Below are positions 1 through 64,000 of a DNA stretch of 64,000 nt, piece after piece; within the stretch, counting starts at the first letter, position 1; every line of letters starts with the position of its first letter. Made by a program: the position numbers and the translations under genes. The notes under the pieces are model-generated. The model had not been told where the DNA came from and did not search any database. It saw only the letters and a list, made by a program, of their open reading frames with translations. Origin of the DNA: Kitasatospora sp. NA04385 (lineage in GTDB: Bacteria > Actinomycetota > Actinomycetes > Streptomycetales > Streptomycetaceae); NCBI RefSeq assembly GCF_013364235.1, contig NZ_CP054919.1:7613603-7677602 (forward strand), read 5' to 3'.

Positions 1-1569
1 CGTCAGCGCGTCGTAGGCCGTCAACTCCGGCTCCCCGCCCGGCCGGTACGCCACCAGCGCGGCACCGCCCGCGGGCAGCACGGCCGCCGTGACCGCCCGC
101 ACCCCCGCCAGCGGTCGCGCCCACAGCGTGCGCCACGGCAGCTCGACGCCGAACTCCGGCACCGGCACGCCGTCCTGCCGGGCCCCGTGCTCCAGCAGGG
201 CCGCCCGCACGTCCGGGCCCAGCTCCTGGCGGATGAACAGCGGCGCCAGCCGCAGCCAGGTGCGCGCCAGCGGCGGCAACTCCGCCCCGCCCGCGACCAG
301 GTGCTCGACGGCGGCCCGCAGCCGGACCTGCTCGGCGTGCAGCAGGAACCCCGGGTCCGCCAGCAGCCCCGGCAGCAGACCGCCCTCCAGCGCGTGGCCG
401 ACCAACTGCTCCCGGACGTACGGCTCGGCCCGCGCCCACCGGCCCGGGCCGGCCCCGTCGAGGGTGGCCAGCAGGGCGGTCGCCAGTCGGCGCTGCACCT
501 CGCGGACGGTGCTGCCGAAACGCTCGCGCAGCTCCGCGGCCAGCGCCGGGTGCACGATCCGCACGGCCGGGGGCAGCCCCTCCGCCGTGATCAGGTCGAA
601 GAACGGCAGCAGCAGGTGCTGGCCGCCCGCCAGCGCCGGACCGAGGTCCTTGCCCGCCACCGCCGAGGCCAGCGGCGCCCACAGGTCGAGCGGAAGCGGC
701 TCACCGGCGCCCGCCAGGGCCAGCGGGGCGAGCAGCCGGCGCAGGGTCAGCTCGTCCACCCCGTGCAGCTCGGCTTGCAGGTCGAGCGCGTCACCGACCG
801 TACGGGGCACCGGAGTCGGCCCGTCCGGCACGCTGCGGGACGACCAGGCGGCCAGCCGGACCACCAGCGGACCGGCCGCGGTGCGCGCCAACTGCTCCGC
901 ACCCGCCGCATCCCGCAGGGAGAGCTCGGCCTGCAGCAGCAGCCCCTCCTCGTCCCGCCACGGGTCCCGGTCCAGGTCGATCACCAGCAGCTGGTCGGCG
1001 GGTAGCTCCTTCGCCAGCCGGTCCGCCTCGGCCCGGTCCACGTCGGCCAGCAGCCGCACCCCCGGCGCCAGCGCGAGCGGCCGCAGCACCTCCTCGGTGA
1101 CCCGGGCCGCCTCGTCCAGGTTCGGCAGCACGCCCGCCCGGTCCGCGTCCGCGACCACGGCCGTCAGCGGCTGCTCCGGCGACCCGATCCCCGCCAGCCG
1201 CGCCGCCAGCTCCTCCGCCCGGACCGCCCCCGGGGCGAAGTGGTCCGCCACCAGCCAGCGCAGTTGCAGCGCCGTCAGCCCGGTGGCGTCGAACACCGGC
1301 GGCGCGGGCAGCTCGGCCGGCGGCACGGTGGCCGGGTCCAGCGCGGAGACGTCGAACCGCTCCCGGTGGGACGGCTCGCAGAGCATCAGGAAACCGGTCA
1401 GCAACCGGGACCGGCCACTGCCGGAACCACCCGTGACGAGCACCGTGCGGGGCACCCCGACCCCGCCGGAGCGCCAGGCCGCCAGGGCGCGCAGGGCCAC
1501 CGCCCGCCCGCCCAGGTACGGGTGCGGCTGGTACGGCTGGTGGACGGTGGGGGTGCTGGAGTCGGTCAC
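1..1569 (-). CDS. STAND/NACHT-like ATP-binding protein, N-terminal part (runs off left edge)
   Basis: The minus-strand frame is open from a GTG at 1569 to the window edge, giving about 523 residues without the C-terminus. The start has a GGAGAA ribosome site ten bases upstream. Near residue 45 there is a P-loop-like GGSGSGRS in which the invariant Walker A lysine is arginine. A long alpha-helical, Leu/Ala/Arg-rich region follows, as in STAND ATPases and their winged-helix/TPR arms. The last residues before the edge read like the start of a beta-propeller blade, so WD40 repeats may lie outside the window. Family placement is inferred from layout. Its partner and signal are unknown. Confidence 0.6.
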   Translation of the reverse strand, partial: MTDSSTPTVHQPYQPHPYLGGRAVALRALAAWRSGGVGVPRTVLVTGGSGSGRSRLLTGFLMLCEPSHRERFDVSALDPATVPPAELPAPPVFDATGLTALQLRWLVADHFAPGAVRAEELAARLAGIGSPEQPLTAVVADADRAGVLPNLDEAARVTEEVLRPLALAPGVRLLADVDRAEADRLAKELPADQLLVIDLDRDPWRDEEGLLLQAELSLRDAAGAEQLARTAAGPLVVRLAAWSSRSVPDGPTPVPRTVGDALDLQAELHGVDELTLRRLLAPLALAGAGEPLPLDLWAPLASAVAGKDLGPALAGGQHLLLPFFDLITAEGLPPAVRIVHPALAAELRERFGSTVREVQRRLATALLATLDGAGPGRWARAEPYVREQLVGHALEGGLLPGLLADPGFLLHAEQVRLRAAVEHLVAGGAELPPLARTWLRLAPLFIRQELGPDVRAALLEHGARQDGVPVPEFGVELPWRTLWARPLAGVRAVTAAVLPAGGAALVAYRPGGEPELTAYDALT

Positions 1570-1881
1570 GTCGGGGGTTCTCCGGTACGAGGAAGGTCGG
1601 GAAACGGTCGGTGGCTCGGCGGGCAGCGGAGCGTCATCCGAGCCGCGGTTCCCTGCATATCCGCCGCTCCCCGGCCGCCGGAACCCTCTCGGCAGGTTCT
1701 TCACAGCGGTCGGGAAATCCTCACCGACCGCTGCCGTGCGGTCCGTTGCGGCACGACGCCCCCGTTGTCCCGAGCCGCCATGTTAGCCGATCGATGTCCT
1801 CCGCTTGGCCTCCCCTTTACGACTCCGTGGTGCGGCGACCGAGGGACCCGGAGTCCTGGCGCCCCGGAGGCCGGGGGAGGG
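1570..1881. other. Intergenic region with one inverted repeat
   Basis: This is the promoter side of the STAND gene and the 3' side of ligA; I see no gene on either strand. GCGGTCGG at 1706-1713 and its exact complement CCGACCGC at 1724-1731 flank ten A/T-richer bases. This could be an operator or a weak hairpin. No clear -10/-35 pair is visible. Confidence 0.4.
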
Positions 1882-4029
<2,148 letters not shown>

Positions 4030-4135
4030 TCAGGCCCGGTGCCGCCGGGGGCTCACCCGTTCGGAGGAGCTTGGGATCGCGAAAGCGGGGAAGGCACGGC
4101 GAACGACCCCCCGCCGACCCCCTGGAGCCGTTGCC

Positions 4136-5605
4136 GTGACGCCCCCGCCCACCGCCGCCCCCCGCGCCGACGGCGCGCCCGCCCTCCTCGTCCTGTTCGG
4201 CGCCACCGGCGACCTCGCACGGCGGATGCTCTTCCCCGCCCTGTTCGAACTCTGGGAGCGCGGCCTGCTCCCCGACCGGTTCGCGGTCATCGGCTCCGGC
4301 CGCCACTCGCCCGGCACCGACGAGGACTTCCGCCGCCAGGTCGCCGAGGCGGTGGCCGGGGCTGCAAACGGAGCCGACCCCGGGGCCCTGGAGCGCTTCA
4401 CCCGGCGGATCGGCTTCGCCACGGCGTCCGCCGAGGACGGCTCCGGCCTCGCCGCGGCGGTGCGCGAGCGGCGCACCGAGCTCGGCGCGGACTGCCGGAC
4501 CTTCCTCTACCTCTCCGTCCCGCCCGGCCAGGCGGACGGCATGCTCCGGATGACCGGGCGCGAGGGCCTCGCCGAGGGAGCCACCCTGATGGTGGAGAAG
4601 CCCGTCGGCGAGGACGTCGACACCGCCCGCGCGCTCAACGCGCTGCTGGCCTCGCTCGCCCCCGAGGAGCGCATCCTGCGGATCGACCACTTCCTCGCCA
4701 AGGAGTCGGTGCGCGCCCTGCTCGCGCTGCGCACCGCCAACCCCTGGCTCGCCGCGTCCTGGGACGCCCGGCACATCGCCTCGGTGCTGATCGACGTCCC
4801 GGAGGAGATCGGCATCGAGGGCCGGGCCTCCTTCATGGAGCACACCGGCACCTTCCGCGACATGGTCCCCACCCACCTGTGCCAGGTCCTGGCGGCCGTG
4901 GCGATGGAGCCGCCCGGCTCCGCCGACCCCGAGGCCGAACGCGCCGCCCGGCTCCGGCTGTTCGAGCGGACCAGGCCCTTCGACCCGGCGCGGACGGTCT
5001 TCGGCCAGTACGAGGGCTACCGGGACGAGGACGGGGTGGCCGCCGACTCCACCACCGAGACCTTCGCCGCCGTCGAGGTCCGGATCGACGACCCGCGCTG
5101 GCAGGGCGTCCCCTTCCTGCTGCGCACCGGCAAGTCCCTGGACTCGGCCGCGCACCGGCTGATCGTCCGCTTCCGGGCGGAGGACGGCGCGCAGGGCGGC
5201 GCGGAGGGCGGTGCGCAGGGCGGCGCGGAGGGCGGTGCGCAGGGCGGTGCGCAGGGCGGCCCGGAGGACGCCGCGCAGGGCGGCGGGACCGAGCTGGTGG
5301 TGGGCCTGGGCGCCGCGGCGGACGTCGAGCTCGGCGTCCGGCTCAGCCGCCCCGGGCCCCGGCCGGGCGCGGTGGACGGCGTGCTCGGCCTGGCCCCGCT
5401 GCCCGGCGCCGACGACTCGCTGAGCGCCTACGCGCAGGTCTTCCACCACGCCCTGCGCGGCGACCACCGGGTGTTCACCACGGCGGCCGAGGTCGAGCGG
5501 CTCTGGGAACTGGCCGCGCCGGTCCTCGCCGACCCGCCGCCCGCCACCCCCTACCCGCAGGGCTCGGCCGGACCGAAGCCGCCGACGCCGGATCGGGAGG
5601 GCTGA
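4136..5605 (+). CDS. zwf: Glucose-6-phosphate dehydrogenase with a Gly/Ala/Gln-rich insertion
   Basis: Oxidises glucose-6-phosphate to 6-phosphogluconolactone with NAD(P)+, the first step of the oxidative pentose phosphate pathway. The 489-residue product has the nucleotide-binding FGATGDLA near the N-terminus, EKPVGED, and the substrate motif RIDHFLAKE (usual family form RIDHYLGKE). GTG 4136 has GGAG eight bases upstream. About 35 residues of near-perfect GAQGGAEGG-type repeats (bases 5185-5280) interrupt the C-terminal domain and probably form a surface loop. No tkt, tal, pgl or opcA gene is adjacent, so this is likely an orphan paralogue rather than the operonic housekeeping zwf. Confidence 0.9.
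   Translation: MTPPPTAAPRADGAPALLVLFGATGDLARRMLFPALFELWERGLLPDRFAVIGSGRHSPGTDEDFRRQVAEAVAGAANGADPGALERFTRRIGFATASAEDGSGLAAAVRERRTELGADCRTFLYLSVPPGQADGMLRMTGREGLAEGATLMVEKPVGEDVDTARALNALLASLAPEERILRIDHFLAKESVRALLALRTANPWLAASWDARHIASVLIDVPEEIGIEGRASFMEHTGTFRDMVPTHLCQVLAAVAMEPPGSADPEAERAARLRLFERTRPFDPARTVFGQYEGYRDEDGVAADSTTETFAAVEVRIDDPRWQGVPFLLRTGKSLDSAAHRLIVRFRAEDGAQGGAEGGAQGGAEGGAQGGAQGGPEDAAQGGGTELVVGLGAAADVELGVRLSRPGPRPGAVDGVLGLAPLPGADDSLSAYAQVFHHALRGDHRVFTTAAEVERLWELAAPVLADPPPATPYPQGSAGPKPPTPDREG
5185..5280 (+). repeat. Coding minisatellite inside zwf
   Basis: Roughly 15-base units alternate between GGCGCGCAGGGC and GGCGCGGAGGGC types and are translated as GAQGG/GAEGG repeats. Unit length stays in frame. 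This is the only internally repetitive part of the gene and probably varies in copy number between strains. Confidence 0.75.
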
Positions 5606-5727
5606 GCCCGGGCCGGACGGGCTGAGCCCGGGCCGGGCGCTCGGCGGCCCGGCCAGGCCCGGGTGCTCGGCGGTCGGGGCCGGGCGCGGACCGGGCGCGG
5701 ACCGGGCGCGGGCCGGGTCCGGGCCGG
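5606..5727. repeat. Short direct repeats between convergent zwf and mtr
   Basis: Two copies of an 18-base GC-only unit start at 5599 and 5619 (the first overlaps the zwf stop). They are followed by three tandem GCGGACCGGG-like units. The region could fold strongly and may serve as a bidirectional terminator, but no clean stem is separable. Confidence 0.4.
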
Positions 5728-7104
5728 TCAGTCTTCGGGCACCGGCAGGTCGAGCAGCGCGTTCTCCACCACCTCGGTCAGCGCCGGGTGGATCCACAGC
5801 GGCCCCTCGGCGAGTTCGCGGGCCGTCATCCCGGTGGCGAGGGCGACCACCAGCGGCTGGACCAGGGTGGCGGCCTGCGGCCCGAGCAGGTGCGCGCCGA
5901 GCAGCCGCCCGGTCCGGCGGTCGGCCAGCACCTTGCAGAAGCCCTCGGTCTCCTCCAGCGCCCAGCCGTACGCCACGTCCGCGTACCGGTGCACGGCGAC
6001 GGCCACGTCCAACCCCTGCTCGCGCGCCTGCCGCTCGGTGAGGCCGACCCGGGCGACCTGCGGGTGGGTGAAGACGGCGGAGGGCACCGCCGCGTAGTCC
6101 ATCGCGCGCTCCCGGCCCGGGTGCAGCAGGTTGTGCGCGACGATCCGGGCCTCCCGGTTGGCGACGTGCTTGAGCGGGACGGGCGTGGCGATGTCGCCGA
6201 GCGCCCACACCCCGTCGGCGGTGGTGCGCAGCTGGGCGTCGACGGTGATCCGGCCGTCCTCCCCGGTGGCGATGCCCGCCCGGTCGAGGTCCAGCAGATC
6301 GCTGTTGGGGCGGCGCCCGACCGCCACCAGCAGGGTGTCGGCGCGCAGCTCGGTGCCGTCGTCCAGGGTCAGCCGCAGGTCGCCGGGGCGGCCGGTGACG
6401 GCGGTCAGCTCGCGGCCCAGCCGCAGGTCCCAGCGGCCGCGCACCGCCTCGGTGAACGCGGCGGACACCGTCTCGTCCTGCTGCCCGAGCAGCCGCTCCT
6501 CCTGCTCGACCACGGTGATGCGGCTGCCCGCCGAGTCGAACACGTGCGCCAGCTCGGCGGCGACGTAGCCGCCGCCGAGCACCACCAGGTGCTCGGGCCG
6601 CTCGGGCAGCCGCATCACGGTGTCGGAGGTCTGGTAGGGCAGCCCGGAGTCCGCCACCACGGGCGGCACGACGGGACGGCCCCCGGCCGCGACGACCATC
6701 CGGTCCGCGGTCAGCTCCACCGGCCCGTCGGCGGTGTCCACGGTGATCCGGCGCGGCCCGGTGAACCGGGCGGTCCCCCGGTAGACGGTGGTGCCCGGGG
6801 CGTCGCGGCGCCCCTGCTCGCCCTCGGCGGCCGCGGCGTCCAGCCGGCCGAAGACCCGCTCCCGGACGTCCGGCCAGCGCACCTCCCGCAGCCGCGCGTC
6901 CACGTCGTGCCGCCCGGCGTCCCGGACGGTGTCGGCGACGTCGGCGGTCGCGACGAGCATCTTGCTGGGGATGCAGCCCGCGTTGAGGCAGGTGCCCCCG
7001 AACGGGCCGGCGGAGACGACGGCGACGTCCAGATCGGCGAACCGGTCGTCGAGGACGGCGTTCCCGGAGCCCGCTCCGAGGATCAGGAGATCGTGATGGC
7101 GCAT
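5728..7104 (-). CDS. mtr: Mycothione reductase (flavoprotein disulfide reductase)
   Basis: Reduces mycothione disulfide to mycothiol with NADPH, maintaining the actinobacterial low-molecular-weight thiol pool. The 458 residues contain an N-terminal FAD Rossmann motif (GAGSGN), the redox disulfide in GGTCLNAGCIPSKM (Cys39/Cys44), an NAD(P)H-binding GGGYVAAE, the second FAD motif GDIA, and a C-terminal HPALTEVVENAL segment carrying the general-base histidine. Length matches the Mycobacterium enzyme (about 459). Start is ATG 7104; earlier in-frame sequence lacks family similarity. A 20-base inverted repeat lies directly upstream. Glutathione or trypanothione reductases share the motifs, but the actinobacterial background favours Mtr. 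Confidence 0.88.
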   Translation of the reverse strand: MRHHDLLILGAGSGNAVLDDRFADLDVAVVSAGPFGGTCLNAGCIPSKMLVATADVADTVRDAGRHDVDARLREVRWPDVRERVFGRLDAAAAEGEQGRRDAPGTTVYRGTARFTGPRRITVDTADGPVELTADRMVVAAGGRPVVPPVVADSGLPYQTSDTVMRLPERPEHLVVLGGGYVAAELAHVFDSAGSRITVVEQEERLLGQQDETVSAAFTEAVRGRWDLRLGRELTAVTGRPGDLRLTLDDGTELRADTLLVAVGRRPNSDLLDLDRAGIATGEDGRITVDAQLRTTADGVWALGDIATPVPLKHVANREARIVAHNLLHPGRERAMDYAAVPSAVFTHPQVARVGLTERQAREQGLDVAVAVHRYADVAYGWALEETEGFCKVLADRRTGRLLGAHLLGPQAATLVQPLVVALATGMTARELAEGPLWIHPALTEVVENALLDLPVPED

Positions 7105-7106
7105 GT

Positions 7107-7126
7107 CCGGAACGTAACCGTTCCGG
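7107..7126. promoter_or_regulatory. Palindrome just upstream of mtr
   Basis: CCGGAAC at 7107-7113 and its exact complement GTTCCGG at 7120-7126 are separated by GTAACC. It sits two bases upstream of the mtr start, where it could act as an operator or 5'-UTR hairpin. No regulator is assigned. Confidence 0.45.
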
Positions 7127-7296
7127 GCCGGACCATTCCGGACGCCGGTCGGCGCGGGCGGCCCACCGGGTGGGCGGGAGGAGAGACGTTCACCCGTTCG
7201 GCGGATCGGCACCCATGACTCGCGCGGAATCGGGGAGGCGTAGGTCAGCACCGTTCAGGACCGACACCATGATCACCGCGAATGAGGAGAACCGAC

Positions 7297-7878
7297 ATGG
7301 CCCGCGCCGCCAACCGCCCCGCCTACACCGTCCCCGGCCTGACCACCGACCAGGGCGCGGAGCTGATCGTCGCGCTGCAGGAACGGCTGCACGCGCTGAA
7401 CGACCTGCACCTCACCCTGAAGCACATCCACTGGAACGTGGTCGGCCCGCACTTCATCGCCGTCCACGAGATGCTCGACCCCCAGGTCGACCGGGTCCGC
7501 CTGATGGCCGACGACGTCGCCGAGCGGATCGCCACCCTGGGCGGCGTCGCCCACGGCACGCCCGGACGCCTGGTCGCCGAGCGCGGCTGGGACGACTACG
7601 CCGTCGGCCGGGCCGACGCCATCGCCCACCTGGGAGCCCTCGACCTGGTCTACACCGGCGTCATCACCGACCTGCGCCACGCGGTCGAGCTGGCCGGCAA
7701 GATCGACCCCGCCACCGAGGACCTGCTCATCGAGCAGCTGCGCGACCTGGAGCAGTACCAGTGGTTCGTCCGCGCCCACCTGGAGAGCTCCAGCGGCACC
7801 CTCGCCACGGCCGGCGCCCCCACCGAGCAGCGCGCCGCGAAGAAGGCCGCCCGCAAGACCACCAAGCCCGCGCGCTGA
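7297..7878 (+). CDS. dps: Dps-family ferritin-like DNA-protection protein
   Basis: Oxidises and stores iron as a dodecamer and shields DNA during starvation and oxidative stress. The 193 residues carry the Dps signature around HWNVVGPHF with ferroxidase ligands His45, His57, Asp72/73 and Glu76. A Lys/Arg-rich C-terminal tail (AAKKAARKTTKPAR) is suited to DNA binding. ATG 7297 has GAGGAG seven bases upstream. An in-frame ATG at 7282 overlaps that ribosome site and is unlikely. Transcription converges on bioD and ends at the terminator at 7893-7928. Confidence 0.92.
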   Translation: MARAANRPAYTVPGLTTDQGAELIVALQERLHALNDLHLTLKHIHWNVVGPHFIAVHEMLDPQVDRVRLMADDVAERIATLGGVAHGTPGRLVAERGWDDYAVGRADAIAHLGALDLVYTGVITDLRHAVELAGKIDPATEDLLIEQLRDLEQYQWFVRAHLESSSGTLATAGAPTEQRAAKKAARKTTKPAR

Positions 7879-7892
7879 GCGCCCCACCCCCC

Positions 7893-7928
7893 GCCGAAGG
7901 CCGCCCCCTCGCCGGGGCGGCCTTCGGC
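7893..7928. terminator. Perfect 15-bp hairpin between dps and bioD
   Basis: Arms at 7893-7907 and 7914-7928 are exact complements over 15 bp with a six-base loop. The position between two convergent genes suggests a bidirectional Rho-independent terminator of the U-less actinobacterial kind. Confidence 0.85.
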
Positions 7929-7966
7929 GCACCTGTGGTCCCCGTCCGGTGCGCAGGGCGGGGGCG

Positions 7967-8695
7967 TCAGGCGGGGTGGGCGGCGGTGAAGGCGGCGGCG
8001 TCCCAGGTGCCGCCCAGGGCGGGGGCGAGGGCGGCGGCCGCGAAGGAACGGAAGGCGGCGGGGGCGTGGGCGGCGGCGCCGGCCGGGAGGGCGCCGAGCA
8101 GGGGGGCGCTGGCGGCGGTGGGGAGGTCGGCGAGGTTGCAGCGGGCGGCCAGGTCGGGGTCGGCGGGCCAGGAGCCGACGACCACGCCGCGCAGCGGCAG
8201 GCCGCGGTGGTGCAGGGCCTCGGCGGTGAGCGCGGTGGCGTTCAGGGTGCCCAGCCCGGCCGCCGCGACGAGCAGGAACCCGACGTCCAGGCCGAGGTCC
8301 CGGCAGGCGAGGGCCTGGTCGGCGAGGGTGCGTCCGCGCTCGTCGTAGCGGACCAGCAGCCCGCCCGCGCCCTCGACCAGCACGGTGCCGTACTCGGCGG
8401 CCAGGGCGGCCACGGTCTTGGCGACGTCCTCCGGGGTCGGCGTCGGCAGCCCGGCCCGGCGGGCGGCCGTCTCGGGGGCGAGCGGCTCCGGGTAACGGGC
8501 CAGTTCGACCGTGTGCACCAGCGGCCCGGCCAGCCGGGCCACCTCGGCGACGTCCCCCGGCTCGTCCGGCCCGAGCCCGGTCTGGCCGGGCTTGAGCACC
8601 GCCACCGGCTCCGGGCACAGCGCGGCGACCGCGGCGGTGGTCAGGGTCTTGCCGACCTCGGTGCCGGTGCCGGTGACGAAGAGAACGGGGGACAT
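7967..8695 (-). CDS. bioD: Dethiobiotin synthetase
   Basis: Closes the ureido ring of dethiobiotin from DAPA, CO2 and ATP, the penultimate step of biotin synthesis. The 242 residues begin with the P-loop GTGTEVGKT (T for the usual D is common) and later show VEGAGGLLV, which binds DAPA and metal. ATG 8695 has AGGAG ten bases upstream. It is the last gene of a bioB-bioA-bioD operon, 67 bases after bioA. The family is normally 220-240 residues, so the gene is intact. Confidence 0.93.
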
Positions 8696-8762
8696 GGCGT
8701 CGGTGCTCCTGGCTGGGGGTGCTGGGCGTGCTGGGGTTACTGAGGGAGTGGCCCGGTGGCCG

Positions 8763-10106
8763 CTAGTCGTCGGTGCCGGTCGCGGTGGTCGCGGCGGTGG
8801 AGGCGGCGGCCGCGGCGGCGACGGCTCGGCCGATCGCGGCGAGGTCCGCGTCCCCGGTGACGAACGGCGGCATGGTGTAGATCAGGTCGCGGAACGGCCG
8901 CAGCCACACGCCCTGTTCGGCCGCGGCCGTGGTCGCCGCGGCCATGTCGACGGGCGCGTCCAGCTGGACCACGCCGATCGCGCCCAGCACCCGGACGTCC
9001 GCGACCCCCGGCTGTCCGGCGCACGGCGCGAGCGCGGCGCGCAGCGCGGACTCGATCCGCTGCACCTCGCCGCGCCAGTCCTGCTCCAGCAGCAGGCCGA
9101 TCGAGGCGTTGGCGACGGCCGCCGCCAGCGGGTTGCCCATGAAGGTCGGGCCGTGCGCGAGCACCGGGACCTCGCCGCGCGAGATGCCCTCGGCGACCCG
9201 GCTCGTGCACAGCGTCGCGGCCAGCGTCAGGTAGCCGCCGGTCAGCGCCTTGCCCAGGCACATCACGTCCGGGGAGACGCCCGCGTGGTCGGCGGCGAAC
9301 AGTTCCCCGCTGCGGCCGAAGCCGGTGGCGATCTCGTCGAAGACCAGCAGCACGTCGTGCGCGTCGCACAGCTCCCGCAGCACGCGCAGGTACGCGGGGG
9401 AGTGGAAGCGCATCCCGCCCGCGCCCTGCACCACCGGTTCGACGATCACGGCGGCCAGCTCGCCCGCGTGCCGCCCGATCAGCTCGGCCAGGTGCGCGAC
9501 GTACGCCGGGTCCGCCGGGGCGTCGTACCCGGCGGGCGGCTCGTCGGCGAACAGCTGCCGGGGCAGCACGCCGCCCCACAGGTGGTGCATCCCGCCCTCG
9601 GGGTCGCACACCGACATCGGGTGGAAGGTGTCGCCGTGGTAGCCGCCGCGCCAGGTCAGCACCCGGTGCTTCTCCGGCCGGCCGAGCGAGCGCCAGTACT
9701 GCAGGCACATCTTCAGCGCGACCTCGACCGCCACCGAACCGGAGTCGGCGAGGAACACGTGCTGCAACGGCTCGGGCGTCAACTCGACGAGCTTGACCGC
9801 CAGTTCGACGGCCGGACGGTGGGTGAGGCCGCCGAACATGACGTGGCTCATCGCGTCGAGCTGGTCGCGCACGGCCGCGTCCAGCACCGGGTGCCGGTAG
9901 CCGTGCACCGCCGCCCACCAGGACGACATGCCGTCGATCAACTCCCGGTGCCCGCCCACGGGTTCGGCCAGCCGCAGGCGCACGCCAGCGGCCGACTCCA
10001 CCACGAGGGGCTGCGCCGTCCCGGGCATCGGGCCGTACGGGTGCCAGACGTGCGCCCGGTCCAGTTCGAGCAACCGGGCGGTTTCCGGGGTGTGCTGACG
10101 ATCCAT
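8763..10106 (-). CDS. bioA: Adenosylmethionine-8-amino-7-oxononanoate aminotransferase
   Basis: Transfers the amino group of S-adenosylmethionine to KAPA, giving DAPA. The protein is a PLP fold-type I class III aminotransferase of 447 residues. It shows [13 protein letters not shown] near the start, [21 protein letters not shown], and the PLP lysine in [11 protein letters not shown]. Its ATG shares one base with the bioB stop (TGATG), so translation is probably coupled. The reading frame stays open upstream through bioB, but that part is antisense-frame noise. No bioF or bioC lies nearby. Confidence 0.94.
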
Positions 10107-11329
10107 CAGGCGTTCGGGGCCAGCTCGGTGCCGGCGCCGCGACGGCGCACCCGGACCAGGTCGGTGCGCGCCTCGTCCCCGGTGTCCCCGGCGGTCGGGG
10201 CCGCGACGGTCTCCGGGGCCGCGGTGGCGTCCGGGGCCGCGCCGTGGCCGCCGCACGGGCCGCAGCCGCCGCCGGTGCCGCAGGCGTCCTCCTCCCGGTG
10301 GCCGCCGCAGCCCGCGGCGGCGCGGGCGCGGTGGCGGGGGAGGGTGGTCTGCTCGGCGCCCTCCACCTCGAAACCGGCGTCCTTGATCATGTCGAGGTCG
10401 GCCTGCCCGGCCTGGCCCTCGCTGGTCAGGTAGTCGCCCAGGAAGATCGAGTTGGCGATGTGCAGGCCCAGCGGCTGCATCGAACGCAGGTGCACCTCGC
10501 GGCCGCCCGCGATCCGCACCTCGATGTCCGGGCAGACGAACCGGACCATCGCCAGCACGCGCAGGCAGCGCTGCGGGGTGAGGTTCCACTCCTCGGCGAG
10601 CGGGGTGCCCTCGAACGGGATCAGGAAGTTCACCGGCACCGAGTCCGGGTCCAGCTCGCGCAGCGCGAACACCACGTCGACCAGGTCCTCGTCGCTCTCG
10701 CCCATGCCCGCGATCAGGCCCGAGCAGGCCGACAGGCCCGCGCCGTGCGCCTTGTTCACGGTGTCCACCCGGTCCGCGTAGGTGTGGGTGGTGGTGATGT
10801 CGCCGTAGGTGGCCTCGGAGGTGTTCAGGTTGTGGTTGTACGCGTCCGCGCCGGCCGCCTTCAGCCGCTCGGCCTGGTTGTCCGAGAGCAGGCCGAGGCA
10901 GGCGCACACCTCGACGCTCCCGTCCGCGTCCTTGATCGCCGCGATGGTGTCCGCGACCCGGTCGACGTCCCGGTCCGTCGGGCCGCGCCCGCTGGCCACC
11001 AGGCAGACCCGCTTCGCCCCGCCCGCCACGCCCGCGGCCGCCGCCTCGGCGGCCTGGTCCGGCTTCAGCCAGGTGTACTTGAGGATCTCCGCCTTCGAGC
11101 CGAGGCGCTGCGAACAGTACGAGCAGTCCTCCGGGCACAGCCCGCTCTTCAGGTTCACCAGGTAGTTCAGCTTCACCCGGCGGCCGAACCACTGCCGGCG
11201 CACCCGGCCCGCGGCCGCGACCACGTCCAGCAACTGGTCGTCGGTGGTGGCCAGCACGGCCAGCGCCTCCTCCCGGGTGGGCAGTTCCCGGCGAAGGCCC
11301 TTGTCGGTCAGGATGTCGAGGAGGTCCAT
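10106..11329 (-). CDS. bioB: Biotin synthase (radical SAM) with a Cys/His-rich C-terminal tail
   Basis: Inserts sulfur into dethiobiotin using two iron-sulfur clusters. The radical-SAM motif CPEDCSYC (Cys65, 69, 72) holds the [4Fe-4S] cluster. Candidate [2Fe-2S] ligands are present: KRVC, EVCACLG, ACSGL and the Arg in IAGGREVHL, matching the E. coli Cys97/Cys128/Cys188/Arg260 set. After about residue 330 comes an 80-residue tail not found in the 346-residue E. coli enzyme, including [20 protein letters not shown] and an Ala/Pro-rich end. It is the first gene of the operon. AGGA precedes ATG 11329 by about eight bases. Confidence 0.94.
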
Positions 11330-11491
11330 GGCCCGATCCTGCCCGCCCCGCCCCGGCGTCCGCCAGAGGGAACCCGCCAGAAGATCGCCCGTGGGCTGTG
11401 CGAGTTGTCACAGTGTCGCGGCTCACGGTGATCGTCCGGACCGGTGACCCGCCGACCGGGGCGGACGGTGGCGGGCGGCGGCGGGCGGGAA

Positions 11492-11547
11492 CGATCCGAA
11501 GTGCGGGTGCGTCCGATCCGAAGTGCGCGTGCGTCCGACCCGAAGGG
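11492..11547 (+). repeat. 22-bp tandem repeat upstream of the hypothetical gene at 11582
   Basis: Units at 11492-11513 and 11514-11535 differ by one base and begin CGATCCGAAGTGCG. A partial third starts at 11536. They lie between divergent bioB and the plus-strand gene. They could bind a regulator of either or simply be a slippage product. Confidence 0.6.
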
Positions 11548-11581
11548 AGGGCGGTCCGATCAACTGCATAGAATCTCGGCC

Positions 11582-12316
11582 ATGACCATCCAGCGGGACG
11601 CACACGGACGCGCGGACGACGAGCAGCCGGTGGCGGGGCACCGGGCGGTCGGCGAGCGGCGTCGGCTGGCCGCGCTGTGGAGCGTCGTCGGGGTGCTCGC
11701 GGCCGGCGGGGTCTGGGTGGTCTCGACCCCGGACCACCGGAACGCCGGGGCGGCGGCCCCCTCCGGGGACAAGGCCGTCACCGCCCCGGCCGTCGCGGGC
11801 CAGCCCGCGCCGCCGCTGACGGAGTCCCAGTCCTTCGTCGCGGAGCGGTACTTCCCCGCCCAGCGGGCCTACGAGTACGACAACTACCGGGCGCACCGCT
11901 CGGCCTCCCGGGAGGGGACGGACTGCAAGGACGTCCAGGGCGACAAGACCCGCGACGTGCTGGCCGACCTGGCCTGCCAGGGCTGGATCGGGGTCGCGCT
12001 GACCCGGGGCGACCAGCCGGTGGTCTCCAGCGTCACGGTGCTGCGCTTCCTGGACGCGGGCGCCGCGGCCAAGGCCCTGCAGACCGTCCGGGAGAAGGCC
12101 GGGGACTTCGAGTTCACCTACCCGGACGGCCTGTTGGCCCCGGCGGCGAACGCCCAGCCGATGTCGGCGACCAAGATCGAACTGGTCGGCCACCACATCA
12201 CGCTGACCGTCTCCCGGTACCTCGACCAGCGGGCCGGCGAGGCGCCGGACGAGGTGCTCCGGGCGAGCAACCGGGCCGCCGCCGCCGTCGCGGGCCTGCC
12301 GTTCATGTGGATGTAG
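11582..12316 (+). CDS. Hypothetical membrane-anchored protein
   Basis: A 244-residue protein I do not recognise. Residues about 1-28 are hydrophilic and Arg-rich, and residues about 29-50 form one transmembrane helix ([17 protein letters not shown]). The remainder is an Ala/Pro linker and a soluble, presumably extracytoplasmic domain of about 165 residues with two cysteines (TDCKD and LACQG) that could pair. ATG 11582 is chosen because earlier in-frame sequence is low-complexity repeat; no strong ribosome site is visible. Its 3' end overlaps the MFS gene end by 14 bases tail-to-tail. Confidence 0.65.
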
Positions 12317-13521
12317 CGCCGCGGCCGCGCGCGGTCACCCGCAGCAGCAGCCCGGCGGCCAGCGCCAGCACCGCCGCCAGCGCGAACACCGGCGCCGCGC
12401 CCAGCGGTAGCACCACCCCGCCCAGCACGCTGCCCGCACCGATGCCCAGGTAGATGCCGGACGCGTTCAGCGACACCAGCAGCGGCCCCTGCTCGGGGGC
12501 GGCCGACAGCAGGCGCAGCTGCTGCGGCGGCGTCTGGCACCAGCTGCTCGCCCCCCACAGGAACACCAGCACCCCGACCGCGGCCGCCCCCGCCCGGACG
12601 TGCCCGGCCGCCAGGCCGGCCAGCAGCGCGAACGCCGCCGCCATCGCCGCGTACCCGGCGGTCAGTACCCGCACCGGCCCCCGCCGGTCGGCGAACCGCC
12701 CGGCCAGCAGGTTCCCCGCCACCGCGCCCGCCCCGTACAGCAGCAGCGCCGCCACCACCGCCGCCCGCCCGGAGACCCCGACGGCGTCCAGCACCGGCAC
12801 GCTGTACGAGTACGGGACGTAGCAGGCGGTCATCCCGAGCACCGTCAGCGGCAGCACCGTGAGCACCCCCGGGCGGCGCAGCGCCGCCAGCCGGGTGCGC
12901 AGCGGGACCGGCTCGGTGCCCGGCAGCGCGGGCAGGGCCAGGCGCACCGCGACCGCGCACAGCAGGGTCAGCGCGGCGACCGCCCCCAGCGCGGCCCGCC
13001 AGCCCAGCCCGACGGCCGCCACCCGGCCCAGCGGCACGCCGAGCGCGGTGGCCGCCGTCAGCCCGCCGATCACCACCGCCAGTGCCCGGCCGCGCCGCTC
13101 GGCCGCACCAGCGCCGCCGCGGTGGCCCCGCGGTGGGGTGAACGCGGCCGCCGAGCGCCGCGAGCACCCGGCCGCCCAGCAGCGCCGGGTAGTTCGGGGC
13201 GAGCCCGGTGAGCGCGTTCGCGGCGGCCAGCAGCACCAGCGCGCCGGTCAGCAGGGTGCGCCGGGGCAGCCGGGCGGTGGCCACCGCGAGCAGCGGCGAG
13301 GCGAGCGCGTACACGGCGGCGAACAGGCTGACCGACTGGCCGGCGGCCGAGGTCGACACGTGCAGCGAGGCGGCCACCGCGGGCAGGAAGCCGGCCGTGA
13401 CGAAGGCGTCGGTGCCGACCGCGAAGGTGCCCAGGGCGAGGACGGCGGCGAGGCCGAGGCCGGCCCCGGCGGGGGGAGCGGTGGCGGTCGGGGCGGGTGG
13501 GGCCTTGAGCGCGTCGGTCAC
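12303..13521 (-). pseudogene. MFS efflux transporter broken by clustered frameshifts
   Basis: A 12-TM DHA1-type drug/sugar antiporter in two out-of-frame pieces. The N-terminal part (13521 to about 13160) encodes four TM helices ending LLGGRVLAALG. The C-terminal part (about 13095 to 12303) resumes with RGRALAVVIGGLT and encodes the remaining helices. Between them, expected residues (AAFTP, then ATAAALVRP, then ERRGRAL) appear successively in three frames over about 90 GC-only bases, so at least three indels are present. GTG 13521 has AAGGGA eight bases upstream. An RsrR-like operator lies just upstream, so the gene was or is under redox control. Read error remains possible. Confidence 0.75.
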
Positions 13522-13545
13522 CGGGGATCCCTTCGGACGGGAGGT

Positions 13546-13594
13546 ATTCGGGACATGTCGTGTCCCGAATTATTCGGGACACACTGTATCCACA
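13546..13594. promoter_or_regulatory. RsrR-type 11-3-11 operator pair upstream of the MFS gene
   Basis: ATTCGGGACA at 13546-13555 and its exact complement TGTCCCGAAT at 13561-13570 form an inverted repeat. Read as 11-3-11 it has one mismatch. A second, weaker 11-3-11 copy starts with the same ATTCGGGACA at 13572. A half-site (ATTCGGGAT) sits at 13133-13141 plus 1000, that is 14133-14141, directly before the Rrf2-family gene. Repetition of one motif at both genes supports repression of the transporter and autoregulation. Confidence 0.7.
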
Positions 13595-13640
13595 ATTGCC
13601 GGACGCGGAAGCCCGGATCCGGCAGGCGGACGCTCGGGCG

Positions 13641-14132
13641 TCAGGCGGAACTTCCGGCCAGTCGGCCGTAGTTGGCGCGGACCCGGGCCACCGACGCGGC
13701 CGGGGTGCCCGCGGCCAGGTCGGCCACGGTCTGCGCGGACAGCTCGCGCCGCCAGGCCAGCTCGGCCCGGCGCATCACGGTGGAGACCCCGCACGGGCGG
13801 GCGAACTCGCGGGCCGCCGCCCCCTCCGCCCCCGCCCCCCGCTGCCGGATCTCGGCGCAGGTGAACAGCGGGTCCGGGCCCTCGACGGCCGCCACCACGT
13901 CCATCACGGTGATCCGCTCCGGCTCCCGGGCCAGCCGCACCCCGCCGCGCGGCCCCGGCGCGGACGTCAACAGCCCGGCCCGGGTGAGCCGTTGCAGCAC
14001 CTTGTTCAGGTAGGTCGGCGACAGCTCGAACATCGCCGCCAGCCGGGCCGAGGGCACCGGGTCCGCGCCGCCCACCCAGACCAGGGTGAGGCAGCAGTGC
14101 AGCCCCCACTCCACGCCTTCGCTCGTCCGCAT
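13641..14132 (-). CDS. RsrR-like Rrf2-family [2Fe-2S] redox-sensing repressor
   Basis: A 163-residue winged-helix regulator. With the start at 14132 the N-terminus reads MRTSEGVEWGLHCC, placing Glu8 and His12 exactly as in Streptomyces RsrR. The conserved TCAEIRQRG and RPCGVS segments give Cys92 and Cys114, close to RsrR Cys90 and Cys110. In RsrR these four residues bind a [2Fe-2S] cluster. The usual three-cysteine NsrR/IscR cluster motif is absent. ATG 14150 is an alternative start; neither has a clear ribosome site. Motif copies before its own start and before the MFS gene point to the targets. Confidence 0.82.
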   Translation of the reverse strand: MRTSEGVEWGLHCCLTLVWVGGADPVPSARLAAMFELSPTYLNKVLQRLTRAGLLTSAPGPRGGVRLAREPERITVMDVVAAVEGPDPLFTCAEIRQRGAGAEGAAAREFARPCGVSTVMRRAELAWRRELSAQTVADLAAGTPAASVARVRANYGRLAGSSA

Positions 14133-14169
14133 ATTCGGGATGGTAGCCATCCGGAACCCGCCCGTGCCA

Positions 14170-14234
14170 GCACCGGCGGTCCGGGCGGGCACCGGCGGCC
14201 CGGGCGGGCACCGGCGGCCCGGGCGGGCACCGGC
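14170..14234. repeat. 19-bp tandem repeat between the Rrf2 and ferredoxin genes
   Basis: Three full units (from 14170, 14189 and 14208) plus a partial one, each GCACCGGCGGCCCGGGCGG with one substitution in the first. The array fills the gap between two same-strand genes and may attenuate read-through. Confidence 0.75.
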
Positions 14235-14651
14235 TCAGTCCTCCAGGTGCTCCCGCACCCGCCGGGACGGGGAGAACACGTACAGGTCCAGGATGGCGGG
14301 CAGTTCGGCCAGGCCCGGGCCGCCCGCCTCGACCCAGGCGGTGATGTCGGCCGACGCGTCCCGGTCGTTCACCAGCCCGAGCCAGACCGGTCGGCCGCCC
14401 GCCCGCCGCCCCTCCGCCGAGGGCTGCACCACGACCACGTTGGCGTGCTCGCAGGCGTCCAGGCAGGCCACCGGGCGCACGGTGGCCACCTCGGCGAGGG
14501 CACCGCGCAACTCGGCGAGCTGCGCGGCGTGGTCGACCCGCGGCACCTTCGGCGTGCCGCAGCAGCACCCCCGGCAGACCGAGACGGTGCACCGGGCGGC
14601 CCCGCCCTGCGCGGGGACGTCGGTGGCCTTCGTGCGGGCGCGACGGCTCAT
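14235..14651 (-). CDS. Thioredoxin-like [2Fe-2S] ferredoxin
   Basis: A 138-residue protein with two cysteine groups, RCTVSVCRGCCCG near residue 21-33 and ACLDACEHANVVVV in the middle, the pattern of thioredoxin-fold [2Fe-2S] ferredoxins (CC-Fd / NuoE-like). These usually bind one cluster through four cysteines. The C-terminal half is a conserved actinobacterial extension of unknown role. ATG 14651 has GGAAG eight bases upstream. Its position next to an iron-sulfur redox regulator suggests a shared redox function, perhaps cluster reduction; that is inference. Confidence 0.75.
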   Translation of the reverse strand: MSRRARTKATDVPAQGGAARCTVSVCRGCCCGTPKVPRVDHAAQLAELRGALAEVATVRPVACLDACEHANVVVVQPSAEGRRAGGRPVWLGLVNDRDASADITAWVEAGGPGLAELPAILDLYVFSPSRRVREHLED

Positions 14652-14750
14652 CAGACACTTCCAGCGTTCTCGATCATGGTGGTCACGGCGGTGACCCTAC
14701 CCCGCGCCGCCCCTGCGCACCGGCCTCGGCCCCGGCCGCGCACCGCAGCG

Positions 14751-14801
14751 GCACCGGGCCGCCCGGCCGTCCCCTCGGGGAGCGGCCGGGCGGCCCGGTG
14801 C
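14751..14801 (-). terminator. 19-bp perfect hairpin downstream of the xylanase gene
   Basis: Arms at 14751-14769 and 14783-14801 are exact complements, all GC except one pair, with a 13-base loop. It starts 14 bases past the xylanase stop in the direction of transcription. Confidence 0.85.
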
Positions 14802-14814
14802 CGGTGGCGTCCGA

Positions 14815-15906
14815 TCAGCTCGCGGTGCAGGCGAGGGTCGGGGCGGCGTTGGCGCCGCTGTAGTCGGCGTTGAAGCCGAAGCCGGTGCTGCCGCCCGCCG
14901 GGACGGCGCCGTTGTAGGCGGCGTTGGTCACCGTGACGACCTTGCCGGACTGGCTGTAGCTGCCGCTCCAGAGGTTGGTGACCGTCTGGTTGCCGGCGTA
15001 GGTCATGGTGACCTTCCAGCCCTTGGTGGCGGTGGACCCGTTGTTCTTGACGGTCACCGCGCCGGTGAAGCCGGAGCCCCAGTCGGACGCGTTGGCGAAG
15101 GTCGCGGTGCAGCCGCTGCCGGTGCCGCCGCCGGTGCTGCCGGACGGGCTGGGCGACGGGCTGGCGCTGGCGGACGGGCTGGGCGACGGGCTGCCGGTGC
15201 CGCCGCCGGTGCCGTGGCTGACCGTGATGTTGGAGCTGCCGCTGCTGCCGTAGCCCTCGGTGGCCAGGATCTCGTAGTTCGGGGTGCCCAGGTTCAGGCC
15301 CGCCTTCGCCCACGCGGTGAAGAAGTTGGAGACGGTGATGGTGCCGCCGGTGCGCTTCGACTGCCGGATCGCCCAGAACTGGGTGAAGTTCGAGTGGTCC
15401 CCCTCGATGGACGGGGCGTCGGTGCGCTGCGTCGAGTACAGGTCGTACGTGCTGCCGTCGCTGACCACCGAGCCCAGCTTGGTGGCGCCCGAACTCGGGT
15501 TGTAGTTGCCGTAGTTGTCGACGATGTAGTACTCGATGAGCGGGTTGGTGGTCCACCCGTACAGCGACAGGTAGCAGTTGCCGTTGCAGTTGAACGTGCC
15601 CGAGTAGGTCACGGCGTCGGTCGTGCCCGGGTTCCAGCCCTTGCCGGCGACGAAGTTGGTGACGTTGTTCCACGTGGTGCTGTATTGGCCGCCGGAGCCC
15701 AGGGTCATGGCGGCCTGGCCGCTGTTCTGGCTCCAGAACGAGTAGAAGTACCCGTTGTTGGTGCCGGTGCTGTTCGACGAGACGGTCGTGTCGGCGTTCG
15801 CGGACGTGGGGATGACCAGCACGGCCGCGACGGCCATGGCGAGGACGGACACCTTGCTGGCGAGCCGGGCGAAGCGGCTGCCTCGGACGGGGCGGATGGG
15901 CTTCAC
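14815..15906 (-). CDS. Secreted GH11 endo-1,4-beta-xylanase with CBM2
   Basis: Hydrolyses xylan outside the cell. The 363 residues comprise a signal peptide (1-38, ending SANA), a GH11 jelly-roll domain (about 39-230), a Ser/Pro linker ([10 protein letters not shown] type) and a C-terminal cellulose/xylan-binding CBM2 (about 264-363) with the usual spaced tryptophans and a terminal Cys pair. The two catalytic glutamates are Glu125 in [10 protein letters not shown] and Glu217 in [15 protein letters not shown] 15906 has GAGGAAG five bases upstream. It resembles S. lividans XlnB/XlnC with CBM2. A probable promoter and xylan-type operators lie upstream. Confidence 0.93.
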
Positions 15907-16047
15907 GTGTGCTTCCTCTTCGGTGGGGGTCGGCAGGAGGTGCGACGCGGCCCGACCCGGCGCGGTCGATGCCGTGGCCGGGGGAACACCGGGGACCGGT
16001 CGCGGTGGTCGACTCGGATCAGCAGTCGTGGGCCTGCCGATGGCGAT

Positions 16048-16089
16048 GATGCTGGCCCGCGGCTGTCGGGCTGTCAACACTTTCGACAG
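16048..16089 (-). promoter_or_regulatory. Candidate xylanase promoter with overlapping operator
   Basis: On the minus strand TTGACA (16077-16072) is followed after 17 bases by CAGCAT as a weak -10. The -35 lies in an imperfect palindrome, CTGTC-N9-GACAG (16071-16089), containing CGAAAG, a half of the xylanase operator motif. Repressor binding here would block the -35 box. Confidence 0.45.
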
Positions 16090-16249
16090 GCTTGCGAAAT
16101 GGCCAAGGGTCGGCTCGGGATCTGCTCTGGAAGAGAGTTCCCTGCTCAGGGACTTCTTGCGGGCGGCGGGCTGCCCGGCGGTGCGAGTTCGAGCGGGAGC
16201 TGGGCGTCGGCGGCCCGGAAGGGCGGCCAACCGGAAGGGTCGTTTTTCT

Positions 16250-16260
16250 CGAAACTTTCG
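16250..16260. promoter_or_regulatory. Xylanase-type operator CGAAACTTTCG
   Basis: An 11-base palindrome with a central C, matching the CGAA-N-TTCG / GAAAxTTTC element reported upstream of Streptomyces xylanase and xylosidase genes (BxlR/XlnR type). It is about 345 bases upstream of the xylanase start. Confidence 0.6.
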
Positions 16261-16352
16261 CATCGGTCATCGATCGCTACGGCGGCGCGCGGGTCGAGGC
16301 GCGGGGCCGGAATGCGGGCGGAAATCGTTGCGGAAAGCGAATCGGCGATATC

Positions 16353-16381
16353 TTCCGAAATATTCATGAATGTGATATACT
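16353..16381 (+). promoter_or_regulatory. Probable promoter of the methyltransferase gene
   Basis: TTCCGA (16353-16358) and TATACT (16376-16381) are 17 bases apart in one of the few A/T-rich patches of the window. Transcription would begin near 16388, leaving a leader of about 20 bases before ATG 16411. Confidence 0.5.
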
Positions 16382-16410
16382 GTCAGGAATTGGCATTACT
16401 GTTCCGGGTC

Positions 16411-17304
16411 ATGGTCAGTCATTCGCCCGTGAACGCGCCCGCCCGTCCCAGCCGGACGGCCCTGATGTCCGCCGCCGCCCGCGCCGCCCACCTCCTGGTC
16501 GACCGCCCGCCCGTGATCCTCGCCGACACCGCGGCCGGAACGCTGCTCGGCGAGCAGGCCGAGGAACTGCTCTCCTACCACCGCTCGTTCGGCGACCACC
16601 CGGTCCTGGCCGGGGCCCGGACGGCGGCGCTCACCCGGGCCCGGTTCGTCGAGGACCGCCTCGCCGAGCTCGCCGACCGCGGCACCGACCAGTACGTGCT
16701 GCTGGGGGCCGGGCTGGACACCTTCGCCTACCGGTCCGAACTCGCCTCCCGCGTCAGGGTGTTCGAGGTCGACCGGCCGGACGTCCAACGGTGGAAGCGC
16801 GAACTGCTCGACGCCGCGGGCCTCTTGGCCTCCGGCGCCGTCGCGTTCGTCCCGGTCGACCTGGAAGGCGGCGGCGGGCGCGGCGAGTTGCTGGCGGGCC
16901 TGGTCGCGGCCGGGTTCGACCCGGACCGGCCGGCGCTGGTGGCCTGGCTCGGCGTGACCGTGTACCTCGGCCTCGACGCGATCCGCGAGACCCTGGCGGC
17001 CGTCGGCGCACTCGCCCCGGGCAGCGAACTGGTCGCCGAGCACCTGCTCCCGCCCGGCCGACGCGACGAGGCCGGGCAGGCGTACGCCGAGCAGGTGGCG
17101 CAGGCCGCCGCGCAGGGCGGCGAGCCGTGGCGGACCTTCCTCGGCGTCGAGGAGATGGACGCCCTGCTGCTCGCCGCCGGCCTGCGCCCGCTGGCGTACC
17201 TGCGCCAGCACGACACCGTCCCCGCCGAACTCTGGCGGCGCACCGACGCGTTGCGGCCGTTCGAGCTCTCGGTACTGGCCCGCGCCGAAGTCCCGCCCCG
17301 CTAG
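16411..17304 (+). CDS. SAM-dependent methyltransferase, leucine carboxyl methyltransferase-like (TIGR00027 type)
   Basis: A 297-residue class I methyltransferase. The SAM-binding glycine motif is YVLLGAGLDTFAYR, followed by the acidic VFEVDRPDVQRWKR and VPVDLE segments. WLGVTVYL is the family signature, and GSELVAEHLLPP follows. Members of this PPM/TIGR00027 group methylate small molecules or carboxylates; the substrate is unknown. ATG 16411 fits the promoter at 16353-16381. An upstream in-frame ATG at 16367 would place the -10 box inside the coding region. It converges on the alpha-glucanase gene at a terminator. Confidence 0.85.
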   Translation: MVSHSPVNAPARPSRTALMSAAARAAHLLVDRPPVILADTAAGTLLGEQAEELLSYHRSFGDHPVLAGARTAALTRARFVEDRLAELADRGTDQYVLLGAGLDTFAYRSELASRVRVFEVDRPDVQRWKRELLDAAGLLASGAVAFVPVDLEGGGGRGELLAGLVAAGFDPDRPALVAWLGVTVYLGLDAIRETLAAVGALAPGSELVAEHLLPPGRRDEAGQAYAEQVAQAAAQGGEPWRTFLGVEEMDALLLAAGLRPLAYLRQHDTVPAELWRRTDALRPFELSVLARAEVPPR

Positions 17305-17474
17305 GGCCTGCTCCGCCGGGCGGCGATCCGTCGGGCCGGTGCCGTTCTTCGTCGGGGTGGTGGCGGCCGCGGTCGATCACTTCAGCCGGGGCCGCAACTG
17401 CGGTGCTCGGGAGCGGCGTTGTCGTCCCGGCCGGAGGCGGCAACGGCCGGGAACGCCGGTCGTCCGCACATGCC

Positions 17475-17510
17475 GATCCCCGCCCGGTCGTCAGGAACCG
17501 GGCGGGGATC
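17475..17510. terminator. 14-bp hairpin between the methyltransferase and GH87 genes
   Basis: GATCCCCGCCCGGT at 17475-17488 and its exact complement at 17497-17510 enclose an eight-base loop. A second 10-bp stem follows (17529-17538 with 17558-17567). Both lie in the gap between convergent genes. Confidence 0.8.
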
Positions 17511-17578
17511 GGTGGTGGTCGGTCGCCGCCGGGGCCCGTGGAGGCTCCCCGCCCGTGCGGGCCCCGGCAGCGACCGGG

Positions 17579-20527
17579 TCAGGCGCCGAACACCTGGAAC
17601 TCGGAGAGCTGTCCGGCGGGCCAGCCGGTGTTGCCGGTGACGGTCAGTCGCAGGTAACGGGTCGGCGTGGCGGGGAGGTTGACGGTCACGGTGTTGCCGG
17701 TGGCCGGGTCGAAGGTGTAGCCGGCGGAACCCACCAGGGTGGTGAAGTTGGTGCCGTCGGTGGAGCCCTGGACGGTGATGGTCTGGGTGCGGGAGGCCCA
17801 GGCGGTGGCCGGGGGCAGCTTCAGGACGGCCTTGGACAGGGCGCGCGAGCAGCCCAGGTCGACCTGGATCCACTGCGGGAAGGCGTTGTTGGCGCTCTCC
17901 CAGTAGCTGTTGGCGTCACCGTCGACCGCGTTGCCGGGACCGTAGTTCTGGCTGGTGCCGGACGCGGTGGCCGGACGGCCCTGCGCCAGGTTGCCGCTGC
18001 CCGCAGGGCAGGTGGCGGTGGCCGAGGCCGACGGGGACGGCGAGGAGGACGAGGACGGGGACGAGGACGGGGACGGCGAGGAGGTGCCGTTGCCGCCGCC
18101 GAACACCTGGAACTCGGAGAGCTGCGCGGCGGGCCAGCCGGTGTTGCCGGTGACGGTCAGTCGCAGGTAACGGGTCGGCGTGGCGGGGAGGTTGACGGTC
18201 ACGGTGTTGCCGGTGGCCGGGTCGAAGGTGTAGCCGGCCGAGCCCACCAGGGTGGTGAAGTTGGTGCCGTCGGTGGAGCCCTGGACGGTGATGGTCTGGG
18301 TGCGGGAGGCCCAGGCGGTGGCCGGGGGCAGCTTCAGGACGGCCTTGGTCAGGCTGGTCGAGCAGCCCAGGTCGACCTGGATCCACTGCGGGAAGGCGCC
18401 GTTGGCGCTCTCCCAGTAGCTGTTGGCGTCGCCGTCGACCGCGTTGCCCGCGCCCAGGCCGGCGTTGGTGCCGGAGGCGGTGGCCGGACGGCCCTGCGCG
18501 ATGTTGCCGGTGCCGCTCGGGCAGGTCGGGCCGGTGGAGGTCGACGGGGACGGGGACGGCGAGGCCGGGGTCGAGGTGGACGGGGACGGGGACGGCGAGG
18601 AGGTGCCGCCGTTGCCGCCGCCGACCGGGACGCCGTTGTACGTCCAGACCGGCGCGGGCCACTGGCCGGTGCAGGTGGTGCCGCTCAGGCCGGAGTTGCC
18701 GCCGCCGTCGGTGATCTGGAAGCCGGTGCCCACGCAGTTGTGGATCGGGGTGGCGGCCTGCGCGATGTTCTTGGCCTTGACGTTGGTGAACTTCATCTGG
18801 GCGTTGGCCTGCGCCTGGATGGCGTAGGTGCCCGCGCCGTCGATGTTCACGTTGGTCAGGTTGATGCCGCTGGAGCTGCCGTCGATGGTCTGGATCGCCT
18901 CGTAGGAGCTGTCCAGGATGTCGGTGTCGGTGATGTTGATGGTCGCGCCGGCGATCGGCTCGTTCAGGCCGTCGAACCAGAGCGCGCCGACGCCGAACTG
19001 CCAGTTGTAGTCGCTGTTTCCGGCCCGGATCATGGTGTTGCGGGCCGCGGTGATGGTGCCCGCGACGGCGGTGCCGTTGCCGGAGGTGACGCCCGGGTAG
19101 CGGTTGGCGATGTGCAGGCCGCCGCCGTTGGTGATGGTGTCGGCCATCACGTTGTCCGAGATGGTGAAGTCCTTGCCGCCGTACGTGACGATGTTGTTGG
19201 CGAGGATCGGCAGGACCACCGTGTTGTGGGTGAAGCTGTCGTTGACGTTCGCCTGCCGCTCCGGCCAGGAGGCCAGGCCGTCGTCACCGGTGTTGCGCAG
19301 GAAGGTGTTGGTGACCGTCGAGTTGGTGACGCCGGTGTGGAAGTTGACGCCGTCCGCGGTCTGGTCGAGGATCCGGCTGTTCTTGATGGTGAAGTGGTCC
19401 ATCGGACCGTCCATCCAGGCGCCGACCTTGGTGTGCTGGATCCACAGGTTGTCCACGGTGGAGTTGGACATCGCGCCGCCCAGCGCGTTGACCTGGTCGT
19501 CGTCGACGCGCTCGCGCACGTCGCCGATGATCGCGAAGTCCTTCAGCGTGACGTTCTGGCTCGGGCCGCCGGCCTCCTGCGGCCGGACGGCGCCGCCGTA
19601 GCCGCCGCCCGAGACGTACTTGCCGTAGATGCCGGCCGCCCGGTTGCGGTTGATCGGGTCGCGCCCGCCCAGCACGCTGTACCAGGGGCCCGCACCGGCC
19701 AGCGTCACCTTGTCGACCACCACGTGGTCGTACAGCGTGAAGTTGCCCTGCGGGATGTAGACCGTCCGGCCCTGCGCCGCACCGGCGTTGACCGCCGCCT
19801 GGAACTTGGCGGTGGAGTCGGTGGCGCCGGTGGGGTCGGCGCCGAAGTCCGCGACCACGTCGATCGCGTTCGCGGGCTTGGCGATCGGCGCGGCGACGTT
19901 CTCGAAGTCGGCCAGGTCGATGGTGAAGCTCGGCGACTGCGCGGTGGAGGACACCTGCAGCCGGATCTTCGTGCCGATCGGGTAGGTGGTGCCCAGCAGG
20001 GTGCGGGTCTCGTCGAAGAAGTGGTGCGGGTTGGTGTCGCCCGGGTTGTTGTTGAACGGGTAACCGCCGTAGTACCAGCTGTACTTGGAGGTCACGTCGA
20101 CGCTCTTCAGCTTCTGCCCGTTGACCAGCAGGTCCATCGAGGCGTCCCGGCCCTTGCCGTCCGAGGTGTCCGGCAGGCTGTAGCGGAAGTCGATCGAGTT
20201 GGCGGGCGCGGTGAGCGTGAACTCCACGTACTGGCCGGTCGCGTTCAGCGTCACGGCCTGTCGGCCGGAGGCCTCCGAGGGCAGGTGGCCGTAGAGCCGG
20301 TCGGGGCCGACCACCGTGCCGTTGGTGGCCGCGTACTCGGCCTCCTGCTCGATGAACGGGACGCTCGCGCCGCGGTTCGGCACTGCCAGGGGGGACAGCG
20401 CGGGGACCGCGGCGGCGTGCGCCGAACCGGCGTTGACGAAGGCCACCGCCAACAGGCCGGTGGCGCCCAGCGCCAGGGTGGTCAGTGACGCGACGGTCCG
20501 CCTGACGCGGGTGGGGGGATTCTGCAT
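17579..20527 (-). CDS. Secreted GH87-type alpha-1,3-glucanase (mutanase) with two F5/8C modules
   Basis: A 982-residue extracellular enzyme. In order: a signal peptide ending AHA, an N-terminal CBM6/35-like module (EQEAEY onward), a parallel beta-helix catalytic domain beginning VVADFGADPTGATDST, and Ser/Pro/Thr linkers separating two C-terminal discoidin (F5/8 type C, CBM32-like) modules. The helix carries GAWMDGPMD, DGVNFHTGVTNS and NTGDDGLA, whose aspartates match the catalytic cluster of GH87 alpha-1,3-glucanases. The likely substrate is fungal or bacterial alpha-1,3-glucan. ATG 20527 has AGGAAG about eleven bases upstream; ATG 20548 is possible. The two F5/8C modules are nearly identical in DNA. 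Confidence 0.82.
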   Translation of the reverse strand: MQNPPTRVRRTVASLTTLALGATGLLAVAFVNAGSAHAAAVPALSPLAVPNRGASVPFIEQEAEYAATNGTVVGPDRLYGHLPSEASGRQAVTLNATGQYVEFTLTAPANSIDFRYSLPDTSDGKGRDASMDLLVNGQKLKSVDVTSKYSWYYGGYPFNNNPGDTNPHHFFDETRTLLGTTYPIGTKIRLQVSSTAQSPSFTIDLADFENVAAPIAKPANAIDVVADFGADPTGATDSTAKFQAAVNAGAAQGRTVYIPQGNFTLYDHVVVDKVTLAGAGPWYSVLGGRDPINRNRAAGIYGKYVSGGGYGGAVRPQEAGGPSQNVTLKDFAIIGDVRERVDDDQVNALGGAMSNSTVDNLWIQHTKVGAWMDGPMDHFTIKNSRILDQTADGVNFHTGVTNSTVTNTFLRNTGDDGLASWPERQANVNDSFTHNTVVLPILANNIVTYGGKDFTISDNVMADTITNGGGLHIANRYPGVTSGNGTAVAGTITAARNTMIRAGNSDYNWQFGVGALWFDGLNEPIAGATINITDTDILDSSYEAIQTIDGSSSGINLTNVNIDGAGTYAIQAQANAQMKFTNVKAKNIAQAATPIHNCVGTGFQITDGGGNSGLSGTTCTGQWPAPVWTYNGVPVGGGNGGTSSPSPSPSTSTPASPSPSPSTSTGPTCPSGTGNIAQGRPATASGTNAGLGAGNAVDGDANSYWESANGAFPQWIQVDLGCSTSLTKAVLKLPPATAWASRTQTITVQGSTDGTNFTTLVGSAGYTFDPATGNTVTVNLPATPTRYLRLTVTGNTGWPAAQLSEFQVFGGGNGTSSPSPSSSPSSSSSPSPSASATATCPAGSGNLAQGRPATASGTSQNYGPGNAVDGDANSYWESANNAFPQWIQVDLGCSRALSKAVLKLPPATAWASRTQTITVQGSTDGTNFTTLVGSAGYTFDPATGNTVTVNLPATPTRYLRLTVTGNTGWPAGQLSEFQVFGA
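17588..18461 (-). repeat. Direct repeat of the F5/8C module (period 513 bp)
   Basis: Sequence from 17588 is repeated from 18101 with few changes over about 360 bases, so the two discoidin modules share most codons including silent positions. The intervening linker differs. A recent tandem duplication or gene conversion is likely. Confidence 0.85.
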
Positions 20528-20619
20528 GGGTGACCGTGCTTCCTGCATGGGGGAGGACCCGGGTGGTGGCCGGGCGTGCCGAGCGTAGGGCCGCCCCAGC
20601 AGGAAGTCCACGGGTGAAC

Positions 20620-20690
20620 GCAAAAAAGATACAGATTGATGCAAGATCAGCTGTGAAGGATTGATGAAACCTGACTGTTACGCGCGTCCG
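20620..20690 (-). promoter_or_regulatory. A/T-rich upstream region of the GH87 gene with repeated GATTGATG
   Basis: This patch contains an A6 run, and GATTGATG at 20634 and again at 20659, a 25-base spacing that puts both copies on nearly the same helix face. A minus-strand TTCACA followed 18-20 bases later by TGTATC/TATCTT could be the promoter. The repeats may bind the gene's regulator. Confidence 0.4.
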
Positions 20691-20759
20691 GGGTATGCGG
20701 GGGCGGAGGCGGGGGCGGTCATCACGGCGCCGGAGCGACGCCCGCCCACGGCCCGCGGC

Positions 20760-21053
20760 TCAGCCGCCGGGGCGGTCGAGGACGTCGGCGCTCTCCACCA
20801 GCGGCTCACCGGACAGGAGTTGGGGGAACCGGCCGAGCAGCGCGGTGACGTACGGGGCCGCGAAGTGCGCGTCGCGGGCGGCGGCGTCGGCGTACCGCTC
20901 GGCCACCAGGAAGCGCTCCCCGGCGCGGGCGACGGTGTAGGCCAGGCAGCCGGGCTCGGCCCGGGTCGGCCCGACCAGCGCGAGCAGCGCCGACTCCAGG
21001 GCGTCGGCCCGCTCGGGGCGGGCCCGGAGGACGGCGAGGACGAGAACGGACAC
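20760..21053 (-). CDS. Antibiotic biosynthesis monooxygenase (ABM) domain protein
   Basis: A 97-residue dimeric ferredoxin-like alpha/beta-barrel protein of the YgiN/ABM group, with the typical opening VLVLAVLRARPERADALESAL, the EPGCLAYTVAR core and a C-terminal FAAPYVTALLGRF helix. Relatives oxidise quinols or aromatic polyketides without cofactor. It is the third gene of a CMD-AraC-ABM operon, 64 bases after the AraC gene. Such modules often handle a quinone or other redox-active small molecule; the substrate is not visible. Confidence 0.8.
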   Translation of the reverse strand: MSVLVLAVLRARPERADALESALLALVGPTRAEPGCLAYTVARAGERFLVAERYADAAARDAHFAAPYVTALLGRFPQLLSGEPLVESADVLDRPGG

Positions 21054-21117
21054 GGCGGGACTCCTCGGTCGAGCACGGGTACCGGCGCGGTCGCGCGGTA
21101 CGAGCAGCCTCGCGCGG

Positions 21118-21906
21118 TCAGTCCAGCGGCGGATAGGAGAAAAACGACACGCCCGGCTCGGCCAGCGCGCCCGGACGGCGGCCGGTCAGCCGGCGGACCT
21201 CCCGGATCGCGTGGCTCTGGTCGTAGTACCCGGCGGCGAGCGCCCGCGCCAGGTGGCCCGGCCCCTCCGTGCCGAACCGGACCGACCTGGCGAAGCGCTG
21301 GAAGCGGGCCAGCGACCGCAGCCGGTGCGGCCCCACGCCCGCGACCGCCGGGACGGTGCGCTGCAGGGTGCGCGCACTGGTGCCCAGCCGCGCCGCCAGC
21401 AGCTCGATCCCGGGCCCGGCCGGCGCGCCGCGCAGCAGCCGGACGGCGGTCTCGGCGGCGCGCAGCCGCTCCTCGACCGGGGCCGACAGCTCGGCCAACA
21501 GCCCCTCCAGCAGCGCCGGTTCGGCAGCCGCCCGGGTCAGGTGCGGGCCCGGCAGGCCCCACAGCCGGCCCAGGTCGACGACCGTGTCACACAGCCGGTC
21601 CACCCGCGGCCCGAGCAGCCCGGCCAGCGCTCCGGCCCGCAACCGGACCACCAGCACCTCCAGCGGCCCCGTGGCCTCCAACTGCCAGGCGGCGGCGCGC
21701 AGGCAGACCAGGTGGGCGGCCGGCAGCGCCACCGCCGACCCGTCCGCCGCCCGCAGCCGCGGCACCGCCCCGCGGTGGAACCACAGCTCGGCGCCCGTCC
21801 CCGGGAACAGCGGCGGCAGCGGCCCGGCCGGTGCGCTGCCCCGCCACAGGCGCTCCACCTGCGAAGCCAGCGCCGGGTGGCCGGGGCGGAGGTGGACGAC
21901 GTGCAC
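21118..21906 (-). CDS. AraC-family transcriptional regulator
   Basis: A 262-residue regulator. The N-terminal half is a cupin-like sensing domain, and the C-terminal half holds two helix-turn-helix motifs (LAARLGTSARTLQRTV and HLARALAAGYYDQSHAIREVRRLTG). The signature ends GRRPGALAEPG. GTG 21906 lies 12 bases after the CMD stop and has no ribosome site of its own, so translation is probably coupled. It likely controls its own operon through the palindrome at 22502-22517, although that site could belong to another regulator. Confidence 0.85.
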   Translation of the reverse strand: MHVVHLRPGHPALASQVERLWRGSAPAGPLPPLFPGTGAELWFHRGAVPRLRAADGSAVALPAAHLVCLRAAAWQLEATGPLEVLVVRLRAGALAGLLGPRVDRLCDTVVDLGRLWGLPGPHLTRAAAEPALLEGLLAELSAPVEERLRAAETAVRLLRGAPAGPGIELLAARLGTSARTLQRTVPAVAGVGPHRLRSLARFQRFARSVRFGTEGPGHLARALAAGYYDQSHAIREVRRLTGRRPGALAEPGVSFFSYPPLD

Positions 21907-21918
21907 CGGGTCGGCCGC

Positions 21919-22440
21919 TCAGGCCGCGGTGGCGGTGGCGGTGGCGGGCAGGGCGGTGGCTGCGGCCGGGCCCGTCGCGGTGGCCGGGGTCGCCGGGGTG
22001 ACGGGCAGCAGGCCGCGCTCGGCGAAGACCTGCTTGGCGGCGAAGGTCGCGTTCAGCGCGCGGGGGAAACCGCAGTAGACGGCGCTGTGCAGCAGGGCCT
22101 CGACGATCTCCTGCGGGGACAGGCCGACGTTCAGCGCGGCGTTGACGTGGACCCGGAGCTGGGGCTCGCAGCCGCCCAGCGCGGTGAGCATGCCCAGGGT
22201 GACCAGCTGGCGGTCGCGGGGCGCCAGCTCCGGGCGGGCGTAGATCTCGCCGAAGCCCCAGGCGGCGATCTGGTGGGCGAGCTCGGGCGAGACGTCGGAG
22301 AGCGAGGACAGCACCGCCTCACCGGCGTCGCCGTCGATCCGGCCGAGCACCTCCAGGCCGTGGTCCAGCCGCTCCTGCCGGGTGGTGGCGGCATCGGCGG
22401 CGGCGGTGAAGGTGGTGGTGGCGGCGGCGGTGGCGGTCAT
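21919..22440 (-). CDS. Carboxymuconolactone decarboxylase (CMD) family protein
   Basis: A 173-residue AhpD/CMD-fold protein. The core has LSDVSPELAHQIAAWGFGEIYARPEL, RDRQLVTLGMLTALGG and the signature LSPQEIVEALLHSAVYCGFPRALNA. The redox CxxC of AhpD is absent, so a gamma-carboxymuconolactone decarboxylase or unassigned role is more likely than peroxidase. Both ends are low-complexity Ala/Thr-rich sequence, and the C-terminal 25 residues look like slippage of GCGGTGGCG units. First gene of the CMD-AraC-ABM operon. Confidence 0.85.
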   Translation of the reverse strand: MTATAAATTTFTAAADAATTRQERLDHGLEVLGRIDGDAGEAVLSSLSDVSPELAHQIAAWGFGEIYARPELAPRDRQLVTLGMLTALGGCEPQLRVHVNAALNVGLSPQEIVEALLHSAVYCGFPRALNATFAAKQVFAERGLLPVTPATPATATGPAAATALPATATATAA

Positions 22441-22501
22441 GGCGGGCTCCCGGGTCTCGTGCGGTTCCTGGTCGCGGTGCGAACGGTGGAAACACTAGGA
22501 G

Positions 22502-22517
22502 TTGGAGCGCGCTCCAA
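22502..22517. promoter_or_regulatory. 16-bp perfect palindrome upstream of the CMD operon
   Basis: TTGGAGCGCGCTCCAA reads the same on both strands and lies 62 bases upstream of the CMD start, within or near the promoter. Two-fold symmetry suits a TetR or MarR dimer better than AraC, so the bound factor may be encoded elsewhere. Confidence 0.65.
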
Positions 22518-22577
22518 AGCAAGCCGGTTCGCCGCCCGGTCGGACCGCCCGACCCGCCGCCCGTCCGGCCGGACGTC

Positions 22578-23561
22578 TCAGCCCGCCGAACCGATCAGCG
22601 CGTCGCCCATCGGGGTGCGCCGGTAGAGCACCGAGCGGCCCGCCCGGGCCCGGGAGAGCAGCCCGGCGGCGCGCAGGACCGCGAGGTGGTCGGCCACCGC
22701 GCCCGGGGCCTGGCCCAGGGTGCGGGCCAGCTGGGTGGTGCTGGCGGGGCTGTCCAGGGCCACCAGGATCCGGGCCCGGGACCGGCCGAGCAGCGCGGCC
22801 AGCGCCTCCGGCGGCACGGCGGTCCCCGGCTCCCACAGCGCGGAGATGCCCCGGGCCGGGTAGATCAGCGTGCAGGGCCAGGGCTCCTCGTGGTGCGCGG
22901 CGAAACCCGGCCAGACGAACACCGAGGGCACCAGCAGCAGCCCCCCGCCGCGCAACGAGTAGGTGGTCGTCTCGTCGAACGGCGGGATGTCGATGCCGCC
23001 GTCCCGCCAGCGGACGTTCTCGTGCAGCCCGGCCAGCGCCGCCGCCCACCCGCGCCGCCCCAACTCGCCCGCCCGGTGCACCACGTCGCGCTCGCACAGG
23101 GCCCGCAGCTGCGGCCAGTCCCGGGCCAGCAGCCCGTGCCACGCCCGGTCCAGCGCCCGGGCGACCAGCGGGACGGCGTCCGGCGCGTCCAGCACCGCCC
23201 GGGCCTCCCGGTCGGTCTCCGGCCGGGCCGCCAGGCAGGCCCGGATCTCGGCCCGGGCCGCCTCCGGCGGCGCGGCCAGGATCGCGGCCAGGTCGTCCGC
23301 CCAGGTCTGCTCCATGCCGCGCGGCGGGATGGCGATGAAGTCCGCCCCGAAGCGCGGATTGTGCAGCGCCAGCGCCGCCCGCACCGCCGGGTCCGCCCGC
23401 AGCCGCGCGAACTCCGGCCCCAGCCGCTCCCGCCACCCCGGCGGCAGCGCCCGCTCCCCGCCCCGCTCCAACAGCCCCAGCAGAGTGGCGAGTTCGAACG
23501 CCGGCGAGATTCCGAACCGGCTGAGCGCCAGATCCTCGGCCGCGACCTCGTACCTCAACAC
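22578..23561 (-). CDS. ArsR-like regulator with a large N-terminal domain (DUF5937 type)
   Basis: A 327-residue protein. The C-terminal 80 residues form a winged helix of the ArsR type (SPASTTQLARTLGQAPGAVADHLAVLRAAGLLSRARAGRSVLYRRTPMGDAL). The N-terminal 240 residues (YEVAAEDLALSRFGISPAFEL onward, with TYSLRGGGLLLVPSVFVWPGF) match the conserved actinobacterial domain usually paired with it. No metal-binding cysteine motif is present. It is divergent from an MFS gene, a frequent Streptomyces pairing, and probably represses it through the short palindrome in the shared promoter. Confidence 0.85.
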   Translation of the reverse strand: MLRYEVAAEDLALSRFGISPAFELATLLGLLERGGERALPPGWRERLGPEFARLRADPAVRAALALHNPRFGADFIAIPPRGMEQTWADDLAAILAAPPEAARAEIRACLAARPETDREARAVLDAPDAVPLVARALDRAWHGLLARDWPQLRALCERDVVHRAGELGRRGWAAALAGLHENVRWRDGGIDIPPFDETTTYSLRGGGLLLVPSVFVWPGFAAHHEEPWPCTLIYPARGISALWEPGTAVPPEALAALLGRSRARILVALDSPASTTQLARTLGQAPGAVADHLAVLRAAGLLSRARAGRSVLYRRTPMGDALIGSAG

Positions 23562-23635
23562 GGCCCCGCTCCCTCCGCCCGCCGTCCCCTGCGCACCCCG
23601 GGGGCGCCGCGCACCCCGCGCACCCCGCGACCTTA

Positions 23636-23647
23636 CGTCCTGGGACG
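23636..23647. promoter_or_regulatory. Short palindrome between the ArsR-like and MFS genes
   Basis: CGTCC-TG-GGACG (23636-23647) flanked by A/T bases sits about 43 bases upstream of the MFS start, in the only non-repetitive part of the shared promoter. The other part holds three GCGCACCCC-like units. Confidence 0.45.
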
Positions 23648-23689
23648 AATCTCTCGCCCGCCCGGGCCCCGGCGGCCAGGCTCTCCGGC

Positions 23690-24904
23690 ATGACGACCTA
23701 CCGCGAGGTGCTCGGCGACCCGCGATTCCGACTGCTGTTCACCACCCGCACCCTCGGCATCGTCGGGGACTCGCTGCGGATCACCACCCTGGCCGTGCTG
23801 ATCTACGCGGGCACCCGCTCGGCCCTGCTGAGCGCCGTCGCCTTCGGGATCGGCTTCCTGCCGCAACTGCTCGGCTCGATGCTGCTCGGCTCGCTCGCCG
23901 ACCGGCTGCGCCCGCGCGCGCTGATCACCGCCGGCTACCTGCTGGACGCGGCCGCCGCCGCCCTGCTCGCGCTGGTCCGGATGCCGGTCGCGGCCAGCCT
24001 GCTGCTGGTCGGCGCGGTCGCCGTGCTCACCCCCCTCTTCAACGGCGCCTCCGGCCGCCTGGTCGCGCAGACCCTGCACGGGGACGCCTACGTCCTCGGC
24101 CGGTCGCTGACCCAGGTCGCCGCCTCCGGCGCGCAACTGCTCGGCCTGGCCGGCGGCGGCGTCACCGTCGCCCTGCTCGGAACGCGCGGCGCGCTGCTGG
24201 CCGCCGCCGCCCTGCACCTCGCCAACGCCCTCGCGATCCGGCTGCGCCTGCCCGACCTGCCGGCCCCGCGGGGGGCCGGTGGGTCGGTGGTCCGGCAGAG
24301 CTGGCGCGGCAACGGCGAACTGCTGCGCGGCACCGCGGTGCGCCGCCTGCTGCTCGCCCAGTGGCTGCCGTCCGCGGCGGTGACCGGCGCCGAGTCGCTG
24401 GTCATCGCGTACGCGGGGGCCCGGGGGTTCCGGACCGGCGGCTACGGTTTCCTGCTGGCCTGCCTCCCGATCGGGATGCTCGCCGGGGACCTGCTGGTCG
24501 GCCGCTTCGCCGCCCCCGCCACCCGGGAGCGCCTGGTGGCGCCGCTGGCCGCCCTGATGGGCCTCCCGCTGCTGGTCTTCGCCCTCCCCGTCCCGCTCCC
24601 GCTGTGCGCCGCCGCCCTGCTGGCCGCCGGCTTCGGCTTCGCCTACGCGCTCGGCCTGCAACGCACCTTCCTGGACGCCCTCCCCGCGGACGGCCAGGGC
24701 CAGGCCTTCACCCTGCTCGGCTCCGGCAACATGACCCTCCAGGGCGTCGGCCCCGCCCTCTTCGGCACCCTGGCCGTCCTCACCGGCACCGGCCCCGCGA
24801 TGGCCGCCGCGGGCGCCGCCGCCGTCCTCACCGCCCTGTGGATCGCCACCTGGCACCGCCCGACCCCGGCCCCCGGGCTGGTGGAACCGGCCGGGGCGGC
24901 CTGA
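23690..24904 (+). CDS. MFS transporter
   Basis: A 404-residue permease with about 12 hydrophobic helices and the short RLRPR loop after helix 2 of the DHA3/enterobactin-exporter (EntS-like) branch: RFRLLFTTRTLGIVGDSLRITTLAVLIY, then GSMLLGSLADRLRPRAL. ATG 23690 follows the promoter shared with the ArsR-like regulator. Substrate is unknown; this pairing usually marks drug or metabolite efflux. The C-terminus ends in a short Pro/Ala tail. Confidence 0.85.
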   Translation: MTTYREVLGDPRFRLLFTTRTLGIVGDSLRITTLAVLIYAGTRSALLSAVAFGIGFLPQLLGSMLLGSLADRLRPRALITAGYLLDAAAAALLALVRMPVAASLLLVGAVAVLTPLFNGASGRLVAQTLHGDAYVLGRSLTQVAASGAQLLGLAGGGVTVALLGTRGALLAAAALHLANALAIRLRLPDLPAPRGAGGSVVRQSWRGNGELLRGTAVRRLLLAQWLPSAAVTGAESLVIAYAGARGFRTGGYGFLLACLPIGMLAGDLLVGRFAAPATRERLVAPLAALMGLPLLVFALPVPLPLCAAALLAAGFGFAYALGLQRTFLDALPADGQGQAFTLLGSGNMTLQGVGPALFGTLAVLTGTGPAMAAAGAAAVLTALWIATWHRPTPAPGLVEPAGAA

Positions 24905-25024
24905 GCGGCCACTCCCCGGAGGCCAGGGGGCCCGGGTCCTCCAGGACGGGCACGCGGGGCGACGGCAGCGGCGTCCTTGTGCTCGACCGTCTCCCACTCC
25001 CGGGCGGCGCCCCCCGGTGGCCCG

Positions 25025-26047
25025 TCAGGGCTTGAGGATCAGCCGGATCGGGTTGCCCTGCTTGGTGTGCAGGCGCTCGACCGCCTCGGCGGCCCGTTCC
25101 AGCGGGAGGACTTCGCTGACGGAGCGGGAGAAGTCCAGCCGGCCGCCCGCGGCGAGGGCGATCAGCTGGGGGACGGCGGTGTCCTCGGAGCCGTAGTGGC
25201 CGAGGATCTGCTGCTGGAGGTACGAGAAGCGGATGCTGTGGGTGACCGTCAGCGGCTGGTCGGTGAGGCCGACCAGCACCAGCCGGCCGCCCGCGCCGAG
25301 CACCGTCACGGCCTGCTCGCGGACGGCGGGCACACCGGCGAAGTCGAACGCGGCGGCCAGGCCCGCACCGCCGGTGGCCGCGCCGATCTTGGCGGCGAGC
25401 TCGGGATCGGCCGAGTCCAGGGCGAGGTCCGCGCCGAAGGCGAGGGCGCGCTCGCGGGCGGCGGGCGCCGGGTCGACCGCGACGATCGGGTTGGCGCCGA
25501 TCGCCCGCAGCAGCTGCACGCCGTGCGCGCCCAGGCCGCCGACGCCCCAGACGCCGACCGGCTCGGCCGGGCGGACGCCGCCGGTGGTGGTCACCGCGCC
25601 CCACGGGGTGGAGACCGCGTCCGGGATGATCGAGCCCTGCTCGAACGGGATCGAGTCGGGCAGCGCGAACAGCGTGTCGGCGCGGGCCAGCGCGTACTCG
25701 GCCCAGCCGCCGTCGTAGTCCACGCCGCGGGTCCAGGTGATCCCGTCGCGCTTCTCGCCGGCCTGGAGCACCACCCGGTCACCGACCTGCCAGCGGCCCG
25801 ACCCGGCGTCCGGCTCGGCGCCCAGTTCGGCGACCGTGCCGGCGACTTCGTGCCCCAGCGTGACGCTCTCGCCGGGCAGGTACAGCGGGGTGAGCGAGCC
25901 GTCGACCAGGTGGACGTCGGACAGGCAGACGCCCGCCGCCTCGACCTTCACCAGCACCTGGCCGGGGCCGGGCACCGGACGCTCCACCTCCTCCACGCTC
26001 AGCGTGCGGGTGGGCAGGTGCAGGCGGACGGCGCGCATCGTAGCCAT
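25025..26047 (-). CDS. Zinc-type medium-chain alcohol dehydrogenase
   Basis: A 340-residue MDR oxidoreductase. GVCLSDVHLVDG and LGHEVAGTV provide the catalytic zinc ligands (Cys and His-Glu). GVWGVGGLGAHGVQLLRAIGA is the NAD(P) Rossmann motif. The four-cysteine structural zinc loop is missing and replaced by AGEKRDGITWTRG, as in some quinone-reductase-like and bacterial ADH branches. ATG 26047 has GGAGAGGAA upstream. It is divergent from a TetR gene with two matching operators between them, so expression is probably derepressed by an alcohol, aldehyde or related ligand. Confidence 0.85.
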   Translation of the reverse strand: MATMRAVRLHLPTRTLSVEEVERPVPGPGQVLVKVEAAGVCLSDVHLVDGSLTPLYLPGESVTLGHEVAGTVAELGAEPDAGSGRWQVGDRVVLQAGEKRDGITWTRGVDYDGGWAEYALARADTLFALPDSIPFEQGSIIPDAVSTPWGAVTTTGGVRPAEPVGVWGVGGLGAHGVQLLRAIGANPIVAVDPAPAARERALAFGADLALDSADPELAAKIGAATGGAGLAAAFDFAGVPAVREQAVTVLGAGGRLVLVGLTDQPLTVTHSIRFSYLQQQILGHYGSEDTAVPQLIALAAGGRLDFSRSVSEVLPLERAAEAVERLHTKQGNPIRLILKP

Positions 26048-26116
26048 GGTGGTTCCTCTCCGGCCGGCGGCGAGCCGTCGGCGGCCTCGTTGCCGCTCGC
26101 GACGCCCCGGCGGGGT

Positions 26117-26182
26117 ATCGCAAGGTGACTTGCGTTGTCGAGGCTACGTCGCGATCCGATGCAACGCAAGGAGCCTTGCGTT
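26117..26182. promoter_or_regulatory. Twin 20-bp TetR operators between ADH and TetR genes
   Basis: The site at 26163-26182 is an exact palindrome with arms AACGCAAGG and CCTTGCGTT around AG. A second copy at 26117-26136 matches it at 17 of 20 positions. Starts are 46 bases apart. One overlaps the TetR gene's own promoter (TTAGGCT just beyond it), the other the ADH promoter side. Confidence 0.85.
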
Positions 26183-26193
26183 AGGCTCGGAGG

Positions 26194-26793
26194 GTGCCCC
26201 AGGACGAGACTCCCCAGGTCAAGGCCGCCGCCCCGCTGCGCCGCCGCGGCGCCGCGATGCGCCGGGCCGTGCTCGACGCCACCGTCCGCCTGCTCGCCGA
26301 GGGCGGGCTGGAGGCCGCCAGCGTCGCCGCGGTCGCCGCCGCCGCCGGAGTCCACGAGACCTCGGTCTACCGGAACTGGGGCACCCGCGAGGACCTGCTG
26401 CGCGAGGCCCTCGCCGACTACACCGACCAGGCCCTGCCGCTGCCCGACACCGGCAGCCTGCGCGAGGACCTGCGCCAACTGCTCACCGCCCTCGGCGCGT
26501 TCCTCGACACCCCCGAGGGCCCGGCCCTGCTGCACCTGAGCATCGCCCCCGCCACCGCCGAGACCCGCAGCGGCCGCGACGCCTACTGGGCCGACCGCCT
26601 CGCCCGCGCCGAACGACTCCTGCACCGGGCCGCCGCCCGCGGCGAGATCCGCCCCGACGCCGACCCCCGTACCGCCGTCGAAGCCCTGATGAGCCCGCTG
26701 TTCGCCCGCCACCTGCTGCTCGGCGAACCGGTCACCCCCGACTACGTCACCGCCCTGGTCGACCTCGTCCTGGACGGCCTCGCCCCGCGCTGA
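26194..26793 (+). CDS. TetR-family repressor
   Basis: A 199-residue regulator with an N-terminal helix-turn-helix (AAVAAAAGVHETSVYRNWGTREDLLREAL, residues about 45-75) and an all-helical ligand domain. GTG 26194 directly follows GGAGG. The TTAGGCT -10-like element ends only about six bases upstream, so the transcript may be leaderless. The two palindromes upstream indicate autoregulation and control of the divergent dehydrogenase. Confidence 0.87.
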   Translation: MPQDETPQVKAAAPLRRRGAAMRRAVLDATVRLLAEGGLEAASVAAVAAAAGVHETSVYRNWGTREDLLREALADYTDQALPLPDTGSLREDLRQLLTALGAFLDTPEGPALLHLSIAPATAETRSGRDAYWADRLARAERLLHRAAARGEIRPDADPRTAVEALMSPLFARHLLLGEPVTPDYVTALVDLVLDGLAPR

Positions 26794-26979
26794 GCCCGCA
26801 CGCCGCCACGGTGGGGCCATGGCGACGACCCGGGCGCCGTGCTCGACGGCGCTTCCAGCAGCGGCAGGAGCACCCTCGCGCGAGCGCTCCGGAACCTCCG
26901 GCCGGAGCCCCGGCCGCTCATCGGCACCGACGGCCTGATCGAGGCGGTGCCCCCGGCCGCCGAAGGACTCGACCTCGGC

Positions 26980-27053
26980 GCGTGGCCGCCACCGCCCGGA
27001 CGACCGGCGTGGCCGCCACCGCCCGGACGACCGGCGTGGCCGCCACCGCCCGG
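26980..27053 (+). repeat. 27-bp tandem repeat inside the kinase pseudogene
   Basis: Units at 26980-27006 and 27007-27033 are identical, followed by a 20-base partial third. Read in the frame of the downstream part they encode VAATARTTG; in the upstream frame, WPPPPGRPA. The frame change of the broken gene falls within or next to the array. Confidence 0.85.
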
Positions 27054-27277
27054 GCCGGCGCCCCCGTCCTCGTCGACGGCGCGTTCCGCGCCGGCCCCGC
27101 CTCCCGGCAGCGTCGGCGCGAGGCCCTGCACGGGCTGGACGTGCTCCGGGCGGCCGTCCGTCGCGACCCCGCCGTCGCCGCCGCCCGCACGTCGGCCCGC
27201 GCCGACCGCACCGCCGGCCCGGCCGCTGATCAGGCCGAACGCGTCCACCCTGACCTGGTGGTCGACACCACCCGCAC

Positions 27278-27323
27278 CCCGCCCGCCGCCTGCGCCCGCG
27301 CCCGCCCGCCGCCTGCGCCCGCG
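27278..27323 (+). repeat. 23-bp tandem duplication that shifts the pseudogene frame
   Basis: Two identical adjacent 23-base copies (27278-27300, 27301-27323). Because 23 is not a multiple of three, the second copy moves the natural stop at 27353 out of frame. Confidence 0.9.
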
Positions 27324-27379
27324 CCGTCGCCGACCGGCTCGGGAACGGACGCTGACGGGCCGTCACCGCGCCCCGGCGG

Positions 27380-28153
27380 TCAGTCGAAGCGGCGGGTCGC
27401 GGTGATCCCGCCGTCCACCGGCAGCGTCACGCCCGTCACGTACGAGGCGCGGTCGCTGAGCAGCCAGGCCGCGGCCTCGGCGACCTCCTCGTCCCGGGCC
27501 GGGCGGCCCAGCGGCGTCGAGCGGGCCACCAGGTCGGCGAAGGCCGGGCCGAGCGCGAAGAAGTCCGCCGTGCCCGGGGTGCGCACCACGCCCGGCGCCA
27601 CCGCGTTGACCCGGATGCCGAGCGGTGCGTAGTCCGGCACCGCCGCCCGCACCAGACCGGTCAGCCCGTGCTTCGCGGCCTGCTGCACCCCGTCCCCGAA
27701 CCCGCCGACCAGCGCCCCCACCCCCGAGTTGACCACGATCGACCCGCCCCGCCCGCCCGCCACCAGCGCCGCGAGCTGCGCCCGCAGGCACAGCCAGGTG
27801 CCGCGCAGGTTCAGCGCGTGGACGCCGTCCCAGTCCTCCTCGGCGCGCTCGCCCAGCGGCGCGGGCGGCAGGCCGTTGCCCGCGTTGTCGAACGCCGCGT
27901 CCAGCCGGCCGTACGCGTCCAGCGCGACGTCCACCACCCGGTCCGCGCCCGCCGCCGTGGTCAGGTCCGCCGCCACGGCCACCGCCCGCGCCCCGCCCGC
28001 CCGCAGCTCGGCGGCCAGCGCCTCCACCTCGTCCCCGCTCCGCGCCGCCAGCACCAGCGCCGCCCCCTCCCGCGCGAACAGCCGGGCGGCCGCCGCCCCG
28101 ATGCCGCGTCCCGCGCCGGTGACGATCGTGACCTTGTCCTCGAGAAGTCCCAT
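27380..28153 (-). CDS. SDR oxidoreductase lacking the catalytic tyrosine
   Basis: A 257-residue short-chain dehydrogenase: cofactor motif TGAGRGIGAAAARLF, NNAG-equivalent DNAGNG, NSGVGALVGG, and AAKHGLTGLVRA with the active-site lysine. At the YxxxK position the sequence reads QQAAK, so the tyrosine is glutamine. The rest of the fold, including the C-terminal YVTGVTLPVDGG, is intact. ATG 28153 is the natural start. Divergent from an MmyB-type regulator, a common Streptomyces pairing. Activity may be lost or altered. Confidence 0.83.
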   Translation of the reverse strand: MGLLEDKVTIVTGAGRGIGAAAARLFAREGAALVLAARSGDEVEALAAELRAGGARAVAVAADLTTAAGADRVVDVALDAYGRLDAAFDNAGNGLPPAPLGERAEEDWDGVHALNLRGTWLCLRAQLAALVAGGRGGSIVVNSGVGALVGGFGDGVQQAAKHGLTGLVRAAVPDYAPLGIRVNAVAPGVVRTPGTADFFALGPAFADLVARSTPLGRPARDEEVAEAAAWLLSDRASYVTGVTLPVDGGITATRRFD

Positions 28154-28218
28154 GCCCCGAGGCTCGCCGCTCCCGCCCCGCCCCACCAGCGGCCACCCCG
28201 ACCGGGGACCGCCGATCC

Positions 28219-28298
28219 GGGACCCGGCCGGTCCCGGCCGGTCCCGGCCGGGCGGGAGGCCGCCGGGGCGGACCGGCAGCCGGGACCCGGCAGGTCCT
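28219..28298. promoter_or_regulatory. Two GGGACC-N5-GGTCCC sites between the SDR and HTH genes
   Basis: Sites at 28219-28235 and 28282-28298 share GGGACCCGGC(C/A)GGTCC(C/T), spaced 63 bases, in the divergent promoter. They are plausible operators for the adjacent MmyB-type regulator. The intervening DNA has further GTCCCGGCCG copies. Confidence 0.5.
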
Positions 28299-28333
28299 GG
28301 CTGGGCGGTGGCGGCTGTGGCAGGGTGGCGCGC

Positions 28334-29197
28334 ATGCCCGAGACTCCGCTGGGGGCGTTCCTGCGCGCCCGCCGTGCCCGGCTGGTGCCCTCCGACGTCG
28401 GCCTGGCCGCGGCCGGACGGCGGCGGACGCCCGGGCTGCGGCGCGAGGAGGTCGCGGCCCGGGCCGGGATCTCGCCGGACTACTACGCCCGGCTGGAGCA
28501 GGGGCGCCAGCGGGTGCCGACCGGGCCGGTGCTGGACGGGATCGCCGACGCCCTGCACCTCGCCGACGCCGAACGGGCCTACCTGCACCGGCTGGCCGCC
28601 CACCGCCACCCCCGGACGCCCGCGCCCGGCCCCCGGCGGGAGGCGGTCTCCGCGAGCACCCTGGCGCTGCTCGACACCCTGGACGCCGCACCGGCGTTCG
28701 TCACCGGCCCGACCTTCGACCTGCTGGCCTGGAACCGCCCCGCCGCCCTGCTGATGGCCGAGCCCGCCCGGCGTCCCCCGCACGAGCGGAACCTGCTCTG
28801 GCAGGTGTTCTGCTGCCCGTACGGCTCGCGCAGCGCCGACAACCACGCCCCCGAGCGGTCGATCGGCGCCGACCTGGTCGCCTCGCTGCGGGCCCACCAC
28901 GCCGACCGCCCCGCCGACCGGGCGCTGGCCGACCTGGTCGGCCGGTTCTCCGCGGCCAGCCCGGCCTTCGCCGCGCTCTGGTCGCAGCACCGGGCCGGCC
29001 CGCCGCGCCCCGGCCGCCTGCACGTGCGCCACCCCGAGCTGGACACCGAGGTGCTGGAGTACACCGTCCTCGCGCTCCCCGAACCCGGCCGGTACGTCTT
29101 CGCCTGCCTGGCCCCGCCCGGCAGCCGGGCCCGCCGCGCCTTCGCCGCCGCGCACCGCACCGGGGGCGGCCCCGATCCGTCCCCCGGACGGCCCTGA
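28334..29197 (+). CDS. Helix-turn-helix regulator with MmyB-like ligand domain
   Basis: A 287-residue protein with an N-terminal XRE-type helix-turn-helix (RTPGLRREEVAARAGISPDYYARLEQGRQRVPTGPVLDGIADALHL) and a C-terminal PAS-like MmyB domain (APAFVTGPTFDLLAWNRPAALL, NLLWQVFC, HPELDTEVLEY). This architecture usually binds fatty-acid-like ligands and controls a divergent SDR gene, as here. ATG 28334 lies seven bases after a CAGGGT -10-like element, so the transcript is likely leaderless. Confidence 0.87.
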   Translation: MPETPLGAFLRARRARLVPSDVGLAAAGRRRTPGLRREEVAARAGISPDYYARLEQGRQRVPTGPVLDGIADALHLADAERAYLHRLAAHRHPRTPAPGPRREAVSASTLALLDTLDAAPAFVTGPTFDLLAWNRPAALLMAEPARRPPHERNLLWQVFCCPYGSRSADNHAPERSIGADLVASLRAHHADRPADRALADLVGRFSAASPAFAALWSQHRAGPPRPGRLHVRHPELDTEVLEYTVLALPEPGRYVFACLAPPGSRARRAFAAAHRTGGGPDPSPGRP

Positions 29198-29251
29198 ACC
29201 ACCCCCGAGAACCGCCGGGTCGGCGGTGCCGCGCGGCTACGGTGACGGATC

Positions 29252-30739
29252 GTGAACCGACGAGCCTTCCTCACCCTCACGGCCCTCTCCGGCCTGGCCG
29301 GCACCGCGGGCCTGCTCTCCGGCTGCGGTTCCGGCGCCGGATCGGGCCCCGACCGGCGCCCGGCGCCGCCGCTCGGCCCGTCCGTCCCGCTGCGCATCCC
29401 GCCGCTGCTGCACCCCGAGCCGGACGCCGACGGCGTGCGGCGCTACGAACTGACCATGCTGGCGGGCCGCTCCGAACTGCTGCCCGGGAAGCCGACCGAC
29501 ACCTGGGGCTTCAACGGGCCCTTCCTCGGCCCCACCCTGCGGGCGAGCCGCGGCGACCGGGTCGCGGTGACCGTCCGCAACACCCTCCCGGAGGCCAGCA
29601 CCGTGCACTGGCACGGCATGCGGCTGCCCGCCGCGATGGACGGCGGCCCGCACCAGCCGATCGCCCCCGGCGGGGCCTGGTCCCCGGCCTGGACGGTCGA
29701 CCAGCCCGCCGCCACCACCTGGTACCACCCGCACCCGCACGGGGCCACTGCCCGGCACGTCTACCGCGGCCTGGCCGGGCTGTTCCTCCTCGACGACGAC
29801 CACGACGCCGGACTGCCCGCCGCCTACGGCGTGGACGACGTCCCGCTGATCCTCCAGGACAAGAAGTTCACCGCCGACGGCGCGCTCGACGGCGACCCGC
29901 TCAAGGGCACCTTCGGCATCCTCGGCGACCACGTCCTGGTCAACGGCACCCACAACCCGCGCTTCGACGTCGGCACCGAACGCGTCCGGCTGCGGGTGCT
30001 GAACGGCTCCAACGCCCGCCTGTACCGCCTGGCCTTCGCCGACCGCCGCCGCTTCCACGTGGTGGGCACCGACGGCGGACTGCTCGCCGCGCCGGTCGAG
30101 ACCGACCTCCTCCCGCTGAGCCCCGGCGAACGCGCCGAGGTCGTGGTCGCCTTCGCCCCCGGCGAGGACGTCCTGCTGCGCACCCTGGACGACGGCACGG
30201 ACCTCGCCGCGGGCGACCTCGACCTGATCCGCTTCGTCGCCACCGCCCGGCCCGCCCCCTCCCCGGCCCTGCCCGCCGTCCTCTCGGCGTTCACCCCGAT
30301 CGCCGTCCCGGCCGGGGCGAAGGTGCGCCGCTTCACGCTGAACGGGCACGACGCGATCAACGGCGAGCCGATGGACCTGTCCCGGATCGACGAGGTCGTC
30401 CCGGCCGGGGCCGTCGAGATCTGGGAGGTCCGCAACAACGTCTACTCCCACAACTTCCACCTGCACGAAGCCGGGTTCCAGCTCCTGGGCGCCGACGGCA
30501 GACCGGCGCCCGGGTACGCGGGCGGCCCCAAGGACACCGTGTTCGTCCCGGGCAGGAGCACCGTCCGGCTCGCCGTCCGCTTCGGCACCACCACCGACCC
30601 GACCACGCCGTACATGTACCACTGCCACATCCTGCGGCACGAGGACTCCGGCATGATGGGCCAGTTCGTCCTGGTCGAACCGGGCACCGAGGACACCGTC
30701 CCGCGCACCCTGCCCGGGACGGCCGGGCACCGGCACTGA
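29252..30739 (+). CDS. Multicopper oxidase, Tat-exported lipoprotein
   Basis: A 495-residue three-cupredoxin-domain oxidase of the CueO/SpoIIID-bilirubin-oxidase type. The N-terminus has a twin-arginine motif (NRRAFLTLT) and a lipobox LLSGC with Cys25, so the enzyme is exported folded and lipid-anchored. Copper ligands are complete: HWHG (119-122), YHPHPHG (about 158-164), HNFHLH, and the type-1/trinuclear YHCHILRHEDSGMM. It probably oxidises cuprous ions, phenols or metals at the cell surface. GTG 29252 is the start. No copper regulator is adjacent. Confidence 0.9.
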   Translation: MNRRAFLTLTALSGLAGTAGLLSGCGSGAGSGPDRRPAPPLGPSVPLRIPPLLHPEPDADGVRRYELTMLAGRSELLPGKPTDTWGFNGPFLGPTLRASRGDRVAVTVRNTLPEASTVHWHGMRLPAAMDGGPHQPIAPGGAWSPAWTVDQPAATTWYHPHPHGATARHVYRGLAGLFLLDDDHDAGLPAAYGVDDVPLILQDKKFTADGALDGDPLKGTFGILGDHVLVNGTHNPRFDVGTERVRLRVLNGSNARLYRLAFADRRRFHVVGTDGGLLAAPVETDLLPLSPGERAEVVVAFAPGEDVLLRTLDDGTDLAAGDLDLIRFVATARPAPSPALPAVLSAFTPIAVPAGAKVRRFTLNGHDAINGEPMDLSRIDEVVPAGAVEIWEVRNNVYSHNFHLHEAGFQLLGADGRPAPGYAGGPKDTVFVPGRSTVRLAVRFGTTTDPTTPYMYHCHILRHEDSGMMGQFVLVEPGTEDTVPRTLPGTAGHRH

Positions 30740-30753
30740 GCCGTGAGCCGGCC

Positions 30754-31542
30754 TCAGCCGGTGAGCGGCGCCAGGGCCCGGCACCAGGCGTGCAGACGCT
30801 CGGGGGAGAGGCCGGGGACGAGCGCGGCCAGGTCGGCGATCCGCCGCTCCAGGCCGCCCGGGCCGGTCAGCACCCAGTCGACCGCGTCGAAGTCCGGGTC
30901 GCCCCAGGACGGCCGCGGGTCGATCGCCACCGGGCGGCCGCCCGGGCCGGCCAGCACGTTCGACGGGTGCAGGTCCCCGTGCACCAGCCCGACCGGGCCG
31001 GAGGCGGCCAACTCCAGTGCCGCCGCCCGGTGTTCGGCCAGACCGGTCCGGCCCCGGCGCTCGGCCAGGTCGAAGACGAAACCGACCCGGTGCGCGAGCG
31101 GCCGCAGCACCGAGTCCGCCCCCGGGCCGCCGGGGACGCGCAGGTCCCGCAGCAGGGCGGCGACCTCCGGCAGGCTCCAGCCCAGCTCCCGCAGCGTCGT
31201 ACCGGGCCGGACGTCCGCCAGCAGCAGGGCCCCGGCCGGGAGGTCCGCCGCGAGCAGCGCGACGACCGACGGCACCGCCGCCCAGCGCCGCAGCGCCTCG
31301 GCCTCCTCCCGGGCGATCGCGGGCTCCGGCGTCAGCTTCAGCCACACCACCGCACCACCCCGCACGCACCGGAACACCCGCGAGGTACCGCCCCCACCCG
31401 CCGAGACCACCTCCAGCCCCCACCGCCCGGCCAACTCACCCACCAGGCCGGGAAGTTCGTCCCACCACCCGGCCACCTGCGCCCCGAACCGAACGCCGAA
31501 CCGCTCCCGAACCCCCGACGGCACCCGCTCCCACTCCTCCAC
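30754..31542 (-). CDS. Aminoglycoside phosphotransferase (APH)-fold kinase, APH(6)-like
   Basis: A 262-residue kinase-like protein. GGTSRVFRC and VVWLKLTPEPAIAREEAEALRRW form the ATP lobe with the conserved lysine. LVHGDLHPSNVL is the catalytic loop (Asp and Asn), and AIDPRPSWGDPDFDAVDW replaces the DFG-type metal motif in the manner of streptomycin 6-kinases. GTG 31542 is the likely start. It may phosphorylate an aminoglycoside or another metabolite. Convergent with the multicopper oxidase gene, 14 bases apart. Confidence 0.82.
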   Translation of the reverse strand: MEEWERVPSGVRERFGVRFGAQVAGWWDELPGLVGELAGRWGLEVVSAGGGGTSRVFRCVRGGAVVWLKLTPEPAIAREEAEALRRWAAVPSVVALLAADLPAGALLLADVRPGTTLRELGWSLPEVAALLRDLRVPGGPGADSVLRPLAHRVGFVFDLAERRGRTGLAEHRAAALELAASGPVGLVHGDLHPSNVLAGPGGRPVAIDPRPSWGDPDFDAVDWVLTGPGGLERRIADLAALVPGLSPERLHAWCRALAPLTG

Positions 31543-31632
31543 CGCCCCATCGTACGGGCACGCACCGGGGTGTCGGTGCGGGCCGCTAGCCTGCGCGGGA
31601 CACCGACACCCCGCCGAACCGCAGAGGCCCCG

Positions 31633-32301
31633 ATGACCGTCCGCTTCGAAGCCAGTTGGTGCAACACCGATCTCGGCCCGTACCGGGACTGCGCCTACAC
31701 CTACGAGCGCTACCCGTACGACAGCGTGCCTCCGCTCGACGCCGCGCTGTTCACCGGGGCGTTCGACTGGCTGGGCGGCCCGAGCGGCGAGCCGTCCGGG
31801 CAGGCGGCCGAACTCGCCGGCCTGGAACGGGCGGTGGCCGCCCTCGGGCTGGCGCTGCCGGCGGACTTCCTGACCTACCACCGCGACGCGCGGCTGCTCC
31901 GGGAACTCGACAGCGTGTCACCGACCGGCGGTTGGCAGGACTTCTCGGCGCCGCTGCCCAGCCCGGTCGAGCCCGGCGCCCACCTGGTCCGCTTCTTCCG
32001 CGACCAGCAGGACTGCGTGATCTGGTACCTGTACCTGCGGCCGGGCGGCGAGGTCTTCGTGGTCCACTCGTGGCTCGACTACGAGTCCGAGTTCGAGTGG
32101 ATCGAGGACGGCGAGGAACCGCGGGAGGAGCTGTCCGACCCGGCGGCGATCCACTGGTGCGCCCGCTCGTTCGAGGAGTTCGCCCACCGCTACTGGGTGG
32201 AGAGCCGGATCTGCCGGGCCTACCTGGACGGCGACGAGCCGCAGGACCCCCGGCTGCTGGCGTACCTCGCGCACTACGCGGAGCAGCAGCCGGGGGCCTG
32301 A
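31633..32301 (+). CDS. SUKH (SMI1/KNR4)-like protein
   Basis: A 222-residue acidic protein. The central LGLALPADFLTYHRDARLLRELDSVSPTGGWQDFS resembles the SUKH fold's LP-x-D/F-x-Y opening, followed by FFRDQQDCVIWYLYL and VFVVHSWLDYESEFEW beta-strand segments. SUKH proteins include immunity factors against nuclease toxins, but no toxin lies beside it. ATG 31633 is used. It ends ten bases before the helicase stop (convergent). Confidence 0.65.
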   Translation: MTVRFEASWCNTDLGPYRDCAYTYERYPYDSVPPLDAALFTGAFDWLGGPSGEPSGQAAELAGLERAVAALGLALPADFLTYHRDARLLRELDSVSPTGGWQDFSAPLPSPVEPGAHLVRFFRDQQDCVIWYLYLRPGGEVFVVHSWLDYESEFEWIEDGEEPREELSDPAAIHWCARSFEEFAHRYWVESRICRAYLDGDEPQDPRLLAYLAHYAEQQPGA

Positions 32302-32311
32302 ACGCCTGCCG

Positions 32312-34822
32312 TCAGTGCGCGCCCACCGAGGTGACCTTGACGACGGCGCGGCCCTCCTCGTCGGAGCCGTAGAGGTCGACCTCGGCGGAGATGCCCCAGT
32401 CGTGGTCGCCGTTCGGGTCGTCGAAGATCTGGCGGACGCGCCACAGGCCCTCGTCCTCGACCTCCTCGATCAGCAGCATCTTGGGGCCGCGCGCGTTCGG
32501 GCCGGTGAAGAGGTCGTCGTACTCCTCCCAGTAGCCGTCCATGGCGTCGGCCCAGCGGTCGGCGTTCCAGCCGTCCTCGCCGTCGAGCTCGGCCAGCGCG
32601 TCGTAGTGCTCCAGGGCGCACAGCTCGACCCGGCGGAAGAGCTCGTTGCGGACCAGGACGCGGAAGGCCCGGGCGTTGGCCGTGACGGGGGCGGGCTTGT
32701 CGTCCAGGCGGACTTCGGCGGCCTCCGGCTCGGTCGGGTTGGCCAGCGCCTCCCACTCGTCCAGCAGCGAGGAGTCGACCTGGCGGACCAGTTCGCCCAG
32801 CCAGGCGATGACGTCCTTCAGGTCGTCGGTCTTGATGTCGTCCGGGACGGTCTGCTCCAGCGCCTTGAACGCGCCCGCCAGGTAGCGCAGCACGATGCCC
32901 TCGGTGCGGGCCAGCTCGTAGAAGCCCACGTAGTCGGTGAAGGTCATCGCGCGCTCGTACAGGTCGCGCACCACGGACTTCGGCCGCAGCGGGTGGTCGC
33001 CGATCCACGGGTGCGCCCGGCGGTACACCTCGTAGGCGTTGCCGAGCTCCTCCTCCAGCGGCTTCGGGTAGCTGATCTCCTGGAGCCGGTTCATCCGCTC
33101 CTCGTACTCGATCCCGTCGCGCTTCATCTCGGCCACGGCCTCGCCGCGGGCCTTGTTCTCCTGCGAGGCGAGGATCTGCCGCGGGTCGTCGAGGGTGGCC
33201 TCCACCACCGAGACCACGTCGAGGGCGTACGAGGGCGACTCCGGGTCGAGCAGCTCGAAGGCGGCCAGCGCGAAGGTGGACAGCGGCTGGTTGAGCGCGA
33301 AGTTCTCCTGGAGGTCGAGGGTCAGCCGGGCGATCCGGCCCTCGGCGTCCGGCTCGTCGAACTGCTCGACCACGCCGCCCTCCCGCAGCGAGCGGTAGAT
33401 GGCGATCGCGGTGCGGATGTGGCGGCGCTGGGCGGCGCGGTCCTCGTGGTTGTCGGTCAGCAGCTTGCGCATCGCCTCGAAGGCGTTGCCCGGGCGGCCG
33501 ATCACCGACAGCAGCATCGCGTGGCTGACCTTGAAGCGGGAGACCAGCGGCTCCGGGTCGGCCCCGATCAGGCGCTCGAAGGTCTCCTCGGTCCAGGACA
33601 CGAAGCCGTCCGGGGCCTTCTTGCGGACCACCTTCTTGCGCTTCTTCGGGTCGTCCCCGGCCTTGGCCAGCGCCCGGTCGTTCTCCACCACGTGCTCCGG
33701 CGCCTGCGCCACCACCTGGCCGACGGTGTCGAACCCGGCCCGGCCCGCCCGCCCGGCGATCTGGTGGAACTCGCGGGCCCGCAGGATGCGCACCCGCTGC
33801 CCGTCGTACTTGGACAGCGCGGTGAACAGCACGGTGCGGATCGGCACGTTGACGCCCACGCCGAGGGTGTCGGTGCCGCAGATCACCTTCAGCAGGCCGG
33901 CCTGCGCCAGCCGCTCCACCAGGCGGCGGTACTTGGGCAGCATGCCCGCGTGGTGCACGCCGATGCCGTGCCGCACGTACCGGGACAGGTTGCGGCCGAA
34001 CTTGGTGGTGAAGCGGAAGTTGCCGATCAGCGAGGCGATCGCGTCCTTCTCCTGCTTCGAGCACATGTTGATGCTCATCAGCGACTGCGCCCGCTCCACC
34101 GCCTCCTTCTGGGTGAAGTGCACGACGTACACCGGCGCCTGGCCGGTGGTCAGCAGCTCCTCCAGCGTGTCGTGCAGGTTGGTGCGCCGGTACTCGTAGA
34201 ACAGCGGCACCGGACGCGTCGCCGAGCGCACCGCCGTGGTCGGGCGGCCGGTGCGGCGGGTCAGGTCCTCCTCGAAGCGGCGGACGTCGCCGAGCGTCGC
34301 CGACATCAGCAGGAACTGCACCTGCGGGAGTTCGAGGATCGGGATCTGCCAGGCCCAGCCGCGGTCCGGCTCGGCGTAGAAGTGGAACTCGTCCATCACG
34401 ACCTGGCCGATGTCGGCGCGCGGGCCGTCGTGCAGGGCGATCTGCGCCAGCACCTCGGCGGTGCAGCAGATGATCGGCGCGGTCGGGTTCACCGAGGCGT
34501 CGCCGGTCATCATGCCGACCTGCTCGGTGCCGAAGATCTTGCACAGGTCGAAGAACTTCTCCGACACCAGGGCCTTGATCGGCGCGGTGTAGAACGTCCG
34601 CTTGCCCTCGGCCAGCGCGGCGAAGTGCGCGCCCGCCGCGACCAGGGACTTGCCCGACCCGGTCGGCGTCGCCAGGATCACGTTGTTCCCGGAGACCAGC
34701 TCGATCAGCGCCTCCTCCTGGGCGGGGTAGAGGGTGATGCCGCGCTCCGACGCCCACTCGGCGAAGGTCTCGAACAGCGAGTCGGGCGTGGCGGGCTTCG
34801 GCATCAGGTCCAGGAGGGTCAC
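32312..34822 (-). CDS. DEAD/DEAH-box helicase, DUF3516 family
   Basis: An 836-residue superfamily 2 helicase. Walker A ATPTGSGKS (51-59), DEFH box (144-147) in VVMDEFHFYAEPDRGW, SAT in LLMSATLGD (about 174), and motif VI QIAGRAGRAGFD are complete. A Lys-rich DPKKRKKVVRKKAPDG segment separates the helicase core from a long C-terminal DUF3516 region. This actinobacterial family resembles Ski2-like RNA helicases. GTG 34822 (VTLLDLMPKP) matches relatives; an ATG at 34804 is possible. Monocistronic. Confidence 0.9.
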   Translation of the reverse strand: MTLLDLMPKPATPDSLFETFAEWASERGITLYPAQEEALIELVSGNNVILATPTGSGKSLVAAGAHFAALAEGKRTFYTAPIKALVSEKFFDLCKIFGTEQVGMMTGDASVNPTAPIICCTAEVLAQIALHDGPRADIGQVVMDEFHFYAEPDRGWAWQIPILELPQVQFLLMSATLGDVRRFEEDLTRRTGRPTTAVRSATRPVPLFYEYRRTNLHDTLEELLTTGQAPVYVVHFTQKEAVERAQSLMSINMCSKQEKDAIASLIGNFRFTTKFGRNLSRYVRHGIGVHHAGMLPKYRRLVERLAQAGLLKVICGTDTLGVGVNVPIRTVLFTALSKYDGQRVRILRAREFHQIAGRAGRAGFDTVGQVVAQAPEHVVENDRALAKAGDDPKKRKKVVRKKAPDGFVSWTEETFERLIGADPEPLVSRFKVSHAMLLSVIGRPGNAFEAMRKLLTDNHEDRAAQRRHIRTAIAIYRSLREGGVVEQFDEPDAEGRIARLTLDLQENFALNQPLSTFALAAFELLDPESPSYALDVVSVVEATLDDPRQILASQENKARGEAVAEMKRDGIEYEERMNRLQEISYPKPLEEELGNAYEVYRRAHPWIGDHPLRPKSVVRDLYERAMTFTDYVGFYELARTEGIVLRYLAGAFKALEQTVPDDIKTDDLKDVIAWLGELVRQVDSSLLDEWEALANPTEPEAAEVRLDDKPAPVTANARAFRVLVRNELFRRVELCALEHYDALAELDGEDGWNADRWADAMDGYWEEYDDLFTGPNARGPKMLLIEEVEDEGLWRVRQIFDDPNGDHDWGISAEVDLYGSDEEGRAVVKVTSVGAH

Positions 34823-35004
34823 CCCGCTATCTTGCCCGTACTCGATCACCGCGGGCAAAGCTCGGGCGCGCACCGCGGTTCGCTCCCGCGCTCCGGCCGA
34901 ACGAGTGGTCGCCCCGCGCGCCCGTGACACCACGCTGCGTGACGGAGATGATCCGGGTCGATCGTCCCCGTACGGACGGGGGCGCGAGCGACGGAAGGAC
35001 TCCC

Positions 35005-35364
35005 ATGCGCGGACGACCGGCGGGCACCGCCCTGGCGGCGGCGGCCCTGACGGCAGCCCTGGCGGCTCTGGCGGCGGTGACGGCGGCCCCGGCGGCCGCC
35101 GTCGACGCCGACACCGAGACGGTCACCGCCGTCGGCTCCCCGAGCGGCGTCGAGGTGCGCTGCCCGCACGGGTGGACGGCCGACGGCGCCAGGATCACCG
35201 ACGGGGACGGCAGCCCGCTCGCCCCCGACCAGCGCTGGCACATGACCGGCGTCTTCGAGGACGGCGTCCTCAACGGCGCGGCCGGTTGGATCGCCCCCTA
35301 CCTCGACTCCCCGCCGCCGCCGGAGAGCATCGCGATCACCGTGGTCTGCCACCGCGACTGCTGA
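35005..35364 (+). CDS. Small secreted protein of unknown function
   Basis: A 119-residue precursor with an Ala-rich signal peptide of about 32 residues ending APAAA, then a mature domain of about 87 residues. It has three cysteines: RCPHGW and two in the terminal VVCHRDC. ATG 35005 has GGAAGG seven bases upstream, which rules out in-frame starts further up. I do not recognise the family. Divergent from the helicase gene. Confidence 0.75.
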   Translation: MRGRPAGTALAAAALTAALAALAAVTAAPAAAVDADTETVTAVGSPSGVEVRCPHGWTADGARITDGDGSPLAPDQRWHMTGVFEDGVLNGAAGWIAPYLDSPPPPESIAITVVCHRDC

Positions 35365-35371
35365 CGCGCCC

Positions 35372-35393
35372 CCGGCCCGGCCGACCGGGCCGG
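35372..35393. terminator. GC hairpin between the secreted protein and fabH
   Basis: CCGGCCCGG (35372-35380) and CCGGGCCGG (35385-35393) are exact complements with a CCGA loop, between convergent genes. Two 16-base direct repeats of GTGGCCGCCGGTCCGG follow from 35398. Confidence 0.65.
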
Positions 35394-35443
35394 ACGGGTG
35401 GCCGCCGGTCCGGGTGGCCGCCGGTCCGGACGGCCGCCCGGCC

Positions 35444-36394
35444 TCACGGGCAGGTGACCACCTGGCCGGCCCAGGACAGGCCGCCGCCGAACGCGAACAG
35501 CAGCACCCGGGCACCGGAACGCAGCTCGCCGCGCTCCACCAGCTTCGCCAGCGCCAGCGGGACGGAGGCCGCCGAGGTGTTGCCGGAGTCCACCACGTCC
35601 CGGGCGATCACCGCGTCCTCGGACAGGCCCAGCTTCTGCACCAGCGACTCGATGATCCGCAGGTTCGCCTGGTGGGTCACCACCCCGTCCAGCTCCGCCG
35701 GGCTCAGCCCGGCCGCCCGGCACGCCTGCTCGGCCAGCGCGGGCAGCTCGGTGGTGGCCCAGCGGAACACCGCCTGACCGTCCTGCTCGAACTGCGGGTG
35801 CCACGCGTCCAGCAGCCGCACCGCGCCGGAACGCGACGGGTCCGAGCCCCAGACCACCGGGCCGATGCCGCTCTCCGCGCCCTCGGTGGCCGACAGCACC
35901 GCCGCGCCCGCGCCGTCGCCCAGCAGGATGCAGCTGCGCCGGTCCGTCCAGTCGACCAGGTCCGACATCTTCTCCGCGCCGATCACCAGCGCGTGCTTCG
36001 CCCCGCCCGCCAGCAGCGAGTGGCTCGCTACCGACAGCGCGGTGCAGAAGCCCGCGCAGCCGTTGTTCAGGTCGAACGCCACGGCGGACGGGATGCCCAG
36101 CCGGCCCGCGACCTGCGCGGCGATCGACGGGCAGCGGTCCACCGCGCTGCAGGTCGCCACCGTGACCTGCCCGATGTCCGCCGGGTCCAGCCCGGACGCG
36201 GCCAGCGCCTTCGCGGCCGCCCCCGCCGCCAGGTCGGTCACCGACTCGTCCGGCCCCGCGATCCGCCGGGTCACGATCCCGGTGCGCCGCCGGATCCACT
36301 CGTCATTGGTGTCCACCATCGTCGCCAGCTCGTCGTTGCCGAGCACCCGGCTGGGCTGGTGGTGGCCGAGAGCGGCGATCCGGACTCCGGGCAT
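35444..36394 (-). CDS. fabH: Beta-ketoacyl-ACP synthase III (FabH-type), orphan
   Basis: Condenses an acyl-CoA starter with malonyl-ACP to begin fatty acid or polyketide chains. The 316 residues hold the Cys-His-Asn triad: Cys113 in LNNGCAGFC, His241 in THQANLRI and Asn272 in SGNTSAAS. ATG 36394 has GGAAGGGGGAA upstream. The housekeeping fabH of Streptomyces sits in fabD-fabH-acpP-fabF; none of those partners is here, so this is a paralogue for an unknown starter or an ester-forming KASIII relative. Confidence 0.88.
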   Translation of the reverse strand: MPGVRIAALGHHQPSRVLGNDELATMVDTNDEWIRRRTGIVTRRIAGPDESVTDLAAGAAAKALAASGLDPADIGQVTVATCSAVDRCPSIAAQVAGRLGIPSAVAFDLNNGCAGFCTALSVASHSLLAGGAKHALVIGAEKMSDLVDWTDRRSCILLGDGAGAAVLSATEGAESGIGPVVWGSDPSRSGAVRLLDAWHPQFEQDGQAVFRWATTELPALAEQACRAAGLSPAELDGVVTHQANLRIIESLVQKLGLSEDAVIARDVVDSGNTSAASVPLALAKLVERGELRSGARVLLFAFGGGLSWAGQVVTCP

Positions 36395-36513
36395 GGCGTT
36401 CCCCTTCCGCGACGGCACCCGGCCGGTGCCGGGGCGACGGCCTGGAATATAGCAACCGACCGATCGGAAGCTATACGGCGGCCCGAAGGGCGGACACGGC
36501 CGGCGAGGAAGGC

Positions 36514-36603
36514 CTGACCTGTCTCAACGAAGGCTGATCTGTCTCAACGAAGGTTGATCTGTCTCAACGAAGTTTGACTGGTGCGAACTTGTCTCATCGC
36601 AAC
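36514..36603 (+). repeat. 20-bp direct repeats (3 clear units plus a degenerate one)
   Basis: Units at 36514-36533, 36534-36553 and 36554-36573 share TGATCTGTCTCAACGAAG with one or two changes. A degenerate fourth (TTGTCTCATCGCAACT) ends near 36603. The DNA is much less GC-rich than its surroundings. Related units with the same 20-bp period and orientation occur at 38626-38665, on the other side of the TPR gene. Confidence 0.85.
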
Positions 36604-36688
36604 TTGAGGTCGTAGGTCAGATACCTGCCGGGAGCGTCTTGGCTTCAGTTGGGCGGAGGCTGTCGGCGGCGGTTCGCAGGGTGCCCGC

Positions 36689-38167
36689 GTGAACATCGAC
36701 GATCTTTCCTGGCAGGCGTGGCACCACGGTGGCGTCTACCCGCGGATGGTGCGGACCCTCCTCGACCTGGGGCAGGTTGAGCTGCTGGCCCGGGCGGCAC
36801 GGGAGCGCGAGGACTGGAACTGCGCGCAGGCGGCGGCCCGGGAGTTGTGCGCGGCCGGGGAGTGCGATCGGGCGCTGGCGCTGGTGGGTCCGTTCACGGA
36901 GATCGGCTGGCGGCCCGCCGAGTGGCTCACCGCCGAAATCATGATCCACCGGGGCGAGGGCGACGAGGCACTCGCGAGGGTGCGCCCGGATCCGGCCGAG
37001 CTGCGCGACGGCCACGTGTGCGCCCCCTACTCCGAACTCCTGGCGAAGGTCGGCCGGGTCGAGGAGGCTGTCGACGTGCTCACGCCCCACCTCGGGAAGT
37101 ACTGGCTCCGCTCCCTTCTGGTCGAGATCACCGAGGGGCAGGGACGCGACGACCTGGTCCTGGACGTGCTCACGCGGGAGGAGGAGCGCCTGGAGCGCAT
37201 CGAGAGCGCGGGGTGCGAGCGGTGCGGCGAGATCTGCGGAACGGGTCCGATGGACCGGTGGGACGTGCTGCTGCTGATCTCCCGGGTGCTGGAGCGGACC
37301 GGGCGCACGGACGAAGCCGTCGAGGTCCTGCGCGCCGCGAGGGCCTCGGGCCGGCGGCACCCCGGCAACTTCCCGAAGGAGTACGCGGAACTCCTCGCCC
37401 GGCAGGGCCTGATCGACGAACTCGGGGCCCTGGCCGCCGAGGACCACCGCTCGGCCCTCGACGTGTACGCGAAGGCGCTGGAGGACGCGGAGCGGGCAGA
37501 CGAGGCGGAGACCGTGCTGCGCGACGGGATCGAGGCCCACGACCACCCGAAGGACCGGGCGGCGCTGATGTGCCTGCTCGTCCGCCAGGGGCGGGTCGAC
37601 GAAGCCGTCGAGATCGGCCGGCCCACCTACGAGTACTACGACTGCTGGAACTTCCTCCAGTGGGCACTGGAACTGCTCGTCGAAGACGGCCGACCCGACC
37701 GGGCACTCGAACTCCTTGACGAGCGCACCGACGAATACGTCAGGGAGCACCCGGACCACGTCCGCTCCCTGCGGCTCTGGCTGCTGGGTGAGGCCGGCCG
37801 CTACAAGGAGGGCATCGCGGAGGCCACCGCCCTCAACGAGCGCGAGCCCGGCATGTGGGACCCCGCGCTGGCGCGACTGCTGGAGCGCGACGGACGGCTT
37901 GAGGAAGCCCTCGCACTGCTCCGCTCCTCCACCCACTACCTGGTCCACCACGACTTGCCCGACATGCTGATCAGGCACGGCCGCCCGGCCGAGGCCCTCG
38001 ACGCCATCCCCACGATCGCCGAGAGCCGCGCCGCCGCCGAACGCCGGGAGAGGGAACGCGAACGGGAGGCGGCGGAGCGGCGGGAGCCGGACGATCCCTG
38101 GGCCACTACGGACGGGTTCAGTGTGGAGCCCCGTTCTAGTCAGAGCGCCACGGTCGAACTTCGCTGA
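36689..38167 (+). CDS. Tetratricopeptide-repeat protein
   Basis: A 492-residue alpha-solenoid. Repeats of about 34-37 residues recur, e.g. SELLAKVGRVEEAVDVLTPHLG, RVLERTGRTDEAVEVLRAARASG, KALEDAERADEAETVLRDGIEA, LLVRQGRVDEAVEIGRP and LLERDGRLEEALALLRSS, each with the TPR G-R-x-x-E-A core. A Cys4-like CERCGEICG sits near residue 172. The C-terminus has a charged coiled-coil-like stretch. GTG 36689 is the start. Similar proteins are multicopy in Streptomyces; no partner is certain. The downstream SUKH-like gene may be cotranscribed. Confidence 0.75.
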   Translation: MNIDDLSWQAWHHGGVYPRMVRTLLDLGQVELLARAAREREDWNCAQAAARELCAAGECDRALALVGPFTEIGWRPAEWLTAEIMIHRGEGDEALARVRPDPAELRDGHVCAPYSELLAKVGRVEEAVDVLTPHLGKYWLRSLLVEITEGQGRDDLVLDVLTREEERLERIESAGCERCGEICGTGPMDRWDVLLLISRVLERTGRTDEAVEVLRAARASGRRHPGNFPKEYAELLARQGLIDELGALAAEDHRSALDVYAKALEDAERADEAETVLRDGIEAHDHPKDRAALMCLLVRQGRVDEAVEIGRPTYEYYDCWNFLQWALELLVEDGRPDRALELLDERTDEYVREHPDHVRSLRLWLLGEAGRYKEGIAEATALNEREPGMWDPALARLLERDGRLEEALALLRSSTHYLVHHDLPDMLIRHGRPAEALDAIPTIAESRAAAERREREREREAAERREPDDPWATTDGFSVEPRSSQSATVELR

Positions 38168-38180
38168 GACGGAGGACTGG

Positions 38181-38525
38181 GTGGAACGGCAGATGGCGAC
38201 CATCCGCGCCGCAGGCCGCGAGCCCACCGTCCGCGACGATGACCACGACTACCTCGGAGACTACCGTGGGGCATCCGGCGACTCCGGCGACGAGATCTGG
38301 CACCTGGAACGCGGGCGGGGCGCGATCCACATCAGCGACAACGGATGCGGCACGACCGGCTGGCTCATCGTGGTCGGCCCGCACCGCGGAGAGCTCCGGG
38401 GCCGTGACTGCGCCGTCCATCCTGCTTTCGAGCCGTACGTTGACGGGCACGGACGCCGCCGCACCTTCGGCACCTGGTACCTGGAGTGGCTCGAACGGCG
38501 CGAGACGGCAATTCGGCAGCCCTGA
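38181..38525 (+). CDS. Short SUKH-like protein, probably a remnant
   Basis: A 114-residue product resembling the C-terminal half of SMI1/KNR4 proteins: RGAIHISDNGCGTTGWLIVVGPHRGELRGRD and the end FGTWYLEWLERRE. The N-terminal SUKH half is missing, so it may be truncated. GTG 38181 has GGAGGA four bases before it and lies 13 bases after the TPR stop. An ATG at 38193 is an alternative. Whether it is functional is unclear. Confidence 0.5.
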   Translation: MERQMATIRAAGREPTVRDDDHDYLGDYRGASGDSGDEIWHLERGRGAIHISDNGCGTTGWLIVVGPHRGELRGRDCAVHPAFEPYVDGHGRRRTFGTWYLEWLERRETAIRQP

Positions 38526-38841
38526 CCGACCCTGTCGCGACGCCCTGATGCGCAACCAGGTCGCAGATCGGCTCGACCGGTCAAGATCACTCGGCAATCG
38601 GTCAAGGCCACCTGTCAAAGGTCAGTTGACCCGTCTCGCCGAAGTCCGACCCGGCTCATCGAAGTTCGGCCACCGCGCCCTGAGACGTCCGGCTCTGCCC
38701 GCTCGCCTGCCCGGTCCTGCCGTCGGGGTCGTTTGCGACCGGGCTGTTCGTGTTCGGTACCGACATGATCACGGGGGCTGTCCGCCGCATCGGTGTTGCG
38801 TCATGCTCCGGTGGACCGAAGTGGGGATCCAAGGGGGAGAG
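38526..38841. other. Intergenic region with degenerate direct repeats
   Basis: No gene is supported. Between 38577 and 38665 GGTCAA-containing units of about 21 bases grade into two 20-base units (38626-38645, 38646-38665) matching the array at 36514 at 16 and about 14 of 20 positions. The rest, 38666-38800, has lower GC and no recognisable feature. Confidence 0.55.
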
Positions 38842-39462
38842 TTGGAGAACAACCGTCTCGTCCGGTGTGCGGGGGCCGTCGTGTTGGCACTGGCCGCGGC
38901 CGGTTGCAGTGCGCCGGATCGCGGGGCGGTGCCGCCCGCGCCGTCCCCCGCCGCGTCGACGGCTGGGCCGAGCGACTGCGTCTACACCTTCACCCCGGCC
39001 GTGGAGACGGAGGCGCTCACGTACGTCACCCCGTCCGCCACCGTCACGGCCCCCGGGGGAGGGCGGCTGGAGTACCCCGCCGCACTGCCCGTCCAACCGC
39101 TCACCGCGACCGCGGCATCGAGCGCGGGCGAGGTGGACGCCCGCCGGGCGTACGCCGCGTTCCTCGCCCAGCCGACCGCCCGCGCCGGCCTGCCGCAGTA
39201 CGGCACGGCGTTGACGCCCTACCAGGACTCGGTCGAGCGGCTCAATGTCCCACCCGGCCGGTACGTCCGCTACGCCGCCAACCAGGTCGTCACCAGTTCC
39301 TTCGTCCGCAGCTGCCCCGGCCCGGCCGCAGGGCGCGACGCCGTGGGCACCGTCACCAGCTTCTGGCCGGACTTCCCCCTGGGCGGCACGGTGAACTGCG
39401 CCGATCCCCAGGGCGCGGCCCAGCAGCAGGCCGCCCGTCTCATGTGCACGCCCGGCAGCTGA
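38842..39462 (+). CDS. Hypothetical lipoprotein
   Basis: A 206-residue exported protein. The N-terminus ENNRLVRCAGAVVLALAAAGC is a signal peptide with lipobox (Cys about 22), followed by a Pro/Ala/Ser linker. The mature part has four more cysteines (SDCVY, RSCPG, VNCAD, LMCTPG) likely forming two disulfides. TTG 38842 is chosen because AAGGGGGAGAG directly precedes it; GTG 38821 or ATG 38803 would lengthen the N-terminus with atypical residues. Function unknown. Confidence 0.65.
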   Translation: MENNRLVRCAGAVVLALAAAGCSAPDRGAVPPAPSPAASTAGPSDCVYTFTPAVETEALTYVTPSATVTAPGGGRLEYPAALPVQPLTATAASSAGEVDARRAYAAFLAQPTARAGLPQYGTALTPYQDSVERLNVPPGRYVRYAANQVVTSSFVRSCPGPAAGRDAVGTVTSFWPDFPLGGTVNCADPQGAAQQQAARLMCTPGS

Positions 39463-39484
39463 GGCGGGCCGACCGTCGACCGCA

Positions 39485-39925
39485 TCACGGGCCGAGGGGC
39501 TCGACCGGCCGGTAGGGCCGTCCGTCGTGGCTGAGGTGCAGGGACCGGCCGGCGAGCCGCCAGGAGATGCTGTGCCTGCTCAGCGCCCACGCCTGCGACC
39601 GGTGGCGGGCGTCGTCGATCCACCGCCGGAGTTCGGGGAGCGCCTGCTCGCGCAGGATCCGGCGGGTGGTGGCTCGTTCGCCGCCCGGGACGGGGGCAAC
39701 GGTGATGAAGACGCTGGACCACCAGTCGGGAGGCAGTCCGGCGCCGTGGTTCGAGCCGATCGGCGGCACCCAGTCCGCCTTGAGGAGCGTCCCGTCCGTC
39801 CAGTGGTGGTCGAAGAAGCTGAGCCGGAGGGCGTCGGACGGCGGCTCGCCGAGGGCGGAAGCGATGTCCGTCGAGGTGAGCGGCCATGACAGGTGCCGCG
39901 GCAGGCGGCGGTTACGAGCTGGCAC
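39485..39925 (-). CDS. Conserved hypothetical protein
   Basis: A 146-residue protein with a Trp-rich pattern (LPRHLSWPLT, FFDHHWTDGTLLKADWVPP, PPDWWSSVFITVAPVPGGER, REQALPELRRWI, SISWRLAGRSLHLSHDG). I recall the same pattern in other Streptomyces hypothetical proteins but know no function. GTG 39925 is the probable start; the ribosome site is weak. Convergent with the lipoprotein gene. Confidence 0.6.
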   Translation of the reverse strand: MPARNRRLPRHLSWPLTSTDIASALGEPPSDALRLSFFDHHWTDGTLLKADWVPPIGSNHGAGLPPDWWSSVFITVAPVPGGERATTRRILREQALPELRRWIDDARHRSQAWALSRHSISWRLAGRSLHLSHDGRPYRPVEPLGP

Positions 39926-40098
39926 GCGCCCGAGGATGGCAGACGACCCGGCGGGAGGGCACGAGAATTTCGGAGGGCGAGTCCGGCGGCGGCCGGCAGC
40001 AGGGGGAGGTCCGCCGGCCGATCGTGCCCGTACGGGGGGCGAGGGACGCACGCGTTTTCGGCGGGACCGGTGTCGGCGCGACCGCGCCCGCGGTGCGC

Positions 40099-41220
40099 TC
40101 ATGCTCCGGCCGTGCCGGTGCGTCGGGCGTGCAGTTCGGAGCGGACGAGTTCGAGGAGGCGCCCGGACCAGTTGCGGCCCCGGCCCGCGTTGTCGCCCCA
40201 GAAGAGCGAGTCCATGTCGTCGTAGATCACGGTGGCGTCGTCCGTCGCCAGCAGGACTTCGGCCAGTTCGGGGTGCTGGTCGTACTTGGCGCGCAGCAGC
40301 TCGGCCATGACGGCGGTGCGGGCGTGCTCCCAGCCCGCGCGGCGAGGGGCCCCGGCCGCGAGCGTGCGCGCCGCGGCGGCGGTCCGCGCCGTCGCGATCG
40401 CGTGCCGGGCCTCGGGGTCGGCGACCGACCGGGCCCAGTAGGCGTGGGCGACGGAGGGGTAGTCCGCCCCGGCGACCGTGATCGGGGCCGGGTAGTCGTG
40501 ACGCAGGCCGCGCCGGCCGGGATCGTCCACCGGCTCCGCGGAGAACGTCTGCGCGAGGTGGACCGCCGGGGCGTGCGGGGTCGCCGGTCCGTCCGCGGGG
40601 ACGCGTTCGGACCGCTCGGCCGTCCACCGGGCCCGTTCCGCGAAGTACGCGAGGGCGCCGTCGTAGGCCTCCTGCGTGACGGTGCCGTCGAACGGCAGGT
40701 AGGTCCGGCCGCCGGGGCCGGCCACCAGGACCCGTAGCGGCCGGTCCTTGCTGTCCATGTCGCCCAGCGCGTAGCGGCGCTGCGTCTCCGGGATCGCGAG
40801 GAAGGCGGCGCGGGCCGCGGACCGGTTCTCCTCGGTCCGGTCGGCGAGGAAGACCTCGACGGCGGCCAGGCAGCGGCCGGTCGAATCGGGTCGGCCGTTC
40901 AACCGGTCGATGGTGTCCCGGACTTCGGCGACCAGCGACTCGGGCGTGATCCAGCTCTCCGGCTCGCCGAACTTCCAGTCCGCGAGCTCGTGCGCGGAGG
41001 CCTCACCGCCCTCGGGGAAGCCGGTGGCCACCCAGCCGGTGCGCAGCTTCTCCTCGAACTCCTCGACGGTGACCAGACCCCAGCAGTCGATGAGCCCGTC
41101 GGCATAGACGAACAGGTCGGTGAGGAAGTAGTGGCCGCCGTTGCGGATGAAGGCGTGGCGCCAGGTGCCGGGTACGCGGACGCCGTCCGCCGTGCGATGG
41201 GTGATCCGGTTGCCGATCAT
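40099..41220 (-). CDS. NADAR-domain protein with an N-terminal DUF domain
   Basis: A 373-residue two-domain protein. The N-terminal 110 residues (RNGGHYFLTDLFVYADGLIDCWGLVTVEEFEEKL) form a conserved domain of unknown function. The C-terminal half is a NADAR domain: YPSVAHAYWARSVADPEARHAIATA, VMAELLRAKYDQHPELAEVLLATDDATVIYDDMDSLFWGDNAGRGRNWSGRLLELVRSEL. NADAR proteins act on NAD/ADP-ribose-linked substrates; some remove ADP-ribose from DNA guanine. Start ATG 41220 has only a weak AGG before it. No DarT-like toxin is adjacent. Divergent from a membrane-protein gene. Confidence 0.8.
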   Translation of the reverse strand: MIGNRITHRTADGVRVPGTWRHAFIRNGGHYFLTDLFVYADGLIDCWGLVTVEEFEEKLRTGWVATGFPEGGEASAHELADWKFGEPESWITPESLVAEVRDTIDRLNGRPDSTGRCLAAVEVFLADRTEENRSAARAAFLAIPETQRRYALGDMDSKDRPLRVLVAGPGGRTYLPFDGTVTQEAYDGALAYFAERARWTAERSERVPADGPATPHAPAVHLAQTFSAEPVDDPGRRGLRHDYPAPITVAGADYPSVAHAYWARSVADPEARHAIATARTAAAARTLAAGAPRRAGWEHARTAVMAELLRAKYDQHPELAEVLLATDDATVIYDDMDSLFWGDNAGRGRNWSGRLLELVRSELHARRTGTAGA

Positions 41221-41320
41221 CCTGGGATTGTGCCGCAGCGCCCACCGCGCGGACCGCGATTTTCCTCCGGCCGGCCGCCGGTGCGCGGTGGATGGTTCTG
41301 GTACGTTCTTCCCGTCATAT

Positions 41321-41334
41321 TTGAACGCGTTCAA
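41321..41334. promoter_or_regulatory. 14-bp perfect palindrome between the NADAR and membrane-protein genes
   Basis: TTGAACGCGTTCAA (41321-41334) lies 16 bases before the membrane-protein GTG and about 100 bases before the NADAR gene. The form is typical of TetR-family operators. A/T bases around it (CATATTTG) suggest it overlaps a promoter. Confidence 0.65.
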
Positions 41335-41349
41335 TGTGGGGGTGGGGGA

Positions 41350-42063
41350 GTGGCGGACTCCGAGGAGGAGCGCCCGGTGCCCGGGGCGGCGCGGGTGCTG
41401 GCCCGGCTGGCGGTTCTGTGCAGTGCGCCTGCGGTGGGGTGGGGGGTCCTCACGTTCGGGGCGGCGAACGGTGTCGGGTTCCTGGTACTGGTCTGTGTGC
41501 TGCTGATCGCCGTGCCGCTGTTCCTCCGGGACGCGGGGACGTTCCGGACGCTCTGCCTGACCATCGGCTGGCTCGTGTTCGGGCTCTCGCTGTGGGGCGC
41601 CATCCTCGGGATGTTCACCCTGACCCCGGCCGCGCTCGTGCTCGTCGCCGCGGGCGGCCGGGCCCGCCCCGGGCGGCGCTCCGACCGGTCGCGCCTCGTC
41701 CCGCTCGCCATCGGCGTCCTGGTCACCGTCGCGACCTGCTGCCTCACGGGCTGGTTCCTCCTCGACGAGTGGGGGGACCGCGCGTCCGCCCCGCAGCCCG
41801 ACGCGTTCACCGCCACCGTCCGGGAGGACAGCCCGCTGCTGCGCACCGACCCGGAACCCCCCGCGCTGCGGTACGACGGGTCGGGCCTCGGCCACGGCGC
41901 CACGGTCGTCGTCCTCGACGAGCCGTCCGGACGGCCCGGCCGGGTGCTCACCGTCTACTACCGCTTCGCCACCCCCGCCGAGACCGAGGCCCTGCGCGGT
42001 CTGATCGCCGCCCTGCCCGGCGTCCGGGACGTCAGGCCCTGCCACTGGAACCTCGACTGCTGA
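41350..42063 (+). CDS. Hypothetical membrane protein
   Basis: A 237-residue protein with about four transmembrane helices: VLARLAVLCSAPAVGWGVLTFG, GFLVLVCVLLIAVPLFL, TLCLTIGWLVFGLSLWGAILG through ALVLVAAGG, and LVPLAIGVLVTVATCCLTGWFLL. A soluble C-terminal domain of about 95 residues ends VRPCHWNLDC. GTG 41350 follows GGGGG. No family recognised. The palindrome directly upstream suggests tight repression. Confidence 0.65.
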   Translation: MADSEEERPVPGAARVLARLAVLCSAPAVGWGVLTFGAANGVGFLVLVCVLLIAVPLFLRDAGTFRTLCLTIGWLVFGLSLWGAILGMFTLTPAALVLVAAGGRARPGRRSDRSRLVPLAIGVLVTVATCCLTGWFLLDEWGDRASAPQPDAFTATVREDSPLLRTDPEPPALRYDGSGLGHGATVVVLDEPSGRPGRVLTVYYRFATPAETEALRGLIAALPGVRDVRPCHWNLDC

Positions 42064-42232
42064 AGCCTTTGCTGCCGGAGCGCCGGAGTGCAGGTGCGCC
42101 GGAGCTGCTGGCTCGGCCGACCGGCAACATCGGCGGCTGGGCGCTGCTGACGGCCCGCCGCGTCGGCCTGCTGCCGGACGGGCCCCCGCCCCGGCCGTCC
42201 CGGTGGCCTGTTGTGCAGGGGCCGGGACGGGC

Positions 42233-42784
42233 TCAGTCGGACCAGCGGTGCTTCGGGCCGAGCACCCGGAAGTCCGTGTGCACGCGGTTGGCGCGGGCCC
42301 AGTCGTGCAGGAGGTCGCAGAGCTCGGTGCGGCGCTGCGGGGACAGACCGACGCTGACGCACAGGGTGACCCACCGGCCGCTGACGAGGGAAAGCTCAAG
42401 GCGTTCGCGCTGATGCAGCCCGGAGGCGTACTTGACGGACCGGATGTCCTCGGAGCTGAGGGTGCGCCGGGTGAACGCGTTGGTCACCACCAGCTCGCGG
42501 TTCCGGAGTCCGACCGAGGTCCGCAGCTCCGACCGGAGCGGCAGCGCGAACAGCAGCACCATCCCGACGGCCAGCGCGGACCGGACCGGCGCCGACGGTT
42601 CCGGAACCCCCGCGGCGGCACAGGCCGGCAGGAGGCCCAGCAGCAGGATCAGCCACCACAGCAGCGCGCGCAGCACCGCCCGCACCCGTGGGCGGCGCAC
42701 CGTGCGGGTCGGGGCGCCCCCGCCGCGCGGCCGCCAGCCGACGTCCGGCGGGCGGTGGGGCTTGCGGGCGCTCAACGGTCGCAC
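42233..42784 (-). CDS. Hypothetical membrane protein with bacterial PH-like domain
   Basis: About 183 residues from GTG 42784; the start is uncertain and a TTG five codons in is possible. Two hydrophobic helices (LLWWLILLLGLLPACAAAG and ALAVGMVLLFALPL) precede a soluble part, SVGLRNRELVVTNAFTRRTLSSEDIRSVKY, which resembles bacterial PH-like domains of small two-TM proteins. Function unknown. Convergent with the previous gene. Confidence 0.55.
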   Translation of the reverse strand: MRPLSARKPHRPPDVGWRPRGGGAPTRTVRRPRVRAVLRALLWWLILLLGLLPACAAAGVPEPSAPVRSALAVGMVLLFALPLRSELRTSVGLRNRELVVTNAFTRRTLSSEDIRSVKYASGLHQRERLELSLVSGRWVTLCVSVGLSPQRRTELCDLLHDWARANRVHTDFRVLGPKHRWSD

Positions 42785-42937
42785 CCCGTCCGGCCCGGCC
42801 CGGGCACGCCGGTCCGGGGCGCGGTGCCGGTCCTGTCCGCGCGCATCGCGACCCCCTGTGCGAAAGTTCGGGCAGTGTACCGACCGGGCCGCCCACGGCC
42901 GGGGCCCGGGGCGCAACACCGCGACGGAGGAGGGCCC

Positions 42938-43489
42938 GTGAGCGACGGCTTCGCATCGGACGGGGAACTGGACGGGGGACTGGACAGGGGGCTGGACGGG
43001 AAGCCTTGCGGGGAACCGGAGTTGGCGGGGGAGCTGACCCGGCTCGTCCCGACCCGCGAGGACGACCTCGACCTGCTGGCCGGGTGGTTCGCCGACCCCG
43101 CGTTCGTCGAGCACTGGGGCGGGGCGCCGCTGCCGCGCGCGGAGGTCGCCGCGAAGTACCTGGGACGGCGCCGTCCGGAGGTGGAGTCCTTCCTGGTGCT
43201 CGCCGGGGGAGTGCCGGTGGGCTACGCCCAGTACTGGCGGGCCGGGCCGGACGGTGGCGGCATCGACCTGGTCCTGCTCCCGGCCGCCCGGGGCCGGGGC
43301 CTGGGGCCGGACGCCGCCCGGGCCCTGCTCGCCCACCTGTGCGGGGAGTCGGGATGGCGCCGGGTGACGGTCGACCCGGCGGCGGCGAACGTCCGGGCCG
43401 TGCGCGCCTGGGAGAAGGCCGGCTTCCGGCGGGTGGCGGGCGGGGGCGGAGACGGGGAACTGCTGCTGGAGTACCGCCCGGTGACGTGA
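42938..43489 (+). CDS. GNAT-family acetyltransferase, AAC(6')-like
   Basis: A 183-residue acetyltransferase. LVPTREDDLDLLAGWFADPAFVEHWGG resembles the start of aminoglycoside 6'-N-acetyltransferases. GVPVGYAQYWRA and IDLVLLPAARGRGLGPDAARALL form motif A with the acetyl-CoA loop, and VDPAAANVRAVRAWEKAGFRRV is motif B. The first 30 residues are a Gly/Asp repeat. GTG 42938 has GGAGGAGGG upstream. Resistance is possible, but the substrate is not determined by the sequence. Confidence 0.82.
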   Translation: MSDGFASDGELDGGLDRGLDGKPCGEPELAGELTRLVPTREDDLDLLAGWFADPAFVEHWGGAPLPRAEVAAKYLGRRRPEVESFLVLAGGVPVGYAQYWRAGPDGGGIDLVLLPAARGRGLGPDAARALLAHLCGESGWRRVTVDPAAANVRAVRAWEKAGFRRVAGGGGDGELLLEYRPVT

Positions 43490-43555
43490 CGTGTCGTGCC
43501 CTGTCGTGCCGTGGCGTGGCGTGGCGTGTCGCTGTCCGCCCGTCGGCGCTCGGGT

Positions 43556-44065
43556 TCAGAACACCGGGTCGCCGACGAAGGCGGCCGGGCCCGGGGCGAT
43601 GCTCGCGCCGAGGCGACGGCGCAGGTCGGCGGGGGTACGCGGGTTCGAGGCCACGGCCAGGCGGACGGTCCAGACGTCCTCCGTCGCCCGCCACAGCGCG
43701 TCGACGTCCCCGGTCCGGTAGGTGGCGGCGCGCCGGATGTCCTCCGACGGGTCGTCGAGCATCCCGTCCACCAGGTCGGACGGCACCCGCGGGTGGTTGA
43801 GCAGCGCGACGAGGATCTCGGCGTCCTCGCTGCTCGCCAGCGTGCGCAGCAGGTGCTCCGGCAGGTCCTCCCGCAGGTCGTGGCCGGTGCGCCGGTGCCG
43901 GTCGGCGCACCGGTGCCGGTCGGCGGTCCGCGCATCGGGGTGCTGCCAGTCGGGCGCGCGAAGCATCCGGTCGCAGCCGGGCGTGAAGACGGCGCGGCAG
44001 GGCAGTTCCGCCCGCGCGTGCTCCTCTGTGTGCTCCTCCGGGTGTTCCTCCATGGCGTCCTCCAT
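43556..44065 (-). CDS. Leucine-rich-repeat-variant-like protein
   Basis: A 169-residue protein. Its C-terminal 100 residues contain repeats of about 24 residues with LLNHPRVPSDLVDGMLDDPSEDIRRAATYRTG and LAVASNPRTPADLRRRLG, resembling LRV (leucine-rich repeat variant) alpha/3-10 units. The N-terminus is His/Glu-rich (MEDAMEEHPEEHTEEHARAEL), with two Cys and several His in the next 50 residues that could bind metal. ATG 44065 has AGGAGGAC five bases upstream. Divergent from a TetR gene. Confidence 0.6.
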   Translation of the reverse strand: MEDAMEEHPEEHTEEHARAELPCRAVFTPGCDRMLRAPDWQHPDARTADRHRCADRHRRTGHDLREDLPEHLLRTLASSEDAEILVALLNHPRVPSDLVDGMLDDPSEDIRRAATYRTGDVDALWRATEDVWTVRLAVASNPRTPADLRRRLGASIAPGPAAFVGDPVF

Positions 44066-44114
44066 GTGGCGTCCTCCTGGGGGCGGGTGCCGGGCAGCGA
44101 TTAGCGTCAGATGG

Positions 44115-44133
44115 ACGATAACACTTCTCGTCG
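44115..44133. promoter_or_regulatory. Imperfect inverted repeat upstream of the TetR gene
   Basis: GACGA (44115-44119) and TCGTC (44129-44133) flank nine A/T-richer bases between the divergent LRV-like and TetR genes. A GACGAAAAG copy follows. Possible TetR operator, weak evidence. Confidence 0.35.
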
Positions 44134-44224
44134 GCTGGACGAAAAGCAGGGCGGGTGCGATCCACCGCGCCCCGGGGGTGCAGCACGTAGGATTTCGGGC
44201 GAGAGGGAGCACCGAGGAGGGGCG

Positions 44225-44830
44225 ATGAGTCCGCGCAGCACCGTGGCCGAGGCCCGCCGGACCCGGGCCCGGATCATCGACCGGAGTGTCGCCCTGGCCT
44301 CGGTGGACGGGCTGGAAGGGCTCACCATCGGGCGGCTGGCCGGCGACCTCGGGCTGTCCAAGGCCGGCGTGCTCGGCCACTTCGGCACCAAGGAAGCCCT
44401 CCAACTGGCCACCCTGGAACGGGCCTCCGCCCTCTTCACCGCTCTGGTGTGGGACCCGGCGGCCGCCGTCGAACCCGGCCTGCGCCGCCTGCGCGCGGTC
44501 TGCCAGAACTGGATCGACTACCTCGACCACGCCCGCGAGGTCTTCCCCGGCGGCTGCCTGTTCACCACCGCCTCGGTCGAGTTCGACGCCCACGACGGAC
44601 CGGTCCGCCGCAACGTCGCCCGGCTGCTGATGGTCTGGCGCCGCCGGTTGGCCGGCGAGGTCCGGCTCGCCGTCGAGGCCGGCGAACTACCCGCCGACAC
44701 CGACCCCGAGCAGGTCGTCCACGAGCTCACCGGCATCTACCTGGCCCTCAACCAGGCCCTCCAACTCCTCCGCGACCCCCTCGCCGCCACCCGCACCCGC
44801 CGCGCCCTCGACCGCCTGCTGCCCGCCTGA
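44225..44830 (+). CDS. TetR-family regulator
   Basis: A 201-residue regulator with an N-terminal helix-turn-helix (TIGRLAGDLGLSKAGVLGHFGTKEALQLATLERA) and a TetR_C-like domain containing VFPGGCLFTTASVEFDAHDGPVR, a signature of a common Streptomyces TetR subgroup. ATG 44225 has GAGGAGGGG four bases upstream. The gene lies directly upstream of an insertion sequence; its target may be the divergent LRV-like gene. Confidence 0.87.
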   Translation: MSPRSTVAEARRTRARIIDRSVALASVDGLEGLTIGRLAGDLGLSKAGVLGHFGTKEALQLATLERASALFTALVWDPAAAVEPGLRRLRAVCQNWIDYLDHAREVFPGGCLFTTASVEFDAHDGPVRRNVARLLMVWRRRLAGEVRLAVEAGELPADTDPEQVVHELTGIYLALNQALQLLRDPLAATRTRRALDRLLPA

Positions 44831-44968
44831 GCGGCCCCGCCGCCGCAGCCCCTTCGGCTTCGGGAAGAGCCGCCCGCCGGCCGCGCCCCCCACCGCACCG
44901 GACGTAACACCCGGGCCGGTTCGTTTGGATCACTTCCGTTGGCCGAGCTTGTCGTTGATGATGTCCGT

Positions 44969-45163
44969 GTGACCAACCGCATCAGCGCTCTGATTTCGGC
45001 CTTCGGCGTCCTTGCCGGCGTGATGCTGCTCGTTCTTGCCGTTCGTGAGTACCGCTCTGGGGCCTCGGTGCTCTGGCTCGTGGCTGGCGTCGTGATCTTC
45101 CTCAGCGCTTCGTACGCGCTCGTGCGGGACGTGCGGCGGCTTCGCACCGGGCCGACTGTCTGA
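44969..45163 (+). CDS. Small two-TM membrane protein inside the IS
   Basis: A 64-residue protein from GTG 44969 (a TTG at 44939 would add ten residues). Two hydrophobic helices, ISALISAFGVLAGVMLLVLAV and VLWLVAGVVIFLSASYALV, are joined by a charged loop and end in an Arg-rich tail. Its stop codon TGA (45161-45163) overlaps the first codons of the transposase frame. Because it lies inside the inverted repeats it travels with the element. Its role is unknown. Confidence 0.55.
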   Translation: MTNRISALISAFGVLAGVMLLVLAVREYRSGASVLWLVAGVVIFLSASYALVRDVRRLRTGPTV

Positions 45164-45998
45164 CAGCGGCGCAGTGGGCGCGAATCGAGCCGTTACTCCC
45201 GGATCGGACACCGCGGCGGGACGGCCGGTGGCGGGACCACCGAGAAGTGATCGACGCGATCGCCCGGAAGTTCCAGACAGGATCGCAGTGGATCCACCTC
45301 CCGGAGAAGTGCGGCAACTGGCGGGGCGTCTACAACCGGCTGAGGATGTGGGCCGTCGACGGCACGTGGCAGCGGGTGTTCATCGCGCCGGTGGCGCAGG
45401 CCGACGCTGACGACGATCTCAACTGGGCTGTCTCGATGGACTCCACTATCGTGCGCGCACGCCAACACGCGGCCGGAGCCCGTAAAAAGGGGCCCCGGCC
45501 GGCGAACCGGCAGACCATGCCATCGGCCGGTCCCGCGGCGGACTGACTACGAAGATCCACCCGGCCTCCGATGCCCACTGCCGGCCGCTGGCCTTCGTGC
45601 TCACCGCCGGACAGGCCGGTGACGCACCCTCTCTCGCTCACGTCATGGCCCGCCTTCGCGTCCCTCGACGGCGAGGCCGGCCCCGCACCGGGCCGGATGT
45701 GGTCCTGGCCGATAAGGCCTACTCCTCCCGCGCGATCCGCGAGCACCTGCGCAAGCGCGGTATCCGGGCGGTCATTCCCGTTCCGGCCGATCAGCGGGGC
45801 CACCGGCTGCGGCGCGGCAGCCGGGGCGGCAGGCCACCCGCATCCGACCGCGAGGCATACAGGCAGCGCAGCACCGTCGAACGCTGCATCAACCGCTTGA
45901 AGCAGAGGCGGGGCATCGCCACCCGCTACGAGAAGACCGCAACCGTCTACCTGGCCGGGCTCCACATCGCGGGCATCTTCCTCCGGTCAGCACGGTGA
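45160..45998 (+). CDS. IS5-family transposase, two frames joined by a predicted -1 frameshift
   Basis: Catalyses transposition. Frame A (from 45160, LTAAQWARIEPLLPDRTPRR, to a stop at 45546) holds the N-terminal DUF4096-type domain and the first DDE aspartate (VSMDSTIV). Frame B continues as GEPADHAIGRSRGGLTTKIH, then VVLADKAYSS (second Asp) and the YRQRSTVERCINRLKQRRG signature with the catalytic Glu, ending at 45998. The heptamer A-AAG-GGG at 45486-45492 is a canonical -1 slippery site that joins them. No ATG or GTG precedes frame A; a CTG or coupling to the upstream ORF may supply initiation. A TTA codon near 45193 would need bldA tRNA. Confidence 0.85.
45486..45492 (+). promoter_or_regulatory. 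-1 programmed frameshift heptamer A AAG GGG
   Basis: In the zero frame the codons are AAG GGG; slipping back one base gives AAA GGG, so both tRNAs re-pair. The GC-rich sequence just downstream (CCCCGGCCGGCG) could form a stimulatory stem. Confidence 0.75.
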
Positions 45999-46013
45999 TC
46001 CAAACGAAACTGC

Positions 46014-46406
46014 CTAGCGCTTGCGGAACTCGCGGGCCTGCTCGGCGGTGGCCAGGACCTCGGGGAGCGGGGCGCCGGTGGAGGCGGTGACGGCGGCGGC
46101 GACCGCGCCCTCGACGAACGGGGCGTCGGCGAGGGCGGTGTCCGGGAGGGCGAGGTCGGCGAGGACCAGGGTGGCGGTCAGGACGGAGCTGCCGAGGTCG
46201 GCCAGGACCAGGACGCCCGCGCCGCCCTCCGCCGCGGTGCGCACCGCGGCGGCCGTCAGGTCGTAGCTGGTGCCGAGCGAGCCGTCCTCGGTGCCGGCCG
46301 CGAGCAACACCGGGACACCGTCCGCCAGTTCGGCGAGCAGCTCGTGCACGCCCCGGGCCAGGAGCGCGCTGTGGGAGACCAGGACCAGGCCGACCGGACC
46401 GCGCAT
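46014..46406 (-). CDS. dhaM: DhaM, PTS EIIA-Man-like phosphotransfer subunit of dihydroxyacetone kinase
   Basis: Passes phosphate from HPr to DhaL-bound ADP in the PTS-dependent dihydroxyacetone kinase. A 130-residue single EIIA-Man domain with the phospho-histidine in VLVSHSALLARGV (His12), GTEDGSLGTSYD and LADLGSSVLTATL. Some relatives carry additional HPr/EI domains; this one does not. It is divergent from dhaK-dhaL. Its TAG stop is the first sequence beyond the right end of the insertion sequence, but the protein looks complete. Confidence 0.9.
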   Translation of the reverse strand: MRGPVGLVLVSHSALLARGVHELLAELADGVPVLLAAGTEDGSLGTSYDLTAAAVRTAAEGGAGVLVLADLGSSVLTATLVLADLALPDTALADAPFVEGAVAAAVTASTGAPLPEVLATAEQAREFRKR

Positions 46407-46526
46407 GCGCCGCAGCCTACCGGCGGCCGCGTCCGGCGTCGGGCGCGCCGCGCGGGTGCGGTTCGGCCGTGCCGCGCGGGAGCTGGGGTAGCGTCGGCCG
46501 GACACGGACGAAGGAGCCCGACCGCC

Positions 46527-47516
46527 GTGAAGAAGCTGATCAACAGCCCGGGGAGCGTCGTCGACGACGCCCTGGCCGGGCTCGCCGCCGCCCACCCCGC
46601 GCTCGCGGTCGACCTCGGCCTGCGGGTGGTCACCCGGGCGGTGCGCCCGGCGGGGCCCAAGGTGGCGCTGGTGTCGGGCGGCGGTTCCGGCCACGAGCCG
46701 CTGCACGTCGGGTTCGTGGGCCCGGGCATGCTGGACGCCGCCTGCCCCGGCGACCTGTTCACCTCGCCGCCGCCGGACCGGATCCTGGCCGCCGCCCGGG
46801 CCGCCGACAGCGGCGCGGGCGTGCTGTTCGTGGTGAAGAACTACACCGGCGACGTGCTGAACTTCCGGCTGGCCGCCGAACTCGCCGCCGAGCAGGGCCA
46901 CCGGGTGGCCACCGTTCTGGTCGACGACGACGTCGCCGTCCAGGACTCCGCGACCGGCCGCCGGGGCACCGGCGCGACCCTGATGGTGCACAAGATCTGC
47001 GGCGCGCTCGCCGAGCTCGGGGCCGACCTGGAGGAGGTGCGGGAGCTGGGGGAGCGGGTCGTCGCGGCGTCCCGCTCCTTCGCCGTCGCGCTCACCGCCG
47101 CGACCAACCCGGAGGCCGGCCGCCCCGGCTTCGACCTCGCCGAGGACGAGATCGAGGTCGGCGTCGGCATCCACGGCGAACCCGGCCGGCGCCGCGAACG
47201 GCTGCGCCCCGCCAACGAGTTGGCCGCGACGGTGGTCGACGCGGTGCTGGAGGGGCACCGGCCCGGCCCCGGCGACCGGCCGATCGTCCTGGTCAACGGC
47301 CTCGGCGCGACCCCGCTGATCGAGCTGTACGTGGTGTGCGCCGCCGTCACCGCCCGTCTCGCCGAGCACGGGGTGACACCCGCCCGCACCCTGGTCGGCT
47401 CCTACGTCACCAGCCTCGACATGGCGGGCTTCTCGCTCACCCTGACCGCCGCGGACCGCCGGATGCTGGAGCTGTGGGACGCCCCCGCGAACACGCCCGC
47501 CCTGGTCCGCGCGTAG
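46527..47516 (+). CDS. dhaK: DhaK, substrate-binding subunit of PTS-type dihydroxyacetone kinase
   Basis: Binds dihydroxyacetone covalently through a histidine hemiaminal. The 329 residues show GGGSGHEPLHVGFVG near residue 51, NYTGDVLNF near 105, and GVGIHGEPG with the substrate-binding His216. GTG 46527 has AAGGAG ten bases upstream. It is followed 97 bases later by dhaL and transcribed away from dhaM, so all three subunits are encoded together. The product, dihydroxyacetone phosphate, feeds glycolysis. Confidence 0.94.
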   Translation: MKKLINSPGSVVDDALAGLAAAHPALAVDLGLRVVTRAVRPAGPKVALVSGGGSGHEPLHVGFVGPGMLDAACPGDLFTSPPPDRILAAARAADSGAGVLFVVKNYTGDVLNFRLAAELAAEQGHRVATVLVDDDVAVQDSATGRRGTGATLMVHKICGALAELGADLEEVRELGERVVAASRSFAVALTAATNPEAGRPGFDLAEDEIEVGVGIHGEPGRRRERLRPANELAATVVDAVLEGHRPGPGDRPIVLVNGLGATPLIELYVVCAAVTARLAEHGVTPARTLVGSYVTSLDMAGFSLTLTAADRRMLELWDAPANTPALVRA

Positions 47517-47613
47517 ACCCTGGTCCACATGTAGGCCCTGGGACGGGCAGGCCAGTAGGCGCAGGCCACAGGCCGCAGGCCGGTAGGCAGAACAGGAAGA
47601 GAGGCGACGCACC

Positions 47614-48258
47614 GTGGCGCACGACACCCTCGACACCGCCCTTGCCGAGGACTGGATCAGGGCCGCCGCCGCGGCCGTCGAGGAGGCCGAGCCGCAGCTC
47701 ACCGAACTCGACACGGCGATCGGCGACGGCGACCACGGCAGCAACCTCCGCCGCGGTTTCACCGCCGTCCTCGCCGCGCTCGACAGCCCGCCCGGCGGGG
47801 GCTTCGACGGCCCGGGCGCACTGCTGCGCACGGTCGGGAGCACGCTGCTGGCCAAGGTCGGGGGTGCCTCGGGCCCGCTGTACGGGCAGGCGTTCCGGGT
47901 GGCCGGGGCCGAACTGCCGCCGGACGCCGGTCCGGTGGCCTGCGCGGACGCCCTGGCGGCGGGGCTCGCCGCCGTCCGGGCCCTGGGCGGGGCCGAACCC
48001 GGTGACAAGACACTGGTCGACGCGCTCGCCCCCGCCGTCGACGCCCTCCGCGCCGCCGCCGAAGCGGGCGCGACCCTCGCCAGGGCCACCGCCGCGGCCG
48101 CCGACGCCGCCGAGCGCGGCGCCCGCGACACCACCCCGCTGCAGGCCCGTCGGGGCCGCGCCTCCTACCTCGGCCCGCGCAGCACCGGCCACCAGGACCC
48201 GGGCGCGACCTCCGCCGCCCTGCTCCTGCGGGCCCTCGCGGACGCCGCCGCGCGCTGA
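47614..48258 (+). CDS. dhaL: DhaL, ADP-binding subunit of PTS-type dihydroxyacetone kinase
   Basis: Holds ADP/ATP permanently and transfers the gamma phosphate to DhaK-bound substrate. The 214 residues carry the Mg-binding aspartates in ELDTAIGDGDHGSNL (Asp33, Asp38, Asp40), LAKVGGASGPLYG, and the C-terminal RRGRASYLGPRSTGHQDPGATS. GTG 47614 is the start. The 97-base gap after dhaK contains short AGGCC-rich repeats and no promoter that I can recognise. Confidence 0.93.
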   Translation: MAHDTLDTALAEDWIRAAAAAVEEAEPQLTELDTAIGDGDHGSNLRRGFTAVLAALDSPPGGGFDGPGALLRTVGSTLLAKVGGASGPLYGQAFRVAGAELPPDAGPVACADALAAGLAAVRALGGAEPGDKTLVDALAPAVDALRAAAEAGATLARATAAAADAAERGARDTTPLQARRGRASYLGPRSTGHQDPGATSAALLLRALADAAAR

Positions 48259-48261
48259 GCC

Positions 48262-48358
48262 GGGAATCCCGCATCGGGAATCCCGCATCGGGAATCCTGA
48301 ACCGGGAATCCTGAACCGGAAATCTCGCACCGGAAAACCGGGCCGGGAATCCAGAACC
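48262..48358. repeat. 14-bp tandem repeat array (about 7 units)
   Basis: Units begin GGGAATCC(C/T)G and end CATC or AACC: two identical, then two identical of a second type, then three degenerate. Each unit contains the palindrome-like GGGAATCCC. The array starts three bases after the dhaL stop. Confidence 0.85.
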
Positions 48359-48424
48359 GGTGTGGCCGGACCGGAAACTCCGGTCCGGGAAGATCGAATG
48401 ACCGGCGGAAAATCAGAGGAATGC

Positions 48425-48454
48425 GCGGGAAAGCCAATTTCCGGCTCTTCCCGC
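48425..48454. terminator. Inverted repeat upstream of the hydantoinase operon
   Basis: GCGGGAAAGCC (48425-48435) pairs with GGCTCTTCCCGC (48443-48454) with one bulged base and a seven-base A/T-rich loop. It could terminate dhaL transcription or act as an operator of the downstream operon. Confidence 0.5.
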
Positions 48455-48560
48455 GTGGCACCCACCCATTCGCCGCAAAGCTCCTAGTCTCGACGCTCTA
48501 CAGCGCTACCGCGCCGTTTCCCGCCGCGCCCGCGCGCCGTCGAACCGAGGAGTCGTGCCC

Positions 48561-49403
48561 ATGAGCCGTGTCGTCAGGGCGGCCCTGTTCCAGACCGCGT
48601 GGACGGGCGACAAGGAGACCATGCTCGCCGCCGCCGAACGCGCCGCGCGGGACGCCGCCGGGCAGGGCGCCCGGATCATCGGGTTCCAGGAGGTGTTCAA
48701 CGCCCCGTACTTCTGCCAGGTGCAGGAACCCGAGCACTACGCCTGGGCCGAGCCCGTCCCGGACGGGCCCACGGTGCGGCGGATGCAGGCGCTGGCGAAG
48801 GAACTGGGCATCGTGGTCGTCGCGCCGGTGTACGAGATCGAGCGGCCCGGTTTCTACTACAACACCGCCGCCGTGATCGACGCCGACGGCAGCTACCTCG
48901 GCAAGTACCGGAAGCACCACATCCCGCAGGTGCGCGGATTCTGGGAGAAGTACTACTTCAAGCCCGGAAACCTCGGCTGGCCGGTGTTCGACACGGCCGT
49001 CGGAAAGGTCGGCGTGTACATCTGCTACGACCGGCACTTCCCGGAGGGCTGGCGGGCGCTCGGCCTGGCCGGTGCCGAGATCGTCTACAACCCGTCGGCG
49101 ACCAGCCGCGGCCTGTCCGCGTACCTGTGGCAGCTGGAGCAGCCCGCCGCCGCCGTCGCCAACGAGTACTTCGTCGCCGCGATCAACCGGGTCGGCGTCG
49201 AGGAGTACGGCGACGACGACTTCTACGGCACCAGCTACTTCGTCGACCCGCGCGGGCAGTTCGTCGGCGAGGTCGCCTCCGACAAGACCGAGGAACTCGT
49301 CGTCCGCGACCTCGACCTCGGGCTGATCGACGAGGTCCGCCAGCAGTGGGCGTTCTACCGGGACCGGCGCCCGGACGCCTACGGCCCGCTGACCGAGGGC
49401 TGA
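48561..49403 (+). CDS. Nitrilase-superfamily amidohydrolase, beta-ureidopropionase-like
   Basis: Hydrolyses an N-carbamoyl amino acid, the last step of reductive pyrimidine or hydantoin degradation. The 280 residues show the Glu-Lys-Cys triad: Glu44 in GFQEVFNAPYF, Lys118 in KYRKHHIPQ and Cys155 in VYICYDRHFPEGWR. ATG 48561 is preceded by GAGGAG at 11 bases; a GTG two codons earlier is possible. First gene of a three-gene operon, five bases before the hydantoinase start. Confidence 0.9.
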   Translation: MSRVVRAALFQTAWTGDKETMLAAAERAARDAAGQGARIIGFQEVFNAPYFCQVQEPEHYAWAEPVPDGPTVRRMQALAKELGIVVVAPVYEIERPGFYYNTAAVIDADGSYLGKYRKHHIPQVRGFWEKYYFKPGNLGWPVFDTAVGKVGVYICYDRHFPEGWRALGLAGAEIVYNPSATSRGLSAYLWQLEQPAAAVANEYFVAAINRVGVEEYGDDDFYGTSYFVDPRGQFVGEVASDKTEELVVRDLDLGLIDEVRQQWAFYRDRRPDAYGPLTEG

Positions 49404-49408
49404 GCGCG

Positions 49409-50797
49409 ATGGCCCGCACCCTGATCACCGGCGGGCTGGTGATCACCGCCGCCGGGGAGACACACGCCGACGTGCTGGTCGAGGACGGCCGGGTGGCCGC
49501 GCTCGCCCTGCCGGGCAGCCAGCACTGGAGCGCCGACCGGCTGTTCGACGCCGACGGGAAGTACGTCGTCCCCGGCGGCGTCGACGCGCACACCCACATG
49601 GAGATGCCGTTCGGCGGCACCCGCGCCTCCGACAGCTTCGCCACCGGCACCCGGGCCGCCGCCTGGGGCGGCACCACCACCATCGTCGACTTCGCCATCC
49701 AGGGCCGGGGCAGCTCGCTGCGCGCCGGGCTCGACGACTGGCACGCCAAGGCCGACGGCAACTGCGCGGTCGATTACGCCTTCCACATGATCGTCTCGGA
49801 CGTCAACGAGTCGGTGCTGCGCGAGATGCCGGGCCTGGTCGGCGAGGGCGTCACCTCGTTCAAGCTGTTCATGGCCTATCCCGGCGTCTTCTACTCCGAC
49901 GACGGGCGGATCCTGCGCGCCATGCAGCAGGCCGCCGACCTCGGCGCGCTCACCATGATGCACGCCGAGAACGGCCCCGCCATCGACGTCCTGGTCGAAC
50001 AGGCCCTGGCCCGGGGGGAGACCGACCCGCGGTACCACGGCGAGGTGCGCAGGGCGCTGCTGGAGGCCGAGGCCACCCACCGCGCGATCCAGCTCGCCCG
50101 GGTCGCCGAGGCACCGCTGTACGTGGTGCACGTCTCCGCCCGCGAGGCGCTCGCCGAGCTCGCCGCCGCCCGCGACCTCGGACTGCCCGTCTTCGGCGAG
50201 ACCTGCCCGCAGTACCTGTTCCTGTCCACCGACAACCTGGCCGAGCCCGACTTCGAGGGCGCCAAGTACGTCTGCTCCACCCCGCTGCGCCCCCGGGAGC
50301 ACCAGACGGCGCTCTGGCGCGGCCTGCGCACCGACGACCTCCAGGTGGTCTCCACCGACCACTGCCCGTTCTGCTTCAAGGGGCAGAAGGAGCTCGGCCG
50401 CGGCGACTTCTCGAAGATCCCCAACGGCCTGCCCGGCGTCGAGCACCGGATGGACCTGCTCCACCAGGGCGTGGTCGAGGGCCGGATCAGCCGCACCCGC
50501 TGGATCGAGCTCGCCTGCGCCGCCCCCGCCCGGATGTTCGGCCTCCACCCGCGCAAGGGCACCATCGCCCCCGGCTCCGACGCCGACCTGGTGATCTACG
50601 ACCCGCACGCCGTGCAGACCCTCTCCGCCGCCACCCACCACATGGACGTCGACTACTCGGCGTACGAGGGCCGCACCGTCACCGGCCGGGTCGAGACGGT
50701 GCTCTCCCGGGGCGAGGTGCTGCTCGACCGCGGCGACTACCTCGGCCGCCCCGGGCACGGCACCTTCCTGCCCCGCTCCACCTGCCAGTACCTCTGA
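49409..50797 (+). CDS. hydA: Dihydropyrimidinase / hydantoinase
   Basis: Opens dihydropyrimidine or hydantoin rings to N-carbamoyl amino acids. The 462-residue amidohydrolase has a complete dinuclear zinc site: His61 and His63 (DAHTHMEM), the carboxylated Lys152 (SFKLFMAY), His185 (MMHAENG), His241 (VVHVS) and Asp317 (STDHCPF). ATG 49409 follows the previous stop by five bases. Coupling with the ureidopropionase and an LLM oxidoreductase is typical of actinobacterial pyrimidine/hydantoin clusters. Confidence 0.94.
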   Translation: MARTLITGGLVITAAGETHADVLVEDGRVAALALPGSQHWSADRLFDADGKYVVPGGVDAHTHMEMPFGGTRASDSFATGTRAAAWGGTTTIVDFAIQGRGSSLRAGLDDWHAKADGNCAVDYAFHMIVSDVNESVLREMPGLVGEGVTSFKLFMAYPGVFYSDDGRILRAMQQAADLGALTMMHAENGPAIDVLVEQALARGETDPRYHGEVRRALLEAEATHRAIQLARVAEAPLYVVHVSAREALAELAAARDLGLPVFGETCPQYLFLSTDNLAEPDFEGAKYVCSTPLRPREHQTALWRGLRTDDLQVVSTDHCPFCFKGQKELGRGDFSKIPNGLPGVEHRMDLLHQGVVEGRISRTRWIELACAAPARMFGLHPRKGTIAPGSDADLVIYDPHAVQTLSAATHHMDVDYSAYEGRTVTGRVETVLSRGEVLLDRGDYLGRPGHGTFLPRSTCQYL

Positions 50798-50825
50798 CAC
50801 CCCTCTTCCGCGAGGAGCCCCCGCA

Positions 50826-51824
50826 GTGGACTTCGGACTCGTCCTGCAGACCGACCCGCCGGCCTCGAAGGTCGTCGAACTGATGCGCCGCGCCGAACGG
50901 GTCGGCTTCAGCCACGGCTGGACCTTCGACTCCGCCGTCCTCTGGCAGGAGCCCTTCGTCATCCACAGCCGCATCCTGGAGCACACCGAACGCCTCCGCG
51001 TCGGCCCGATGGTCACCAACCCCGGCACCCGCACCTGGGAGGTCACCGCCTCCACCTTCGCCACCCTCAACGACATGTACGGCAACCGGACGGTGTGCGG
51101 CATCGGCCGCGGCGACTCCGCGATGCGGGTGGCCGGGCGCCGCCCCAACACGCTCGCCCGGCTCGGCGCCGCCATCGACGCCATCCGCGACCTCGCCGAG
51201 GGCCGGGAGGCCGAGGTGGACGGCAGCCCGGTCCGGATCCCCTGGGTCAAGGACGGCCGACTGCCGGTCTGGATGGCCGCCTACGGCCCCAAGGCGCTCG
51301 CCCTCGCCGGGCGGAAGGCCGACGGGTTCATCCTCCAGCTCGCCGACCCCTACCTCACCGAGTGGATGGTCAAGTCCGTCCGCCGGGCCGCCGAGGAGGC
51401 CGGCCGCGACCCCGCCGCCGTCACCGTCTGCGTCGCCGCCCCCGCCTACGTCGGCGACGACCTCGACCACGCCCGCGAGCAGTGCCGCTGGTTCGGCGGC
51501 ATGGTCGGCAACCACGTCGCCGACCTGGTGGCGCGCTACGGCGAGCACTCCGGCGTGGTCCCCGACGAGCTGACCGACTACGTCAAGGACCGCCAGGGCT
51601 ACGACTACTCCCACCACGGGCGGGCCGACAACCCGGACACCGCCTTCGTGCCCGACGAGATCGTCGACCGCTTCTGCCTGCTCGGCCCGGCCGCCGCGCA
51701 CGTCGACAAGCTGCGCACCCTGCGGGAGCTGGGCGTCGACCAGTTCGCGGTCTACGCCATGCACGACGCCCGGGAGGCGACCATCGACGCGTACGGGGCC
51801 GAGGTCATCCCGGCACTGGCCTGA
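50826..51824 (+). CDS. LLM-class (F420-type) oxidoreductase of the hydantoinase cluster
   Basis: A 332-residue luciferase-like TIM-barrel oxidoreductase (MDFGLVLQTDPPASKVVELMRRAE, GPMVTNPGTRTWEVTAS, GIGRGDSAMRVAGRRPN, WMAAYGPKALALAGRKADG). It matches the TIGR03842-type F420-dependent group found beside hydantoinase genes. It may reduce uracil/thymine-like rings or act on the carbamoyl product; the cofactor (F420 or FMN) cannot be fixed from sequence. GTG 50826 has GAGGAG eight bases upstream. Third gene of the operon. Confidence 0.85.
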   Translation: MDFGLVLQTDPPASKVVELMRRAERVGFSHGWTFDSAVLWQEPFVIHSRILEHTERLRVGPMVTNPGTRTWEVTASTFATLNDMYGNRTVCGIGRGDSAMRVAGRRPNTLARLGAAIDAIRDLAEGREAEVDGSPVRIPWVKDGRLPVWMAAYGPKALALAGRKADGFILQLADPYLTEWMVKSVRRAAEEAGRDPAAVTVCVAAPAYVGDDLDHAREQCRWFGGMVGNHVADLVARYGEHSGVVPDELTDYVKDRQGYDYSHHGRADNPDTAFVPDEIVDRFCLLGPAAAHVDKLRTLRELGVDQFAVYAMHDAREATIDAYGAEVIPALA

Positions 51825-51867
51825 GCCCACCCGCGCCGACCGGGCGTCAGGCCGCGCCGGGCGGGCG

Positions 51868-52710
51868 TCAGGCCGCGCCGAACGCGGCCGCGTTCTCCTC
51901 CGCCCACTGGCGGAAGGTGCGCTCCGGGGTGCCGAGCAGGCTGCGGGTGGTGTCGCCGATGGTGGCGGGCCCCGCGGTGGCGGCTGACCAGAAGGACAGC
52001 AGGGAGCCGGCCAGCGGGGCGGGCATGAAGCGGGACATCTGGCGCTCGGCCTCGGCCCGGCTGATCGTCTCGACCCGCACCTCCCGCCCCAGCACCCCGG
52101 CCAGCACCCCGACCTGCTCGCGCAGGGTCAGCGACTGCCCGCCGGTGAGCGTGACGGCGCGCCCGCGCAGGTCGGGGCCGGTCAGCGCGGCGGCCGCCAC
52201 GTCGGCGACGTCCGCCGGGTGGACCGGGGCCAGGTGCGCCTCCGGGTAGGGCAGTTCGACGGGCAGGCCGGCGCCGATCGGCCGGGCCCAGCCGAGCGCG
52301 TTGCTGGCGAAGGAGTCCGCCCGCAGGAAGGTGGCGGGCAGCCCGGCGGCCGTCAGCGCCCGTTCGACCAGCAGGTTGTGCGCGCCCAGCGGGTCGCTCT
52401 CGGCGTCGGGCGCCAGCACCGAGGCCGAGGACAGCAGCACCACGTGCTCCACCCCCGCCGCCAGCGCGGCCGCCGCGAACGCCTCGACGCCCGCCGGGTC
52501 CGGGTACAGGAACACCTGGCGCACCCCCTCCAGCGCGGCCGGGAAGGTGTCGGGCCGGTTCAGCACCAGCTCGACGCCCGCCACCCCGGGCGGGCCGGTG
52601 AACTCGCCGGGACGGGCACTGGCGGCGCGGACCGGCAGGCCGGCGGCGTGCAGCCGGTCGAGGACGGCGCGGCCGACGCGGCCGCGCGCGCCGGTGACGA
52701 GGACGGTCAT
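51868..52710 (-). CDS. NmrA-like NAD(P)-binding protein
   Basis: A 280-residue atypical SDR of the NmrA/QOR2 group. The cofactor motif TGARGRVGRAVLDRL is at the N-terminus, VEHVVLLSSASVLAPDAESDP follows, then AHNLLVERALTAAGLPATFLRADSF and APVHPADVADVAAAAL. The SDR tyrosine is absent, as in sensor-type members. ATG 52710 is used. TGCATGC repeats lie about 60 bases upstream. Members act as quinone reductases or redox sensors. Convergent with the LLM gene, 43 bases apart. Confidence 0.85.
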   Translation of the reverse strand: MTVLVTGARGRVGRAVLDRLHAAGLPVRAASARPGEFTGPPGVAGVELVLNRPDTFPAALEGVRQVFLYPDPAGVEAFAAAALAAGVEHVVLLSSASVLAPDAESDPLGAHNLLVERALTAAGLPATFLRADSFASNALGWARPIGAGLPVELPYPEAHLAPVHPADVADVAAAALTGPDLRGRAVTLTGGQSLTLREQVGVLAGVLGREVRVETISRAEAERQMSRFMPAPLAGSLLSFWSAATAGPATIGDTTRSLLGTPERTFRQWAEENAAAFGAA

Positions 52711-52769
52711 GGGAACCCCCGTGGGTCGGTGTTCGGACCGCGCGGCACGGTGCCGTGCGGGTTCGGATA

Positions 52770-52806
52770 TGCATGCTGTCACGTACTTGCATGCCAAACA
52801 ACATGC
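52770..52806. promoter_or_regulatory. Repeated TGCATGC sites in the NmrA / SCO0854-like divergent promoter
   Basis: TGCATGC at 52770-52776 and 52788-52794 (18 bases apart), with ACATGC at 52801. A minus-strand TTGGCA at about 52796 with a -10 near the other copy would place them around the NmrA promoter. Likely operator; an HxlR or MarR regulator would be typical but none is adjacent. Confidence 0.45.
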
Positions 52807-52893
52807 TTTTTGGGGCAGCGGCGGCGCCGTCGTCGGGGGCCGGGCGGGAAACCGGGGTGCGGCCGGCGGAGGCGCTCTGCGAGCATGCGGGGC

Positions 52894-55092
52894 ATGTCGC
52901 GTGATCTCGTCGCCCTGCTCGTCCGCCACACCCGCCGCCTGCCCGTTCCCGCCGAGGAGCCCGGGCCCGCCGGCCCCGCCGGCCCGGTCGGCCCCGTCGG
53001 TCAAGGCGCGGTGCTGGCACGGCAGTTCGACGCCGCGCTGATGTCGGCCGGGTTCAAGCTGTCCGGGGAGCTGCTGGCGCGGCTGTCCGAGCTGCCGGAA
53101 CGGCGGGTCGGGGAGCTGGCCGAGGACGGGCTGGCGGCCGTCCGGGAGCTGGTGGGCGACCACGTGCGGCACAACGCCTACTTCGTCGACTTCCCGCGGA
53201 ACGTGCCGGACACCGGGGAGTTCTGGCTCGGCCTGCTCGCCGAGGCCCTCCACCCGGGCCGGAGCGCCGCCGACCTCGCGAACGGCTCCGGGATCGACCT
53301 GCTGGCGCTCCCCGGGTACGGCACCTACCGGCACGGGTACGCCGAACTGCTGGCCGCGCACGAGGAGTTGATCGCCGGGGCGGGCGGCCGGGTGACGGTG
53401 CTGCACCTCGGCGACACCCCCGAGCAGGAGGCCCGGGCGCTCTACCTGGCGCTCGCGGGCAGCACCACCCCGCTCGGCGAGGAGGCGCTGCGCGACCTGG
53501 CGACCCTCGCCCGGCACTGCGCCGACGGCCCGCAGCCCGCCGCGATACCCGTCCGGGAGAACCGGGCCACCGTCAACGCCGCCCGCCTGCACGCCGGTTC
53601 GGGCCTGCTCGCGGACACCGTCACCGACGTGCTGCGCACCGCCTGCGCGCTCTTCGACGGCGACGTCACGCTCGCCGCCCCGACCAGGTTCGGCCCGCTG
53701 CCCCGCCCGGTCCGCCGCGCCCTGCTGGCCGCGCTGGACGAGGTGGTCGCCGCCGTGCCCGGCAAGCTCGCCGACGTGCTGCGCCACCGCGAGCGGTTCA
53801 AGCGGCTCGGCGAGCGCCTGCACCCGCACGAGTACCCGAAGTGGCCGCACGCCGCCCAGGTGTTCGCCGTCGCCCGCGGCGAGCAGCCGGTCCGCGGCCT
53901 GGACGGCCGGGTCGAGGAACTCCTCGCCGCCGGGGAGGCCGGAGCCGCCGCCGACCTGCTGGCCGCCGCCGCGCCCGGCAAGCTGCTGCGCGCCTTCGAC
54001 CGGCTGCTGCGCGCCGCCGCCGAACCGGACCGGGCCGCCGTCCTCGCCGCCGCCGAACGCGCGCTGCCCGCCGCGTCCGGCCGCCTGCTGCTCTCGCTGC
54101 GCGAGCACCTGGCCGACCGGGCCCGCACCGGCCGCGACCGGCGGGTCTTCGTCAACCGGGACGCCCGCAGCCACGTCACCGACGACCTGCGCCCGCCGCT
54201 GCCCGCCGCCGAACGCGACCGCCTGGCCGCCGCGCTGGACGCCGAGACCGCCCGCCGCCTGCCCGCCGACCCGCCGTGCCTGCTGGTCGACCCCGAGATC
54301 CTCGACGTCGCCCTCCCGCTGAGCGGCAACGCGAGCGCCACCGGGATCGGCGTGCTGCCGCGCGGCTCGGTCCAGCCCGTCCGGGGGGAGTTGCTGCGCT
54401 TCTTCGTGTACTGGAAGCAGCACCGGCGCACCACCGACTTCGACCTGTCCGCACTGATGCTGGACGAGTCGTACGACAACCCGACCTGGCTGTCGTACAC
54501 CGAGCTCAGCTCCGTCGCGGGCGAGCACTCCGGCGACATCGTCGAAGCGCCCGAGGGCGCCTCGGAGTTCATCAACCTGCGGCTGTCGAAGGTGCCCGGC
54601 GCGTACATCGTGCCGCAGGTCAACGTGTACGCGGGCGAGGGCTTCCAGGAGGTCGAGGAGTCGTTCTTCGGCTGGATGCTGCGCGAGGACGAGCAGCAGG
54701 GCCGCCCCTTCGAACCGCGCACCGTGCGGATGAAGTCCGACCTGCGCGGCGCCGGACGGGTCGCCCTCCCGCTGGTCTTCGAACGGCGGGCGGACGGCGC
54801 GTGGTACGCCCGCTGGCTGCACGTCCACCTGCGCGGCGAGCCCGCCGCCAACCGGGTCGAGACCAACCGGACCACCGTCGCCGACCTCCTGCGGGCCGCC
54901 GTCGGCCGCGAGCACCTGACGGTCCGCCACCTGGTCGGCCTGATGACCGCCAACGGCGCCCGGCTCCTCCCCTGGGACGCCCCCGTTCCGGACGGCCCGG
55001 TCACCTACCTCGGCCTGGCCCGCCCCGAGGGTCTGCCCGAGGGCTCCCGGGTGATCACCCCGGAGAACCTGCGCGAACTGATCCCGGCCTGA
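52894..55092 (+). CDS. Large conserved protein, MXAN_6230/SCO0854-like with TerD-like C-terminus
   Basis: A 732-residue protein I place by memory in the MXAN_6230/SCO0854 group. The N-terminal two thirds are helical (RHTRRLPVPAEEP, FWLGLLAEALHPG, LRHRERFKRLGERLHPHEYP). The C-terminal 230 residues are beta-rich with LLRFFVYWKQHRRTTDFDLSALMLDESYDNPTWLSYTELSS and VNVYAGEGFQEVEESFFGWMLRE, which resemble the TerD tellurite-resistance fold (FDLDLSAFML-type motif). The RING-like N-terminus of some relatives is missing. ATG 52894 is used; the ribosome site is weak. Role unknown. Confidence 0.65.
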   Translation: MSRDLVALLVRHTRRLPVPAEEPGPAGPAGPVGPVGQGAVLARQFDAALMSAGFKLSGELLARLSELPERRVGELAEDGLAAVRELVGDHVRHNAYFVDFPRNVPDTGEFWLGLLAEALHPGRSAADLANGSGIDLLALPGYGTYRHGYAELLAAHEELIAGAGGRVTVLHLGDTPEQEARALYLALAGSTTPLGEEALRDLATLARHCADGPQPAAIPVRENRATVNAARLHAGSGLLADTVTDVLRTACALFDGDVTLAAPTRFGPLPRPVRRALLAALDEVVAAVPGKLADVLRHRERFKRLGERLHPHEYPKWPHAAQVFAVARGEQPVRGLDGRVEELLAAGEAGAAADLLAAAAPGKLLRAFDRLLRAAAEPDRAAVLAAAERALPAASGRLLLSLREHLADRARTGRDRRVFVNRDARSHVTDDLRPPLPAAERDRLAAALDAETARRLPADPPCLLVDPEILDVALPLSGNASATGIGVLPRGSVQPVRGELLRFFVYWKQHRRTTDFDLSALMLDESYDNPTWLSYTELSSVAGEHSGDIVEAPEGASEFINLRLSKVPGAYIVPQVNVYAGEGFQEVEESFFGWMLREDEQQGRPFEPRTVRMKSDLRGAGRVALPLVFERRADGAWYARWLHVHLRGEPAANRVETNRTTVADLLRAAVGREHLTVRHLVGLMTANGARLLPWDAPVPDGPVTYLGLARPEGLPEGSRVITPENLRELIPA

Positions 55093-55144
55093 GGGCGGGG
55101 CCCGGTCCGGTCCGGGCGGTCCGGTCCGGTCCGGGCGGGGCGGG

Positions 55145-55540
55145 GAATCCGGGTGACCGGGGGCGGAGGCGGGTGCTAGCCTGCCGGGCAGGCGAGGCCA
55201 TGAGCGGGCTTCCTTCTTCCACCGTTTGCCCCATGGGCGGATTCGATACCAGCCCGTTCGCCCTCCTCGCCGTCGACCCCGAGCCGGGGCGCCCTTCCGT
55301 GGCGCTCCGGCTCGTGTCGTCGTGCGGCCGGGAATTCGGGGGACCGGGAATTCGGGTGACCGGGGGCGGGGCGGGTGCTAGCGTGCGGTGTGGTCGAGGC
55401 CATGGACGGGCTTCCTTCTCTCCACCTTCGTTTGCCTGACGAACCGTCAGTCCGTCCGCCCTCCTCGCCCGTTGCGTCGAGCCGTGGCACCCCTTCGGGT
55501 GCTGTCGGTGGCGGCTGCGAGGATGCCGCCATGACGGAGA
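55145..55540 (+). repeat. About 200-bp direct repeat of a promoter-leader segment
   Basis: Copy 1 starts near 55145 and copy 2 near 55348, offset 202-203 bases. Shared elements in order: GGGTGACCGGGGGCGG, GGGTGCTAGC with a TAGC(C/G)T -10-like box, CGAGGCCATG with start codons at 55200 and 55402, CGGGCTTCCTTC, a pyrimidine-rich stretch, and CGCCCTCCTCGCC. Copies diverge by short indels, so downstream frames differ. Confidence 0.75.
55200..55439 (+). CDS. Possible small ORF in the duplicated leader
   Basis: A 79-residue frame from ATG 55200, preceded by GCGAGG and the TAGCCT box. It runs through the second leader copy. The first 45 residues (SGLPSSTVCPMGGFDTSPFALL) look protein-like, but the end is low complexity. 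It may be the decayed start of an extra copy of the macro gene's N-terminus, or a leader peptide. Coding status is doubtful. Confidence 0.3.
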   Translation: MSGLPSSTVCPMGGFDTSPFALLAVDPEPGRPSVALRLVSSCGREFGGPGIRVTGGGAGASVRCGRGHGRASFSPPSFA

Positions 55541-56013
55541 CGATCACCTACCTGCGCGGGGACGCCACCGCGCCCCAGGGCAAGGGCCCGCGGATCATCG
55601 CCCACGTCTGCAACGACCTCGGGGGCTGGGGCAAGGGCTTCGTCCTCGCGCTCTCCCGCCGCTGGCCCGAGCCCGAAGCCGCCTACCGCCGCTGGCACCG
55701 CGAGCGGGCCCGCAACGACTTCGGCCTCGGCGCCCTGCAACTCGTCCAGGTCGGGCCGCAGTTGTGGGTCGCCAACCTGGTCGGCCAGCGCGGCACCCGC
55801 ACCGGCCGCTCCACCGGCGTCCCCGTCCGCTACGAGGCGATCGACACCGCCCTGGCCGCCCTCGCCCCCGAGGCCCGCCGCCTGGGCGCCTCCGTCCACA
55901 TGCCCCGGATCGGCTGCGGCCTGGCCGGCGGCAAGTGGGAACGCGTCGAGCCCCTGGTCGCCGCCCGCCTCACCGACCGGGGCGTGCCCGTCACGGTCTA
56001 CGACCACGGGTAG
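55531..56013 (+). CDS. Macro-domain protein (ADP-ribose binding/hydrolysing)
   Basis: A 160-residue single macro domain of the Poa1/Appr-1''-pase type: YLRGDATAPQGKGPRIIAHVCNDLGGWGKGFVLALSRRWPEPEAAYRRW, GALQLVQVGPQLWVANLVGQRG, and VHMPRIGCGLAGGKWERVEPLV, which together make the ADP-ribose pocket. ATG 55531 has GAGG eight bases upstream. A longer form from ATG 55402 is also in frame and would carry the duplicated leader. Probably removes or reads ADP-ribose on nucleic acid or protein. Confidence 0.88.
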   Translation: MTETITYLRGDATAPQGKGPRIIAHVCNDLGGWGKGFVLALSRRWPEPEAAYRRWHRERARNDFGLGALQLVQVGPQLWVANLVGQRGTRTGRSTGVPVRYEAIDTALAALAPEARRLGASVHMPRIGCGLAGGKWERVEPLVAARLTDRGVPVTVYDHG

Positions 56014-56040
56014 CATGGCTCCCGGAGGGGGGTGACCCGG

Positions 56041-56334
56041 ATGCCGATCGCGTTGCCGCACCCGGAGGGCGTACCGGTGGTGGGCCTCCTGGTGCTGACC
56101 GTGCTGGCGCTCCTGATGTGCGCGGAGATCGTGCTGCGCGGGTCGGGATCGCGCTGGGAGTACCTGGGACCGGCCGGGCTGGTGCCGTTGGGCATCGGAA
56201 TCCGGCTGGGCAGCCTGCCGCTGATCCTGGCCGGGTGCGCGGTCATGGCGATCGGCATCGGCCTGGCGAACCGGCTGCGATGGCGGGGGCCGCGCAAGCC
56301 GGACGTGCGGCACCTGCTCGACCGCCGCCGCTGA
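56041..56334 (+). CDS. Small membrane protein
   Basis: A 97-residue protein with three hydrophobic stretches (VVGLLVLTVLALLMCAEIVL, LGPAGLVPLGIGIRLG, LILAGCAVMAIGIGLANRL) and a basic C-terminus. ATG 56041 has GGAGGGGGG upstream; a GTG at 56032 is adjacent to it. It starts 27 bases after the macro gene and may be cotranscribed. Not recognised. Confidence 0.6.
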   Translation: MPIALPHPEGVPVVGLLVLTVLALLMCAEIVLRGSGSRWEYLGPAGLVPLGIGIRLGSLPLILAGCAVMAIGIGLANRLRWRGPRKPDVRHLLDRRR

Positions 56335-56390
56335 GCGCCGCTGCCGCTGACCGCCGCTGCCGCTGACCGCCGTTGCCGCTGAGCGTCCGC
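56335..56390. repeat. 16-bp tandem repeat before the XRE-cupin gene
   Basis: About three units of CTGCCGCTGACCGCCG with one substitution, between the small membrane-protein stop and the XRE promoter. Confidence 0.6.
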
Positions 56391-56411
56391 GCGCGGCCTA
56401 CGATGCCGGGT

Positions 56412-56990
56412 ATGACGGAGGACACCGGTGACCTGGACGGGCTGGTCCGCAAGCGGATCCGGGCGCTGCGGCTCGCGCAGGGCTGGTCGCTGGAGGAGCT
56501 GGCGGCCCGGGCCAACCTGAGCCAGTCCTCGCTGAGCCGGATCGAGAACGGGCAGCGCCGCCTCGCGCTCGATCAGCTCGTCACCCTGGCGAAGGCGCTG
56601 GACACCACGCTGGACCAGCTGGTGGAGACCGCCGCCGAGGACGTGGTGATCAGCCCGACCGTCGACGCCCGGCACGGCACCATGCGCTGGCCGGTCAAGG
56701 GCGACCCCGGGATCAGCGTGGTGCGCCAGCGGATGACCGAACCGCCGCCCGACAACCCGGCCCGGATGCGGGCCCACCCCGGGCGGGAGTGGCTGGTGGT
56801 GCTCTCCGGCACCGCGGTCCTGATGCTCGGTCACCGCCGCATCCGCCTCGCCACCCACCAGGCCGCCGAGTTCCCCACGATGATGCCGCACGCCATCGGG
56901 GCGGAGGGCGGACCGTGCGAGGTCCTCGGCATCTTCGACCGCGACGCCCGCCGCGGCCACCAGCCCGACCCGGGGCCGCGCGACTGCTGA
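56412..56990 (+). CDS. XRE-family regulator with C-terminal cupin
   Basis: A 192-residue regulator: helix-turn-helix at about 12-65 (RKRIRALRLAQGWSLEELAARANLSQSSLSRIENGQRRL) and a small cupin sensing domain at about 100-180 (MRAHPGREWLVVLSGTAVLMLGHRRIRL, then TMMPHAIGAEGG). A TACGAT -10 box ends eight bases before ATG 56412, so the transcript is probably leaderless. Targets are unknown; the next gene is the methyltransferase. Confidence 0.88.
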   Translation: MTEDTGDLDGLVRKRIRALRLAQGWSLEELAARANLSQSSLSRIENGQRRLALDQLVTLAKALDTTLDQLVETAAEDVVISPTVDARHGTMRWPVKGDPGISVVRQRMTEPPPDNPARMRAHPGREWLVVLSGTAVLMLGHRRIRLATHQAAEFPTMMPHAIGAEGGPCEVLGIFDRDARRGHQPDPGPRDC

Positions 56991-57082
56991 GCCCTTGCGC
57001 CCGCGGCATGCCGGAACGCCGCCTTCTTGCGCGTTCCGGGAGGATGCGTGCCGCAGACGCATGACGGTCGTACGGTGGCCCC

Positions 57083-58012
57083 ATGAGCCACCCGCACTCC
57101 CACGGACCCGCCCACCACGAGCACCGGCACCAGCAGGGGCACCAGCACCAGCCCCAGCACGGGCACCAGCACGGGCACCAGCCTCAGCACCAGCACCCGG
57201 CCGAGGACGACGCCGCGCAGGCCGAGGTCCTCGACCTGGATGCCGAGGTGCTGGCCGGGCACCTCGCCGCGATCACCGACTGGCTGCCGCTGGACGCCGA
57301 GCCGCGGCGGATCGTCGACCTCGGCGCCGGCACCGGCGCGGGCGCCTTCGCCCTGCTGCGCCGCTTCCCCGACGCCGAGGTCACCGCCGTCGACGCCTCG
57401 CCCGGACACCTGCTGCGCCTGCGCGAGAAGGCCGGCGCGCTGGGCCTGGACGACCGGATCACCACCGTGCAGGCCGACCTGGACGCCGCCGACTGGCCCG
57501 ACCTCGGCGCCCCCGACCTGGTGTGGGCGTCCGCCTCCCTGCACCACCTGGCCGACCCCGGACGGGCCCTGCGCGCCATCCGCGCCCTGCTCGCCCCGGA
57601 CGGCGTGTTCGCCCTGGTCGAACTGGCCGGGTTCCCGCGCTTCCTGCCCGCCGACGCCCCCGCCGACCGCCCCGGCCTGGAGGAGCGCTGCCACGCCGCG
57701 ACCGACCACCTGCACGCCGAGCACGTGCCGCACCGGGGCGCCGACTGGGGGCCGCTGCTGACCGCCGCCGGCCTCACCGTCACCGGCGAGCGCACCGTCG
57801 CCGTCGACATCGCCGCCACCGAGCACCCCTCGGTCGGCCGCTACGCCCTGGCCACCCTGCGCCGCATCCGTACCGCCGCCGCCGAGCACCTCGACCCCGC
57901 CGACCTCGCGGCCCTGGACCGCCTGCTCGACGCCGACGGCCCCGGCAGCGTCGCCCTGCGCCCCGACCTCGCGGTGCGCACCGAGCGCCAGGTCTGGGCG
58001 GCCCGCCGCTGA
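57083..58012 (+). CDS. SAM methyltransferase with a His/Gln-rich N-terminus
   Basis: A 309-residue class I methyltransferase: IVDLGAGTGAGAFALLRRFP, VTAVDASPGHLL, VQADLDAADWPDLGAPDLVWASASLHHLADPGRALRAIRALL. The first 40 residues contain 15-16 histidines and many glutamines in HQH/HGH units, a likely Zn/Ni/Co-binding tail. TACGGT ends six bases before ATG 57083, suggesting a leaderless transcript. The substrate is unknown. Metal-responsive or metal-chaperone coupling is inference. Confidence 0.85.
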   Translation: MSHPHSHGPAHHEHRHQQGHQHQPQHGHQHGHQPQHQHPAEDDAAQAEVLDLDAEVLAGHLAAITDWLPLDAEPRRIVDLGAGTGAGAFALLRRFPDAEVTAVDASPGHLLRLREKAGALGLDDRITTVQADLDAADWPDLGAPDLVWASASLHHLADPGRALRAIRALLAPDGVFALVELAGFPRFLPADAPADRPGLEERCHAATDHLHAEHVPHRGADWGPLLTAAGLTVTGERTVAVDIAATEHPSVGRYALATLRRIRTAAAEHLDPADLAALDRLLDADGPGSVALRPDLAVRTERQVWAARR

Positions 58013-58061
58013 ACCGCCCGCTGCTGGACCGCCCGCCGCTGGACCGCCCGCCGCGCGGGGG

Positions 58062-58700
58062 TCAGGGCCGGGCGTACAGGGCGCGGCCGATCCGGCGGCC
58101 CACCAGGAGGTGGGCCAGCAGGGCGCCGAAAGTGTTGAGCAGCACGTCGTCCACATCGAAGGCCCGGCCCTCCACCAGGAGGCCCTGCGCCGCCTCGACG
58201 GTGACCATCACCAGCGCGGTCAGCGCCGTCGCGGCCAGCACGCTGCGCAGCCGGGGGAACAGCACCGGCAGCAGCACGCCGAACGGCATGCCCAGCAGGA
58301 CGTTCCCGCCGACCTGCTGGGCCGCGGCCCGGACGGCGGGCTGGTCCAGGTAGCCCCGGAGCGAGGCGCCGAGGTGGAAGTTGGGGTGCACCAGGTTCCG
58401 CGCGCCGGGCACCGGCACCAGCGTCACCCGGGCCAGCCCGACCGCGAACACCACCGTCAGCACCAGCCCGGCCAGCAGCACCAGCCACCGGACGGCGGAC
58501 GACAGCGGCCCGCGCCGGTGCAGGAACGGCTGCCCGGCCCGCTTCGCCCCGGATGCTTCGGGTGCTTCGGGGACGGGCTCCGGCCCGGTCGGCCGCCCGG
58601 TCCGCCAGCGCTTCCACTGCCACCGGGAGGCGCCTGCGGCCCCCCGCTCCTCCGTGCCCGGTCTTCCCCGTCCCGCGTCCGCCGTCCGTCCGCCGCCCAT
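58062..58700 (-). CDS. VanZ-like membrane protein
   Basis: A 212-residue protein with a 60-residue charged N-terminus and about four transmembrane helices: WLVLLAGLVLTVVFAVGLARVTL, VGGNVLLGMPFGVLLPVLFP, LAATALTALVMVTVEAAQGLL and VDDVLLNTFGALLAHLLVG. The N-V-L-L-x-M-P-F-G and D-V-D-D-V-L-L-N-T signatures are VanZ. Most VanZ-like proteins are not glycopeptide-specific, and no van genes are near. The start may lie further in. Confidence 0.8.
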   Translation of the reverse strand: MGGGRTADAGRGRPGTEERGAAGASRWQWKRWRTGRPTGPEPVPEAPEASGAKRAGQPFLHRRGPLSSAVRWLVLLAGLVLTVVFAVGLARVTLVPVPGARNLVHPNFHLGASLRGYLDQPAVRAAAQQVGGNVLLGMPFGVLLPVLFPRLRSVLAATALTALVMVTVEAAQGLLVEGRAFDVDDVLLNTFGALLAHLLVGRRIGRALYARP

Positions 58701-58796
58701 GGTCGAAGGTCCTCCCCTTCACGCGTCCGATCCCGCCACCGGTTTCCGTGCCTGCGCCGGATACCCGGTGGCCGCGCTCCCATGCAGGTCCGGCCG

Positions 58797-58840
58797 CGGT
58801 CCGACCGCTGTCCGACCGCCGTCCGACCGCCGTCCGCGCG
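58797..58840. repeat. 11-bp tandem repeat upstream of VanZ and VOC genes
   Basis: About four units of GTCCGACCGCC in the divergent intergenic region between the VanZ-like and VOC genes. Confidence 0.6.
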
Positions 58841-58901
58841 CCCGTTCGGCCCGGCGTGCCCCGCTGGCCCTCCGGTGCGCCCGTGGGGGAGACTCGCGGG
58901 C

Positions 58902-59294
58902 ATGGTCTCGGTGGTGCAGAACGTGGCGATCGACTGTGCGGACGCCTATGGACTGGCGCGGTTCTGGAGCGGGGTGACGGGCCGTCCGGTCGACCCGGAG
59001 TGCCGGCCCGGCGACCGGGAGACGCAGGTGACCCTGGGCGACGGGCTGGTGCTGTACTTCAACCGGGTGCCCGAGGCCAAGACGGTCAAGAACCGGGTCC
59101 ACCTCTGCCTGCGCCCGGACGGCACCGCGCGCGACGCGGAGGTGGACCGGCTGCTGGCGCTCGGCGCGACCCTGGTCGGCGACCACCGCCACGCGGACGG
59201 CACGGGCTGGGCGGTGCTGGCCGACCCGGAGGGCAACGAGTTCTGCGTGCTGCGCAGCGCGGCGGAGCGGGCCGCGGCGACCGGCGGTGATTGA
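58902..59294 (+). CDS. VOC-family (glyoxalase/bleomycin-resistance fold) protein
   Basis: A 130-residue protein with two beta-alpha-beta-beta-beta units: NVAIDCADAYGLARFWSGVTGRPV and VHLCLRPDGTARDAEVDRLLALGATLVGDHRHADGTGWAVLADPEGNEFCVL, the DPEGNEFC end typical of glyoxalase-like_6 proteins. ATG 58902. Ligand or enzymatic role unknown. Transcription ends at the terminator at 59360-59394. Confidence 0.85.
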   Translation: MVSVVQNVAIDCADAYGLARFWSGVTGRPVDPECRPGDRETQVTLGDGLVLYFNRVPEAKTVKNRVHLCLRPDGTARDAEVDRLLALGATLVGDHRHADGTGWAVLADPEGNEFCVLRSAAERAAATGGD

Positions 59295-59359
59295 CGGCCG
59301 CCGGTGGACATGTCGACATGGGCATCCGTGCCCGCCTCCGCCGCAGCGGGGGTGAACGC

Positions 59360-59394
59360 ACGGCCGCCCCCTCCCGCACGGAGGGGGCGGCCGT
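59360..59394. terminator. 15-bp perfect hairpin between VOC and beta-helix genes
   Basis: ACGGCCGCCCCCTCC (59360-59374) and its exact complement (59380-59394) enclose CGCAC. It serves two convergent genes. Confidence 0.88.
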
Positions 59395-59423
59395 CCTTCC
59401 GGTGGGGGCCGGGTCGGTGGGTG

Positions 59424-61601
59424 TTACGGGTACGCGACCAGGTTGGCCACGTTGGTGCTGGAGTTGGACGGCCCGCCGGTCGAGTTGATGACGTGGGCGA
59501 TGGTGCCGGTGCCGCCGAGCGAGACGGTCACCATGTCGTGGAAGCGGACGCCGGAGCGGTTCGGGACCTCGAAGGAGTGCTCCTCGACCACGGCCGGGTT
59601 GACGTTGAAGTAGGCGTAGGAGCCCAGGCCCCAGGCCTCGTGGGCGGTCACCGAGTCGGCGACCTTGTAGGCCGGGTAGCCGCGGGTCGAGCCGTTCATC
59701 CAGGCCGCCTGGTTCGGCGGGTCGTACGGCAGCTCGTTCTGGAAGAAGTAGGTGCGGCCGTTGTTGCCGTTCCAGATCACCTGGGTCTGCTGGTAGTGCT
59801 CGACGAACAGCCCGTACATGGTGACGTTGTTGCCGTTGACGACCAGCCCGTTGGCGGCGGTGTTGCTGGTCCAGCCGACCCCGCTGCCGTGGTCCGCGCG
59901 CCACAGCCACATGTGGTCGCCGATCACGTTGTTGGAGTTGACCACCAGCGACTGGGTGGCCTTGCCGACGCCCGCGCCGCCGATCCGGAAGAACACGTCG
60001 TGCAGCGAGGTCGGGTCCGCCGAGTGGTCGGCGGAGGAGCCCGCCGCGCCGATCTGCATCAGCACCGGGGAGTTGGTCGTCCCGGCGTCGATCAGCAGGC
60101 CGGCCAGCTTCACGCCGTTCACGTCCGCGACGTTCACGGCCGTGACGCCGTTGTCCGGGACGAGGGTGGCCAGGCCCAGGCCGAGCACCACGGTGTCGGC
60201 GCGGTTGACGTTCAGGGTCTGGTTCAGGTGGTAGACGCCCGGCGTGAACAGCAGGTTCTTGCCCTGGGCCAGCGCCGCGTTGATGTCGGACGCGGTCGCG
60301 CCCGGCTTCACGATGAAGAACTGGTCGATCGGCAGCGAGCTGCCCTGCTGCGCGCCGCCCGCCCAGCTGGTGCCGGAGGTGTTGGAGCGCAGCGCCGGGA
60401 CGAACACCTTGTAGGCGCCCGCCGAGTCGACGTACAGGAAGGGCTTCTCGCGCACCACCGGGGTCTGGTTGACCGTGGTGTAGGGCGGGTTGGGGAAGGA
60501 GTTGGCGGGCGCGTTGACGTCGCCGACGAACACCATGTTCCAGTTGGAGCCCGTCCAGCTGCCCCACTGCGCGTTGCGCGAGAGCCACTGCTGCTGGGAG
60601 CCGGAGCGGACCTGGCCGTCGATCTTCGAGTCGGCGATGAAGCCGCCCGAGGACCAGCCGCCGTCGTCCAGCTGCAGGTTGCCCCGCACGTGCATCCGGC
60701 GGTACGGCGCCGCCTGGGAGACCGCCCAGCGGTCGGTGCCGCCGGTCGGGTTGACCGACAGGTTCTCGGCGGAGCGCCAGAAGTTCTGCGTCGCGTTGCC
60801 CTGGAACCAGTCGGCCTCGGCGTGCACCGCGCCGTTGATGGTGACGTCGTCGGGGGACAGGCCGAGGCCCGCCACCTGCGTGTAGAAGCCGACGTTGGCG
60901 TCCACGTTGTAGCTGCCCGGCTTGAACAGCAGGGCCTGGCGCTGGGTGCCGAACTGGTTGGACTCCTGCTGGGAGAAGACCGCGTTCAGCTTGGCCTGGA
61001 TGGTCGCGGCGGGCGTCGACGGGTCGAAGACGGCCACGTTCGGCCCGAAGTCGGGCGTGCCGGGCGGGTTCGTGACGGTGCTCCCGAAGGTGAAGGACTG
61101 CGCGGCGGTGCCGTTGCAGGTGTACTGCTGCAACTGCACCGCGTCCGCGGTGGAGGCGCTCGGCACGTCCAGGCACTTGCCGCTGTTGCGGTTGACGAAG
61201 TGGTAGGCGCCGCCGGCCTCGGCGACCGCCTGCCACTGCTGGTTCAGGCCGCCGCTGTACGTCCACAGCTGGATCTTGGCCGCGTCGGCGGTGGAGACGT
61301 CGGTGACGTCCAGCGCCTTCGAGGTGTCGTTCTGGTTGTTGATCCGGACGTACCCGTTGCCGAGGTCCTGGAGCTGCCACTGCTGGGCGGTGGTGCCGTT
61401 GCAGGCGTACTGCTGGACGGCGGTGCCGTTGGCGGTGGCCGCCGCGGCGGCGTCCACGCACTTGCCGGAGTTCTGCGCGACCAGGGTGGTCGCCCCGGTC
61501 GGGACGGCGGCCAGCGCGGACGGGGCGGGGGCCAGCAGCGCCGCGGAGGAGGCCAGCAGGCCGGCCGTGGCGGTCAGCGGGAGGAGTCGTTTGCTGCGCA
61601 A
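59424..61601 (-). CDS. Secreted beta-helix hydrolase with N-terminal CBM13 (GH55-like)
   Basis: A 725-residue extracellular protein. After a signal peptide (about 1-31, ending SALA) comes a ricin-type CBM13 trefoil (three QW repeats: TTAQQWQL, LNQQWQAV, TAAQSFTF with SGKCLDV units). The remaining 550 residues contain two segments that each open like a beta-helix (FGPNVAVFDPSTPAATIQAKL and PGATASDINAALAQGKNLLFTPGVYHLNQTL). Two tandem helices are the fold of GH55 beta-1,3-glucanases; catalytic assignment is not certain. TTG 61601 has AAGGAA nine bases upstream. Probably cotranscribed with the upstream chitinase (38-base gap). Confidence 0.65.
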   Translation of the reverse strand: MRSKRLLPLTATAGLLASSAALLAPAPSALAAVPTGATTLVAQNSGKCVDAAAAATANGTAVQQYACNGTTAQQWQLQDLGNGYVRINNQNDTSKALDVTDVSTADAAKIQLWTYSGGLNQQWQAVAEAGGAYHFVNRNSGKCLDVPSASTADAVQLQQYTCNGTAAQSFTFGSTVTNPPGTPDFGPNVAVFDPSTPAATIQAKLNAVFSQQESNQFGTQRQALLFKPGSYNVDANVGFYTQVAGLGLSPDDVTINGAVHAEADWFQGNATQNFWRSAENLSVNPTGGTDRWAVSQAAPYRRMHVRGNLQLDDGGWSSGGFIADSKIDGQVRSGSQQQWLSRNAQWGSWTGSNWNMVFVGDVNAPANSFPNPPYTTVNQTPVVREKPFLYVDSAGAYKVFVPALRSNTSGTSWAGGAQQGSSLPIDQFFIVKPGATASDINAALAQGKNLLFTPGVYHLNQTLNVNRADTVVLGLGLATLVPDNGVTAVNVADVNGVKLAGLLIDAGTTNSPVLMQIGAAGSSADHSADPTSLHDVFFRIGGAGVGKATQSLVVNSNNVIGDHMWLWRADHGSGVGWTSNTAANGLVVNGNNVTMYGLFVEHYQQTQVIWNGNNGRTYFFQNELPYDPPNQAAWMNGSTRGYPAYKVADSVTAHEAWGLGSYAYFNVNPAVVEEHSFEVPNRSGVRFHDMVTVSLGGTGTIAHVINSTGGPSNSSTNVANLVAYP

Positions 61602-61639
61602 GGGAGGTGTTCCTTTCTCGGGCCGGGGGCCGACGGGCA

Positions 61640-63097
61640 TCAGGCGGGCAGGTTCCACTGCTGGTTGGCACCGGCGAAGCAGTCCCAGATCTGCAGCCGG
61701 GTGCCGTTCGCGGAGGACGGCCCGGTGGCGTCCAGGCAGCGGCCGGAGGCCGGGTTCACCAGGGTCTTGTTCGACTGGGCCTGCCACTGCTGGGCCCCGG
61801 TGCCGTTGCAGTCGTACAGCTGCGCCTGGGTGCCGTTGGCGGTGCCGCCCGAGGTCAGGTCGAGGCACTTGCCGAGCGCCCGGACGGTGCCGTCGGTGCC
61901 CACCGTCCACTGCTGGGCGGTGGTGCCGTTGCAGTCGTAGAGCTGCACGGCGGTGCCGTTGGCCGAGCTGGCCGCCGCCACGTCCACGCACTTGCCGCCG
62001 TAGCCGGAGATCTGGCCGGTGCGGCCGCCGCTCGGCGGCGGGGTGGTGGAGCCGCCGGTGAGCGCGTTGAAGGTCTTCGAGAACTGGTACGCCGACTGCG
62101 GGGTGCCGCTGCAACTGTCGGACAGCGTGCCGTTGGTGGCGCAGGCCTTGTCGCGGCCGATCGCCCAGAAGGCGAGCAGCTGGATGCCCTTGGACGCGGC
62201 GAAGGTCTCCAGGGTCTGCGCGTTGGCGGTGGAGAACACCTCGGAGGTGGTGTCGTTGACCCCGATCATCGGGGTGTTGCCCTCCATCGCCCACAGCTGC
62301 TCGGAGGTCTTGGACGTCCAGATCTGGCCCAGCTGGGTGTGCAGGCCGTTGGCGGCGCTGATCGCGGCCTGGCCCATGTCCATCGGCGAGCCGTAGTCCA
62401 TCGTCATGATGTTGACCGCGTTGACGGTCAGCCCGCGGCTCTTGGCGTTGTTCAGCAGGCTGATCGAGTTGGATTCGAGACCCGAAGGACTCACCGGCAG
62501 CGTGTAGTTGACGTCGAGGCGCTTGCCCGCGGCCGCCTGGGCCTGCTGGAGCTGGGCCAGCGCTTGGTTGCGGCGGTCGTTGGCGGCGGTGTCGTTCAGC
62601 GCGCCGCCCTCGATGTCCAGGTCGATGCGGGTGAGGTTGAGCGCGTCCACCACCCGCTTGTACTGGGCCTGGAGGCTGGAGACGCTGGTGCAGGCCTGGC
62701 CCAGCTCGGTGCCGGAGGCGCCGCCGAAGCTGGCGATCACGTCGCCGCCGGCCGCCCGGTGCGCGTTGATCGCGCTGGTCCAACCGGCGTCCGTGATGGA
62801 GGTGTTGCCGTTGAACGTGGCGTTGCAGCTGCCGTCGCTGATCACGAAGGCGAGGGTGACGTACTTCAGCCCGCCGCCGGTGCGGGCGTTCGCCAGGGTG
62901 TTCGGCGAGTTCCAGGTCTCCAGGTACGGCGCCGCGTAGTGCGCCGGGAAGCCCGGCCCGGCGTTGGCGGCGGCCGAGGCCGGGCCGGCGCCGGCCACCA
63001 GCAGGCCGGCCACGGTGGCGGGCAGCGCGACGGCTGCCGCCGCGGCGCGGAGGCGGGGGCGGGGGCGCAGGCCGGAGCGGGAACGGGTGCGGATCAA
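61640..63097 (-). CDS. Secreted GH18 chitinase with C-terminal CBM13
   Basis: A 485-residue extracellular enzyme: signal peptide (about 1-42, ending ASA), a GH18 TIM barrel with DVIASFGGASG and the catalytic DLDIEGG (Asp159, Asp161, Glu163), then a Thr/Pro linker and a ricin-type CBM13 trefoil (GGKCVDV, TTAQQWTV, GKCLDL, GAQQWQA, GRCLDA, ANQQWNL). TTG 63097 has GAGGAG five bases upstream. A DasR-like site lies about 146 bases upstream, tying expression to N-acetylglucosamine. Chitin is the likely substrate. Confidence 0.9.
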   Translation of the reverse strand: MIRTRSRSGLRPRPRLRAAAAAVALPATVAGLLVAGAGPASAAANAGPGFPAHYAAPYLETWNSPNTLANARTGGGLKYVTLAFVISDGSCNATFNGNTSITDAGWTSAINAHRAAGGDVIASFGGASGTELGQACTSVSSLQAQYKRVVDALNLTRIDLDIEGGALNDTAANDRRNQALAQLQQAQAAAGKRLDVNYTLPVSPSGLESNSISLLNNAKSRGLTVNAVNIMTMDYGSPMDMGQAAISAANGLHTQLGQIWTSKTSEQLWAMEGNTPMIGVNDTTSEVFSTANAQTLETFAASKGIQLLAFWAIGRDKACATNGTLSDSCSGTPQSAYQFSKTFNALTGGSTTPPPSGGRTGQISGYGGKCVDVAAASSANGTAVQLYDCNGTTAQQWTVGTDGTVRALGKCLDLTSGGTANGTQAQLYDCNGTGAQQWQAQSNKTLVNPASGRCLDATGPSSANGTRLQIWDCFAGANQQWNLPA

Positions 63098-63120
63098 GGC
63101 GGCTCCTCGTGGGGGAGAAC

Positions 63121-63143
63121 GTTCACTCGTTCATGAAGTGAAC
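63121..63143. promoter_or_regulatory. Inverted repeat near the chitinase start
   Basis: GTTCACT (63121-63127) and AGTGAAC (63137-63143) flank CGTTCATGA, ending 23 bases upstream of TTG 63097. It probably lies in the 5' leader, so it could be an operator or an mRNA hairpin. Confidence 0.5.
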
Positions 63144-63242
63144 GCGAAGCGATGCCTGAGGGAGCGTCCGGAGTGGTCCGGGCAGGGCGGAACATCCCCC
63201 TGACGGGGGATCAGTGGTGGTGGCCAGCAGCCCTGCCGGCTT

Positions 63243-63254
63243 TGGTCTGGACCT
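63243..63254. promoter_or_regulatory. DasR-type element upstream of the chitinase
   Basis: TGGTCTGGACCT matches the DasR consensus TGGTCTAGACCA at 10 of 12 positions and keeps the palindromic GGTC-GACC core. Streptomyces chitinase genes are known DasR targets. Confidence 0.7.
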
Positions 63255-63474
63255 TTTTCAAGACGTGAAGTTATGGGCGTCTGCGCGACCACGTCAACCC
63301 CTCTGCGTACAGGAGTCGAAGGACGTGTGCGGAACGGCCGGGCGTGCGGGCGCGGCGGCCCCGGCGGGTTTTTACCAAACGGTCGACCACTTCGGGCGCC
63401 CGGCCGGATAGCTTCCGAACATCCGTCGAAACCTGGTGCGCGGGGCCCCGGAGCCTCGCGGGGAGGAGTGTGCC

Positions 63475-63870
63475 GTGAGCGTGTTCGACTTGGTGGGGGC
63501 CGCCGCCGAACTGCCGCGGGCGTGGAGCTCGCACGTCCTGGGCCGGGTGGGGACGGCCGAGGTGAAGGTGCTCCGGATGGACGCGCTGCCGGTGGCGGCG
63601 GAGCGCCACGACGCGGACGAGGCGCTGCTCGTGCTCGACGGCCGACTGGAACTGGAGGTGCAGGGCGAACCGGTCTCGGTGCGCGCGGGCGAGCTGTACG
63701 TGGTCGCCGCGGGCGCCGTGCACGCCGTCCGGCCCGGGAGCCGCGGCACGCTGGTGATCGTGGAGGCGGCCGAGGGGTTCCCCGACCTGCTGCTGCGCAC
63801 CGCCGACGAATGCGCCCTGTCCGTCCGCACCACGGGCGCCTACGAACAGGGCACCTCGGACGGCTCCTGA
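63475..63870 (+). CDS. Cupin-domain protein
   Basis: A 131-residue single cupin: LPVAAERHDADEALLVLDGRLELEVQGEPVSVRAGELYVVAAGAVHAV covers both cupin motifs with likely metal-binding His/Glu/His (ERHDADE and AVHAV). GTG 63475 has GGGAGGAG about six bases upstream. A mannose-6-phosphate isomerase-like or sensory role is possible; the function is not evident. Confidence 0.85.
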   Translation: MSVFDLVGAAAELPRAWSSHVLGRVGTAEVKVLRMDALPVAAERHDADEALLVLDGRLELEVQGEPVSVRAGELYVVAAGAVHAVRPGSRGTLVIVEAAEGFPDLLLRTADECALSVRTTGAYEQGTSDGS

Positions 63871-63967
63871 CCACCCGCCGTGTGCCCCGCCGTGTGCGCA
63901 GCCGTGCGCACCGCCCCGATGGGGACCCCGGTTGCGGCCGGGACGGGCGCGCTGGCACGGTCTCCCG

Positions 63968-64000
63968 GTGACGATCGTGCTGGGGAACAGGGACGGCTTC
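63968..64000 (+). CDS. Possible start of a gene running off the right edge
   Basis: GTG 63968 opens a frame (VTIVLGNRDGF) to the window end. There is no ribosome site; CACGGT ends six bases before it, which would suit a leaderless start. Only eleven codons are visible, so identity cannot be judged. Confidence 0.25.
   Translation, partial: MTIVLGNRDGF

Follow-up and report, generated by a model that had tools for sequence, protein, structure and literature searches.

The regulator encoded at this Kitasatospora locus is best read as an autoregulated Rrf2 repressor that has a predicted RsrR-type [2Fe-2S] site, belongs to a sister clade of RsrR and has a local exporter regulon, a reading to which we assign a probability of about 0.7. 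Its clade, ligand positions, operator sites and exporter linkage, as well as the local confinement of full sites, are supported by the sequences, and the cluster, the repression and the signal are inferred. Features of the window, that is, the whole stretch of 64,000 nucleotides from Kitasatospora sp. NA04385 that was analysed, are collected in Table 1.

Table 1. Features of the regulator–exporter locus, in window coordinates or, for the ligands, protein residue numbers.
Feature	Position	Strand	Remarks
MFS exporter gene	12303..13521	minus	nearest NCBIfam model Cmx/CmrA, below cut-off
MFS-proximal operator	13546..13570	minus	ATTCGGGACACGACATGTCCCGAAT; perfect 10-5-10 palindrome
MFS-distal operator	13572..13596	minus	ATTGTGGATACAGTGTGTCCCGAAT; 1-bp gap from proximal copy, 26-bp pitch
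RsrR-like Rrf2 transcription regulator, 163 aa	13641..14132	minus	ATG start at 14132
Predicted [2Fe-2S] ligands of the regulator	E8, H12, C92, C114		W9 conserved; F35 where RsrR has His33
Autoregulatory operator	14133..14157	minus	GTTCCGGATGG-CTA-CCATCCCGAAT; 11-3-11, 9 of 11 pairs complementary; abuts start codon
-10-like box	14140..14145	minus	TACCAT (TANNNT); within autoregulatory operator, 7 nt before ATG
Cys-rich 138-aa protein	14235..14651	minus	"ferredoxin" of the first-pass annotation; neighbour, probably outside the module

The regulator belongs to the Rrf2 superfamily, scoring 105 bits with Pfam PF02082, whose cut-off is 30, and a phmmer search of solved structures placed S. venezuelae RsrR nearest to it (6hsd, E 2.9e-36), with 50% identity over residues 1-137. 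In the HMMER alignment, E8, H12, C92 and C114 stand opposite E8, H12, C90 and C110 of RsrR, as numbered in the first-pass annotation, and the assignment of Glu8, His12, Cys92 and Cys114 to the RsrR ligand positions made there is thus borne out. The absence of the three-cysteine NsrR/IscR motif, which had also been claimed, holds as well, because the only cysteines of the protein are at positions 13, 14, 92 and 114. The positions of an RsrR-type mixed-ligand site, namely Glu8, His12 and two C-terminal cysteines, are therefore all present. For RsrR itself, passages of PMC11138216 describe a [2Fe-2S] cluster held by two Cys from one subunit and by His and Glu from the other, and the same Cys/Cys/His/Glu ligation is given in parts of PMC8204329, one figure legend of which has Asp. 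An AlphaFold2 model of the regulator monomer, built on a 36-row alignment, had a mean pLDDT of 86.6, with lower values across residues 91-110 near the ligand loop. When this model was compared with the PDB using Foldseek, the best 11 matches were all RsrR chains (TM 0.76-0.78, 44-45% identity), with CymR, IscR and NsrR ranking behind them.

The first-pass annotation had described a single 11-3-11 operator before the MFS gene and a half-site before the regulator. The former repeat is real, and a perfect palindrome, but it is one of two tandem sites; the latter arm is present, and proved to be part of a complete 25-bp site. The genome scan for ATTCGGGACA-N5-TGTCCCGAAT that had been suggested was carried out, and this pattern is matched with zero mismatches at the proximal operator and with three at the distal one. 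These two are the only matches with up to three mismatches in the window, compared with a mean of 0.00 over 100 window shuffles, and also the only ones in the whole 8.40-Mb genome. A looser pattern, allowing one mismatch, found five places in the genome, three of them at this locus, while its reversed-pattern control found three, so that the two non-local places are at the level of the control. Full-site scans of the 8.4-Mb genome thus show no set of targets beyond this locus, and on full sites the predicted regulon in this genome is local. No sigma-70-like promoter or terminator was found by a scan of positions 13400-14800. The -10-like box within the autoregulatory operator suggests that the regulator transcript is leaderless. 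A tandem repeat (14170-14234; 19-bp unit, 3.4 copies, 97% matches) lies between the Cys-rich neighbour and the regulator operator.

A contig scan for relatives of the regulator returned 209 loci, and the best 80 (L015-L094) were studied together with the window, giving 81 loci. In 79 of these, the best 25-bp site ends at most 1 nt from the regulator start codon (the exceptions are L038 and L054), with exact abutment in 54 and an own-site consensus of about AAYCNGGAYRTGTARTATCCNGGTT-ATG. TANNNT occupies site columns 13-18 in 79/81 own sites, compared with 5/61 second sites, and stands seven bases before the ATG wherever the own site abuts it. Second sites were sought in all 81 loci with a symmetrised matrix derived from the own-start sites alone (score ≥15); site scores hence come from a matrix trained on own sites, and the 81 own sites were found by construction. 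Outside the own zone, the matrix matched 63 times just downstream of the regulator stop codon (61 loci) and four times elsewhere, whereas the mirrored matrix gave two matches, both within the own zone, and none outside it. The second site and an MFS gene occurred together in 57 loci, the MFS gene only in two (L053, L067), the site only in four and neither in 18, where L040 and L087 were counted as MFS on a fragment and L035 ends just past its second site. The exporter, earlier named as the apparent target, is therefore the usual partner, as the second operator precedes the same MFS family in 57/81 loci; exporter control is not universal, since 18/81 loci have neither the MFS gene nor a second site. 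Tandem second sites with the 26-bp pitch were found in the window and in four further loci (L126, L128, L131 and L132). L037 has at least four operator-like sites between the regulator and the MFS gene, 525 to 1269 bases past the regulator start, where others have one. In the related loci, the sequence ahead of the second site showed no conserved promoter, and terminator-like hairpins precede this site in 10/61 loci, compared with 1.2 by letter shuffling; the exporter may thus share the regulator promoter, with the second site acting as a roadblock, or use a promoter that escaped recognition.

The linked MFS protein is typically about 400 aa long. Three intact relatives score 212.6 (L015), 194.9 and 207.9 bits with NF033135 (Cmx/CmrA), far under its cut-off of 400 bits; for this reason, the name chloramphenicol exporter was rejected. 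In the window, the gene has a GTG start at 13521 with GAAGGG seven nt upstream, and its frame is broken at about 13090-13160, the parts 13092-13521 and 12303-13076 being in different frames. Its counterpart in L015 is intact (409 aa) and 94.5% identical along the aligned stretch, and against it the window gene shows several short deletions in its first half, clustered within a stretch of some 50 bases. The window copy is either a recent pseudogene or the product of a sequencing error. A programmed frameshift was rejected, as most relatives have one continuous frame, the exceptions being L040, which is broken, and L144. In the latter (G081, Kitasatospora), the regulator match falls into two pieces and its frame does not stay open from the start, and the MFS match is in two pieces as well.

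With the reading frame of the exporter disrupted, self-control may be all that is left of the circuit in this strain. That the module is a relic here, with the exporter a pseudogene and the regulator repressing nothing except itself, is a serious possibility to which we would give a little less than even odds. It would agree with the clustered deletions relative to so similar an intact gene, and with close relatives that keep the regulator and its own site but show no MFS gene and no second site within 3 kb (L016, identical to L127, and L021, identical to L129) or within 1.5 kb (L133). On the other hand, the proximal operator is intact and perfect, and clustered deletions in GC-rich DNA may stem from sequencing or assembly error.

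The gene directly upstream of the regulator had been annotated as a [2Fe-2S] ferredoxin. A co-directional Cys-rich gene is indeed found there, but the ferredoxin identity is unsupported: no Pfam match is listed for its product at E≤10, and NCBIfam gave none at E≤0.001, so that the label reflects a Cys pattern only. Since such a gene stands beside the regulator in 5/81 loci, namely the window and four close Kitasatospora relatives, it was rejected as a part of the system. Also on the minus strand of the window are three adjacent genes resembling a biotin operon (7967-11329), which from their domain matches we take to be BioB-like (Radical_SAM and BATS), BioA-like (Aminotran_3) and BioD-like (AAA_26), as well as genes for a GH11 xylanase-like protein with a CBM2 domain (14815-15906) and an alpha-1,3-glucanase-like protein with two F5/8 type C stretches (17579-20644). 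Among the 81 loci, other partners recur: an arylamine N-acetyltransferase gene lies downstream in eight of the 18 that lack both the MFS gene and a second site, and in four Nocardia loci, three of which have a second site, the partner is a pyridine-nucleotide FAD oxidoreductase. Of 116 matching plasmid records, four were examined; Rrf2 is followed by an annotated "MFS transporter" on a Streptomyces plasmid (L170) and by an annotated "FAD-dependent oxidoreductase" on a Pseudonocardia plasmid (L172). In a homolog on an Agrobacterium plasmid (L171, 2501-3013), Glu, His and both Cys are conserved but Gln replaces Trp9; the perfect palindrome ATCGTGGATATTTTATATCCACGAT stands before its Shine-Dalgarno sequence, and the next gene encodes an NAD(P)H-binding protein. 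The exporter, the arylamine acetyltransferase and the FAD oxidoreductase suggest that redox-active or xenobiotic compounds are involved.

Residue conservation was assessed in 86 rows of the window clade. All 86 have E8, H12 and the second ligand Cys, as well as W9, the counterpart of RsrR Trp9, and 85 have the first ligand Cys. In the remaining one, the regulator of S. philanthi (L028, from 3001), Tyr replaces this Cys, which may reflect a natural loss of the cluster. Where RsrR has His33, by contrast, the window clade has Phe in 85 rows and Tyr in one, whereas all 31 rows of the RsrR clade have His; the RsrR Cys106 position is occupied by Phe in 83/86. In the work of Crack et al. from 2020, His33 is reportedly the histidine of RsrR whose protonation is proposed to drive the switch, and the existence of a PDB structure of H33A RsrR (6y45) points to His33 as that histidine, while passages of PMC11138216 refer to the histidine ligand. 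If His33 is the residue meant, the window clade cannot use the proton step of RsrR. With Phe in 85/86 rows, the RsrR mechanism is not simply transferable to this clade, and the transmission from the cluster to the DNA-binding domain probably differs in part.

These residues bear on what the cluster might sense. We consider it unlikely, if worth keeping in mind, that the site works by presence or absence of the cluster (responding to iron, cluster supply, or oxidative or nitrosative damage) or as a compound-binding pocket, and not as a one-electron redox switch. The Phe in place of the His proposed to be protonated upon RsrR reduction would fit such a sensor, and the exporter, the arylamine N-acetyltransferase and the FAD oxidoreductase would fit xenobiotic sensing. 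The conservation of Trp9 and, with the single exception of L028, of the ligand positions as in RsrR speaks against it. According to the relevant parts of PMC5015018, RsrR binds DNA tightly when oxidised, weakly when reduced and not at all in the apo form, the last of which could favour a presence/absence sensor.

In a quick IQ-TREE analysis of 118 sequences, 86 window-like rows were separated from 31 RsrR-like rows (SH-aLRT 96, branch 1.72); the root is unsure, because the single outgroup is very distant. Left out of this tree and of the residue counts were 15 genus loci and L145-L154, the latter being the same places as loci among L099-L114. Thirteen of the 15 share their first 150 residues with an included row; of the other two, L128 is a new sequence with the same E8, H12 and Phe, and L144 has the broken frame. 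Among 297 Streptomycetaceae genomes searched with RsrR, 102 match at E≤1e-20, and the best 30 of these supplied the RsrR-like loci for comparison. All 30 carry tandem ACTCGGAYA-type sites with a 27-bp pitch, at 1 to 5 mismatches to the pattern. The ortholog operator ACTCGGAYA-N-TRTCCGAGT is not found at the window locus, where the inner GGAYA is common to both and the outer bases differ, nor is a divergent nmrA-like neighbour, the upstream gene being co-directional and Cys-rich. In one RsrR-like record (L173), an NAD(P)H-binding gene is divergent.

RsrR orthology of the regulator was rejected in view of the separate clade, the different operator and the Phe in place of His33. It is accordingly very improbable that the protein is simply the local RsrR, acting globally on many targets as a redox regulator and switching by the same proton-coupled mechanism: the identity over residues 1-137, the shared ligand set and Trp9, the 25-bp inverted repeats and the tandem sites would all suit this, but the long branch, the distinct sites of the orthologs, the Phe and the local confinement of full sites oppose it, as does the coexistence of one window-type and one RsrR-type protein in at least three genomes (G108, G151 and G183). 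In a genus survey that also counted RsrR orthologs, the window protein had matches at E≤1e-20 in 36/70 genomes. Across the phylum the family is patchy, as 11/396 sampled genomes, the present one included, match at E≤1e-15. RsrR-type sensors are not as few as had been presumed: a single scan gave 209 relatives, the best 80 of them being examined, and 30 RsrR orthologs come in addition. No paper on this clade was found among open-licence papers, as judged by title and start of the abstract, and the window clade is a large, apparently unstudied sister branch of RsrR.

The position of the second site relative to the exporter start was analysed in the 57 loci that have both. In 51/57, where one third would be expected by chance, the MFS frame continues without a stop across the site and is in register with its position 8, and a predicted start codon in that register lies within the operator in 49/57. 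A first count with a fixed position and a motif filter had given 38/57 and the frame test then 50/57, from which L019 was removed as its codon is in another register. ATG or GTG stands exactly at site positions 8-10 in 42 of the 49 loci, and a Shine-Dalgarno-like tetramer is found at -8 to +3 of the site in 48/49. The first residues encoded by the operator are most often M-S-[DN]-[VI]-[PL]-[IV] (38 loci tallied). On the two plasmids mentioned above, the annotated starts, which are themselves computational, at 3568 in L170 and 3050 in L172 coincide with position 8 of the sites at 3561 and 3043. The window and the Kitasatospora loci closest to it depart from this pattern, as the GTG start of the window gene lies beyond the proximal site. 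An operator that holds the predicted start codon of its target makes regulation and coding overlap in an unusual way, and it is met in loci of several actinobacterial families. That the repeat at the exporter start is an mRNA hairpin masking the start codon and not a protein operator is hardly probable, since the inclusion of the start codon, the mostly paired site bases 8-10 in 46/60 predicted folds and the terminator-like hairpins before the site are offset by a mean folding z-score of only -0.26 against letter shuffles and by the same repeat upstream of the regulator start codon, where a leaderless mRNA would not contain it.

For the autoregulated repressor that we favour, we propose the following course of events. 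One subunit would supply two Cys, and the other Glu8/His12, as ligands of the predicted [2Fe-2S] cluster, and the holo dimer would bind the 25-bp inverted repeats. At its own gene, the operator would cover the -10 box of the leaderless promoter and so block RNA polymerase, while one or more sites that overlap the translation start of the exporter gene, or lie shortly ahead of it, would block initiation or the passage of polymerase. Upon reduction or loss of the cluster, the protein would release the DNA, and both the regulator and the exporter would be made. The signal would most likely be a change in redox state, brought about by a redox-active or electrophilic substrate of the exporter. A comparable target set is that of SoxR of S. 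coelicolor, which, according to PMC4146615, controls a transporter and oxidoreductases.

On a broader scale, we advance with reserve, and as somewhat doubtful, the picture of a widespread actinobacterial clade that keeps the Glu/His/Cys/Cys site and Trp9 and has Phe in place of the proton-accepting His33, so that sensing or transmission would differ, perhaps through direct oxidation or loss of the cluster or through compound binding. Such a clade would be dedicated to export or detoxification, with operators in both start regions, over its own leaderless promoter and over the exporter start codon, where they would encode the first residues. With its one presumed exporter target, the clade provides a circuit small enough to be tested, and one where the signal could be matched to the switch and the output. 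The natural change of His33 to Phe offers a ready test of the proposed proton-coupled switch, and the presence of both kinds of regulator in one genome, with different operators, would allow their specificity to be mapped.

Among known systems, RsrR (Sven6563; PDB 6HSD, 6Y42) is the closest, with which the window protein shares the Rrf2 fold, the Glu8/His12/Cys/Cys positions and Trp9, together with 25-bp inverted repeats, tandem sites separated by one or two bases and apparent autoregulation. In contrast to RsrR, it belongs to a sister clade in which His33 and, in most members, Cys106 are replaced by Phe, and the outer half of its operator differs; its own promoter is apparently leaderless and lies beneath the operator, and its partner is an exporter and not a divergent nmrA gene. 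Parts of PMC5015018 report 630 ChIP-exo sites for RsrR, compared with three local full sites predicted in silico here. NsrR and IscR have the same Rrf2 fold, but their three-Cys motif is absent from the window protein and they are structurally less similar to it than RsrR. Cmx/CmrA exporters (NF033135) are the best-scoring named family of the linked MFS proteins, which nevertheless score far below the 400-bit family cut-off. SoxR is assigned to the MerR family in passages of PMC12594620 and has a different fold, whereas the regulator described here is a presumed repressor of the Rrf2 family. If our proposal is right, the two would be alike in that each is a redox-regulated factor with a small regulon, which for SoxR of S. 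coelicolor comprises a transporter and redox enzymes according to PMC4146615.
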